Below, piece after piece: positions 1 through 37,947 of a stretch of DNA of 37,947 nucleotides. Position numbers and translations under genes: made by a program. How positions within the stretch are numbered: position 1 is the stretch's first letter; every line of letters starts with the position of its first letter. Source of the stretch: a virus; IMG/VR virus record IMGVR_UViG_3300021963_000308, positions 1 to 37,947 of that record; one strand, 5' to 3'. The notes beneath the pieces are model-generated. The model saw only the letters and a program-made list of their open reading frames with translations, searched no databases and had not been told where the DNA came from.

Positions 1-262
1 GCATAAATGTCTTGTCTTCCCAGCACTCATAACCAAGGCGTGTGCCCCAGTAATGCCATGCTTGGACAGGAATTGATGCTATCTTCTGTCCGACTCCCTC
101 GATGGCTTTGTTGGAGTTGAATCTGTCGAAGTGTCCGTTCTGTTGTGCAACAGCCTTCATCTTGACTTCTTCTTGTCTCCAGCCACGGATAAGTTCCTCC
201 TGCACCCTATTTCTAAGGTGAGGAGGAATTACCTCAGACAGACTTTGGATTAAGTCTGACAT
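1..262 (-). CDS. Hypothetical protein, partial (C-terminus beyond left edge)
   Basis: An open frame starts with ATG at 262 and runs off the left edge, giving about 87 residues. It begins MSDLIQSLSEVIPPHL and is rich in Q, E and K, with several Trp near the visible end. The ATG lies 6 nt past the stop of the major capsid gene, and a GAGG sits directly before it, so it is probably co-transcribed with the capsid gene. Genes just downstream of a capsid gene often encode head-completion or connector proteins, but nothing in this fragment is diagnostic. I do not recognise the family. Confidence 0.7.
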   Translation of the reverse strand, partial: MSDLIQSLSEVIPPHLRNRVQEELIRGWRQEEVKMKAVAQQNGHFDRFNSNKAIEGVGQKIASIPVQAWHYWGTRLGYECWEDKTFM

Positions 263-268
263 CCTCGA

Positions 269-1300
269 TTACGAAGCGAAGTCGAAGACACCGAAGGCGA
301 GAGGATTGTAGACGCAGAGTCCAGCAACCGCTTCAATCATTCGGGCTTCACCACCGCCAGCGTTAGGCAGAGCAGTCACGCCAGCGACATTGCCACCATA
401 ACGAACTTCAACTTGGTCGAAGGGGATGACATAACCGCAGGTGGTGTTACCCACGCCAGCCGACACCTTGAGGAAGTGTGAGGGGTGGAGACGGAGTTTA
501 CCGAAGTCACCTTCAAACACATCGACAGACGAGATGTAGGACTGAGCGTCAGACTCTCTGTTCAGAGTTCTGATGGCAGAAGCCGTGTTCGTGCTGGCGT
601 TCTGGGATGTGGTGTAAGCGAGGTTTGTGAACGCTCTCTTGAGACCAGAACCGCAGAGGAGGTCGAAGTCACGATATTGACCAGTCTGTGTGTAGATGCC
701 TGTGAGGACATCCTGCACATGGGTTTCGGTCATCGTGGCAGTCGTAGCCGTGGTGTTGCGGTTAGCCGCAGGGGTGGCGAACTGGGTGTCGTAAGGGAGA
801 ACTGTGTCGATTGAGCCAGAGGGCTTCAGCCACTTGTCCAGACCTCTGGTGAGGTAGGCGTTTGTGCCGTTGTCCAACTGAGCACCTTGCGTACCACACA
901 GAGTGGCTTCCATGTCACGCTTGATGGCTTGGATGCCCTTAGCGACATTGTTAGCGAGTTCATCACGGACACCAGCGACAGTCGAGATATCCTGCGTAAG
1001 CGGGGACACACGGACTGAGCGTCTGAAGATTTGGATGTAGTTGCTGAGTTCAGCACGATAGACAGTAGCACCATCCTTGACATAGTTTTCGTAGGTGGTC
1101 ACATCTGTGCCATCGACTGTACCAGTTGTCTTAGGGGTGGGGAGGCGGTCAGCCTGCCATCTGAAAAGAGTATTTCCAGGTTTTGAGCCTTTCTTAGCCA
1201 TCGACGTGAAGGGAGTATCCTTCGCATCGACAAGGGCGATGAGGTCAGCAAGTTCTTCTCTTTTACCTGAGGAGAATGAGGGTTCTGTTAGGTTAGCCAT
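269..1300 (-). CDS. Major capsid protein (SU10-like family)
   Basis: 343 residues, the usual size for an HK97-fold capsid subunit. The N-terminal third resembles the SU10-type major capsid family (DUF5309): a short helical start, the segment DTPFTSMAKKG, then a W-containing strand and the YENYVKDGATVYRAELSNY region with IFRRSVRVS. The position directly downstream of portal and scaffold-like genes is the classical place for the shell protein. The ATG at 1300 is preceded by an A/T-rich leader without a Shine-Dalgarno sequence. The family call is by pattern recognition; the role as shell protein is well supported by length and gene order. Confidence 0.8.
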   Translation of the reverse strand: MANLTEPSFSSGKREELADLIALVDAKDTPFTSMAKKGSKPGNTLFRWQADRLPTPKTTGTVDGTDVTTYENYVKDGATVYRAELSNYIQIFRRSVRVSPLTQDISTVAGVRDELANNVAKGIQAIKRDMEATLCGTQGAQLDNGTNAYLTRGLDKWLKPSGSIDTVLPYDTQFATPAANRNTTATTATMTETHVQDVLTGIYTQTGQYRDFDLLCGSGLKRAFTNLAYTTSQNASTNTASAIRTLNRESDAQSYISSVDVFEGDFGKLRLHPSHFLKVSAGVGNTTCGYVIPFDQVEVRYGGNVAGVTALPNAGGGEARMIEAVAGLCVYNPLAFGVFDFAS

Positions 1301-1321
1301 AGTAGTATATAGTATTTAGGT

Positions 1322-2341
1322 TTACAGGAATCTGTTAGCGATGATAGAACTAAGGTCATCTCGGTTGCCACTAGCACTAAAACGTTTAGCCGCATCTCTA
1401 GACCTTGCGTCTTTTTCAGTTACGTAAGGAGGTGTTGCGGTACGCTTAGGTTGTACAGGTGCTGTTCGGTTAGACGTACTTGAAGGGCGTTTTGTAGCCG
1501 CTTCACGGCTCTTAACTCCTCTGATGTAGTCACCAAGCACCATCTTGTAATCTGGGAATCTTGCAATTTCTGGGAAATGCTTCAGAAACGAGTCAGCAAT
1601 TTGTCTTTCGCTGGACGTTCTGTCTTTCCACCACGGATATTCCTTTGCAGCAACCTGTTCTACTTGGAAGTAGTTTTCAAGGTATTTTGCTCTTGCAGGA
1701 AGATGTTCTTCCAAAGCGTCAAGGGTCTTAATCTTGATTTTTCGGATTTCTTCTGCGGTGTATTCCGTTTCATTGCCATTCGCATCATTTACAATTGCAC
1801 CATCGGGGTTCATCTCGCACCAGCGTCTAATCTGTTTGGCTTGTTCAGCCTCACGATTCACTTCTTCAAGTGTATTCAGATTGCTGTAAGGATTGTCAAA
1901 TTTAGGAGTTTGTGCTGGCTTGTTAGCCTCTTGCGACAATCGCTCCACTTCTGACTTCAGCCGTTCAACTTCTGCTTCCGCTTCTCTCCGTTTGGCAGAG
2001 AGTTTGTCAATGCGTTTCTTTACACCCTTTGGCAGTCCACGTTCAAGTTCATCATCCTCAGACTTGGTTTCTTCGGTTTCCTCGGAGTCTTCGGACTGTT
2101 CTTGCTCGCTTTCTGTATTGGCTTCCTGTGAAAGAACTTCGTTATCTTGTTCGGAGGTCGCTTGACCCTCTATATCAGCATGTTTCTGGGAGTCTGAATT
2201 CTCCGCTACTTCCTCACCTCCTAGGAAGGACTTACTGACTAGGTCAGCAAGCGTTGATTGGTCAAAAGCAGAGGTAGTGCTTTCGTTTTTCGTGGGGTTA
2301 TTTGAATCCGTCCCAAGGTCGGAGTGATTTTCTGTATTCAT
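1322..2341 (-). CDS. Acidic coiled-coil protein, probable capsid scaffold
   Basis: 339 residues. The first about 105 residues are Ser/Thr- and Glu-rich and strongly acidic (for example EDSEETEETKSEDDELERG). A K/R/E-rich coiled coil follows around residues 110-140 (KKRIDKLSAKRREAEAEVE), then a mixed helical part and a basic, Thr/Pro-rich stretch near residues 280-305. Acidic N-terminus, coiled coil and basic C-terminal part, directly before the capsid gene, are what phage scaffolds look like. I see no protease motif, so a separate prohead protease would be needed if the scaffold is cleaved. The 124 bp upstream of its ATG contain no supported gene and could hold a promoter, but I see no good -35/-10 pair. 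Confidence 0.65.
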   Translation of the reverse strand: MNTENHSDLGTDSNNPTKNESTTSAFDQSTLADLVSKSFLGGEEVAENSDSQKHADIEGQATSEQDNEVLSQEANTESEQEQSEDSEETEETKSEDDELERGLPKGVKKRIDKLSAKRREAEAEVERLKSEVERLSQEANKPAQTPKFDNPYSNLNTLEEVNREAEQAKQIRRWCEMNPDGAIVNDANGNETEYTAEEIRKIKIKTLDALEEHLPARAKYLENYFQVEQVAAKEYPWWKDRTSSERQIADSFLKHFPEIARFPDYKMVLGDYIRGVKSREAATKRPSSTSNRTAPVQPKRTATPPYVTEKDARSRDAAKRFSASGNRDDLSSIIANRFL

Positions 2342-2465
2342 TAGAGAAAGGTCTAAAGTCCTATAACTTTACATGGTTTTTGATAGTCCAAGAACTAGTT
2401 TGTAAATTTGCTGTATTTACTAAAGGTGCAAGTGCAAACGTGGTGTTGTACCATATTTGGATGAA

Positions 2466-2711
2466 TCACTCATCCAATGGACGACCTTGGTCTTTAAGAA
2501 CAGCCTCACGTGTGTTCAAAAGAACAGCCTTAAACGAGACTAAAGCCTCAGCACGTCCACAATGATATGCTCTGTCTTCTCCTCTGTTTTCTTTTTGCAA
2601 GGCGTACGCTGTTTCTGACTCAATAGAAGCATCAATCAGAACGTTGACTGCTTTCCACAGTTCGTTCTTGGGGTCGAACGAAAACGCATTCACTATTTCT
2701 TGAGGTAGCAT
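2466..2711 (-). CDS. Hypothetical 81-residue protein between portal and scaffold
   Basis: A small, mostly helical protein starting MLPQEIVNAFSFDP, with a central YHCGRAEALVSFKAVLL segment. Its ATG at 2711 is 2 nt after the portal stop, so it is almost certainly translated from the same transcript. Small helical proteins with a similar G-R-A-x-A-L segment occur next to portal genes in other podovirus-like phages, but I know of no function. The end, PLDE followed by TGA, is followed by a 124-nt gap before the scaffold-like gene. Confidence 0.65.
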   Translation of the reverse strand: MLPQEIVNAFSFDPKNELWKAVNVLIDASIESETAYALQKENRGEDRAYHCGRAEALVSFKAVLLNTREAVLKDQGRPLDE

Positions 2712-2713
2712 AA

Positions 2714-4936
2714 TTACTGAGGCTGTTGTTGTTGCATTTGCTGACCTTGCATTTGTTCAGCCTGTTGAATCTGGTTTTGCATTGCTGATGCGGCTTGCTG
2801 ACCAACAGGAGTCACACCTGTGCGACCAATCTGCTTATTCTGTTGCTGGCTGACGCTCATCTGGAGGTTCTTGACATAATTATCAAGCAATGCCCTGAAG
2901 TGCTCGTCTCCTTGCATAGCCTGTTGAGCCTTCGGGTTCTTGCCCATAATATCTTGCAGGTACTGCAACTTAGTTTGGGCAGTCGGGTCGTTTTCGACGT
3001 AGTTAGCCTCATTACCAAGCATCATCAGACCAATATCAGACTGTATGTCCTTATAGAGCATCTGGGAAGCACTAGCCTGTTCAACGATGAGGTCTTTAGC
3101 CTTATCTGGGTCGATAGCCTCGATAGCCGCACGTACCAACTTGCTCTTGTCAATAACTCCAGCAGAATCGAGAGGCATAACGAACTGCATGATAGCCTTG
3201 AGTTTCTCCATCACAAAATCCGTGTCAATTTCACGCACGTCGTACTTAATCTGGAAATCGAACTGATTGCTGATAGCCGACATATTCTGCGGAATAGGCT
3301 TGTTGGTAATAGCCTCTATTTCAGCGGGGTCTAGATACTGCAAGCACAAGGCGAACAGCATATTGAAGGCTTCGCTCCAAACGTCTAGCCAGTTGTTGAC
3401 AATGTGTTGCTGTGTCAGTTGAGTTCTCTGCGGAGGAATGTTCGGGTGATAGATACCAAAGTAAGCCGCATGATTTTGCTCAACGACGCTAATTAAGTTG
3501 AAAGCAGTTTGCGTTTCGCTCTGCGGTGGAGGCATGAATCTGTAGTCGTCAGGTGACGTAACAGGCAGATGAATTCCCGGAGCAATCTTATTGATACCAC
3601 CAAGTCTTTTCTTAACAAGAATGGGTGGCATTGTTGTAAACGCCGTGCGGTCACGGATAGAGTCGTGCTGTGCCTTGATTTCAAACTGGTCGGTCATCGC
3701 CACTTCGGGAACGCCTCTGGACTCTTGGATAGGTCTGCGGATTCGCTCTCTGCGATAGATGACAAACGGGTACTTGTTGTGGGCGTAGCCAAGGAGTTCA
3801 TGGCTGGCGTAGATATCGCTACCTGCTCTTGGGCAGAAGATGGTGCAGTAGATGCCCTGTGTGCCGTCTTCGTTGATGAGGCGTGAGTAAGCGTACACGA
3901 CCTCAATCAAGTGCATATTGCGGTTAATCTGGTAGTTAATCAGCGTAGCCGCAGGGAGGATGTTCGGGTCGTGGAAGTTCGTGCGAAGTCCAGCGACGCT
4001 GACTGCTTGGTTGACAAACTCTTCGCTCCATCCATACTGTGCGGCTTGAGAACGAATCTCCATTTCCGTCATGAAGACTCTTCGGAAGATGACTCTTGCA
4101 TCTTGTATGTTGATGGTTTCTGGCGGGAACGAAATCTCGTCAAATGGTTTTAGAGCAACGACAGAAGGACAATTTTTTGAAATATACGATTCAGGAATTT
4201 CAGCCTTACCAGTTTCACGTAAGTCTTTGACTGCCTTTCTGACAGATTTTTCGTCAACGTCATTAAGGTATTGCTGAATCAAGTCACAGGCGTATTGTTC
4301 TTGCTCAGGATTCAGGATTGCATCAGCCAACTCAGCGAGAGCACTATTGCTTCCCTGTTGTCTTGCTTGCTGAGACAAAGCCGCAATTTCGTCTATTCTT
4401 ATCGTCTGGTGGCGAAGAGCAGTTTCCTGCTCCCAAATCACGTGCAATCCAGACCATCCGTACTGCTGTGTGTATTGAGCGAGGAGTTCGGCTTCTGAAT
4501 GCAGTTCTTGTCTCAATTTAGATTGCGTGAGCCAATCCATCAAGACATTAGCCGAGCCAGCAAAGTCGTAATCGTTATACTCAGTACCCTTGACCTTGAC
4601 CTTACAGCGGTCAAACGTGGTCATAAGCATAGCCACGATGTCGTTGATTGTTCGGTCAACTAGACGGCAACGGACATCAGAAGCCCCCTCAAACGGAAAG
4701 GCTGAGTCGCCTTCCATACGGCTTTCGCTGTGCTTTTTACCATCCGAAGTCTGACCAGCCCATCTGGAAAGACGAATGTCGTCGTTTTCCATGATGTTGG
4801 CGACGTTACCGCCGTTTTGCGTAGAGCGATTGTACTCTTGCCAAAGATATGGGATGTCGGGCGTAGATGAAGCATAAACCAACTTGTCTTGGTTCGGGTT
4901 ATACTTAGTGGAAATGTTGTTTTTAGTTATGCTCAT
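2714..4936 (-). CDS. Portal protein
   Basis: 740 residues, in the size range of large podoviral portals (the dodecameric ring through which DNA enters and leaves the capsid). The N-terminal region has the motif SRMEGDSAFPFEGASDVR followed by a long helical body. The C-terminus is extremely Gln-rich (a run of Q/M from about residue 695), as in many portal barrel tails. It lies between the terminase and the scaffold/capsid genes. The ATG at 4936 overlaps the end of the small HTH gene by 14 nt. The leader is A/T-rich with no Shine-Dalgarno sequence. The portal call rests on length, gene order and general resemblance rather than a single catalytic motif. Confidence 0.8.
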   Translation of the reverse strand: MSITKNNISTKYNPNQDKLVYASSTPDIPYLWQEYNRSTQNGGNVANIMENDDIRLSRWAGQTSDGKKHSESRMEGDSAFPFEGASDVRCRLVDRTINDIVAMLMTTFDRCKVKVKGTEYNDYDFAGSANVLMDWLTQSKLRQELHSEAELLAQYTQQYGWSGLHVIWEQETALRHQTIRIDEIAALSQQARQQGSNSALAELADAILNPEQEQYACDLIQQYLNDVDEKSVRKAVKDLRETGKAEIPESYISKNCPSVVALKPFDEISFPPETINIQDARVIFRRVFMTEMEIRSQAAQYGWSEEFVNQAVSVAGLRTNFHDPNILPAATLINYQINRNMHLIEVVYAYSRLINEDGTQGIYCTIFCPRAGSDIYASHELLGYAHNKYPFVIYRRERIRRPIQESRGVPEVAMTDQFEIKAQHDSIRDRTAFTTMPPILVKKRLGGINKIAPGIHLPVTSPDDYRFMPPPQSETQTAFNLISVVEQNHAAYFGIYHPNIPPQRTQLTQQHIVNNWLDVWSEAFNMLFALCLQYLDPAEIEAITNKPIPQNMSAISNQFDFQIKYDVREIDTDFVMEKLKAIMQFVMPLDSAGVIDKSKLVRAAIEAIDPDKAKDLIVEQASASQMLYKDIQSDIGLMMLGNEANYVENDPTAQTKLQYLQDIMGKNPKAQQAMQGDEHFRALLDNYVKNLQMSVSQQQNKQIGRTGVTPVGQQAASAMQNQIQQAEQMQGQQMQQQQPQ

Positions 4937-5102
4937 TTATAAATTTGATTAAATCGTCTCTAAAATAGCGTTTATGACCGCCTTTTGTTGTAAACGTCCT
5001 TATAGCACCGCTATTTGCAAGTTTTTCGAGTTTTCTTCTTGTTATGCCAATAAGCAGTAACGCTTTATTCCTAGAAAGCAAGGATGGAAAGTAAAGTTCC
5101 AT
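4923..5102 (-). CDS. Small helix-turn-helix DNA-binding protein (MerR/excisionase-like)
   Basis: 59 residues from an ATG that overlaps the terminase stop (TAATG). A longer frame exists upstream but is inside the terminase gene. Residues about 13-55 fit the MerR/excisionase winged-helix pattern: a first helix ending LLIGITRRKLEKLANSG, then the wing segment TFTTKGGHKRYFRDDLIKFI with the typical G-x-x-R-x-F-x-x-x-x-I spacing. Such proteins bind DNA as small architectural or regulatory factors. Lying between the terminase and portal genes, it could serve packaging (DNA recognition beside the terminase) or late-gene regulation. This is inference from position only. Confidence 0.7.
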   Translation of the reverse strand: MELYFPSLLSRNKALLLIGITRRKLEKLANSGAIRTFTTKGGHKRYFRDDLIKFINEHN

Positions 5103-6703
5103 TAGTAACTTCCTCCACCCCACGCCTTGGTAGTATTCTTTGTTAGATGAACTGGATTCATTGTCATAAGGTAGCGGAGGCAATCTATAGGGTCTTTCGT
5201 TGCTCCCTTTTCCCCATCCTGACCAGTCCACTCCTTTATGCAGTATATAAGGTTTTGACATTTGTCTGATATGTAAAGTTTTGGTTTATTTAATGGCGAA
5301 AGTTCGATGTTTTGGTCGTACGAGAACCCATCGTTAATCATTGCGACTCCTTGTTCTATTTTGACACCTGCGGCTGGAACAAAATGCATAGGCACGTCTC
5401 CATCGTCAAGCATATCTATGAGCGTTACTCCTCCGTCTTCAGTTACAGCCTTTGTACCACCAGCCCTTGGGTCAATATAACGCTCACAGATGTCCTCCCC
5501 TCCCTCAAGTTCAAGGATGAGTTCCTTATAGTCGGCAAGGCTTCTTCCAGCGTTGGAACGCTGTCCTGTGCCTATCTTTCCGTCGCTATCGGACGATGGC
5601 AATGACCATTCGCCTTCCGAGATGTCTGGGAACTCCCTGTACACGTAAATACACCCATCATCGGTTGCTTTAGCCCATATCATAAACCAATTACGAGCAC
5701 CAGCAGGGTCTACAACCATGTAATTAGTGCCTTCCTTGGGGATGTCCTCTTCTTTTACAACGTTTACTGCGTCTACAAATCTTGGGAATTGATTTCCTGT
5801 TATGTTATCAGCCCAGCCGTACGCACGTATCTTTATTTCGTGAGATTTCTTACCTTGTAACGTCTTTTTTAACTGCTCAAAAGGATTGTACGGGTTTAGT
5901 TCGCTATGAAACCATATAACAGACGCTGGTCTAATATGGGACTTAGCAATGTAAGGCATGCATCCCTTAGGGCAACCATTTACATTGACAGCGTCTGGGA
6001 GTAAGGGACTTTCTCTGGTTTTAATTATCTTAGCACCAGAGACAAACTCCTTGACGACTGGACTATAACCCGTGATTGGAGTGAAAGTCACCATGAGTTT
6101 TCCGCTTCTTGTGACGATGCGGTATCTTAGTGTCTCAATCCAATCCAAAGGGACTAATTCATCGCACCAAATAAGGTCAACTTCGCCACCTTCAATGACA
6201 TCTCGCTTCTGAGCGTAGTTCATAAAGAAGCATTGCGACTTATTTGGTAAAATGAAGGTGTTATCGCTGAATCCGTTCTTTTGCGTGTACTCTACGTTCT
6301 GAACTTTGTTCTTCTTTAGGTTTTTAAACTCAGAAGGCAAGTATTTGTAGATTACGTTCTGTTGCATCTGAATGCTTGACTGATTTGTCGTGTGCAAGCA
6401 CCATACACGTGCGTCTTTTACGTTTATAAGCGTCTGAACAACACGTTTAGCCGCCCACTCCGTCTTAGAGGCACGATTTCCACCCAAAACAAGCAATTCG
6501 TTGTTTTCCTTAAGCAAACTATCGGCTTCCTTCCAATGCGGAAGGTCAAACCCGTGTCTATACGGGTCGAGTTTCTCAGCAAGAATCTTATCTTCTCTTA
6601 TTGAGAGTATTTCTGCCACCTTTTCCGCACCATACTTATCAGTCAACGACCTAATCTCGTCAACTGAAGGCATTACAAGTACTGGATGCGGACTAAGGTT
6701 CAT
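5102..6703 (-). CDS. terL: Terminase large subunit
   Basis: 533 residues; the ATP-driven motor and nuclease that packages DNA. The ATPase half carries a Walker A-like motif GGNRASKT (residues 74-81) and a Walker B VDLIWCDE (175-182), followed by a TFTP segment (207-210) that fits the ATPase coupling motif. The nuclease half starts at VVDPAGARNW (Asp 332) with further acidic candidates in ERYIDPRAGG and DPIDCLRYL. The N-terminal ATG overlaps the GH19 gene stop as ATGA, and the C-terminus overlaps the HTH gene start as TAATG, so the three are translationally coupled. No canonical Shine-Dalgarno sequence precedes it. Confidence 0.92.
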   Translation of the reverse strand: MNLSPHPVLVMPSVDEIRSLTDKYGAEKVAEILSIREDKILAEKLDPYRHGFDLPHWKEADSLLKENNELLVLGGNRASKTEWAAKRVVQTLINVKDARVWCLHTTNQSSIQMQQNVIYKYLPSEFKNLKKNKVQNVEYTQKNGFSDNTFILPNKSQCFFMNYAQKRDVIEGGEVDLIWCDELVPLDWIETLRYRIVTRSGKLMVTFTPITGYSPVVKEFVSGAKIIKTRESPLLPDAVNVNGCPKGCMPYIAKSHIRPASVIWFHSELNPYNPFEQLKKTLQGKKSHEIKIRAYGWADNITGNQFPRFVDAVNVVKEEDIPKEGTNYMVVDPAGARNWFMIWAKATDDGCIYVYREFPDISEGEWSLPSSDSDGKIGTGQRSNAGRSLADYKELILELEGGEDICERYIDPRAGGTKAVTEDGGVTLIDMLDDGDVPMHFVPAAGVKIEQGVAMINDGFSYDQNIELSPLNKPKLYISDKCQNLIYCIKEWTGQDGEKGATKDPIDCLRYLMTMNPVHLTKNTTKAWGGGSY

Positions 6704-7365
6704 CTACTGGTAGGAGTTGTGTTCAAATTAATGCCATTCTTACCTACGTCTGACATTTTTATTATTTTTGCTGAAAAGTCTTCCGTCAAAGTTCCGTTGT
6801 CTTCGGCTTTATATTTTGTTGCGTCGTATGCAGGAGTATTGAGGTGCAAGTCTGCGTCGTCAGGAACTCTGTATTTGCTATCTAACATTCTTGATGTTCT
6901 TTCTGAAAACTTTTCCTTTGGTCCAGTAGCCCTGTGCACGTGCTCTAAGTTGTCGTAATCAAGACTAGGAAACATCTTTTGCTTCCATTTGTAATAAGCG
7001 GCAGCAATGACTGGAGCGTGTTCAGGATGTGCGGCAAGTTCTGGGTGTTTTGTCAAAGGAATGCCAGTCATTCTTTCCATGTTCAAGTAACTGTCGTAAT
7101 TCGTCAGTTGAACGTACCCTCTTCCACGACTAAAACTACCATCGTCACCTTTGTAGTCCTTTCTCCAGTCTCCTTGGACTCTAGTAGCAATGCCATCTGA
7201 TTCTGCCATCAAGTGCCAAAGGATGTTCTTTTGTTGCGTTGATGTGAACCCTTGTTTACGCAGTTCTTCAATTACCCTGCTTGACCAAGCGTACGTGTTG
7301 TTGTTCTCGTCGTATCTCTTAGCCGCTAATGCGGCTATTTCTTTATCGGTAGGTTTTTGAGCCAT
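6700..7365 (-). CDS. GH19-type lysozyme / endolysin
   Basis: 221 residues. The core matches glycoside hydrolase family 19 (chitinase class I fold), which in phages cleaves peptidoglycan: helix QQKNILWHLMAESDG with candidate catalytic Glu 55, the hallmark GRGYVQLTNYDSYLNM (residues 81-96), and the helix HAPVIAAAYYKWKQKMF. The last about 45 residues (from AYDATKYK) do not belong to the catalytic fold. There is no signal peptide or membrane segment, so it would need the holin at 24185-24490 or act as a virion-associated enzyme. It sits in the packaging cluster, coupled to terL by ATGA, and far from the holin, which makes a virion role possible. Confidence 0.8.
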   Translation of the reverse strand: MAQKPTDKEIAALAAKRYDENNNTYAWSSRVIEELRKQGFTSTQQKNILWHLMAESDGIATRVQGDWRKDYKGDDGSFSRGRGYVQLTNYDSYLNMERMTGIPLTKHPELAAHPEHAPVIAAAYYKWKQKMFPSLDYDNLEHVHRATGPKEKFSERTSRMLDSKYRVPDDADLHLNTPAYDATKYKAEDNGTLTEDFSAKIIKMSDVGKNGINLNTTPTSR

Positions 7366-7457
7366 AATATTTTTTTAATTGGTAAGTTTACGTCCCATTC
7401 TGTGTCTTCCCAGTCAACGTCTTCTTCTTCCTCAAGTCCCTTTTGTTTTCTTGTCAT
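7335..7457 (-). CDS. Possible 40-residue acidic protein
   Basis: A short frame from ATG 7457 to TAG 7335 encodes MTRKQKGLEE and then an acidic, Trp-containing stretch (EDVDWEDTEWDVNLPIKKI). It overlaps the end of the 73-residue gene by 26 nt and the start of the GH19 gene by 31 nt, filling an otherwise empty 66-nt gap. The composition looks like a real protein (alternating acidic and aromatic residues) and overlapping small genes are common here. It is short, so chance cannot be excluded. Confidence 0.35.
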   Translation of the reverse strand: MTRKQKGLEEEEDVDWEDTEWDVNLPIKKILWLKNLPIKK

Positions 7458-7653
7458 CTTCGTTCTTGATATCGAATGTATCGTTTCGGATGACAGCAAA
7501 TTGGTCGGTGAGCATATGGCGAATGATTCCGTCTTTTTCCAGCACTACGGCAAAGATGTCGTTGCAGAAAGTGCCAGCGGATTGGACATAGAGCAGATAT
7601 CCGTACCCGATTGCGGTCTTTACTGGGATAGGATTTCTGAACTCGTAAATCAT
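7432..7653 (-). CDS. Hypothetical 73-residue protein
   Basis: Starts MIYEFRNPIPVKTAIGYGYL and reads as an all-beta protein: alternating hydrophobic strands up to FAVVLEKDGIIRHM, then NDTFDIKNEDDKKTKGT. The ATG follows the stop of the upstream 80-residue gene by 1 nt, so it is coupled to it. The pattern of strands with a short acidic tail suggests a small barrel, but no family is recognised. Confidence 0.6.
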   Translation of the reverse strand: MIYEFRNPIPVKTAIGYGYLLYVQSAGTFCNDIFAVVLEKDGIIRHMLTDQFAVIRNDTFDIKNEDDKKTKGT

Positions 7654-7654
7654 G

Positions 7655-7897
7655 TTACCAAGCCTTGCAAGACCAGTATCTTGGGGTTGTCTTGTCTTTT
7701 GCGGTTTCGCACCTGTGTCTGGCTCTGAAAGACTTCCGTCTGGCTGGTTGGTCTTTCTTGATGCTCATGTCTGGGTCGCCAAAACGCACAATCTTGACTT
7801 TATTGCCAGACTTTACATACACGGCTGACTTTTTAGCCGCATTTGGAGTCCTAAATGGTTTATTTAGAGTAACTTTTCTGTTTTTGTAGTTAGCCAT
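7655..7897 (-). CDS. Small basic protein with a virion-type Cys/Trp C-terminal motif
   Basis: 80 residues, strongly basic. Strands KVTLNKPFRTP and KKSAVYVKSGNKVKIV are followed by RFGDPDMSIKKDQPARRKSFRARHRCETAKDK and the end YWSCKAW (segments quoted in short form). The FGDPxMxIxxDxPxxRxxFxARHxC...YWSCKxW pattern is one I know as a small conserved domain of phage structural clusters, sometimes fused to prohead protease-like proteins (I believe DUF6321). Here it is free-standing. The two Cys and final Trp suggest a compact fold, possibly metal-binding. Function unknown; expressed from the structural transcript. Confidence 0.7.
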   Translation of the reverse strand: MANYKNRKVTLNKPFRTPNAAKKSAVYVKSGNKVKIVRFGDPDMSIKKDQPARRKSFRARHRCETAKDKTTPRYWSCKAW

Positions 7898-7925
7898 AAA
7901 TTATTTTTTGTTTTGGTTTTTCATG

Positions 7926-8555
7926 TTATTCTGATTCATCAGAAGGTGTAAATATGTCAAAATCTATGTTTCCGTCATCACTCTTTCTTGGGATATAATA
8001 TCTCTTTCCGTTCTCAAGTTTGCCAGTCTCAGCCATTTTTTTGTATTCGTCAAAATGAACTATATAATTCAAGTTTGCGTCGCTTATATATCCTTTTGAG
8101 ATTGAATCATTTTTAGACTTAGCAAATTCTTCTGGTGAAAGAATATACTGCGTAGGGTCGCCTTCGAACGCAAACGTGTTTATTAACGCTTGTTCTTTAT
8201 CGGACATAGTTCCTGTTCCTGTTATTTTTTCCTTAGTAACTGGAGAAACATATTCCGTAGGTGCTGAACCCTGTATTGGCATAGGCACAAACGCACCATT
8301 TCGCTCCATTATGACGCTTGAGCCTGAAGGGTGAATAGAATGCACGTTCCAACCCTCGATATTTCTGCCAGCCTTGACCCATTGTCTGTTTCCTTTGCTG
8401 TCGCTCATTGACACTAAGCCCTCTGATGGAGACGAAGAATGCAGTTTGATGCCTTGAAGCATCTGCATATCTTGGGCTGAAGCCCTTGCTACTGGTGTCT
8501 TTGATGTCGGTTTTGCTTGGGGTATCCCAGCGGTAAAATAAGGCTTTTCTTCCAT
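7926..8555 (-). CDS. Hypothetical 209-residue protein
   Basis: Starts MEEKPYFTAGIPQAKPTSKT with a disordered, Ala/Ser/Pro-rich first 45 residues. A beta-rich middle follows (GLVSMSDSKGNRQWVKAGRN to GAFVPMPIQG), containing repeated short strands with W and H. The C-terminal part is mixed and ends in an acidic tail (PSDESE). The beta section looks like a small OB- or SH3-type module. It lies in the structural operon, 1 nt from the stop of the upstream gene. I do not recognise the family; a minor virion protein is plausible from position only. Confidence 0.6.
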   Translation of the reverse strand: MEEKPYFTAGIPQAKPTSKTPVARASAQDMQMLQGIKLHSSSPSEGLVSMSDSKGNRQWVKAGRNIEGWNVHSIHPSGSSVIMERNGAFVPMPIQGSAPTEYVSPVTKEKITGTGTMSDKEQALINTFAFEGDPTQYILSPEEFAKSKNDSISKGYISDANLNYIVHFDEYKKMAETGKLENGKRYYIPRKSDDGNIDFDIFTPSDESE

Positions 8556-8556
8556 G

Positions 8557-8958
8557 TTAGTATTTTCCTATAAATCTAGGGTGACGTGCAACGCACCATC
8601 TGACTCCATCCCATCTGATTTTCACAGGCATGCCAAGACCAAACTTTGACGAATCCCTGCACAGGACGTTTTCTGGCTTACCATCGACAAGCACAGCAAT
8701 CATCTTTTGATTTTTGAACTTCCCGTGAACTGTGCCTTCTTTGACAGTATTCTCTGTCTTGATTTCCGACGATTCATTCATACCGACCTTATTCTTAAGT
8801 TCAGCAATACCTGCGTCAGTCCAGCGAACCTCCCAGAGATGCTGAGGTTTCTTGCTCTCAAGCCTAGTCCAATGCACGTCCTTTGTGAATTGCTCACGCA
8901 TTTCCTTCAGAATCTCCCTAGAGAGTCCGAGCGTTATAGATAGTTCTTTTTCATTCAT
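8557..8958 (-). CDS. Hypothetical protein with N-terminal HTH-like and C-terminal beta module
   Basis: 133 residues from ATG 8958; a longer frame reaching 9195 runs through tRNA genes and is not real. Residues about 1-55 (ELSITLGLSREILKEMREQF to WTDAGIAELKNK) resemble a helix-turn-helix/winged DNA-binding module. Residues 85-133 form a compact beta module with VLVDGKPENVLCRD and VRWCVARHPRFIGKY. It is the first gene after the tRNA array and is likely co-transcribed with it. A role in regulating or starting the late operon is possible, but this is inference from the HTH-like segment and position. Confidence 0.6.
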   Translation of the reverse strand: MNEKELSITLGLSREILKEMREQFTKDVHWTRLESKKPQHLWEVRWTDAGIAELKNKVGMNESSEIKTENTVKEGTVHGKFKNQKMIAVLVDGKPENVLCRDSSKFGLGMPVKIRWDGVRWCVARHPRFIGKY

Positions 8959-9005
8959 GTATGTACTATTGGGTTTAAAATCCTTGCATGTCAAGCGAAT
9001 GTAAA

Positions 9006-9081
9006 TGGTGGGTGCGGTTGGATTCGAACCAACGTTTCTTCCGTTATGAGCAGAGTGTTCTGACCTTTGAACTACACACCC
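9006..9081 (-). tRNA. tRNA-Met (CAT)
   Basis: Full cloverleaf on the minus strand: 7-bp acceptor GGGTGTG/CGCACCC, D-arm GTTC/GAAC, anticodon loop CTCATAA with CAT, T-arm GTTGG TTCGAAT CCAAC. Discriminator A is followed by an encoded CCA, the only one in the array. The C27-A43 pair in the anticodon stem is mismatched. Whether it is elongator Met or a lysidine-modified Ile2 tRNA cannot be told here. Confidence 0.9.
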
Positions 9082-9091
9082 CTGTAAAGAA

Positions 9092-9164
9092 TACGGCAAG
9101 CGGGGGTCGAACCCGCAACATCCAGTTTGGAAAACTGACACTCTGCCAATTGAGTTACTGCCGT
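9092..9164 (-). tRNA. tRNA-Gly (TCC)
   Basis: Acceptor ACGGCAG/TTGCCGT, anticodon stem TCAGT/ACTGG around loop TTTCCAA (anticodon TCC, reads GGA). T-arm GCGGG TTCGACC CCCGC. No encoded CCA. Confidence 0.93.
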
Positions 9165-9168
9165 AAAA

Positions 9169-9241
9169 TGGGACTAGCGGGACTTGAACCCACAACCAAC
9201 CGCTTAAAAGGCGGCTACTCTGACCATTGAGTTATAGTCCC
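9169..9241 (-). tRNA. tRNA-Lys (TTT)
   Basis: Acceptor GGGACTA/TAGTCCC, anticodon stem GCCGC/GCGGT with loop CTTTTAA (anticodon TTT, reads AAA/AAG). T-arm GTGGG TTCAAGT CCCGC. No encoded CCA. Confidence 0.93.
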
Positions 9242-9246
9242 GAAAG

Positions 9247-9317
9247 AACCCCGAAAGGGAGTCGAACCCCTGCTAAGAGAACCAAAATCTCCTGTGCTAC
9301 CATTACACCATCGGGGT
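9247..9317 (-). tRNA. tRNA-Gln (TTG)
   Basis: Acceptor ACCCCGA/TCGGGGT, anticodon stem GGAGA/TCTCT around TTTTGGT (anticodon TTG, reads CAA). T-arm AGGGG TTCGACT CCCTT. The discriminator would be T; no encoded CCA. Confidence 0.9.
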
Positions 9318-9322
9318 AAGTT

Positions 9323-9388
9323 AGACGCATGAAAGGAAATTTAACCTTTCTCCTCCGATGAACGGAATTCAACTTAAACTAATGCGTC
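9323..9388 (-). other. Aberrant tRNA-like element in the tRNA array
   Basis: It occupies one tRNA-sized slot between tRNA-Ser(GCT) and tRNA-Gln. Perfect 7-bp acceptor-like stem GACGCAT/ATGCGTC; a weak D-like arm (GTTT/GAAT, 5-nt loop). The anticodon-like hairpin is best with either a 5-nt loop (TTCCG/CGGAG) or a 7-nt loop GTTCATC that would show TCA. The T-like arm is a perfect 6-bp hairpin GAAAGG/CCTTTC with loop TTAAATTT. The canonical TTC-A/G-A-x-T loop and a normal variable region are missing. About 65 nt, no CCA. It could be a decayed tRNA, a minimal tRNA, or a tRNA mimic/processing substrate. Confidence 0.55.
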
Positions 9389-9394
9389 AAAGAG

Positions 9395-9479
9395 CGGAGA
9401 AGGCAGGATTTGAACCTGCGGTGGTTTTACCCACAGGTCTTTAGCAAAGACCCGCAATAAGCCTCTCTGCCACTTCTCC
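9395..9479 (-). tRNA. tRNA-Ser (GCT)
   Basis: Class II tRNA with long variable arm. Acceptor GGAGAAG/CTTCTCC, anticodon stem GGTCT/AGACC with loop TTGCTAA (anticodon GCT, reads AGC/AGT). T-arm GCAGG TTCAAAT CCTGC, discriminator G as expected for Ser. Confidence 0.93.
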
Positions 9480-9484
9480 TAGAA

Positions 9485-9556
9485 TCGACCCACTAGGAAT
9501 CGAACCTAGATGACTCGCTTAGAAGGCGAGTGTTCTATCCGTTGAACTATGGGTCG
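9485..9556 (-). tRNA. tRNA-Arg (TCT)
   Basis: Acceptor CGACCCA/TGGGTCG, anticodon stem CTCGC/GCGAG around CTTCTAA (anticodon TCT, reads AGA). T-arm CTAGG TTCGATT CCTAG. Confidence 0.93.
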
Positions 9557-9561
9557 TAAAG

Positions 9562-9646
9562 TAGAGGGTACAGGATTTGAACCTGTGGGAGTTTTACCTC
9601 CTTCTGTTTTCAAGACAGATGCAATAGACCACTCTGCCAACCCTCT
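9562..9646 (-). tRNA. tRNA-Ser (TGA)
   Basis: Class II tRNA with long variable arm. Acceptor AGAGGGT/ACCCTCT, anticodon stem TCTGT/ACAGA with loop CTTGAAA (anticodon TGA, reads TCA). T-arm ACAGG TTCAAAT CCTGT. The discriminator appears to be A, unusual for Ser. Confidence 0.9.
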
Positions 9647-9650
9647 AAAG

Positions 9651-9722
9651 AGCCTTGTGTCAGATTTGAACTGACGACCCTCTGTTTACAAAACAGATGC
9701 ACTACCGCTGTGCTAACAAGGC
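9651..9722 (-). tRNA. tRNA-Thr (TGT)
   Basis: First gene of the array in transcription order. Acceptor GCCTTGT/ACAAGGC, anticodon stem TCTGT/ACAGA with loop TTTGTAA (anticodon TGT, reads ACA). T-arm GTCAG TTCAAAT CTGAC. The discriminator would be T; no encoded CCA. Confidence 0.9.
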
Positions 9723-9741
9723 GAAATCAAAGAACACCTGC

Positions 9742-9769
9742 ATAATTACGATACGATATCTGCTGTCAA
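9742..9769 (-). promoter_or_regulatory. Sigma70-like promoter of the tRNA array
   Basis: Minus strand: -35 TTGACA (9764-9769, 6/6), 16-nt spacer, -10 AATTAT (9742-9747, 4/6). Predicted start about 13 nt upstream of tRNA-Thr, so it would drive the array and possibly the gene at 8557-8958 beyond it. Confidence 0.55.
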
Positions 9770-10330
9770 CATGTTTCGTAAACAATTGGTTCTTTTTAAC
9801 TCTAATTTAATTATTCGCTTGACATCACTTCCTCCTTCCCCCCCTATAACCCCCCTGTCTCGCTTCGCTCGACTGCCACACGTCCCCTTTTTGGGATAAA
9901 AAGAATCCCTAAGGTGACCCGTTATATCCCAAGGGCGGGGGAAAAACGGCGACCCCCTCCCCCCCCCTGTGGCTGGGCTGGGGTTTTGGGGGCTGGGCGT
10001 AGGGCTGGGACGGCTCACCTTTTTGGAGGGTAAAGGGTAGGGTGTGGGGACGGGTTTCAGGGGGTGTGATTGCTGGTGTCCTGCGTGGTCGCTGGAGCGG
10101 TTTGGCGGTAGGGTTGCTGGGGTAGTATTCGTTCCGAATCTGGCAGGTGCTGAGAGGCACGGGAGACGTTCCGAGTTCGTCAGTCAGGTGAGCGTCGGCA
10201 GGGTGTCAGGCTGACGTGCTGAGGGTGTGAACTGACTGGTGCTGGGCGTGGCACGTACCGGACACTTCGACGGCTTGCTGGACGAACTGAGCGTGAGCGT
10301 CAGGCCGTGAGCGTGTGAACCTGAGCAAAC
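9770..10330. other. GC-rich stretch without supported gene
   Basis: About 560 bp with long C- and G-runs and many GCTGA/TGAGCG words. The open frames here on the minus strand are Pro/Arg/Ser-rich and are what runs of C would give by chance; none has a believable start or family. It lies between the end of the cassette array and the tRNA promoter. It may contain decayed cassette material (for example CGACGGCTTG at about 10279 on the plus strand resembles the GACGGCTTA word found before some cassette starts). Apart from the G-run motif I see no defined element. Confidence 0.5.
9975..10009 (+). other. G-quadruplex-type motif
   Basis: Six G-runs of 3-5 within 35 nt on the plus strand (GGG, GGGG, GGGGG, GGG, GGG, GGG) separated by loops of 2-4 nt. 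This satisfies the usual four-run G4 rule with spare runs. The minus strand has matching C-runs just to the left (9951-9967). Role unknown; could pause replication or transcription. Confidence 0.5.
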
Positions 10331-10355
10331 GAAAAAGCCCCCATCGCTGGGGGCT
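10331..10355 (-). terminator. Intrinsic terminator 1 of the cassette array
   Basis: Minus-strand stem AGCCCCC/GGGGGCT, 6-nt loop, followed by a run of five U. 21 nt after the stop of the gene at 10377. Confidence 0.85.
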
Positions 10356-10376
10356 GTAGTCGGGCTGGGGTTTGGT

Positions 10377-10628
10377 TCAATCCCAGAGTTTCCAGAGGTT
10401 GCGTCCGAGAGCCTGAATGTGCTTCGGCTGACGACGCATCGCCTGTTGCGAGGCACGATAGTGTCGTGCTTCGGCTTGGCTGAGGGCGAGTGCTTCGGCT
10501 TCAGTCAGGGCGAGATGTTCAATCTGCTTTAAGACCAGCGGAGACGATTGAGGGTGATTCTGCACGGCAGGTGCAGGCTGTGCTACTGGCTGGGTAGCGG
10601 GTGAGAGAGCCTTGGGTTTGTGTGCCAC
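10377..10628 (-). CDS. Cassette gene 7: Ala/Gln-rich hypothetical protein
   Basis: 83 residues from GTG 10628. The start context CGTGGCACACAAACCC matches the first half of the leader shared by the other cassettes, but the hairpin part is absent. Pro/Ala/Gln-rich first 30 residues, then an amphipathic Ala/Glu helix (ALTEAEALALSQAEARHYRA) and a basic end with W (LGRNLWKLWD). It is the last cassette in transcription order. No family recognised; a small helical nucleic-acid- or protein-binding factor is possible. Confidence 0.5.
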   Translation of the reverse strand: MAHKPKALSPATQPVAQPAPAVQNHPQSSPLVLKQIEHLALTEAEALALSQAEARHYRASQQAMRRQPKHIQALGRNLWKLWD

Positions 10629-10667
10629 GACGTGAGTTTAGACTGCTAGCGTCGGGACGTGCAACAG

Positions 10668-10692
10668 AAAAAAGCCCCCATTGCTGGGGGCT
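10668..10692 (-). terminator. Intrinsic terminator 2 of the cassette array
   Basis: Stem AGCCCCC/GGGGGCT with loop AGCAAT on the minus strand, then six U. 7 nt after the stop of the gene at 10699. Confidence 0.88.
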
Positions 10693-10698
10693 GGTTTC

Positions 10699-11169
10699 TT
10701 ACTCGTAATGTGGGCGGGTGTGGCTGACTGATGCGAACGGAACTGCCTCTGCGTACAGCACGTGCGTCGCACAGCGGGGAGATGCCGACCAATGTGCTGG
10801 AACTTTAGCGTCAGGGTTCGGACTCAGAACGTCAGGGTCACCTTGGAACTTCGCCCCGTGACTGTCTCGCATTTCCTGCTTATAGGCTTCCATCAATTTC
10901 CCGTCGTCAAGGTTCACGCATCCGATGTATTCGCACACGACGGGGGTAAGCCAGTCGTAGTACCAGCCTCCCTCTTCGTGCCCGCCGAACTCTCGGCTGA
11001 TGGTGTACAGGCATAGGAACGGGGTCAGGTGACTCGGCTCATTTGCGTACAGTTGGCAGAACTCAGTCAGGTTGCTCAGGTCGTGTTTCAGGTTGCTGAC
11101 AATCTCGTCAGCGGAGTGATTCTGGGGAGAGGCAGAATCGGAATTGCTCCCAGCGGGGTTGTGTTCCAC
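10699..11169 (-). CDS. Cassette gene 6: hypothetical 156-residue protein
   Basis: Starts at GTG 11169 with the shared leader peptide (M/V)EHNPAGSNSDSASPQN. After about 25 leader residues comes a unique body: helices with Cys/Leu (LTEFCQLYANEPSHL), then REFGGHEEGGWYYDWLTPVV around residues 58-77 and a Pro/His-rich end. A longer frame runs upstream through the terminator but has no start with support. GTG is the only start shared by the cassettes. Followed by its own terminator. I do not recognise the body; the G-G-H-E-E-G-G-W-Y-Y-D segment is distinctive enough for a profile search. Confidence 0.6.
   Translation of the reverse strand: MEHNPAGSNSDSASPQNHSADEIVSNLKHDLSNLTEFCQLYANEPSHLTPFLCLYTISREFGGHEEGGWYYDWLTPVVCEYIGCVNLDDGKLMEAYKQEMRDSHGAKFQGDPDVLSPNPDAKVPAHWSASPRCATHVLYAEAVPFASVSHTRPHYE
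11118..11169 (-). ncRNA. Cassette leader RNA structure, copy F
   Basis: From GTG 11169: purine box GGGAG at offset 18-22, then hairpin GATTCTG/CAGAATC (11118-11139) with loop CCTCTCCC. The last five loop bases (CTCCC) are complementary to the purine box. Same offsets as the other five copies. Confidence 0.7.
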
Positions 11170-11209
11170 GCCCTGAGCGTAAGCCGTCAGGCACAACAGG
11201 CACAACAAC

Positions 11210-11236
11210 AAAAAAGCCCCCCATTGCTGGGGGGCT
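11210..11236 (-). terminator. Intrinsic terminator 3 of the cassette array
   Basis: Stem AGCCCCCC/GGGGGGCT (one pair longer than its siblings), loop AGCAAT, then a U run. 6 nt after the stop of the gene at 11243. Confidence 0.88.
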
Positions 11237-11242
11237 GGTTCG

Positions 11243-11674
11243 TTAGTCGCAGTCTTCGTCTTCGTCTTCGTCGGGAAAGTCTTCCTCAAGACCCCCCAAG
11301 TCGTCGCTGTACTCTGCAATGCTCAGCCCGATGCAGAACGAAAGCAGTTCGTCGTAGCCTTCGATTTCCGTCCGAAGTTTTTCGGCTTCGGCTTCGCTGA
11401 ACCCGACTTCATTAGGAACGTTGCCTGACATTGCGAACTGCGTCAGGACGTTCAGTCGTTCGACGACGTTGCGGTCTTTTTTGCTCCAGCCTTTCTTGAG
11501 CGTTCCGAGTACGGCGAAGATGTTGCCGTCGACGTTCCAGTCGATTCGTGGCAGTTCGCCTTTGTACGTTCCGAGAATCCAGTTGCGGAACTTGAGGGTC
11601 ACAGGAAACACGTCCTGAGCGTTGACGCTGGGGGAGACAGCGTCGTTCTTTTCCCCGTGGTTGTTAGTTTCCAC
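11243..11674 (-). CDS. Cassette gene 5: acidic-tailed hypothetical protein
   Basis: 143 residues from GTG 11674 with the leader peptide (M/V)ETNNHGEKNDAVSPSV. The body contains PRIDWNVDGNIFAVLGTLKK (about residues 43-62) followed by a helix KKDRNVVERLNVLTQFAMSG, and ends in a highly acidic tail (FPDEDEDEDCD). The D-G-N-x-F-A-V-L-G segment recurs in small proteins of actinobacterial plasmids and phages, but I know no function. The acidic tail could mimic DNA. The leader and terminator are shared with neighbours while the body is not, so it behaves as a swappable insert. Confidence 0.6.
   Translation of the reverse strand: METNNHGEKNDAVSPSVNAQDVFPVTLKFRNWILGTYKGELPRIDWNVDGNIFAVLGTLKKGWSKKDRNVVERLNVLTQFAMSGNVPNEVGFSEAEAEKLRTEIEGYDELLSFCIGLSIAEYSDDLGGLEEDFPDEDEDEDCD
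11624..11674 (-). ncRNA. Cassette leader RNA structure, copy A
   Basis: From GTG 11674: purine box GGGGA (11652-11656), hairpin GACGCTG/CAGCGTC (11624-11644) with loop TCTCCCC. The loop end TCCCC pairs with the purine box. An extra small hairpin CGTGG/CCACG can form at the start codon. Confidence 0.7.
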
Positions 11675-11724
11675 GAACACAACGTAGTAAAAACCCTGAT
11701 ACGCCCGCAACAAAAAACCTAAAC

Positions 11725-11751
11725 AAAAAAACCCCCCATTGCTGGGGGGCT
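11725..11751 (-). terminator. Intrinsic terminator 4 of the cassette array
   Basis: Six G-C pairs, loop AGCAAT, followed by seven U. The flanking pair is lost compared with the other copies. 6 nt after the stop of the gene at 11758. Confidence 0.85.
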
Positions 11752-11757
11752 GGTTCG

Positions 11758-12180
11758 TTAGTTCTTAGACGTGTCCACGTTGCGGGGTTGCCTGACCAGA
11801 ATCCTGAACTGCAAAGTAGCCAGTTCTCGTTCGCCCGCACGTTCCAGAACTTCGGTCAGGCGTTCGCCAATGTCAAGGTGCTGGGCGTCCGTCAGTTTTT
11901 TTATGTCCTGCGAGGCGGGAAGATTGTCGTGCATAATGACGAAGACGTTTGAGTCGTCCTCGCTGACGTGGACGCCCTTCTCGTCTTCCACGAACCAGCC
12001 GACGTTCCGAACCTGAACCAACAGCGTGGGGTGAATGTCCATTTCACTTTTGTCGAACTCGCACAACCCGACGAACTTCGGGACGTCGAACAGTTTTAGC
12101 AATGCGTTGTCAAAGCCGACAACAGGCTGACGAAGGGGGGAGGCTTCGTCGTTCTTTCCCCCGATGCGGTTGTAGTCCAC
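11758..12180 (-). CDS. Cassette gene 4: hypothetical 140-residue protein
   Basis: GTG start at 12180 with a diverged leader peptide (M/V)DYNRIGGKNDEASPLR. The body is mixed alpha/beta: FDNALLKLFDVPKFVGLCEF, then beta segments PTLLVQVRNVGWFVEDEKG and SNVFVIMHDNLPAS, an amphipathic helix ERLTEVLERAGERELA, and a final strand TLQFRILVRQPR. Overall acidic. No family recognised. Its leader has a different hairpin sequence from its neighbours yet keeps the pairing, which is key evidence for the RNA structure. Confidence 0.6.
   Translation of the reverse strand: MDYNRIGGKNDEASPLRQPVVGFDNALLKLFDVPKFVGLCEFDKSEMDIHPTLLVQVRNVGWFVEDEKGVHVSEDDSNVFVIMHDNLPASQDIKKLTDAQHLDIGERLTEVLERAGERELATLQFRILVRQPRNVDTSKN
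12129..12180 (-). ncRNA. Cassette leader RNA structure, copy C
   Basis: From GTG 12180: purine box GGGGG at offset 18-22, hairpin GACGAAG/CTTCGTC (12129-12150), loop CCTCCCCC. The loop end CCCCC pairs with the purine box. The stem differs from copies A/B at two pairs, both compensated. Confidence 0.7.
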
Positions 12181-12219
12181 GAACAAAAACTAAAGCCGTC
12201 CTGAAAAAACAACAACAAC

Positions 12220-12244
12220 AAAAAAGCCCCCATCGCTGGGGGCT
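12220..12244 (-). terminator. Intrinsic terminator 5 of the cassette array
   Basis: Stem AGCCCCC/GGGGGCT, loop AGCGAT, then six U and a U/G-rich tail. 7 nt after the stop of the gene at 12252. Confidence 0.88.
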
Positions 12245-12251
12245 GTAGTTG

Positions 12252-12788
12252 TTATCCGTACACCACGTCGTCGGCTACGGCGATTTGCAGGAAGCAATCG
12301 TCGTCTACTCCGTCGAAGTCGAAGGCGTCTCGCAACTGTTCCGCTTCGTCGTTCAAGCCGAGTTCATAGCATTGGACAATCATAAGGAACTTGAAGATAC
12401 GTTCCTTAGGGTAAGGCTTGTGCTTCGGGTTCGCAACGTACGCCCTGAACGACTGGATTGCAGAGTCGCAGGTGATTTTCCTGTACTCGCTGTCGGGGTG
12501 TCCGTCAGCGTTCAGCCTGATGGTGACTGACCAGTCGGCACGGGCGGGTTTCCCGCTGGGCGTTTTCATCTCGCTGTGAGCAAAAGCAGCGTCAAGAAAG
12601 CCTTCGCCGTTGAACTTACCTTTAATCTGAAACCACGAAGGGTTGATGCCAGTTTCGAGAGCGGAGTTCAGTTCGCTTGCGACGAACAAGGCGAGTTTGA
12701 GTTTACGGGCGTTGCTGACAACATCGTCAGCCGATTGACTCTGGGAAGGGACAGAGTCGGGATTGCTTCCTGCGGGGTTGTGTTCCAC
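12252..12788 (-). CDS. Cassette gene 3: hypothetical 178-residue protein
   Basis: GTG start at 12788 with leader peptide (M/V)EHNPAGSNPDSVPSQS. A longer frame starting MGAFLF is an artefact of the terminator sequence. The body has an N-terminal helix (ARKLKLALFVASELNSALE), a beta section with WSVTIRLNADGHPDSEYRK (about residues 86-104), and a helical part YPKERIFKFLMIVQCYELG, ending in an acidic stretch (FDFDGVDDDCFLQIAVADD). The largest cassette insert; acidic overall. Family not recognised. Confidence 0.6.
   Translation of the reverse strand: MEHNPAGSNPDSVPSQSQSADDVVSNARKLKLALFVASELNSALETGINPSWFQIKGKFNGEGFLDAAFAHSEMKTPSGKPARADWSVTIRLNADGHPDSEYRKITCDSAIQSFRAYVANPKHKPYPKERIFKFLMIVQCYELGLNDEAEQLRDAFDFDGVDDDCFLQIAVADDVVYG
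12737..12788 (-). ncRNA. Cassette leader RNA structure, copy D
   Basis: From GTG 12788: purine box GGAAG at offset 18-22, hairpin GACTCTG/CAGAGTC (12737-12758), loop TCCCTTCC. The loop end CTTCC matches GGAAG, so two G-C pairs of the other copies are replaced by A-U on both sides. Confidence 0.72.
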
Positions 12789-12825
12789 GTATTCAACAAA
12801 CACGTACAGCAAAACGATTGCAAAC

Positions 12826-12850
12826 AAAAAAGCCCCCATTGCTGGGGGCT
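12826..12850 (-). terminator. Intrinsic terminator 6 of the cassette array
   Basis: Stem AGCCCCC/GGGGGCT, loop AGCAAT, six U. 7 nt after the stop of the gene at 12858. Confidence 0.88.
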
Positions 12851-12857
12851 GTGTTTG

Positions 12858-13238
12858 TCAGGTATAGGATTCGCCTTCCTCCAGTTCGTCCATCCTGTCT
12901 TCGTGCAGAACTTCGTGGTCAGGGCGTTCGTCGTTCGCTTCACCTAGCACGTTGTCTATGGATTCCATCACGACGTTTTCCCAATGCTCCATTAGTCCTT
13001 CTTGAATCTGTCCCTTAATCGTTTCCAGTTGCGGACGTGTCAGCGATTTCAGTCGGCTGTCTCCGTCCAATGCCATTAGCACATCTTCGTCAGTAATCAG
13101 GACGTACTCGATTCCGACGGATTTGCACGTGTAGTTAATGTGACCTAGTGATTCGTCCTGAGCGTTAATTAGACCATTAACAGGTTGATTCTGGGGAGAG
13201 ACAGAATCGGGTTTGCTCCCTGCGGGTTTGTGTTCCAC
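12858..13238 (-). CDS. Cassette gene 2: acidic hypothetical 126-residue protein
   Basis: GTG start at 13238 with leader peptide (M/V)EHKPAGSKPDSVSPQN. The body starts near INAQDESLGHINYTCKSV, continues IEYVLITDEDVLMALDGD and RLKSLTRPQLETIKGQIQEG, then a long acidic helical C-terminus (NVLGEANDERPDHEVL, DELEEGESYT). The upstream MGAFLF extension lies inside the previous terminator and is rejected. No family recognised. Net negative charge is shared with several other cassette products. Confidence 0.6.
   Translation of the reverse strand: MEHKPAGSKPDSVSPQNQPVNGLINAQDESLGHINYTCKSVGIEYVLITDEDVLMALDGDSRLKSLTRPQLETIKGQIQEGLMEHWENVVMESIDNVLGEANDERPDHEVLHEDRMDELEEGESYT
13187..13238 (-). ncRNA. Cassette leader RNA structure, copy E
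   Basis: From GTG 13238: purine box GGGAG at offset 18-22, hairpin GATTCTG/CAGAATC (13187-13208), loop TCTCTCCC. The loop end CTCCC pairs with the purine box. Confidence 0.7.
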
Positions 13239-13275
13239 GTCGAAAAAATAGAACTCGCCGAAAACATACGCAAAC

Positions 13276-13300
13276 AAAAAAGCCCCCATTGCTGGGGGCT
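13276..13300 (-). terminator. Intrinsic terminator 7 of the cassette array
   Basis: Stem AGCCCCC/GGGGGCT (13281-13300), loop AGCAAT, six U. 7 nt after the stop of the gene at 13308. Confidence 0.88.
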
Positions 13301-13307
13301 GTAGTTG

Positions 13308-13613
13308 TTATTCCTTCGCCTGTTTGAGCCTGAAGCCGTTCAGCGTCTTCGACGCAAGGGAGAACAGAACCTTTGCGTCTTTCTCGTTCACGTTGTGGTG
13401 ATGTGCCTGTTCGACGAACTTCATCGCTTCGCTGATGTTATCGGCGATTTTGTTCGCAGAGTACACCAGCCCGTTTCGCTTGGAACGAGTGCGGTTCAGT
13501 TTGCGAAAGAACGTTTGGGCGTATGCGGGTTGGGCGGTTGCCGACAATGCCGTCGACTGGCTGACGCTGGGGGAGACAGCGTCGGGTGATTCCCCGTGGT
13601 TGTTAGTTTCCAC
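13308..13613 (-). CDS. Cassette gene 1: basic hypothetical 101-residue protein
   Basis: GTG start at 13613 with leader peptide (M/V)ETNNHGESPDAVSPSV, followed by an Ala/Ser/Thr/Gln linker and a basic helical body: TFFRKLNRTRSKRNGLVY, then NKIADNISEAMKFVEQAHHH and VLFSLASKTLNGFRLKQAKE. No other in-frame start exists before the body. It is the first cassette in transcription order and the only clearly basic one of the leader-bearing set. Family not recognised. Confidence 0.6.
   Translation of the reverse strand: METNNHGESPDAVSPSVSQSTALSATAQPAYAQTFFRKLNRTRSKRNGLVYSANKIADNISEAMKFVEQAHHHNVNEKDAKVLFSLASKTLNGFRLKQAKE
13563..13613 (-). ncRNA. Cassette leader RNA structure, copy B
   Basis: From GTG 13613: purine box GGGGA, hairpin GACGCTG/CAGCGTC (13563-13583) with loop TCTCCCC whose end TCCCC pairs with the box. 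The first 22 nt are identical to copy A. Confidence 0.7.
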
Positions 13614-13649
13614 GTCCTGACTGTGTAAGCCGTCGGGGGCTGATGCAAC

Positions 13650-13677
13650 AAAAAAGAGAGGGGTCTTTCGACCCCTC
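13650..13677 (-). terminator. Intrinsic terminator 8 (different sequence)
   Basis: Stem AGGGGTC/GACCCCT closed by a GAAA (GNRA) tetraloop on the minus strand, then six U. 8 nt after the stop of the gene at 13686. Same position as the other terminators but unrelated in sequence; it marks the upstream border of the array. Confidence 0.88.
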
Positions 13678-13685
13678 CCTGTTGC

Positions 13686-14903
13686 TTACCAGCCGTTCTG
13701 TTCAGCCAGTTCCGTTATCTCTTTTGTCCTGATGGTGTGGCAACCTATCGTCACGATTCCGTTCTTTATGCTTCGCAGGGGATACACCCCGACTTTTTCC
13801 TCTCTGCCGAACAGCACGTCGTCCTGTTGTAGTTCTGCTTTAAATCGCTGGTAGCATTGCCTTACCAGCAGGACGGATAGAACAGCACCCCTCGAGGTTT
13901 CGACTGTGTCGGAACGTGTAAGCCTCAGTTTGTCGTGCATTGCTTCGTTCAACAATGTTCCCTCAGGATTAAACTTAAGGTACAGGTGTTCGAACAAATC
14001 GACGAGCCGAGTGAACTGGTGTGAACAGAACTTCCTGTTCAGGGTAAGCCACAATTCCCGAACCTGTACCGCTTCCTCCGTCATTTGGTACTGAGTCAAA
14101 AACAGTCTGGGCAATTCCGTACGCAGGTTCGCCCCCTGCTTCCACAACGTCAAGTCTTCCCTGTATCGCTGGGCGAGTGCGTCCACGACTTGCTTCCACT
14201 CTTCGCTGTGCTGTTCGACTAGGTTCTCGACGAACTGAAACGCCCTGCCTTCGTCTTCTGCCTTTCGCTTCAGGAGTTCCTGCTGTCGCTTGCTGATTCG
14301 TTCCAAACACTCCCTTGCTACACGTGTGAACCTGTTTGCGATTGCGGACAGTTTGCGGTTTTTCTGAAGACCGAACTTCTTTTCGTACCATTGCAATTTC
14401 AGCAACAACAGGAAGTAATAGTGAATGTCCCAAGTCGTAATGCTGGTGACCCTGTTGTTCTGCATTCTCACCATAAACTCTGCCAACCTCCCGATTCCGT
14501 ACTCGCAGTTAGAGTTATACCCGAAGTCCATAGACTCGCTGGGAATCGTGATTGCGTACCCCTTCCCGACAAACCAGTCGAACTTCTTTCGGGATGCGTC
14601 GAAGTCGAAGCCAGTATCTGGGGTGATGTGAGACTCGCTGAGTTCGCTTCCGATTGAGTTATGCAGGTACTTTTTGTGCTTCGACGACGTGACGCTGTAC
14701 TTTTTTGCGTTAATCAGAAACACGGCGTTTTCCCCAACCTGACGACGTGCTGACAGGCGAACCCGATAAGTATACAGGAACGTGTCGCCCTGCTCGTCCT
14801 TTTCCGACGACGAGACGTTTCCGCAACAGAGTTCCTTTGGTTCTCCGTTTGCGAACAGGTGAATAAGACTTTTGATGTTAGGTTGATGTTTTTTGGTTTT
14901 CAT
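13686..14903 (-). CDS. Hypothetical 405-residue protein
   Basis: ATG at 14903; an upstream TTG would add nine residues but has less support. The N-terminal half is beta-rich and includes FLINAKKYSVTSSKHKKYLH, then IGRLAEFMVRMQNNRVTSI. The middle is a long charged coiled coil (residues about 205-255, KRQQELLKRKAEDEGRAF). The C-terminus has beta segments ending VGVYPLRSIKNGIVTIGCHT. The Y-S-V-T-S-S-K-H pattern is one I have seen in uncharacterised phage early proteins; no function is known to me. A TTGACA at 14948-14953 overlaps the stop of the gene upstream and could be its -35, but no good -10 is seen. Terminated by terminator 8. Confidence 0.7.
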   Translation of the reverse strand: MKTKKHQPNIKSLIHLFANGEPKELCCGNVSSSEKDEQGDTFLYTYRVRLSARRQVGENAVFLINAKKYSVTSSKHKKYLHNSIGSELSESHITPDTGFDFDASRKKFDWFVGKGYAITIPSESMDFGYNSNCEYGIGRLAEFMVRMQNNRVTSITTWDIHYYFLLLLKLQWYEKKFGLQKNRKLSAIANRFTRVARECLERISKRQQELLKRKAEDEGRAFQFVENLVEQHSEEWKQVVDALAQRYREDLTLWKQGANLRTELPRLFLTQYQMTEEAVQVRELWLTLNRKFCSHQFTRLVDLFEHLYLKFNPEGTLLNEAMHDKLRLTRSDTVETSRGAVLSVLLVRQCYQRFKAELQQDDVLFGREEKVGVYPLRSIKNGIVTIGCHTIRTKEITELAEQNGW

Positions 14904-14949
14904 AGGTTGTGCTGGTGCGAGATTAAACAAACAGCCTACCCGCTTGCTG

Positions 14950-15267
14950 TCAAACTGTTTTATTCTTTTTTCTGATAAGCAGTTCCCTTAGGGTTTCGTC
15001 TCGCCTAAGGCTTTCCTTTGTTGCCTGTTCCAGTCGCATGAACCCAACAACGTCCAAACCCGACGTTAGCCCGTCGTTCCCCAGTTGCGAACCCTTCGGC
15101 TGGTAATGCGTCAGAAAGACTTCGTCGAAAAACACGTCGTCGAACCTGACTCCGTCCTGCTCCCTTTCGCAAACGGAATAATACAACCTGCCGTCAACAA
15201 CAAAAAGGGAGTCCCCTTCGAAGGAGACTTCCCTGTTTTTGATGTTGTGAACGTGGAACGAACTCAC
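14950..15267 (-). CDS. Hypothetical 105-residue protein
   Basis: I choose GTG 15267, which overlaps the stop of the upstream gene as GTGA; a longer frame would start inside that gene at 15333. Beta-rich first half (EVSFEGDSLFVVDGRLYYSV, then VRFDDVFFDEVFLTHYQPKG) and a charged helical end (RLEQATKESLRRDETLRELL). The TGA stop is part of a TTGACA box. Family not recognised. Confidence 0.6.
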   Translation of the reverse strand: MSSFHVHNIKNREVSFEGDSLFVVDGRLYYSVCEREQDGVRFDDVFFDEVFLTHYQPKGSQLGNDGLTSGLDVVGFMRLEQATKESLRRDETLRELLIRKKNKTV

Positions 15268-15551
15268 GACACATTCCCTTCTTTTGCGTCGAAAGAATGC
15301 AGTTCCTCTATGGCGAGAGCCTTCATATCGCACAAAGGCTTCTTATAGATGTAAATGCCGACTTTATTTGCAGAGTGAGCACAAGCGTTAACAAGAATGA
15401 CAACGACTTTCCATCCTGCTTTCTCCAAACGCATTGCCTCAACATAAACGGAACAAGCCGTTTCGAAGGTTTCGTGCGTCATGATGTCTTCTTTGTGAGC
15501 AAACAATATGTAGTTGTTAGCGTCTTTTTGTTCGGTTAGGTGTGTATACAT
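15264..15551 (-). CDS. Hypothetical 95-residue protein
   Basis: ATG 15551, no Shine-Dalgarno (leader is C-rich). Helical start (THETFETACSVYVEAMRLEK), then a hydrophobic strand GWKVVVILVNACAHSANKV and KVGIYIYKKPL, giving an alpha/beta look. Overlaps the next gene as GTGA. No family recognised. Confidence 0.6.
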   Translation of the reverse strand: MYTHLTEQKDANNYILFAHKEDIMTHETFETACSVYVEAMRLEKAGWKVVVILVNACAHSANKVGIYIYKKPLCDMKALAIEELHSFDAKEGNVS

Positions 15552-15571
15552 GGTTGTGTGGGGGGTGAAGG

Positions 15572-15784
15572 TTATTCGGAAATCTCTCCGTCACGTACTT
15601 TCTTGTTTCGGATGACGCTCAGGTGAACAACCCTGTTCTCCATCTCCTGCCAACCCCTGCGGAGGGTTGCAAGAAGGGTCTTGTCGGGGTTGTCTTTGCC
15701 GAGTTCCATCTGGGCAATACGCTTCAGTTTGGTAGCCTGTTCGGACAGGTTCTTGATTTGGTCGCTATAGGATTGGTAGGTCAT
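15572..15784 (-). CDS. Hypothetical 70-residue helical protein
   Basis: ATG 15784. Almost entirely helical and charged: YSDQIKNLSEQATKLKRIAQ, then LLATLRRGWQEMENRVVHL, ending RDGEISE. Looks like a short coiled coil. The leader is pyrimidine-rich (CTCACTCCC) without a Shine-Dalgarno sequence, and a good promoter lies only about 14 nt upstream. Family unknown. Confidence 0.6.
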   Translation of the reverse strand: MTYQSYSDQIKNLSEQATKLKRIAQMELGKDNPDKTLLATLRRGWQEMENRVVHLSVIRNKKVRDGEISE

Positions 15785-15797
15785 GGGAGTGAGATGT

Positions 15798-15827
15798 ATT
15801 ACAATTAAATGCCTGAGCGAGTGTCAA
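15798..15827 (-). promoter_or_regulatory. Sigma70-like promoter with very short leader
   Basis: Minus strand: -35 TTGACA (15822-15827, 6/6), 18-nt spacer, -10 TGTAAT (15798-15803, 5/6). The expected start is about 7 nt before the ATG at 15784, so the mRNA would be nearly leaderless. The -35 contains the TGA stop of the upstream gene. Confidence 0.5.
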
Positions 15828-16045
15828 TTGTCTTTTTCAATTTTCTTGGGCATCAGGTTGTTCGGCGAGTTTGCGTCCAGCCACAGGCAGAGTTCGCCGT
15901 AGTGCTGGCGGTACGTGGACGCAATCTGCCATTCGGCTGACCCGCCTTCACGCTGGTGCATCTGGTCTTGCCAGTACTGCATACGCTGGTACGCCTTGCT
16001 GTACAGTTTGTAGAAGTATCGTTGTTCGGGAGTGAGGTTGTGCAT
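15824..16045 (-). CDS. Hypothetical 73-residue protein
   Basis: ATG 16045 with AAGGTGA about 9 nt upstream, one of the few Shine-Dalgarno-like sites in the window; a TATAAT lies 18 nt upstream of the ATG. Helical, aromatic-rich: EQRYFYKLYSKAYQRMQYWQ, then ASTYRQHYGELCLWLDANSP, with a basic end. Its TGA stop lies inside a TTGACA box. Family not recognised. Confidence 0.6.
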   Translation of the reverse strand: MHNLTPEQRYFYKLYSKAYQRMQYWQDQMHQREGGSAEWQIASTYRQHYGELCLWLDANSPNNLMPKKIEKDN

Positions 16046-16077
16046 ACTTGGTCACCTTATTATACGCCTTGGGCACG

Positions 16078-16344
16078 TCAAGACTTTTTAGCACGTAGGG
16101 CGACGGAACGTGCGATATGTACGTCGTTGTTCAGGACTGCCAGAAGGTCGAGTTCCATCGTGTCAAGAACTTTCCTATCTTTTATCAGTCCAGCCTGTCC
16201 GATAGCCTCTTCGACGACTGCGGATTCGAACACGGCTTCGTCTCCCCCTTCGTCCTTCTCGATTGTGTAATGAACCTTTGCATACACGACGTAGTCCCTG
16301 CCGTTATGCTTTATCTTGAAGTTGTTCAGGACGTGCGTGTGCAT
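16078..16344 (-). CDS. Hypothetical 88-residue protein
   Basis: ATG 16344, overlapping the upstream stop as TGATG. A strand pair KIKHNGRDYVVYAKVHYTIE is followed by an acidic segment (EKDEGGDEAVFESAVVEEAI) and a helical end. The TGA stop is embedded in TTGACG. Family unknown; it is translationally coupled to the HTH/small-terminase candidate. Confidence 0.6.
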   Translation of the reverse strand: MHTHVLNNFKIKHNGRDYVVYAKVHYTIEKDEGGDEAVFESAVVEEAIGQAGLIKDRKVLDTMELDLLAVLNNDVHIARSVALRAKKS

Positions 16345-16817
16345 CACTTCTTCTCCTCGACGATGTCGATTACTTCAGGGGGCTTCTCGCCCTTGAGAAT
16401 CTTATTTATATCTTCGTGCGATATCCTCAGGCGATGCTCGACGACAGTCGTGGGTGCGTCTTGCAAGGCTAAGACCTTGTCGGTCATAATGGCGATGGCT
16501 ACGGGGAGTTGCCCAGCGGGGATGTTTTCAATCTCCTCCAAGAGCCTATTGCTACCCTTGGAGACTATCTGCGACAGGAGCGAAGCGGTTTGCTTCTTCC
16601 ACGTCCCCAAGTTGAACTTACCAGCGTCTTCCTCGTCCTTCTTTATCGCAATGACGGAGGGCTTGGAGACTCCAGTTTGCCGTACTATCTCCTTTGTGCC
16701 AGCCCCGTCGTGAATCATGTCAACTACTTTCTTGCGTTTTGTTTTCTCCACGTTCTTTCCTGTGCTGTTTATCGACGGGTTCGTCGAGAGTCTCTCTGGG
16801 TTCGATTCATATTCCAT
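16344..16817 (-). CDS. HTH protein, candidate small terminase subunit
   Basis: 157 residues. The N-terminal 25 are disordered. Residues about 30-60 form a homeodomain-like helix-turn-helix (VVDMIHDGAGTKEIVRQTG then VSKPSVIAIKKDEE). After this comes WKKQTASLLSQIVSKGSNRL and a helical segment IENIPAGQLPVAIAIMTDKV, a pattern I associate with phage HTH proteins often annotated as terminase small subunit. C-terminus helical and charged, EDINKILKGEKPPEVI. If correct, it is far from terL, on the same strand. It could equally be a regulator, as it is the first minus gene beside the divergent control region. Confidence 0.55.
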   Translation of the reverse strand: MEYESNPERLSTNPSINSTGKNVEKTKRKKVVDMIHDGAGTKEIVRQTGVSKPSVIAIKKDEEDAGKFNLGTWKKQTASLLSQIVSKGSNRLLEEIENIPAGQLPVAIAIMTDKVLALQDAPTTVVEHRLRISHEDINKILKGEKPPEVIDIVEEKK

Positions 16818-16868
16818 TTATTGACACTTAGTGGTTGACCGCATGATTGCAACTGGTATTTCCGCATC
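16818..16868. promoter_or_regulatory. Divergent control region
   Basis: 51 bp between the minus-strand HTH gene and the plus-strand operon. Plus strand: TTGACA at 16821-16826 and a second TTGACC at 16835-16840. -10 candidates are weak (TGATTG 17 nt after the first; TATTTC 16 nt after the second). The minus strand reads GATGCGGAAA at 16859-16868, identical to ten bases of the replication iterons. Likely start of the early plus transcript; details uncertain. Confidence 0.45.
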
Positions 16869-17033
16869 GTGATTCAAGTCCTATACGTACTATTCCTTTG
16901 TCTGGTGGGGTTCTATGCACTCCTGTATGCAATAACCTTTATCATGCTTCTCCTTGGCTACGGCGACGACGTGCTGGAAGAGCAACGTCAGGAGCGAGTC
17001 AGATTCTACAATGCTCTTAAGATTAAAAAATAA
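16869..17033 (+). CDS. Small single-span membrane protein
   Basis: GTG 16869 to TAA 17031-17033, 54 residues: (M/V)IQVLYVLFLCLVGFYALL then YAITFIMLLLGYGDD and a charged helical tail LEEQRQERVRFYNALK. The first about 30 residues form one long or two short membrane segments. The tail would face the cytoplasm by the positive-inside rule. First gene of the plus operon. It overlaps the endonuclease start by 23 nt. A small membrane protein at this place could affect host takeover, superinfection or lysis timing; this is inference. No Shine-Dalgarno sequence. Confidence 0.55.
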   Translation: MIQVLYVLFLCLVGFYALLYAITFIMLLLGYGDDVLEEQRQERVRFYNALKIKK

Positions 17034-17385
17034 GGATATCCCCGTCCTCAGGGAACGCCTGACCATCGAGCAAGGGGGACGCTGTAAGGTTTGCGACGTT
17101 GCCCTTGGAGGCGATATCAGGGCTTGCCTCGACCACGACCATAGGACTGGTGCTGTTCGGGACGTGCTGTGCCAGAACTGCAACGGCATCGAGGGGAAGA
17201 TTTTCAACTTAGGCAGGAGAGGTGGCAGGGGCATGACCTCCATGAACTTTGTCAAGACTATTGTTGCGTACTGGGAGCGTCACGCCAGTTCGCCCCGTCA
17301 GGAGATTCACCCGAAGCATCGTACGCCTGACGAGAAGAGGCTGGCAAGGAACGCCAAGGCACGGAAACGCAGGGCTAAGAAATAA
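17011..17385 (+). CDS. Recombination endonuclease VII-like nuclease
   Basis: 124 residues from ATG 17011; a longer frame from 16954 overlaps the membrane gene and lacks support. Pattern of the T4 endonuclease VII family (His-Me finger, resolves Holliday and branched DNA before packaging): Cys pair CKVC at 25-28, DHDHRTG at 41-47 (candidate catalytic Asp/His), second Cys pair CQNC at 54-57 for zinc, then NGIEGKIFNLG. The C-terminus is very basic (RNAKARKRRAKK), useful for DNA binding. Works with the exonuclease and ERF genes downstream and with the terminase, which needs debranched DNA. Confidence 0.85.
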   Translation: MLLRLKNKDIPVLRERLTIEQGGRCKVCDVALGGDIRACLDHDHRTGAVRDVLCQNCNGIEGKIFNLGRRGGRGMTSMNFVKTIVAYWERHASSPRQEIHPKHRTPDEKRLARNAKARKRRAKK

Positions 17386-17412
17386 GGGCTTGACAGTTGT
17401 AATACGCTTGGC

Positions 17413-18240
17413 ATGGTGCAGTCCGTTCCCACTACAACCATGCTACCAATCCATACCACCAATAACGGCAGTTCGGCTTTTGCTGACATGCCTGATTCCC
17501 ACTACCGCCAGTCCGAAGGTTTGAGCAACTCGATGCTCAAGCATTTCCTGCGGACTCCCAGCCACTACAAGTCGGCTCTGGAGAACCCTCAGGAGACGAC
17601 CAAGGCTATGACCATCGGGACTGCGTTCCACCAGATGGTTCTCACCCCTGAACTCGACCTCGTTGCCATCATGCCCGACGTTGACCTCCGCACCAATGCT
17701 GGCAAGAAAGTCCGAGATGATTTCGTCGCTTCCTCCGTCGGGAAGACTGTCATCAAGGAAGACGAACACAAGACGCTTTCTGGCATGAGCGAATCCGTCA
17801 GGAGCAACGCTCAGGCTCTTCAGATTATCGAAGCATGTTCGTTCAAGGAGGTCAGCCTTTTCGCTACGCTTAATGGCGTGAAGTGCAAGGGTCGCCTTGA
17901 CATGCTCAACCACAATAACGGAATCATCGCTGACTTGAAGTCGTGCGAAGATGCTTCCCCTACTGGTGCTTGGAAGGCGATGCGTAATTTTGGTTACGAC
18001 ATGCAGAACGTGCATTACGCAAAACTGTACGAGGCTTGCTTCGGCGAGATGCCCAAGCAGTTCGTTTTTATCTTCGTAGAGAAAGAACCTCCGTACGCAG
18101 TTGGCATCTACGTCATCGGTGCTAAGACCATCGAACGCACGACTGCCCAATGGCAGAACGCATTGAATGACTTCAGCGTTTGTCAGGCGACGAATGTCTG
18201 GGGTGCTTACAGCAACCAAATCGTCGAAATCGAACTGTAA
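17413..18240 (+). CDS. RecE/exonuclease VIII-like PD-(D/E)XK exonuclease
   Basis: 275 residues. Matches phage exonuclease VIII-type nucleases (DUF3799/Cas4-RecB-like fold): early GTAFHQMVL (residues 69-77) with the helix His, Glu in CSFKEVSLFATL, catalytic Asp 163 in GRLDML, then IIADLKS with Asp 174 and Lys 176, and MQNVHYAKLYE with Gln and Tyr near 198-202. It would degrade 5' ends to leave 3' single strands for the ERF protein. TGTAAT lies 9 nt upstream of the ATG; no Shine-Dalgarno sequence. Overlaps the initiator start as TAATGA. Confidence 0.85.
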   Translation: MVQSVPTTTMLPIHTTNNGSSAFADMPDSHYRQSEGLSNSMLKHFLRTPSHYKSALENPQETTKAMTIGTAFHQMVLTPELDLVAIMPDVDLRTNAGKKVRDDFVASSVGKTVIKEDEHKTLSGMSESVRSNAQALQIIEACSFKEVSLFATLNGVKCKGRLDMLNHNNGIIADLKSCEDASPTGAWKAMRNFGYDMQNVHYAKLYEACFGEMPKQFVFIFVEKEPPYAVGIYVIGAKTIERTTAQWQNALNDFSVCQATNVWGAYSNQIVEIEL

Positions 18241-18935
18241 TGACTGAGCCAAAATTCACAGGCGTTTGGATACCCGCAGGGGTATTCCAGACCACGACTG
18301 TCAGCCTAACTGCTAAAGTTGTATATGGGGTCGTGGATGCCCTTGACAACGAAGAGGGGTGCTTTGCCTCAAACGCCTACCTATCTCGTCACCTTGGGCT
18401 ATCTGTGCGTCAATTACAGGCTATCCTGTCGGAACTTGAGGAGGCTAAACTCATCCGCAGGGTCGCTTGTGAGGGTCACAGGGTAATCCGTACTGTCGAG
18501 AAAGTTGCTTTACAGGATGCTCTGGCTAGCACACAGGTAACCCGAAGCGAGGGGGATGCGGAAAACCGCATGGGGGGGGTGAAGAAAACCGCACGGGGGG
18601 GATGCGGAAAACCGCATACATATAATAAAGAGTATAACAAAGAGGATAGAGATACAAAGGATTCTGCTCCTTGGAGTTCTCCTCTTCCGTTTGAATCAGA
18701 GGCTTTTAGCAAGGCTTGGCAGTCTTGGATTGATTACCGAAGGGAAATCAAGAAGCCTATCAAGCAGACAACGATGCTTGCTCAATGGAAAGAGTTCAAG
18801 AAGTGGGGAGAGCAGAAGGCTATCATCGCCATCGAGCAGTCCATCACGCAAGGCTGGCAGGGTTTGTTTGAACCTGCTAGGTCTGTAGGTGGCAACACAA
18901 AGACCTTGACAGCCAAAGACCATTCTGATTTCTAA
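18240..18935 (+). CDS. Replication initiator with winged-helix domain and internal iterons
   Basis: 231 residues from ATG 18240 (overlapping the exonuclease stop). N-terminal winged HTH as in phage O/DnaD-like initiators: SLTAKVVYGVVDALDN, ASNAYLSRHLGLSVRQLQAI, LSELEEAKLIRR. The middle (about 98-125) is a low-complexity basic/Gly stretch encoded by the three iterons. The C-terminal domain, ESEAFSKAWQSWIDYRREIK to WQGLFEP, resembles the C-terminal domain common to phage replisome organisers. Next to a DnaC-like loader gene, it probably opens the origin within its own gene and recruits the loader, as lambda O and P do. Confidence 0.8.
   Translation: MTEPKFTGVWIPAGVFQTTTVSLTAKVVYGVVDALDNEEGCFASNAYLSRHLGLSVRQLQAILSELEEAKLIRRVACEGHRVIRTVEKVALQDALASTQVTRSEGDAENRMGGVKKTARGGCGKPHTYNKEYNKEDRDTKDSAPWSSPLPFESEAFSKAWQSWIDYRREIKKPIKQTTMLAQWKEFKKWGEQKAIIAIEQSITQGWQGLFEPARSVGGNTKTLTAKDHSDF
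18551..18617 (+). repeat. Three 23-bp iterons (candidate origin)
   Basis: Tandem copies with a strict 23-bp period: GAAAACCGCA at 18561, 18584 and 18607. Copies 1 and 3 share GGGGGATGCGGAAAACCGCAT, holding the palindrome TGCGG-AAAA-CCGCA. Copy 2 is a half-degenerate version (GTGAAGAAAACCGCAC). They lie within the initiator gene in frame. Confidence 0.85.
18618..18662. other. AT-rich candidate unwinding region
   Basis: Directly after iteron 3: ACATATAATAAAGAGTATA and further A/G-rich sequence to about 18660, clearly more AT-rich than the surroundings. Same arrangement as iterons plus AT-rich segment in lambdoid origins. Coding frame stays open through it. Confidence 0.5.
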
Positions 18936-18940
18936 CACCT

Positions 18941-19177
18941 ATGAAAGAATTAATTAACAGAAATGGGTTCGATGGATGGGCTGGAAACATCATTGTAAAC
19001 TACATTGAGGACTATGGTGACATCGTACGCAACAGCCACGTCGGTAGCCACTCAATCGAAAAGCAGGACTATAACCTGAACGCTAAATGGGAACTTGGTT
19101 CTCTTGACATTTCCATTCGTGCCTATGTCGAAGGTGATGGCTGGCAAACCCTTGAACAGAATATCAAAATCAAATAA
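18941..19177 (+). CDS. Hypothetical 78-residue protein
   Basis: ATG 18941, 5 nt after the initiator stop. Beta-rich with many aromatic and acidic residues: FDGWAGNIIVNYIEDYGDIV, KQDYNLNAKWELGSLDISIR, EGDGWQTLEQNIKIK. Its stop overlaps the helicase-loader ATG (TAATG). Placed between initiator and loader, so an accessory replication factor is plausible, but no family is recognised. Confidence 0.65.
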   Translation: MKELINRNGFDGWAGNIIVNYIEDYGDIVRNSHVGSHSIEKQDYNLNAKWELGSLDISIRAYVEGDGWQTLEQNIKIK

Positions 19178-19845
19178 TGAGCGACATCGCCTGTCATTGC
19201 GGTAAGCGTGGTGCGTTATTCGCCAAGGATGACCACAGCCTCTTCCGTTACCACCTCTGCCGTGAACACCTAGACCCTGTGCGTGTGGCTAACGCAGGGC
19301 TTTCTGAATCACAGTTCCCTCCGTCTATGCCAGCCATCTTCCGTGACACGGATATCCAGCGTCTGCACGATAAGATTAAGGCGAACATTGACTGGCGACC
19401 ACAGGGAGATAAAACTGGTTTACTGATTCACGGAACGACTGGAGTTGGAAAGACAAGGGCATTGTGGGAAGTCGTTCGCAGGATGTGGGTAGAGAAGGCT
19501 AGCAAGGACGTTAATATGCCTTACCTGTTCCTTACCATGCGAAAGATTGAGTCAATGATTGAACAGGGATTTGATACCAAGAAGCACGGAACGATGTTGC
19601 AGAGCCTGATTGAGCATCCCCTGCTGGTCATTGACGACCTTGGCAAAGAACGCCTGACATCCAGAATGGCTTCCGACCTGTTCGCCATCGTGGACGAGCG
19701 TAGCGTGAACCGCAAGACCACCATCATCTCCACGAACTTCAACGGCACTACCCTGCTGGAGCGTTTTGAAAACAAGGACAAGGAGACGGGAGTAGCCTTT
19801 ATACGTCGCCTGAAGGACTATTACACAATCGTAGGTTGCTCGTAA
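19177..19845 (+). CDS. DnaC-like helicase loader (AAA+ ATPase)
   Basis: 222 residues. The N-terminus has Cys/His pairs (CHCGKRG and later YHLCREHLD), possibly a zinc ribbon, as in DnaC/DnaI-type loaders. ATPase core: Walker A GTTGVGKT, Walker B LLVIDDLGKE, sensor region TTIISTNFNG, and an arginine-finger candidate in FIRRLKDY. Loads a replicative helicase, probably the host's, since no helicase is seen in this window. Starts at ATG 19177 coupled to the preceding gene. Confidence 0.85.
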   Translation: MSDIACHCGKRGALFAKDDHSLFRYHLCREHLDPVRVANAGLSESQFPPSMPAIFRDTDIQRLHDKIKANIDWRPQGDKTGLLIHGTTGVGKTRALWEVVRRMWVEKASKDVNMPYLFLTMRKIESMIEQGFDTKKHGTMLQSLIEHPLLVIDDLGKERLTSRMASDLFAIVDERSVNRKTTIISTNFNGTTLLERFENKDKETGVAFIRRLKDYYTIVGCS

Positions 19846-19917
19846 ATTCCCTCTTGACAACCATTGACCAGCACATAACGTCCTTGCGTGTCATTCGTGG
19901 TTGTGTGACTCCACAAG

Positions 19918-19947
19918 GGGTGGGCGAATTAAACCCTCGCTCATCCC
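19918..19947 (+). other. Stable hairpin between loader and RHH gene
   Basis: GGGTGGGCGA pairs with TCGCTCATCCC (one bulged base, one G-U) around a 9-nt loop. Followed by CACTTTTACCTTT rather than a clean U-run, so it may be a weak terminator or an operator-like inverted repeat. It lies in the 154-bp gap that also holds TTGACA at 19854-19859 and TGTAAT at about 19964. Confidence 0.4.
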
Positions 19948-19999
19948 TCCACTTTTACCTTTACTGTAATACATTTTTAACTTCCCGCCATTTCCCTAT

Positions 20000-20161
20000 A
20001 TGAAAACAACTAAAATTAAGACCAGCCAAAACAAGGAAAACATGCTGACTGTACGTATGCCGTCCAAGCAGTTCCACCTGCTGACCAGACTAGCCCACAG
20101 CACGAACACCACTAGGTCTGACCTAGTCAGGCACATCGTGGAACTATTTTTGAAAAAATAA
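20000..20161 (+). CDS. Ribbon-helix-helix regulator
   Basis: ATG 20000 to TAA 20159-20161, 53 residues. After a basic start (MKTTKIKTSQNKEN) comes the strand MLTVRMP and two helices, SKQFHLLTRLAHS and TRSDLVRHIVELFLK, the layout of CopG/Arc-type repressors. RHH proteins bind DNA as dimers through the strand. It lies alone between the loader and ERF genes with a large control region upstream (19846-19999), so it may autoregulate or control the early operon. Preceded by a leader with no Shine-Dalgarno sequence. Confidence 0.75.
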   Translation: MKTTKIKTSQNKENMLTVRMPSKQFHLLTRLAHSTNTTRSDLVRHIVELFLKK

Positions 20162-20207
20162 AGTTTAGGCATTGACATAACGTAAGACATAGCAAACACT
20201 ACTTCCC

Positions 20208-20969
20208 ATGAACCTCTACCAAGACCTTCCCTCCATGCAAACCAACCCTGACTCCCAAGTAGCCTTGTTCAAGGCTCTCGTATCATTCGTCTCTGAAACC
20301 AAGGACATCGTAGCCGATGACTACAATCCCCATTTCAAGAGCAAGTTCGCCAGCCTGTCCAAGCACCTAGAAGTCATCAAGCCAATCGCCAAGAAGCATG
20401 GTCTGGCTATCATCCAACTTCCCGTTGGTGGTTACGACAACGCAGTCGGTGTGCGTACTATGGTCATCCACGAACAGGGTGGCTTCATCACGTCCGATGC
20501 CGTCATCCCTTGCAACGAAGGCATGAACGGACAGAACGCTGGTAGCCTGTATTCGTACATCCGTCGTTACGCATTGGCTTCCGTTGCTGGCGTTGCTACG
20601 GAGGACGACGATGCAGAACTTGACCGAGTGATTAAGACCACTCCCAAGCCCACGTACGCCCCTAAGACTCAGGCTCAGGCTTCCACCCCTGCACCCAGCA
20701 CCAGTAAGGCTTCTGCGTCCAGCAACGTCGCTCCGTTTGGTGATGCCAAGGGCGTTGCCTTGTCTGCCCTTCCCCTGATGTCCGACGACAAGAGCAAGAA
20801 GTGTGCTGACCTGAACTACTGGGCTAACGTCTGGCAACCCCGTCCGTTTGGAGATACTGGAAAGATTTCCGCCAAAGACCTTGCCACCAAAGCCGAGGCT
20901 CAACGTCTCTGGGGTGAAGCAAACGGCTCTAGCGAATCCCAGCCTTCCAGCGAAGACGTTCCTTTCTGA
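20208..20969 (+). CDS. ERF-family single-strand annealing protein
   Basis: 253 residues. The first about 145 match the ERF family (P22 Erf): PHFKSKFASLSKHLEVIKPI, KHGLAIIQLPVGG, VIHEQGGFITSDAVIP, then GSLYSYIRRYALASVAGVAT and EDDDAEL. An Ala/Pro/Thr/Ser linker (about 150-182) leads to a smaller C-terminal module (KCADLNYWANVWQPRP). The very end, SSEDVPF, resembles the acidic tip of single-strand binding proteins. It anneals single strands left by the exonuclease. TTGACA at 20172-20177 is a possible -35. Confidence 0.85.
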   Translation: MNLYQDLPSMQTNPDSQVALFKALVSFVSETKDIVADDYNPHFKSKFASLSKHLEVIKPIAKKHGLAIIQLPVGGYDNAVGVRTMVIHEQGGFITSDAVIPCNEGMNGQNAGSLYSYIRRYALASVAGVATEDDDAELDRVIKTTPKPTYAPKTQAQASTPAPSTSKASASSNVAPFGDAKGVALSALPLMSDDKSKKCADLNYWANVWQPRPFGDTGKISAKDLATKAEAQRLWGEANGSSESQPSSEDVPF

Positions 20970-20998
20970 ACCAACACTAACCACAAACCAACAAACAC

Positions 20999-21199
20999 AT
21001 GAAGCCTCACTACTATAAGTTCCAAGACAGCAAGTACGTAATCCTTGAGGATGGTACTGTCTGCCGTGTCCTCAAGCCTACCAAGATTCATAATCAGACT
21101 TACTACAATATGATTATCGAAGGCAAATACACCCGCATTAACAGCGAACTGTTGATGAAGCCATTCGACGAAGTCAACGAAGACAACCTGAATGCCTAA
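20999..21199 (+). CDS. Hypothetical 66-residue protein
   Basis: ATG 20999 after an A/C-rich leader. Sequence pattern: YKFQDSKYVILEDGTVCRVL, then HNQTYYNMIIEGKYTRINS, ending in an acidic tail. The short strands with D-G-T-V and G-K-x-x-R-I resemble the modules found before HNH endonucleases (NUMOD4-like), but no HNH motif follows. Overlaps the next gene by 8 nt. Confidence 0.6.
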   Translation: MKPHYYKFQDSKYVILEDGTVCRVLKPTKIHNQTYYNMIIEGKYTRINSELLMKPFDEVNEDNLNA

Positions 21200-21560
21200 A
21201 CTATCTGGCATCAGATACCTGCGTCGGCTTGTAGCAAACGCAAAGAACACCAAGCACAACAAGTACATCACGCTCAATATGGAATCGGCAGAAAAAGTAA
21301 TCGAAGAGTTCGGTCCTTCCTATAGGACTGGACAGTTTGACTTGCGTTCCAACTCCATCAAGGCGGCGGCTATCAACCTCTGCATCGAACCTCAGGAACT
21401 CATCGAGCGTCTTGGCTCTAAGAAGCCTTCTGAAGTCATGCAGGAAATCGCCAAACTCAAGAGCAAGATTAAGGCTCTTGAAGAGGCTGGTGATGCCCTC
21501 TGTGAATCGTCGGACAACGTTAAGGCTAAACGTGAATGGGTATTTGCCAGCAAACTATGA
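21192..21560 (+). CDS. Hypothetical 122-residue protein with C-terminal coiled coil
   Basis: Basic N-terminus (GIRYLRRLVANAKNTKHNK), a middle AEKVIEEFGPSYRTGQFDLR and SIKAAAINLCIEPQELIERL that could be a DNA-binding helical module, then a coiled coil (VMQEIAKLKSKIKALEEAGD). Its TGA overlaps the next ATG. No family recognised. Confidence 0.6.
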   Translation: MPKLSGIRYLRRLVANAKNTKHNKYITLNMESAEKVIEEFGPSYRTGQFDLRSNSIKAAAINLCIEPQELIERLGSKKPSEVMQEIAKLKSKIKALEEAGDALCESSDNVKAKREWVFASKL

Positions 21561-21856
21561 TGACTCTCCTAGAGATATACAGGCTGGCTATCGTGGAGGA
21601 ACTCACAGCCGCAGAAGCAGGGCTGAAGTACTCATGCTCAAAGCAATCTCTCTCAAAGATTGGTTGCAGATACAAGATGCCAAGGCTGAAGACAGAGGCA
21701 GAGAAAAGAATCCAACGTCAATTGTCCTTGATGAACGACACTCAGATTCTCTCATATCATAACGCACTAAACCTGACCAAGAATGCCCGCACTAGCCAGC
21801 GTGAAAAACTGGCTGTTGTAGAGGAACTCAGCAGACGTGGCATTGATGTAAAATGA
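21557..21856 (+). CDS. Small HTH-type protein
   Basis: I choose ATG 21557 (overlapping the previous stop; a second ATG follows directly). 99 residues. MMTLLEIYRLAIVEELTAAE then AGLKYSCSKQSLSKIGCRYK forms an HTH resembling sigma region 4 or transposase-type recognisers. The rest is helical and basic. An antiparallel or alternate longer frame in this stretch is a shadow. Followed by another HTH gene with overlapping stop/start. Confidence 0.6.
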   Translation: MMTLLEIYRLAIVEELTAAEAGLKYSCSKQSLSKIGCRYKMPRLKTEAEKRIQRQLSLMNDTQILSYHNALNLTKNARTSQREKLAVVEELSRRGIDVK

Positions 21857-22173
21857 AGTCTGGACAAAGCAGATACGGGTACGGCAAGAGCAAGGAACTT
21901 GCGTTGCAAGGTTATGCCAAAGGCATGACTGTATCTCAGGTAGCCAAGGAATACAAGATGTCGTACGCTTCCGTGTACAACGTCTTCCGTCGTAGCGGGA
22001 TGGAGTTAAAGAACTCAAACAGAAAGAAGCATGGGTCTGTAAAAGACATTGTACTCCTTGAGCATTCCAATGGTCTGTCGCCAAAAGAAATAATAACCAA
22101 GCACAAACTTAGCAAGAATTCGGTTTACTCTGTATACCAATACTGCAATTTCACTCCAATAAAAAAACAATGA
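21853..22173 (+). CDS. Protein with two tandem HTH motifs
   Basis: 106 residues. Two similar segments: MTVSQVAKEYKMSYASVYNV (about 25-44) and LSPKEIITKHKLSKNSVYSV (about 75-94), each followed by an aromatic/basic end. Both fit S-x-x-x-[IV]-x-x-x-x-x-[LM]-S-x-x-[ST]-V-Y, an HTH recognition pattern, so the protein is an internal duplication that could bind a repeated or inverted DNA site. Overlaps both neighbours by 4 nt. Confidence 0.65.
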   Translation: MKSGQSRYGYGKSKELALQGYAKGMTVSQVAKEYKMSYASVYNVFRRSGMELKNSNRKKHGSVKDIVLLEHSNGLSPKEIITKHKLSKNSVYSVYQYCNFTPIKKQ

Positions 22174-22913
22174 GAAAGCCAAAGCGAATAAAGTTTGTCT
22201 ACGCATCTGATAACCACGGAGATAAGGTAGATAAAAAAGCGGCTGAAGCCTTATTCGCTTTCTGTAAGGAGTTCAAACCAGACGTACGTATACACGGAGG
22301 AGACTGCTTCGATATTCGTCCGTACCGCAAGTCAGCAGATGCGGAAGAAAAGAACCAATCACTCAAGGACGATATCAAGTGGGGCAAATGGTTCATAGAG
22401 AACTACAAGCCTACTGTATTTATGATGGGCAACCACGAATACAGACTGTATGAAGGAGTGGAGAACAACACAGGAAGAAAGCAGGAACTGATTAAGGAAC
22501 TGCTGGATGAGATAAAGGCTTTCCTGCGAGCCAATGGTTGCAAGAAAATCGTCGAGTACCACGCAGACAAAGGTGTGTTCACTCTGGGAAAGGTTCGTAC
22601 ATGTCACGGATACAAGTGCGGTAAGAACGCCGTCGAGGAACATGCCATCCATTACGCCGATAGAGGCGGGGCTGTAATCATAGGTCACGTGCATTCAATG
22701 CAGATGGTCACGGCTCAACGCTGGGGCGGTTGCGTGGGCTTCACGGGCGGTTGCCTGTGCATGAAGGATGAGATGTCGTACGCTCAGAATCGCTTCGCCA
22801 CTAGCAAGTGGGGTACAGGCTGGCTGTACGGGTACGTCGAAGGAAACAACTGGAAGATTTGGCAAGCCCACAAGGTGGGAAACAAGTGGATATACTCTCA
22901 TACTGACATCTAA
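22170..22913 (+). CDS. Calcineurin-like metallophosphoesterase
   Basis: 247 residues with all metal motifs in order: SDNHGD near residue 13, GGDCFD near 44, GNHEYR near 87, HGYK near 145, and GHVHSM near 172. This is the binuclear metal phosphoesterase fold that acts on phosphodiesters (nucleases, cyclic nucleotide or cap hydrolases). In phages such genes occur beside replication genes; the substrate cannot be read from the sequence. Options are nuclease activity (SbcD/Mre11-like core without the cap domain) or removal of a signalling nucleotide. ATGA overlap with the upstream gene. Confidence 0.85.
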   Translation: MRKPKRIKFVYASDNHGDKVDKKAAEALFAFCKEFKPDVRIHGGDCFDIRPYRKSADAEEKNQSLKDDIKWGKWFIENYKPTVFMMGNHEYRLYEGVENNTGRKQELIKELLDEIKAFLRANGCKKIVEYHADKGVFTLGKVRTCHGYKCGKNAVEEHAIHYADRGGAVIIGHVHSMQMVTAQRWGGCVGFTGGCLCMKDEMSYAQNRFATSKWGTGWLYGYVEGNNWKIWQAHKVGNKWIYSHTDI

Positions 22914-23251
22914 TGGAATCAAAGAAACTAAAGGAATTGCAAGGTATCATCTGGAACATGAACGTTGACATAGTTCCAGAGGGTTACTACACACGTACGC
23001 AACTTTCCAATATATTTGAGCGTAGCCTACCTCAAACAGACAGGATAATAAAAGACCTTATCGAAAAGGGAATCGTACGCAGAGAATTGTTTTGCGTTAA
23101 ATCAAACGCTGGTGTATCAAAGATACCATACTTCTTCATCGACCATGACAAAGCCAAACAACTTAAGAAAGTTTCTCGCAAACATAGACGAAGATATTGT
23201 GTTAGCAGACGGACAAGAAAACGCATTCTTAGGTCTTGCAAGTACACCTAA
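22913..23251 (+). CDS. Winged-helix-like hypothetical protein
   Basis: 112 residues from ATG 22913 (TAATG overlap with phosphoesterase stop). GYYTRTQLSNIFERSLPQTD then RIIKDLIEKGIVRRELF is a typical winged HTH; a beta hairpin follows (SKIPYFFIDHD). The C-terminus is an extreme Arg/Lys stretch (VSRKHRRRYCVSRRTRKRI) encoded in a region that also encodes the start of the next gene. The overlap of about 107 nt is unusually long, so the basic tail may be an incidental extension. Confidence 0.6.
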   Translation: MESKKLKELQGIIWNMNVDIVPEGYYTRTQLSNIFERSLPQTDRIIKDLIEKGIVRRELFCVKSNAGVSKIPYFFIDHDKAKQLKKVSRKHRRRYCVSRRTRKRILRSCKYT

Positions 23252-23432
23252 CGGATACATTGCGGTTTATTCGACGGACGAAATAATAAACAAGTACATG
23301 GAAGAAGACCTAATGGACTACGAAACAGCAGAGGAGTTTGTGCAGTACAACGTCATTCAGGCGTACGTCGGAGAACGCACACCTATCTTCTTAGAAATCA
23401 TCCCTAAGGAAATCTGGAACGAAAAACAATGA
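23145..23432 (+). CDS. Hypothetical 95-residue acidic protein (phage-conserved type)
   Basis: I choose ATG 23145, which yields MTKPNNLRKFLANIDEDIV; an upstream start at 23112 would add eleven residues. Core AFLGLASTPNGYIAVYSTDE, then YETAEEFVQYNVIQAYVGER and a hydrophobic PIFLEIIP. The D-Y-E-x-A-x-E-x-x-x-Y-N-V-x-x-A-Y-V-G-E pattern is one I know from many phage hypothetical proteins of this size. Function unknown. Its 5' part overlaps the preceding gene in another frame. Confidence 0.65.
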   Translation: MTKPNNLRKFLANIDEDIVLADGQENAFLGLASTPNGYIAVYSTDEIINKYMEEDLMDYETAEEFVQYNVIQAYVGERTPIFLEIIPKEIWNEKQ

Positions 23433-23719
23433 AAGACCTATACATCCTTCTCTTGTTGCTATTGCTCACCGCTTGCGACATCTACGCTGTCTTTATGTTT
23501 TTTAAAGTTAAGCGTGAGTTTGACAAGTATAAAGAGAAGGTCGAGTGCTCCGATTGCGACTGCTGTCCCTGCAATGTAGTTGAACCAGACGCTTTCGTAT
23601 ATCCACAGAGAAGACATAAGTACAGCCCCGCCGACGGATATAAATATACCTCCACGTTTGATTGGAGTAATAGCAAAAAGGATAATTCCAAGGGTGACGA
23701 GGGCAACCCCAACGCATGA
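23429..23719 (+). CDS. Small lipoprotein- or membrane-anchored Cys-rich protein
   Basis: 96 residues from ATG 23429 (ATGA overlap). MKDLYILLLLLLLTACDIYA is a signal-like segment with a lipobox-type LTAC, or a single membrane anchor. After FMFFKVKREFDKYKEKV comes a Cys cluster ECSDCDCCPCN, which may bind metal or form disulphides, then a polar tail. Its last 260 nt lie opposite the end of the minus-strand gene 23459-24184. It ends the plus operon. Lipoproteins at such places can be spanin- or exclusion-type proteins; unproven. Confidence 0.5.
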   Translation: MKDLYILLLLLLLTACDIYAVFMFFKVKREFDKYKEKVECSDCDCCPCNVVEPDAFVYPQRRHKYSPADGYKYTSTFDWSNSKKDNSKGDEGNPNA

Positions 23720-24184
23720 GAACATCCATAGTATGCGTTCCTTGAAGGCAAGTTGACGCTCCTTCTCTGCCTGAGCCAAGGCTAACTTGGCGGCATCTAG
23801 TTCAGCGTCCCTCTCTTCGACCATAGCCCAAAGTTCATTCGTCTGCTGGTCAACCTTAGAGGCTTCCTCCTTGTCCTTCTGGATTGCTTTAGAGTCGCCC
23901 TTCTTTAGAATGCCTGAGTAGTACTCAACCTTGGCAACGGATGGCTTTGAAAGCCCAGACAGGCGGGTTACTTGGGCTTCTGCAAGTTGTCGAACATCTC
24001 CTTCAGGGAGGCTACCAGCGATAGCAACAAGGGCAGAAGCAGAGTCAGAGACGACCTCTTCGACCTTCGTGATGTACTTGTCTTTTTCTTCATTGCTTAT
24101 TGGTATCGGTTGGCTTGGAACACTCTGGCAACCAACTAAGTTTCCAAAGATAAACAAGATTGCTATGGTTTGGAAACTATTCAT
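23459..24184 (-). CDS. Lipoprotein-type membrane protein, lysis-module candidate
   Basis: 241 residues. Signal segment FQTIAILFIFGNLVGCQS with lipobox LVGC at about residue 19; a helical periplasmic part with coiled coil (residues 100-150, KVDQQTNELWAMVEERDAE and AALALAQAEKE-type heptads). Near the C-terminus there are three hydrophobic spans (WMFSCVGVALVTLGIILFAI; GGIFISVGGAVLMSSLWI; AGTAVAIGALDLLFILVKL). ATG 24184 follows the holin stop by 1 nt. Lipobox plus coiled coil recalls spanins, but three spans do not; an unusual lysis or membrane-ejection factor is possible. The C-terminal third is antisense to 23429-23719. Confidence 0.55.
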   Translation of the reverse strand: MNSFQTIAILFIFGNLVGCQSVPSQPIPISNEEKDKYITKVEEVVSDSASALVAIAGSLPEGDVRQLAEAQVTRLSGLSKPSVAKVEYYSGILKKGDSKAIQKDKEEASKVDQQTNELWAMVEERDAELDAAKLALAQAEKERQLAFKERILWMFSCVGVALVTLGIILFAITPIKRGGIFISVGGAVLMSSLWIYESVWFNYIAGTAVAIGALDLLFILVKLTLNFKKHKDSVDVASGEQ

Positions 24185-24490
24185 TCAGTTAGTTTCTTTA
24201 ACAAACTTACCTTTGAGCCATTCAAAGATGTCTGGGGCTAACGCTCCAGAGGAAGCGTAGATGATTCCTTTGTACAGTTGGTCTATGTTTGTGGGGTTGA
24301 CTGCGAAGTAAACCAGCGTCCCAACGATAGCACCTGCGATGCCTTTCCTAATCCAGATGATAGCCTTGAACCTCTCCTCCGTGATTATAAGCCTAGCCAC
24401 AGCACCCAAAGCCCCAAGAACGGCTACTATCCAACCACCTCTCTTGAACTCGTTGGCTGTATCTATAAGACTAGGGTCTACAGGACTCAT
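24185..24490 (-). CDS. Holin
   Basis: 101 residues with three hydrophobic stretches: GGWIVAVLGALGAVARLII, RKGIAGAIVGTLVYFAV and KGIIYASSGALAPDIFEWL, with a charged end KGKFVKETN. Size and layout fit phage holins that open the inner membrane for the endolysin. ATG 24490 overlaps the stop of the giant virion gene as ATGA. Likely partner of the GH19 enzyme at 6700-7365. Confidence 0.72.
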   Translation of the reverse strand: MSPVDPSLIDTANEFKRGGWIVAVLGALGAVARLIITEERFKAIIWIRKGIAGAIVGTLVYFAVNPTNIDQLYKGIIYASSGALAPDIFEWLKGKFVKETN

Positions 24491-27400
24491 GTCTTAGGTC
24501 TGTTTCTTTCTACTCTTCGCTTTGCGTCTTCAAGTTTATCGTACACGCCAATCACTTCCCTGTAAGGGTTGTATACTCTGTATTTATTGTTAAGAGACAT
24601 GATGATATAGTTCATTGAGTTCTTGATGCTGAATCCCTTGGTGTTGTTTTCCATAGGAATCCAGTCTCTCCAAACCCTGAAGTCTGCGGCTGTGACGTTC
24701 CTTGCTGGCATAGGAACTGGAGGCTGATTTGCCTCAGGAGGCTTGCTTGTATCCCAATGCGTAATCCTTACGTTGGGAGGAGGCACATCGGCTGGAGGAA
24801 CGTTGGGAGGAGGAATGTCTGCTGGAGGAACGTTGGGAGGAGGAACGTCTGCTGGAGGGTTATTCTCATTTTCCTTGTCAAGTCTCTTTTGTATTTCGCT
24901 CTTGTTATCTCTTGTCTTCTTCTTGTCGATTTGACCCTTTTCCACGTCCCATACGTTTCCATTTTCATCAACGTAAATAACATCAAGAATACCATCTTCA
25001 TTGGTAATCATTATTCTCTTGAACTCAGGTGGCACTCCTTTGCCTTCGCTTATCCAACCAGAAGAATCCTTGACTCCAATAACCTGTGACTCTGCTCTTT
25101 CTGTAAATTGTGTTCCTCCCTGTTCAGGTCCGTAGAACCATCTCCAATGGGCTTCGTTGTCTGGGTGGTTCTTCAGTTCCTGCCACGCTTCCCAATCAGA
25201 AAGACCTTCAAGGAAGTTCTCTCCTTTTCCCTTAGCCTTCCATGCTTCCAATGCTGTTCTATGCATTGCGATTAGGTTCTTTTCGGAATCCGTTATGACA
25301 CCATGCGGACGTTCAGGAAGGAACGCCGTAGGATTGTCACGATTAAGACCAAGCGAAACCCTCTTGATATCCGTGCTCTCGTCATGCACGTTCAGGTCAA
25401 GCCCGTGAGAACCTCTTCTGTTCAAGTCCATTATACGGATAGCCTCCTCTAGCATTTGATTGACCATTGAATACCTAGGCTGACCATCTACGCTAACAAA
25501 CCTAGCCAAGTCCATTGACATCTGGTTGTGCAATGAAGCAACATTTGGAGAAAAGCCTCCCTTGACCGCTTCGGTATCAAGTGCTGAAAGCAGATTTGGG
25601 TCGTACTTTATTGATGTGAGTTTAGAAAGCATATCTGAGTCATTCATCAATATGATGAAAAACTCATGCGGGTACTTGAATCTGTATGCACTCTGTCCCC
25701 TGTTAAGCCCTTTTGCCGAAATGCCGAATGACGTGAGTTGCCCCATGTCTAGTGCCATCTGAGATGGAGACATTTGCGTTCCTTCTGAGCCAGCCTCAGG
25801 CCAGAGAACCTCCCAGTTTTTCTTCAACTTATTTCTTCCGCTTTTAAGTTTCACCTCGCCAGTTTGAGGGTCTACCTTTATGTAGTTAGCATTGTGCTCG
25901 ACAACGCTTGAGTCCCACATGTTTGATATCTTCCCGTTCTTGGTGTTCTTGGCGAAGGTATTCTTGGCAACTTCAACCTGAAGTTTGAGCATTCTTGCGT
26001 ACGCATTCAGTATAGGGTCAACGGCAGTAGGGTCGTTTCTGACTTGGTCTTCCTGAACCTTGATGAAGTTCTCCACGGCAATTTGCCACGGGCGACCTGA
26101 TACGTTGCCTTCGCCTTGTGAAACTATCTGCTTAAGCCATCCGCTGGAATCTCTGTTTACAGCGTCTGAGTTTATTCTCGTCTCGAAACTGTGGAAGATT
26201 TCCTCAAGTGCAACGCCTTCGAATGAGTGACCAGACAGAGCCTTTCTTATCAACTGAGATTGAGATGTTGAAATTGTCGTGTGCAGGTTTCCTTTTTCAG
26301 CATCACCCTTAGTTGACACCTCTGGGATGTTTCTCTCCCTGTCGAACATCTTGTCAACAATCTGTTGCAATGTGAGGTGTTGGAATGTTTGTGTAGCGGC
26401 TCTGGCAAACTTTACTGTATAGGGTGCTTTGTCTAGTTTCTGCTCTTCTCCAGTTTTTTCAAGTCTTCCAGTTGACGTTGTGTCTCCGAACTCATCACCA
26501 ACGTCTTCTGGCTCAGACTCTTCTCCATCTTCTTTCTTCTTCTTGTTGTTCTGCTCTGCCTCAAGACGCTCAACCTCCTCAAGAGAGATGTTGCTCTTTC
26601 GTGGGTCTACGTGCGTCTTGGTTGATGAACTTTGCTTCAGACCGAGCACAGTTTCAATCGTAGATGCATACGACTCCTTGCCGCTACCAAGGGTTATTCT
26701 TCTGTTCAGTTCTTTCTGAGAGCCAAGTGAAAGCATCGTCTTAGCCCAATTGGACCAATAACTTCTTGCTATGTTTGAGTGAACTGAACTTCCTTGTTGG
26801 TCTAGGAATGTGAGAATATCTTTAACGTACAAAGGCTTGTTGTACTCAAGATGCCACCGCATGTACGTGTACAACGTATCCTTTGAGGCGTGTGGCATGT
26901 TGTTTGGTGACAACTTTATTGGCTTTCCGTCAAACCCCTTGTCGTAATCCCTGATGTCAATCATCGGGAATGGGTCAGCACCCACAGGAAGATAGTATCC
27001 TCCGTATCCTATGTATGAATCCTTGTACTGCGGTTCGAACTTCTTCGTGCTTCTGAAGTTAACAGCCTCTCCAGCACCTTCGTTCGGATGCAGGTTAACT
27101 GTTCTATTAGTAATTCCTTTTCCACGTGGTAGTGGTTCATACGAAGCACCAGCAATAGATTTATCACGGGTGCTACCAATCATACGCTGATGGTAATTAG
27201 CATTATCAACAGGAACAAAAAACGACACATCAAGACCACCGCCATCCATTTGGTTTATATAAATAACGCCATCATGTCCTTTATCAATTGCTTCACCAAG
27301 AATCTTCTCGGTGGGTTTCATCATATCTGTAAACTGACCATCGACAACAAGAGGATTATCAAACCTTATTGCTGATTTAGCAATGTCATATCCTGATTTA

Positions 27401-30400
27401 TTACTGTACCCTTGGTATTCTTTACTTAAAACAGTTGCATCAGATGATGCAAAAAAAGCACCTCTCATTTCACCTGAGGCTAGACGTGAAGACCTTGGGT
27501 CATGATAATTAACGTATTTTTTGTCTTTAAGAAATCCTTCAGATGTTTTTGTTCCGTGAACTCCTACGACTACAACAGGTTCTCCAGTTCTAAATTGCCT
27601 TGAATATACAGCGTGTTGATAATATTCACGCATAGGTATATTTTCTGCTATGTATCCAGCAAAATCGTTGTATTGAGGGTTAGCCTTTTTTACCCATTTT
27701 TTTGCATCCTCTATTGATTTTGCAAAATCTTTAGCCGCATTAATTGTAAACTGACTATGGAGTTGCTTGTCTGGTGCTTTCTTGGCTAGGTCTGACTCAA
27801 GTTTATTGTACTCAGCATACTCGCTAAGTGAAAGATATGTTTTTAGGTGTCTGTCTGGCAATGATTTGTAAAGCCCTTTAAATTTAGAATTTTCCTTTTC
27901 AAAAATTGAAATAGATTTTGCTGTTAATTCTTCAAGTCTTAATCTTTTAGTTTGTCTATCAAGACCTCCAAACATTTCTTTAGACATTTCGTCTAACATC
28001 ATTAATGCTGTTTGTTGATTTATATCACCTTCTTTAAAGTTTTTGATAAAATCGATAAAGCCTTCATCAGCAGTTTGAGGAACAACTTTTCTGTCACCAA
28101 CAAACTCCTGCATTCTTTTTGTAAGAAATACGTTTCCTAATTTTCTGGCTTCATCGGCTTCAAGGCTATCTATTATAGGAAGTTCTCCTCTACCTTCATT
28201 CGGTGAGCGATTGATACTGGCAGAACGTCTGTCGAATCTTTCAGCCTTAGGAATAGGAATTCCATTGGCATCGTGCGTTACGAGTTTGTCTGACTTAATC
28301 TGCTCAGGGAAGAACACAGCCATATCCATTCCGTCGTTAAGACCATCGTAGCCATGCTTTACGAGAAGGTCACGCAGTTCGTAAGGACCGACTCCATCAA
28401 CTTGCAGTTGCGTAAACGACTTGGTTCTTTCAAGCATAGCAACCTTTCCTTCAACCCAAGCGTCACTAAGTGCTGAGTTTTTTGACTGAACCTTCTGAAG
28501 CAAGAACCTTAAGTCTTGCAGGAGTTCAGGAGTTATTTTGTTTTTACGAGCGACAGTACCATCTTTATTGTAAACATTACCATCAAGTCCCCAAGGATTA
28601 TGTATGCTGAGATGAGCAGTAACAAGATTCGGACCAAAAGTCTTCATCTCGCTAATATTATCAAGAGCACCTCTGCTTCTGAAATAAATTCCAGCAGGAT
28701 TTTTACCTCTGTTCTTTGTAGGGAAGTGCAGGTCAAACACGTTTACGTTTTTAGCCTCTGTAGCATGCACGTATCCCAAATGGTTGTATCCTCTATCTGC
28801 GGCAAAATGTCTAAGTTCTGCTTCGTTGCCGAATGCCGTTCCTCTGTTGTCAGGGTGGTTAAGAACCATCGGAGGATTCTTTCTGGCGTTTTTCAATGCG
28901 GCTTCAGAAGCCTTTTGCATATCATCGAACAGTCCAAGCCTTATTCCCCTGTCATCGTACACCTCAACGCTTCCGTAAGGTCTGGAGTCTGAACGCTGTG
29001 ACTCAGGCTTCTTGACCAAGAACGTGTATCCAGAGGGATGCTTATATACAGTACCCCTGACTGTTTCCTCTCCTCTTCCTTCGTTTGGATGGAAGTTCAA
29101 CTTGATGTCGTTGTAGGCGTTGTTAAAAACAAACGGCATCTTCTGGTCACGAAGCCTGACGTGCGTCATTCTGTTGATGCTGAACGAGAAAACTGTAGAC
29201 AGGTGGTTTCTTGCTATTTCACCGCTAGGAGAGTTGAGGTATACGTCAGCCTCACCCTTAGCCATGCCCATAACCTGATGGAGTGCGTTGCGTCTGTCAG
29301 CACCCTTGCCATCCACCCAGAGGTTTTCAGACGGAATCTTGCCTTCACTTGGAGTCTTTGATGCGTTCTCAAGATACCTATACAGGTCTGTCATATAATC
29401 CGTATGGTTTCCTCTCCAAAGCATCTGGACTACGGGGTTGCTCCACGTGTTGTTGGCACGTGTCTGGATGTTGTCGTAGTCCAACATGTTAGCCTTGAAC
29501 TGGAACTCTCCGTTGGCTGATATCTTTATATCAACACCGAATGCCACTCCAGTACGCATCTTGAATGGAACGAGTTTGCCCTTGACTCTCTGAGGGTTGC
29601 TTACGTCGCCAATCGTTTCCATCGTAGCACCGATGCCACCGAAATCTACGACGTTGCTTTGCATCTTTCCTTCTGCTACGTTCTGGAATAGGCGTATCTT
29701 GTTGACCATCTCCCTACTGACGTGACCAGAGTTCACCATCAAGTCTAGGATTTCATCGCTAAACGGACCTCTGATGTTTCCTTCTGCGTCTATCTTGAAC
29801 GTACGTCTATTGGCAGGTACGCTCATCAGAAGTTTGTGAACTTCCTTTGCTTTCAGCCTGTTCTCCTTCTTTATCTGTGCTTCGCTCTTCGGCTTGTAGT
29901 TTCCGTCAAGTCCCTTTTCATACACGCCATCAAGACCATTGCCCTCAATGAAAGCCTTCTGGGAATCCTTGCTCATCTTGGATATGTCAAAGCCTCCAGT
30001 TTCATTCACCTTCAACTGCATACGCATCACGTCCTTGAAGAACGACTCAAGTGCAGGGTTGATTATTCTTTCCGTCTTAGTCTGACCGAAGATTCCCTTC
30101 TTCAAAGGTGCAAAGACTTGGTCTATCGTGACAGGCTTATCAAGACCAGTCACAGGGTCTTTGAATGTTCTGTTGAAGTTGAACTGTGTTGCAACGTCGC
30201 CAACCCTGCTTTGGGAATGCTTGAGCCACATCATTGTAGCAGACTCAAGTGCTCCTCTAATGCCACCTAGTTCACCACCCTTGTACATCCAATCAATAGG
30301 CTTATCCATAAGCATATGACTGTAGTAATAAGACCCGAACTCCTCCGAAAGATGTTCAAGCATAGGTCTTCCTAGGTCTGCATCCATCAGCAAAGTGCCG

Positions 30401-32394
30401 TCTTTTTCATAAGCCTTCTCTGCCATTTCAAGTCTGGCTAAGGAGTCTTGGTAAGCCTTTGCGTCGTCGCCAGCCTCAGCCTTCAGATATCTTCTGAAGA
30501 ATTGCTTGCTTTCATTCCAATCAACGACTGGTCTGTTGGTGAACTTGCCAGTTTCATCTCGCTCACCAATGATAAGACCCTGAAGGCTCTTGATGTACAG
30601 ATGTCTAAGCGGGCTTGTTCGCAACAGCGAGTGGAATATTTCGTGACCAAGCGTAGGTCTACCTGCCGATTCTGCGTTGATGTAAATTCTAGAGCCACCA
30701 GTAGCCTTGTTTTCGATGACGAAGCCGTTGTGCATACTGAACTGTCTCTTACCAAGAACCATCTCTCCGTCTGGAAGGATGATGAATCCGTCCTTTGTCT
30801 TGGGGTCGATGCCGTTCTTTATGAGCATCTTGTCGTACATGTTTCCATCGTACAGACGGATTGATGTGTCTGGATGGATTCTGTCCTTTGCGGCAATAAT
30901 TCCGTCTAGGTTAAACCCGTTAGCCCTAGCAAAGATTTGTGCATTTTCCCAATGCATAGCCTCTTCTGGGTTCATGTCCTTCATAGCCTCTATGATGTAC
31001 TTTGCTGAAATAGAAGCATGCAAGTCTCTGGTTGCACCGACGATATCTGATATAGCCTTTCCAGTCCCAGCACCGACAGAGCCAAGTGCCATACCAGCAC
31101 CCATTCCAGACCAGAAGCCGTTTCTTCCATCAGACCAATAGCCTAGGGCAGAACCTATTGTTCCACCCTTGAACGAACCTTCACCGATAGCACCTACGTA
31201 AGAAATAAACGGGTCAAATTTGTCGATTATCTTCAAAAGATTTCGAGCGTGATTGCTGAGTTGAGCACCTTCCTTTGCTGACGCTTTCAACGCATCAGCG
31301 GCGTATGAAGAGAAGCCTCTTGGACCTCTCATCATGCTGTTTCCGACTGCACCTATTGCTTCTCCAACGCCAACAGCCGCACCTCCAAGTGTATACGCAC
31401 CAGTAATGCTTGAAGCGTAAGGTATGCTATACCCTACAGCACCAGCACCGACAGAGCCAATACCACCAACACGCATCGTTGACTTAACAGTATCCTCAAA
31501 CTCCTTTGCCGAAACGCCAATTGCTGTTTCGAACATGCTACCACCTTTTTCAATTCCAAAATCTATAGTTCCCCTTGTTGCACGTCCAAACATTTCTATA
31601 GGTGCTCCGACTCCCCATTTAATCGCACCGCCCAAGATTTTTGCCTTAACTGCTTCAACTTTAGCCCCAAGTATGAGTGCCTTTTCTCCCATACCTATGA
31701 AGCGAGCCGCACCAGTTCCAATCTTGCCAAACGGAACTAAAAAAGAAGGGTCTGCTACTGTACCAGCCGCTTGGACGAAATCATGGTTGATTAGGTCTTT
31801 GTCCATAATCATCGTTTTAGTGCCATCCCATAGGTCGTTCAGTTCTCGATTGACTTCTCTTGCTCTCAAGAACTCGTTGTAAGCCTCTTGGCTGTTTTCC
31901 TCTACGCCATTGATTGCGTTGAAGAATCTAGCCTGAGGAGATGCGGAGTTCTGGGACATAGCCAGCATTCCGTACATTGTTTTAGTTCCCTGTGCAAAAG
32001 CCTCTGCTGTGCTTCTTGGAATCTTTGAAGGCTCGTCCATTGCACCTTCAGCACCTTTTGTGAACAACTCGTATATATGTGCCCCAGATGTTGTAAGCAA
32101 ATCGAGAACGTCTGATTCTTCGTTCTTTTTGTATTCGTGATATTTCAGCCAGTCTTCATAACTAGGGTCGTACTTAACCTTAGCCTTGTCAGCCGCAAGC
32201 ATGTCAGCCCATACTTCAGCACCAGTCTTCGGTGCGACTATTTGTTTTACGGCATCTTCTCTTTCCTCTTCGGGCAGAGAATCAATATATGCATCTATTT
32301 CCCTATTCCCAGTATATTGCTTAATTGAAGCATTTATACCACTTTCTGTAAGTGGGTCTGATATGATGGGATTTTGCTCGAAGATGTCTGCCAT
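24487..32394 (-). CDS. Giant polyvalent virion protein with zinc-protease and ART-like regions
   Basis: 2635 residues in one frame. Regions: 300-460 Gly/Ala-rich hydrophobic segments (GAGAVGYSIPYASSITGAY; GSALGYWSDG; GMGAGMALGSVGAG) that could insert into membranes; 584-588 HEIFH, a zinc metallopeptidase motif after GRPTLG; about 1110-1170 a beta module ending VEVYDDRGIRLGLFDDM; about 1205-1375 and 1608-1740 two regions resembling the ADP-ribosyltransferase-type modules of phage polyvalent proteins (for example AGIYFRSRGALD ... GLNDGMDMAVFFPEQIKSD; VGVHGTKTSEGF ... GHDGVIYINQ); 2512-2543 a Pro repeat; and a C-terminal KYRVYNPYREVIGVYD module. Repeated N-E-G-[RA]-G-E linkers lie at 1104, 1399 and 1771. 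Presumably carried in the particle and delivered into the host. Confidence 0.75.
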   Translation of the reverse strand: MADIFEQNPIISDPLTESGINASIKQYTGNREIDAYIDSLPEEEREDAVKQIVAPKTGAEVWADMLAADKAKVKYDPSYEDWLKYHEYKKNEESDVLDLLTTSGAHIYELFTKGAEGAMDEPSKIPRSTAEAFAQGTKTMYGMLAMSQNSASPQARFFNAINGVEENSQEAYNEFLRAREVNRELNDLWDGTKTMIMDKDLINHDFVQAAGTVADPSFLVPFGKIGTGAARFIGMGEKALILGAKVEAVKAKILGGAIKWGVGAPIEMFGRATRGTIDFGIEKGGSMFETAIGVSAKEFEDTVKSTMRVGGIGSVGAGAVGYSIPYASSITGAYTLGGAAVGVGEAIGAVGNSMMRGPRGFSSYAADALKASAKEGAQLSNHARNLLKIIDKFDPFISYVGAIGEGSFKGGTIGSALGYWSDGRNGFWSGMGAGMALGSVGAGTGKAISDIVGATRDLHASISAKYIIEAMKDMNPEEAMHWENAQIFARANGFNLDGIIAAKDRIHPDTSIRLYDGNMYDKMLIKNGIDPKTKDGFIILPDGEMVLGKRQFSMHNGFVIENKATGGSRIYINAESAGRPTLGHEIFHSLLRTSPLRHLYIKSLQGLIIGERDETGKFTNRPVVDWNESKQFFRRYLKAEAGDDAKAYQDSLARLEMAEKAYEKDGTLLMDADLGRPMLEHLSEEFGSYYYSHMLMDKPIDWMYKGGELGGIRGALESATMMWLKHSQSRVGDVATQFNFNRTFKDPVTGLDKPVTIDQVFAPLKKGIFGQTKTERIINPALESFFKDVMRMQLKVNETGGFDISKMSKDSQKAFIEGNGLDGVYEKGLDGNYKPKSEAQIKKENRLKAKEVHKLLMSVPANRRTFKIDAEGNIRGPFSDEILDLMVNSGHVSREMVNKIRLFQNVAEGKMQSNVVDFGGIGATMETIGDVSNPQRVKGKLVPFKMRTGVAFGVDIKISANGEFQFKANMLDYDNIQTRANNTWSNPVVQMLWRGNHTDYMTDLYRYLENASKTPSEGKIPSENLWVDGKGADRRNALHQVMGMAKGEADVYLNSPSGEIARNHLSTVFSFSINRMTHVRLRDQKMPFVFNNAYNDIKLNFHPNEGRGEETVRGTVYKHPSGYTFLVKKPESQRSDSRPYGSVEVYDDRGIRLGLFDDMQKASEAALKNARKNPPMVLNHPDNRGTAFGNEAELRHFAADRGYNHLGYVHATEAKNVNVFDLHFPTKNRGKNPAGIYFRSRGALDNISEMKTFGPNLVTAHLSIHNPWGLDGNVYNKDGTVARKNKITPELLQDLRFLLQKVQSKNSALSDAWVEGKVAMLERTKSFTQLQVDGVGPYELRDLLVKHGYDGLNDGMDMAVFFPEQIKSDKLVTHDANGIPIPKAERFDRRSASINRSPNEGRGELPIIDSLEADEARKLGNVFLTKRMQEFVGDRKVVPQTADEGFIDFIKNFKEGDINQQTALMMLDEMSKEMFGGLDRQTKRLRLEELTAKSISIFEKENSKFKGLYKSLPDRHLKTYLSLSEYAEYNKLESDLAKKAPDKQLHSQFTINAAKDFAKSIEDAKKWVKKANPQYNDFAGYIAENIPMREYYQHAVYSRQFRTGEPVVVVGVHGTKTSEGFLKDKKYVNYHDPRSSRLASGEMRGAFFASSDATVLSKEYQGYSNKSGYDIAKSAIRFDNPLVVDGQFTDMMKPTEKILGEAIDKGHDGVIYINQMDGGGLDVSFFVPVDNANYHQRMIGSTRDKSIAGASYEPLPRGKGITNRTVNLHPNEGAGEAVNFRSTKKFEPQYKDSYIGYGGYYLPVGADPFPMIDIRDYDKGFDGKPIKLSPNNMPHASKDTLYTYMRWHLEYNKPLYVKDILTFLDQQGSSVHSNIARSYWSNWAKTMLSLGSQKELNRRITLGSGKESYASTIETVLGLKQSSSTKTHVDPRKSNISLEEVERLEAEQNNKKKKEDGEESEPEDVGDEFGDTTSTGRLEKTGEEQKLDKAPYTVKFARAATQTFQHLTLQQIVDKMFDRERNIPEVSTKGDAEKGNLHTTISTSQSQLIRKALSGHSFEGVALEEIFHSFETRINSDAVNRDSSGWLKQIVSQGEGNVSGRPWQIAVENFIKVQEDQVRNDPTAVDPILNAYARMLKLQVEVAKNTFAKNTKNGKISNMWDSSVVEHNANYIKVDPQTGEVKLKSGRNKLKKNWEVLWPEAGSEGTQMSPSQMALDMGQLTSFGISAKGLNRGQSAYRFKYPHEFFIILMNDSDMLSKLTSIKYDPNLLSALDTEAVKGGFSPNVASLHNQMSMDLARFVSVDGQPRYSMVNQMLEEAIRIMDLNRRGSHGLDLNVHDESTDIKRVSLGLNRDNPTAFLPERPHGVITDSEKNLIAMHRTALEAWKAKGKGENFLEGLSDWEAWQELKNHPDNEAHWRWFYGPEQGGTQFTERAESQVIGVKDSSGWISEGKGVPPEFKRIMITNEDGILDVIYVDENGNVWDVEKGQIDKKKTRDNKSEIQKRLDKENENNPPADVPPPNVPPADIPPPNVPPADVPPPNVRITHWDTSKPPEANQPPVPMPARNVTAADFRVWRDWIPMENNTKGFSIKNSMNYIIMSLNNKYRVYNPYREVIGVYDKLEDAKRRVERNRPKT
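24771..24860. repeat. Three 30-bp tandem repeats coding Pro-rich linker
   Basis: Units begin CGTTGGGAGGAGG at 24771, 24801 and 24831 on the plus strand. On the minus strand they encode three copies of the ten-residue unit PPADVPPPNV (one with I for V), a rigid linker near the C-terminus of the giant protein. Prone to copy-number change. Confidence 0.9.
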
Positions 32395-32398
32395 TTTG

Positions 32399-35300
32399 TT
32401 ATTTTATTGATGCTTTGATTTTAGCACGTTCTTGAGGTGACAACTGACTCCAACCTGTAAACTCTTGATATGCTCGTCTAGCCGCTTGCAATTCATCAGC
32501 CTTATCCTTGTCCAACTCAACAGTCAAACCAAAAGATTGTGGCATTGTTTGCAATTCGTCTTCTATTTTTTCAAGCATTGCATTATATTTAGCACGTGTA
32601 GTTGACTGCAAGGAGAAGAAAGCAGTTGGGTCTTGCACCAATTCTTTCATAAGTTGCTGTTCATAGTCAGAAACAGAACCTACACCAATTAAGGCAACTC
32701 GCATGCTAGCAATAAGTTGTGAAACTTTTGCAGCCGCTGTACCCCACTTGTCTGGCGAAAATGAACGGAAGGTCTGTTCATTAAGTTCCTTAAGTTGGTT
32801 GGCAATTTTCTTTGCCGCTATCAACTTAGGGTATGTTTCTCGGAATTTGCTAGCCGCTTCAGCAGAACCAAACGAACCAATGCCACCTAACTTTATACCA
32901 GAACCCTTTATGAACTCAGTTGGCTTGAAGCCTCCACTCGGAAGAGGTTCACCAAACGTGACAGACTTTTCCTTTGCAACATCGCTAAATGACGATGTAT
33001 TGCCCTTCGACGTAGGCAAAGGCTTCCATTCTCCTCCAGAATGATACATAACGCCATAAGGAGTTTCTTGCATTTTTAACGTAGCCTCAGGGAATTGAGT
33101 ATTGAACATTGAGTCAAATCCTTGAGGGACATAACCAAGCCTTTTCTGCATGAAATTGCGAAGCATCATACGCTTTTCATCTGTAGTTCTTTCTGTCTCA
33201 AATGACTTTGAGCCAATTATGCTGGTGTTTGTACCAAGAGGAGCAGATGGCTTGTATGCGGTATCTACGTCGTTTGCGTTTGGCGAACCACTGGAGATGT
33301 CTGCGTATCTTGAGAGAAGTTTCTGGTTGTCTGCCAAGTCCGTAAACGCCGCTTTATAGGAGGCATCGTAGTTATCTAGTTTGACCTGTCCTTGGGCAAT
33401 CTTTTCGTCAAGGTATTTAACTATGTCGATTTGCTCTTTTCCTGTCAACGGAGTCCAGCCACCAAGTGCTTCATTAACACCAAACCATCCCTCTCCCTGT
33501 CCAAGTCCAGCGGGGAAGTATCCAGTTCTCAATTTACGAACACCATCTAATGTTGTATTTAGGTAGGCTCTAGTCTCAGGGTCGCTATTTGCGTTATAAG
33601 GAGACTCGTTTCTAGTTCCATACATGCCCTCAAAGAACGAAGTCCAGAAAGTTGTCTTAGCCATTTGCAGGTAGACATCCTTGTTCATTCCAGCAATTTT
33701 AGCCTTTATGTCGGCATCGACAGTAACGCCAGCCTTCTTAAGTGCATCTTCAAACAACTTTGCTTCTTCGGTTGCGAGTCTCTGTGCGGTTCTTCTTTCA
33801 AGTGTTGCACCAACCTGACCTCCAGCACCTATCATCTTCGGACCTTTGGCAAGTGCTTCTGCTCTGGACTTCTGTATGGCTTCGAATGCCTTCTTTGCCG
33901 ATTCGGTAACCATCTTTTCTCTGTCGATGAGTTTCTTTCCCTGTATAATCTTATTTGTCTTAGTTGCACCAAACAGAATAGTTGCGGCATCGAATCCAAC
34001 TTCAACTCCAAGTGCCGCTTCTGGGTGTATGCTTTCCCATTGACCATAAGGACCAAAGTCAACCAACTCAGACTTTCCGTCAGCAACGGAATCACGCATT
34101 GTTCTCAGCCAATCGAGAGAGCCAGAGTAAGCGTACTTCTTATTCCAAGCCTCGTTTTTCTGGGTTTGTATATGGCTTCTTGAAACCTTAACCTTAGCCC
34201 AGTCATCCTTGGACATTCCAGAAGCAACTCTATTTGCTTCATCTTGTTCAGGAGAAATAACACCTTCCCCAACAGGTGTGATTTCCTTTGAGCCAAGAGG
34301 AGCAGACGGCTTGTAAGAAGTGTCTGTCGTTTCTTGGGGTGTCTCTGCTTTCTTGTCTGTATATCGAGAAAGGTCAGGAGGAAGGACAGCCGCAAATCTT
34401 CCACCAGAAGAACCATTCATCACGATTCTTGGATTGTTTCTGAGTTTCTCTGGAAGGTCTTCCTTGTTTACCTTCTTTGGTATGTACAATCCACCACGTT
34501 GTTTTGCAACTCTCCACAACTCGTCAGGCGTTATGTTAACAGGGAGTCCGTTAAGTTCAGCCACAGCGTCGTGGTGAACGCCCATTCTGTTTCCGATTTG
34601 CCAGATTTGCTCTCCTCTTTTTACCTGATATCTTTCTGAATCAGGAGCGATTGTGTAAGCGGAAGATGCTGGTCTGCCAGATGCTTCGTCGTAACTTCCT
34701 CTTGCAACTGAAAGTTTGCCAAACATAGGCTCATCATACTTTCTCTGCGGAGCGTCTGGGTCTGGTGCATTCGGTGCTATTGATGTAGACTTAGTAGGCG
34801 GTGAACTCGGTGCTACGTTAGCCTGAACCTCCTCGGAAGGCTTAAGTTGCTCAGGTATGTTTACCTGTTCCTGTTGAGCCTGAGGCTCAGGTTCAGTCGG
34901 AGCAAGTTGCTCAGGAATAACAACCTCAGGCTGTGTAGCAGGGGCTGTGGCTTGAGCAGGGGCAGAGGCAGGGGCGGGTCTAGCGGGAGCAGTTGCCTTA
35001 ACAGGGGCTGGTGCTTGGGCTTGGGCAGGGGCGGGGGTTAGTGCTTTTCCAGAATACGCAGGGGTTGGTGCTGAAACCTTAGGCTCTGTAGATGGCTTTG
35101 CAACAGGCGGGGTTACAGGTTGGGTTGGCTTGGCAGGGGTTGGTGCAGGAGCAACAGGCACAGGCACGGCAGGAGTACCTCTGTCTGGTATAGCAATGTT
35201 TGGACTAACCTCACCAGCAGGTGTTGTTATTGAAAGGTAGTACTGGTCTAGGCTAAGACCAGACGCTTGCTGTCCGTCAACGAAGTCTTTTGCTGAAACG

Positions 35301-36391
35301 CCAGCCGCTTCTGCGTACGCATAAACCTCAGGGGAATACGGAGCAATTTGACCAGTTGAGTCAGGAAGGTAAATGTTAACGCCACTTTCGGTTCTTGTCG
35401 GTACTTTTCTGGTAATTCCATCTGCCGTAGTAACAATCGTATCCATCGGCTTTCTCCAATCCTGAGCAGGAGGAAGCACTTCCAATGCACCAGTAACTGG
35501 ATTAATATGGTACTTGTCAATAGGCTTGTCTGAGAAGTTGCCGTAAGGACTGGCAGGTGCTTCTGGCATTTGAGCCATCCTATTTATTGAAGACGGAAGC
35601 GGAGCATTAGGATTGTTGTACTCAGGAATTTCCCTAGGATTATCAGAATAGTAATCTTTTGTATCTCTAAGTTTGAACAGGTTTTTTGAGACAGCGTTGT
35701 TGATGTTTTCAATCGCCTTCTGTCTGACAAAAGGTTCAACCTTAGTGTCGTTTGCGATTTGAGACGGAAGAGTAGAAAGCCAAGACTTAAGCCAGTCCGT
35801 CTTGTCTCTCAATTTAACTGACGGGTTTGCCTGTTTGTACCTGTCGTAATAAGAACTAGCCGCAAAAATATTCTTATCAAGGGTTGTCGTATAATCCCAG
35901 ATAAGGTCTTTTGGTGCAGTTCCCACAGGCACTTGTCTAACGACAGTAGTGTTGTTAGGGTCTGTAGCACCTTCACCAAACACTCCGTATTCACGTTCTT
36001 TTCTGACAGCATCGTACAAGGGAAACTGTTGCATTGTGCCAGAATACCCTGCCTTTGCTGAATTAAGCACGGCAAGAGCCTTAGGCAACGACAAGGTTTT
36101 TACCTTAGATAGTTCGTCAACGTAAGGGGAAAGAGCGTCAGCAAGTGGCTTGTACGCTGGGTGCGACAAGAACAAAGACTGAGTTTTTGCTATTTGACCA
36201 GCAAGCACGTCAGCCTCCGACGAAGCCATATCCCACTTAGCGGTGTTTTCGTGATAAGCCTGTATTCCTTCTGCCAAGGACTTTCCAGCGTCAGCAAGTC
36301 CTGCTCCAGCCGTTTGACCGATTCTAGCACCAGCCTCGGATATACCTTGGACTGGGGCTATACCGCCTTGATATTGTTGAAACATTGCCAT
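32399..36391 (-). CDS. Large LysM-containing virion/ejection protein
   Basis: 1330 residues. The N-terminal 400 are helical with AGARIGQTAGAGLADAGKSL. At about 410-526 there is a long Pro/Ala/Gln linker (APAPTPAKPTQPV; IPEQLAPTEPEP and again IPEQLKPSEE). At about 587-641 lies a LysM-like module (YQVKRGEQIWQIGNRMGVHH to GGLYIPKK) that would bind peptidoglycan. The rest is helical and charged, with two copies of YKPSAPLG at about 693 and 1046. It lies between the giant polyvalent gene and the Q/A-rich protein. Likely an internal virion protein that spans or opens the wall during DNA entry. ATG 36391; A/T-rich leader. Confidence 0.7.
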   Translation of the reverse strand: MAMFQQYQGGIAPVQGISEAGARIGQTAGAGLADAGKSLAEGIQAYHENTAKWDMASSEADVLAGQIAKTQSLFLSHPAYKPLADALSPYVDELSKVKTLSLPKALAVLNSAKAGYSGTMQQFPLYDAVRKEREYGVFGEGATDPNNTTVVRQVPVGTAPKDLIWDYTTTLDKNIFAASSYYDRYKQANPSVKLRDKTDWLKSWLSTLPSQIANDTKVEPFVRQKAIENINNAVSKNLFKLRDTKDYYSDNPREIPEYNNPNAPLPSSINRMAQMPEAPASPYGNFSDKPIDKYHINPVTGALEVLPPAQDWRKPMDTIVTTADGITRKVPTRTESGVNIYLPDSTGQIAPYSPEVYAYAEAAGVSAKDFVDGQQASGLSLDQYYLSITTPAGEVSPNIAIPDRGTPAVPVPVAPAPTPAKPTQPVTPPVAKPSTEPKVSAPTPAYSGKALTPAPAQAQAPAPVKATAPARPAPASAPAQATAPATQPEVVIPEQLAPTEPEPQAQQEQVNIPEQLKPSEEVQANVAPSSPPTKSTSIAPNAPDPDAPQRKYDEPMFGKLSVARGSYDEASGRPASSAYTIAPDSERYQVKRGEQIWQIGNRMGVHHDAVAELNGLPVNITPDELWRVAKQRGGLYIPKKVNKEDLPEKLRNNPRIVMNGSSGGRFAAVLPPDLSRYTDKKAETPQETTDTSYKPSAPLGSKEITPVGEGVISPEQDEANRVASGMSKDDWAKVKVSRSHIQTQKNEAWNKKYAYSGSLDWLRTMRDSVADGKSELVDFGPYGQWESIHPEAALGVEVGFDAATILFGATKTNKIIQGKKLIDREKMVTESAKKAFEAIQKSRAEALAKGPKMIGAGGQVGATLERRTAQRLATEEAKLFEDALKKAGVTVDADIKAKIAGMNKDVYLQMAKTTFWTSFFEGMYGTRNESPYNANSDPETRAYLNTTLDGVRKLRTGYFPAGLGQGEGWFGVNEALGGWTPLTGKEQIDIVKYLDEKIAQGQVKLDNYDASYKAAFTDLADNQKLLSRYADISSGSPNANDVDTAYKPSAPLGTNTSIIGSKSFETERTTDEKRMMLRNFMQKRLGYVPQGFDSMFNTQFPEATLKMQETPYGVMYHSGGEWKPLPTSKGNTSSFSDVAKEKSVTFGEPLPSGGFKPTEFIKGSGIKLGGIGSFGSAEAASKFRETYPKLIAAKKIANQLKELNEQTFRSFSPDKWGTAAAKVSQLIASMRVALIGVGSVSDYEQQLMKELVQDPTAFFSLQSTTRAKYNAMLEKIEDELQTMPQSFGLTVELDKDKADELQAARRAYQEFTGWSQLSPQERAKIKASIK
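33234..33256. repeat. 23-bp direct repeat, copy 2 (YKPSAPLG)
   Basis: Matches 34293-34315 at 22 of 23 bases; both code for Y-K-P-S-A-P-L-G in the LysM protein. Confidence 0.9.
34293..34315. repeat. 23-bp direct repeat, copy 1 (YKPSAPLG)
   Basis: CCAAGAGGAGCAGACGGCTT and following bases; one C/T difference from the copy at 33234. The two copies flank about 350 residues of the LysM protein, each preceded by D-T-[SA]. Confidence 0.9.
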
Positions 36392-36394
36392 AAA

Positions 36395-37378
36395 TTATTT
36401 AATAGCGTTAGAGTAATTCGGCATAGTAAACGTTTGATTCATTGCGTTGTCATAACTTTTTTGGTCAAAGTTACCGCCTCCACTTCCTCCAACTAGATTA
36501 GGATTCTTTAGGTAGGCACTACCAAGATTTCCAATCATTGATGTCATTCCAGAAGCCCAACCCTGCTGTGCTTGAGCGTTAGCAAGTTGCGTCTGCATTT
36601 GATTGGACTGGTTAGCACCATAGATACCAGCGTTGTATTGTGACTCTGGCTGGAATAGTTTAGCACCCAATCCTTGAGACATTTGACCAGCAGAAGCAAG
36701 AAGACCAACAGGACTAAGTGCATTCATCTGGGACATGAGAGGTTGACCATACATTGACATAGCCTGAGCCGCATTGTTTTGCCCAATTCCGTAAACTTGT
36801 CCAGCGTATTGTCTAGCCCTATCTTCTCTGGAGTTAGCAAGATTATATGAACCAAGGACTTCAGCCGCAATTGCTTGATTGCCGAACTGCATACCCCTAG
36901 CCGCCATAGCCGCCCTAGCGTTACCTTGAGCCATACGAAGTTCTTGGTCTGACAGGTTTCGACCATCAGCCAAACCTTGTGAGGCTTGGTTAGCCATAGT
37001 AGTATACAAGCCAGCCGTTGTCGGGTCAAGAGTCTGCTGGTATGCGTTTCTGGATGCCTCGCCAACCTGTCCGTAGATAGGGGCTTGCATACCAAGGTAA
37101 GCGTTCTGAAGACCTTGCGAGTACTGTCCAGCCTGTCCGTACAGGGCGTTCATAGTACCCATCTGCCCCATCAGCGTCTCCTGCTGGAGTTGTTGCCATT
37201 GGGGTGTGTACTGACGCTCTAGGTCAAGGAGGTCACCTTGTATCTTGCCCTGTGAACGCAAAGCATCTTGCATTTCACCTAGGTAAGAGCGTTGGGCAGG
37301 GGCTTGGATGCCCTTTGGCTTGCTTCCGACAGCACCAGCCAATGATGTTGCCGCCATAATTCCTTCTGCTACGCCCAT
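36395..37378 (-). CDS. Gln/Ala-rich internal virion protein
   Basis: 327 residues, strongly enriched in Gln, Ala, Gly, Met and Tyr (QWQQLQQETLMGQMGTMNAL; GQAGQYSQGLQNAYLGMQAP). Hydrophobic/glycine start MGVAEGIMAATSLAGAVGS that could insert in a membrane, and a Gly-rich end VGGSGGG. Composition and the position next to two giant virion genes fit the small internal core proteins (such as those T7 ejects with its larger core proteins). No enzymatic motif. ATG 37378, 1 nt after the stop of the upstream gene. Confidence 0.65.
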   Translation of the reverse strand: MGVAEGIMAATSLAGAVGSKPKGIQAPAQRSYLGEMQDALRSQGKIQGDLLDLERQYTPQWQQLQQETLMGQMGTMNALYGQAGQYSQGLQNAYLGMQAPIYGQVGEASRNAYQQTLDPTTAGLYTTMANQASQGLADGRNLSDQELRMAQGNARAAMAARGMQFGNQAIAAEVLGSYNLANSREDRARQYAGQVYGIGQNNAAQAMSMYGQPLMSQMNALSPVGLLASAGQMSQGLGAKLFQPESQYNAGIYGANQSNQMQTQLANAQAQQGWASGMTSMIGNLGSAYLKNPNLVGGSGGGNFDQKSYDNAMNQTFTMPNYSNAIK

Positions 37379-37379
37379 G

Positions 37380-37808
37380 TTAGTTAAGTCCTTTCAAGAT
37401 GTTCATGTATTTATTAGTTAAAAGTTTTGATTTGCCAAACTGTATTCCGTATTTGTTTTGGTTCTCCCAGTTCGGAAATCTGGTCTGAAATTGACCTATG
37501 AGGTCTTTTCTTGATTCAGCGTCTGTCGCTATCCAGTCCATAACGCAGAGGTCGCTAGAAGCCTCTGGAGCAGTCAAATCGTTATCGCTGGGCAAGAGGT
37601 CGGTCAGTTCCCCACCGAATGGCTTGTGCAGGGGATAGACCACAGCAACACCACTAATCTTGCTGTCCTTGATTGACACCAGCAGACCCTTCTTGCTGAA
37701 CGCCCAGATGATGTAATTCTCTAGGCAATCCGATTCCCAAGCAAAGCACTCCCTACGACCCTTTGTGCAGTTCGTGCGGATGAATGCTATGATTGAGTCG
37801 AAGAACAT
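37380..37808 (-). CDS. Hypothetical 142-residue protein, possible GNAT-like fold
   Basis: I choose ATG 37808, which overlaps the upstream stop (TGATG); a TTG one codon earlier is less likely. Alpha/beta pattern: RRECFAWESDCLENYIIWAF, then KGLLVSIKDSKISGVAVVYP with a strand pair, then LCVMDWIATDAESRKDLIGQ and FPNWENQNKYGIQFGKSKLL. The order of strands and the helix after DAESRKDL recall N-acetyltransferase-type proteins found near ejection genes (T7 gp13-like), but the acetyl-CoA loop is not obvious. Confidence 0.55.
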   Translation of the reverse strand: MFFDSIIAFIRTNCTKGRRECFAWESDCLENYIIWAFSKKGLLVSIKDSKISGVAVVYPLHKPFGGELTDLLPSDNDLTAPEASSDLCVMDWIATDAESRKDLIGQFQTRFPNWENQNKYGIQFGKSKLLTNKYMNILKGLN

Positions 37809-37947
37809 CAAGCGGTACGATATTTGTAGATGCGGAACTTGTTGGCAGCCCCGAATGTGGTTTGGGCAAGGTTAACGCTTGGCCCATTGTTATTAATACG
37901 AACAGTTTCAACTGTTAATGTAGTTCCAGCATTAACAACCCACCTTG
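37808..37947 (-). CDS. C-terminus of a virion protein, partial
   Basis: Open frame entering from the right edge and ending with TGA 37808-37810. Visible residues: WVVNAGTTLTVETVRINNNG, PSVNLAQTTFGAANKFRIYK and YRTA. Beta-strand-rich with Asn/Thr repeats, typical of tail or fibre proteins, but the fragment is too short to name. Confidence 0.6.
   Translation of the reverse strand, partial: RWVVNAGTTLTVETVRINNNGPSVNLAQTTFGAANKFRIYKYRTA

Follow-up and report, generated by a model that had tools for sequence, protein, structure and literature searches.

Mycobacterial leaderless genes carry an RTG codon at the transcription start and a −10 hexamer instead of a Shine-Dalgarno motif just upstream, and there the RTG alone suffices, with no downstream element enriched (PMC4633059). 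Weak or non-AUG starts of eukaryotes are aided by a hairpin placed ~17 nt inside the coding region (PMC2001202); the downstream hairpins described by Kozak and in dengue virus and alphaviruses place stable structure at a set distance within the first codons, but they are single hairpins acting on scanning ribosomes, with neither a pseudoknot nor a leaderless mRNA (PMC2001202, PMC5850377). Among phages, the gene 32 operator of T4 and RB69 is an mRNA pseudoknot tied to translation control, located 5′ of the ribosome-binding site of one gene and bound by a known protein (PMC535899). Cluster K mycobacteriophages, in turn, display SAS/ESAS motifs in many copies at the translation starts of non-structural genes, with inverted repeats in about half of the copies; these lie upstream of the start codon and consist of a conserved 13-mer plus 17-bp repeats, with no pseudoknot described (PMC3203893).

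The element analysed here occurs at six genes of a virus recorded in IMG/VR (the window, 37,947 nt). As in mycobacterial leaderless genes, an RTG stands at the (predicted) transcription start, with a −10-like hexamer where a Shine-Dalgarno motif would be, but a structure follows at fixed distance. Downstream initiator hairpins begin ~12–18 nt (up to ~27–30) into the coding region, and this structure starts at nt 19 (box offset 18) in 24 of 28 leaders, that is, within the coding region and not 5′ of a ribosome-binding site as in the gp32-type operator. It is likewise downstream of the start, unlike SAS, whose 13-mer (GGGATAGGAGCCC) had no match in the window at up to two mismatches. Its two crossing helices of ~5 and 6–7 bp, both conserved and sterically compatible, recall classical H-type pseudoknots; however, loops 2 and 3 measure 2–3 nt and 0, instead of 0–1 nt and a span across stem 1, and the continuous strand runs from S1-3′ to S2-3′ in an anticodon-loop-like 3′ stack. 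The element is a conserved structured RNA whose pairing is held through two-sided changes beyond phylogeny. The best explanation of its function, in our judgement from sequence, is that it acts in cis on the initiation of leaderless translation, and we give this roughly even confidence.

Six leaders with one fold in the window

The initial annotation had described six hairpins starting 30 nt after a GTG, each with a loop complementary to an upstream purine box, and all were found in place on the minus strand (Table 1). The coordinates assigned to them (11118, 11624, 12129, 12737, 13187 and 13563) proved to be the 3′ ends of the stems, whereas the GTGs lie at 11169 to 13613. In every copy the box occupies offsets 18–22 and a 7-bp stem (S2) begins at offset 30, while the last five bases of a 7- or 8-nt loop complement the box exactly (S1). 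The reported pairing-preserving variants, four of the stem and four of the box/loop, are Watson-Crick throughout. A scan for this layout at GTGGA starts, with a fully paired 7-bp stem, retrieved only these six leaders in the window; thus, the layout is not due to chance. A sequence-pattern search of 85,000 bacterial and archaeal genomes yielded twelve matches, all devoid of the stem. When the six copies were aligned with L012 (alignment A1), 97.6% of cells were paired versus 82% in shuffles, and sliding the partners by 1–3 columns left 38–62% paired. A 5′ hairpin (GTGG/CCAC) predicted in some copies was discarded as part of the element, its partner being missing in others.

Table 1. Coordinates of the cassette genes, leader elements and flanking signals in the window
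Feature	Position	Strand	Description
Cassette gene 1	13308..13613	-	101 aa; orthologue in G034
Cassette gene 2	12858..13238	-	126 aa, acidic
Cassette gene 3	12252..12788	-	178 aa; 48% to G034 orthologue across 153 aa
Cassette gene 4	11758..12180	-	140 aa; 43% to G034 orthologue across 98 aa
Cassette gene 5	11243..11674	-	143 aa, acidic tail; 57% to G034 orthologue
Cassette gene 6	10699..11169	-	156 aa, EEGGWYYDW...PHYE family; 75% to L012 orthologue
Seventh cassette	10377..10628	-	TAAACT at −12..−7, GTG at predicted +1; no pseudoknot
Leader copy 1	13563..13613	-	GTG 13613-13611, then A/C-rich slot; box GGGGA 13595-13591
Copy 1 hairpin (S2)	13583-13577 / 13569-13563	-	GACGCTG/CAGCGTC; loop TCTCCCC 13576-13570
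Leader copy 2	13187..13238	-	GTG 13238; box GGGAG 13220-13216
Copy 2 hairpin (S2)	13208-13202 / 13193-13187	-	GATTCTG/CAGAATC; loop TCTCTCCC
Leader copy 3	12737..12788	-	GTG 12788; box GGAAG 12770-12766
Copy 3 hairpin (S2)	12758-12752 / 12743-12737	-	GACTCTG/CAGAGTC; loop TCCCTTCC
Leader copy 4	12129..12180	-	GTG 12180; box GGGGG 12162-12158
Copy 4 hairpin (S2)	12150-12144 / 12135-12129	-	GACGAAG/CTTCGTC; loop CCTCCCCC
Leader copy 5	11624..11674	-	GTG 11674; box GGGGA 11656-11652
Copy 5 hairpin (S2)	11644-11638 / 11630-11624	-	GACGCTG/CAGCGTC; loop TCTCCCC
Leader copy 6	11118..11169	-	GTG 11169; box GGGAG 11151-11147
Copy 6 hairpin (S2)	11139-11133 / 11124-11118	-	GATTCTG/CAGAATC; loop CCTCTCCC
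Predicted promoter copy 1	13620..13648	-	−35 TTGCAT, 17 nt, −10 CACAGT ending at −7
Predicted promoter copy 2	13245..13273	-	TTGCGT-17-TATTTT
Predicted promoter copy 3	12795..12823	-	TTGCAA-17-TTTGTT, weak −10
Predicted promoter copy 4	12187..12215	-	TTGTTG-17-TAGTTT
Predicted promoter copy 5	11681..11710	-	TTGCGG-18-TACGTT
Predicted promoter copy 6	11176..11205	-	TTGTGC-18-TACGCT
Intrinsic terminator directly upstream of copy 1 promoter	13655..13680	-	
Intrinsic terminator after gene 1	13281..13300	-	GCAA tetraloop, T-run
Intrinsic terminator after gene 2	12831..12850	-	
Intrinsic terminator after gene 3	12225..12244	-	GCGA tetraloop
Intrinsic terminator after gene 4	11730..11751	-	
Intrinsic terminator after gene 5	11215..11236	-	
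Intrinsic terminator after gene 6	10673..10692	-	

None of the searches of Pfam, PHROGs, NCBIfam and PADLOC assigned a cassette protein a convincing function, and the predicted structures of two of them reached mean pLDDT values of 49 and 57.

Related arrays and covariation

The element was also found in four further phage lineages, besides near-identical contigs, which brings the IMG/VR set to 28 distinct leaders from five lineages of uncultured phages. Most relatives recovered by capsid lack the array, and none of the cultured phages, as far as searched, carries it. L193:3968, a pattern match that resembles a terminator, was set aside.

Across the 28 leaders, 319 of 336 pair cells are Watson-Crick, 2 are G-U and 15 are unpaired. 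The covariation check with homologues proposed along with the initial annotation supports its claim of a conserved covarying structure at the cassette starts and puts it on firmer ground than first described. In an R-scape-like test over ~1770 column pairs, the top six scores all corresponded to S2 pairs, five of them at E<0.05, and S2 fell far outside a helix-level phylogenetic null. The best S1 pair ranked ninth (E 0.33), but at the helix level S1 showed 135 paired cells against a simulated maximum of 124 (3000 simulations; p<0.0004), with p=0.007 for compensatory cells, and its seven box/loop sequence types are each fully matched. Counting against the favoured reading, G037:37726 retains just 3 bp of S1 and three G039 copies 4 bp. 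No named family had been recognized in this layout; indeed, only tRNAs reached the gathering threshold when the window was searched with Rfam 15, and with the threshold relaxed the array region of G036 gave nothing beyond sub-threshold matches. The element is an RNA family new to Rfam.

Within each phage the same shape precedes 2–6 unrelated genes, although not every gene of the array, and the leaders of one phage resemble each other more (0.66) than do non-orthologous leaders of different phages (0.59). Both features would be expected of a translational operator, in which one phage or host factor binds the pseudoknot, reading shape over sequence, and switches the gene set jointly, much as T4 gp32 acts on the pseudoknot of its own mRNA (PMC535899). 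However, the fold holds little invariant sequence besides the first S1 G-C pair, the start codon lies outside the structure, so that simple occlusion fails to explain the layout, and no candidate regulator was found. We regard such an operator, proposed by analogy, as unlikely, though the chief competing reading, and continue to favour action on leaderless initiation.

Helix geometry and predicted transcription starts

The initial annotation had left open whether box and loop form a pseudoknot or two mutually exclusive helices, a switch, and had suggested that the missing linker may make the switch sterically easier. In a switch the helices would compete, with the ribosome, temperature or a ligand deciding the outcome. 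The helices have similar predicted energies (−5 to −10 kcal/mol for the S2 hairpin, −5 to −9 for the S1 duplex) and structure prediction for copy 11674 selects the box helix, as a switch would allow. Yet a switch needs no fixed geometry, and the 3′ strand of S1 adjoins that of S2 in all 28 leaders, with a loop always of 7 or 8 nt. In a simple 3′-stacked A-form model, 22 of 22 leaders closed both helices with at most 6.3 Å per backbone step; the zero linker is therefore no obstacle, and a pseudoknot holding both helices is sterically possible. Covariation by itself fits either arrangement, and we infer coexistence from this modelled geometry and the fixed spacing, which favours the pseudoknot and makes the switch improbable. 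No slippery heptamer was apparent ahead of the box by inspection, and programmed frameshifting was rejected as a role.

Upstream of the leaders there is a −10-like hexamer, whose last base is at −7 relative to the start codon, and a −35-like TTG lies ~17 nt farther upstream. Among 22 upstream sequences, all have T at −7 and C or T at −1, 19 have A at −11 and 14 have TTG at −35. The motif YANNNT occurs at −12 in 21 of 29 cases, compared with 3 at the next offset and 7 in the best of 500 shuffles. A strict promoter scan listed none of the predicted promoters; their hexamers depart from TATAAT. Every start codon is an RTG in which G and A can replace each other, as they do in mycobacterial leaderless genes (PMC4633059); two related phages use mostly ATG. 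The phage has few Shine-Dalgarno motifs, none being usable at the window cassettes. From the spacing of the promoter-like motifs and the pyrimidine preceding the start we infer that (G/A)TG probably constitutes the first three bases of the mRNA. The agreement is weaker in the ATG lineages G039 and G042, whose hexamers are shifted or poor. With its own terminator and promoter, and with transcription starting on the initial base of its start codon, each cassette is thus proposed to yield a leaderless mRNA. What had been annotated as a cassette leader is indeed structured, but it belongs to the coding sequence and probably forms the very 5′ end of such a message, a position that offers the main clue to function. 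The first reading of this DNA missed the promoter-like motifs with +1 at the start codon, the terminator of each cassette and the orthologous arrays elsewhere. Counting against a role in leaderless initiation, the seventh cassette of the window and L012:569 share the promoter type and GTG but lack the pseudoknot.

The put RNA of phage HK022 is a model for antitermination, and the nascent RNA from +19 to +52 could similarly act on RNA polymerase through pausing or antitermination. The fixed distance from the predicted +1 and the intrinsic terminator after each gene would suit such a transcription-level element, but with a terminator and a promoter for every cassette antitermination has no evident use, and the fold keeps to RTG starts, inside an open frame that is itself conserved. 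We deem this quite improbable and return to leaderless initiation.

A possible role in leaderless initiation

The unit reads, in order, terminator, promoter, RTG, 14 A/C-rich bases and pseudoknot from nt 19. Every cassette would be a separate transcription unit, in which the terminator of the preceding gene is immediately followed by a sigma-70-like promoter and transcription begins on the first base of the GTG or ATG. The first 18 nt, start codon plus a nearly G-free A/C-rich stretch (nt 5–18 are 88% A/C versus 66% in other genes), would fill the mRNA channel of the ribosome, and the H-type-like pseudoknot would begin approximately at the edge of a ribosome holding the start codon in the P site. 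There, box 19–23 would pair with the 3′ part of the loop and the 5–7 bp hairpin stem would stack on the box helix. The knot would block forward movement, holding the ribosome on the 5′-terminal start codon until initiation is completed, and then unwind during the first codons. The outcome would be strong or selective translation of a gene set in a phage where Shine-Dalgarno motifs are mostly absent. That a pseudoknot just beyond the ribosome footprint pins ribosomes on leaderless starts, thereby forming a bacterial initiation signal of a new class, is a tentative proposal that we place somewhat short of even confidence. We are similarly guarded about the analogy that makes it the prokaryotic counterpart of the downstream hairpins of some eukaryotic viruses, as a module common to the phage array.

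CA repeats close to the start boost leaderless translation (PMC9031893). On the other hand, leaderless messages start poorly at GUG in E. coli, stable structure around the start codon usually inhibits initiation, mycobacterial leaderless GTG genes require no downstream element (PMC4633059), and the purely mechanical model of the alphavirus hairpin at +27 is disputed. The literature, as far as searchable, describes no downstream structural element for leaderless mRNAs. The element bears on how ribosomes choose a 5′-terminal start codon on such messages; a knot at the ribosome edge suggests a new mode of control of protein synthesis. The 28 natural variants, for which evolution has already supplied compensatory changes, are ready for reporter and purified-translation assays, and the element marks phage gene products that are probably expressed together.

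Frame 0 is stop-free in 27 leaders and frame 2 contains a stop in 23. The hairpin occurs in two codon phases, giving ERLPRS in G034:6112 and 4610 but SVSPAL in 5621, so the nucleic-acid fold is conserved and not the peptide; in close pairs, amino-acid conservation of the leader is not stronger than that of the body, and an N-terminal protein tag was rejected on both grounds. The scarcity of G-U pairs, the modular appearance of the cassettes and the mutual similarity of the peptides could otherwise speak for such a tag or for a DNA-level recombination site or operator, but arm sequences vary freely with pairing kept, unlike a protein-bound palindrome, one stem, in G042, does hold a G-U pair, and array gene order is conserved between lineages without shuffling, which leaves this pair of readings very improbable beside action on leaderless initiation.

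The cassettes look modular. An insulator role, in which the knot keeps nt 1–18 unfolded, found no support, the unpaired fraction being 0.58 free, 0.61 with the knot and 0.58 with a shuffled element.

Covariation of the stem and the loop helix

The leader element combines an RTG start codon, an A/C-rich stretch, a box and a hairpin, in which helix S2 is the hairpin stem and helix S1 the predicted pairing of the box (mostly nt 19-23) with the 3' part of the hairpin loop. The initial annotation had described it as a six-copy covarying structure, either pseudoknot or switch; its structural statements on these six leaders, which lie on the minus strand, all proved right. Among 28 distinct leaders, S2 occurs as about fifteen distinct stem sequences (including GACGCTG, GATTCTG, GACGAAG, GATTCGA, GAAAGCG, CAGGAAG, TGAGCG, CGAACG, GACAGCA and TCCAGCG), the partner strand matching in each. 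The S1 box types GGGGA, GGGGG, GGGAG, GGAAG, GCGGG, GAGGG and GCAGA are all fully matched by the loop, and a few leader copies form three or four S1 pairs only. Ungapped alignment of the 14 leaders with seven-base loops gave 98.2% paired cells vs 79% in shuffles, with both-side changes at 7/7 S2 pairs.

We further assessed covariation with an in-house test modelled on R-scape, which used the G statistic with average product correction and a null in which parsimony changes per column were re-placed on a tree; since this tree was built from the short leaders themselves, the E-values are approximate. S2 pairs hold ranks 1 to 6 of ~1770, five of them at E < 0.05. Taken singly, S1 pairs scored more weakly (best E 0.33, rank 9), since S1 underwent few changes; as a helix, S1 fell outside the null (135 paired cells vs a maximum of 124 in 3000 simulations; p=0.007 for compensatory cells). 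The otherwise near-identical leaders G034:4610 and G036:7684 (contig:position) differ by one synonymous compensatory stem change. Only 2 of 336 pair cells across the 28 leaders are G-U, unusually few for an RNA structure. This scarcity fits a need for mechanical strength, a partial explanation that leaves room for a constraint at the DNA level.

Compatibility of both helices was evaluated with a simple phosphate model of A-form geometry, which stacks S1 on the S2 3' strand in the manner of an anticodon loop and takes its strand sense from the deep-groove crossing known for loop 1 of H-type pseudoknots. Loop 2 (2-3 nt) spans 12.7 Å and loop 1 (5-10 nt) about 28-34 Å; the backbone needs <= 6.3 Å per step in 22/22 modelled leaders, which indicates that, in this model, S1 and S2 can form together.

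Probable leader translation and predicted leaderless starts

The same hairpin GAGCGTCTCCCCCGCTC encodes ERLPRS in G034:6112 and G034:4610, and SVSPAL in G034:5621, owing to a one-base shift of the hairpin that leaves both the start codon and the frame downstream intact. Between close pairs, 7 leader changes affect synonymous and 9 nonsynonymous codons, vs 35 and 19 in the gene bodies, so the leader peptide is under no stronger protein constraint. Judged from these sequences, the conserved entity is nucleic acid, not peptide. The leader is nonetheless very probably translated, as suggested by a frame open in 27/27 tested leaders (frame 2 has stops in 23) and an RTG start in all. When the start codon occupies the P site, toeprints put the ribosome's leading edge near nt 16 to 18; pairing begins at nt 19 in 24/28 leaders. 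Nucleotides 5-18 comprise 45% A, 43% C and 3% G, compared with 66% A+C in other window genes.

Upstream sequences aligned on the start codon (n=22) carry T at -7 and C or T at both -12 and -1 without exception; 19 have A at -11 and 14 have TTG at -35..-33, the spacer being ~17. After adding lineages, YANNNT at -12 occurred in 21/29, the next best offset reaching 3 and 500 shuffles never exceeding 7. This spacing is that of sigma-70 -10/-35 elements for a transcript predicted to begin at the first base of the start codon. A strict promoter scan did not list these putative promoters because their hexamers deviate from consensus, and the contigs G039 and G042 fit the pattern more poorly. A GC-rich terminator plus T-run closes each cassette directly upstream of the next -35, so that terminator and promoter are fused. 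For two genes (see table), ORF callers may place the start further upstream, at an ATG within the loop of the terminator (MGAFLF...), which is probably false.

The best reading is that the element would serve as a cis signal for leaderless initiation, pausing the ribosome on the 5'-terminal start codon. Downstream hairpins help weak starts in eukaryotic mRNAs, the likeness lying in placement relative to the start codon (PMC2001202); a purely mechanical account of the alphavirus hairpin at +27 has been disputed (PMC5850377). In mycobacterial leaderless genes RTG suffices (PMC4633059); a conserved structure downstream is therefore unexpected, and the same fact argues against its being required. 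The seventh window cassette (10628) and L012:569 have the same promoter type and GTG without hairpin or pseudoknot; promoter and start can thus occur without the element. In the main rival reading, a protein that recognises shape would bind the element and control the gene set; gp32, controlling its own mRNA, provides a precedent (PMC535899).

Distribution among viral contigs

A search pattern made of the positions that do not vary among the first seven leaders detected the element in additional viral contigs; its 12 matches in bacterial and archaeal genomes are chance, the stem missing in 12/12. Whole records were then scanned with a covariance model, yielding six copies each in the near-identical G034 and G036, five in G035, four in G037 and one in the fragment G038. 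The L012 terminase is 94% identical to that of the window, and this contig ends within the orthologue of cassette 11169. A neighbouring window gene used as query retrieved 29 loci, 5 of them already-known carriers. Strict scanning of the other 24 gave zero elements; the covariance model uncovered two new carriers, G042 (two copies) and G039 (three), with mostly ATG starts, and the remaining 22 were negative. A final scan of all viral contigs with relaxed criteria yielded known members only, and other capsid or neighbour-gene relatives, many of them fragmentary records, had no convincing copy. The element thus seems restricted to a single clade of uncultured phages, with carriers grouping as window/L087/L012, G034/G036/G038, G035/G037, G039 and G042.

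The cassettes and their phage

The window, an IMG/VR phage record of 37,947 bases, encodes an SU10-type capsid protein, a terminase and a very large protein of 2635 residues; a search for a close cultured relative found none. Most predicted genes lack an upstream Shine-Dalgarno motif, which suggests a host that may make little use of such motifs. Cassette order is the same in the window and G034, with bodies 42-57% identical and stem sequences changing freely between orthologues, e.g. GACGCTG in cassette 11674 and AAGAGCG in its 57% identical orthologue. Two G035/G037 cassettes start with ATG and lack the element. Searches of Pfam, PHROGs, NCBIfam and PADLOC recognised no convincing function for the cassette proteins. 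The cassette 6 family has a weak relative in Bacillus phage P59, and its relatives in L153 and L154 have different starts and no such leader. Non-coding stretches rich in C and poor in G, of a similar kind to that lying between the array and the tRNA genes in the window, recur in several carrier lineages.

Coordinates of features in the window and other viral contigs
Feature	Record	Positions	Strand	Remark
tRNA genes, eight (Met, Gly, Lys, Gln, Ser, Arg, Ser, Thr)	window	9006-9722	-	cluster
C-rich, G-poor non-coding stretch	window	about 9800-10330		between cassette array and tRNA cluster
Seventh cassette (10628)	window	10377-10628	-	
Cassette 6	window	10699-11169	-	wider family: EEGGWYYDW, C-terminal P-H/V-Y-E
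Gene with probable false ATG start	window	12252-12839	-	
Gene with probable false ATG start	window	12858-13289	-	
Neighbouring gene (query)	window	16344-16817		
Cassette 6 relative	L153	7677-8243		
Cassette 6 relative	L154	7833-8258		
C-rich, G-poor stretch	L012	about 1000-1250		
C-rich, G-poor stretch	G034	about 3700-4100		
C-rich, G-poor stretch	G035	1-280
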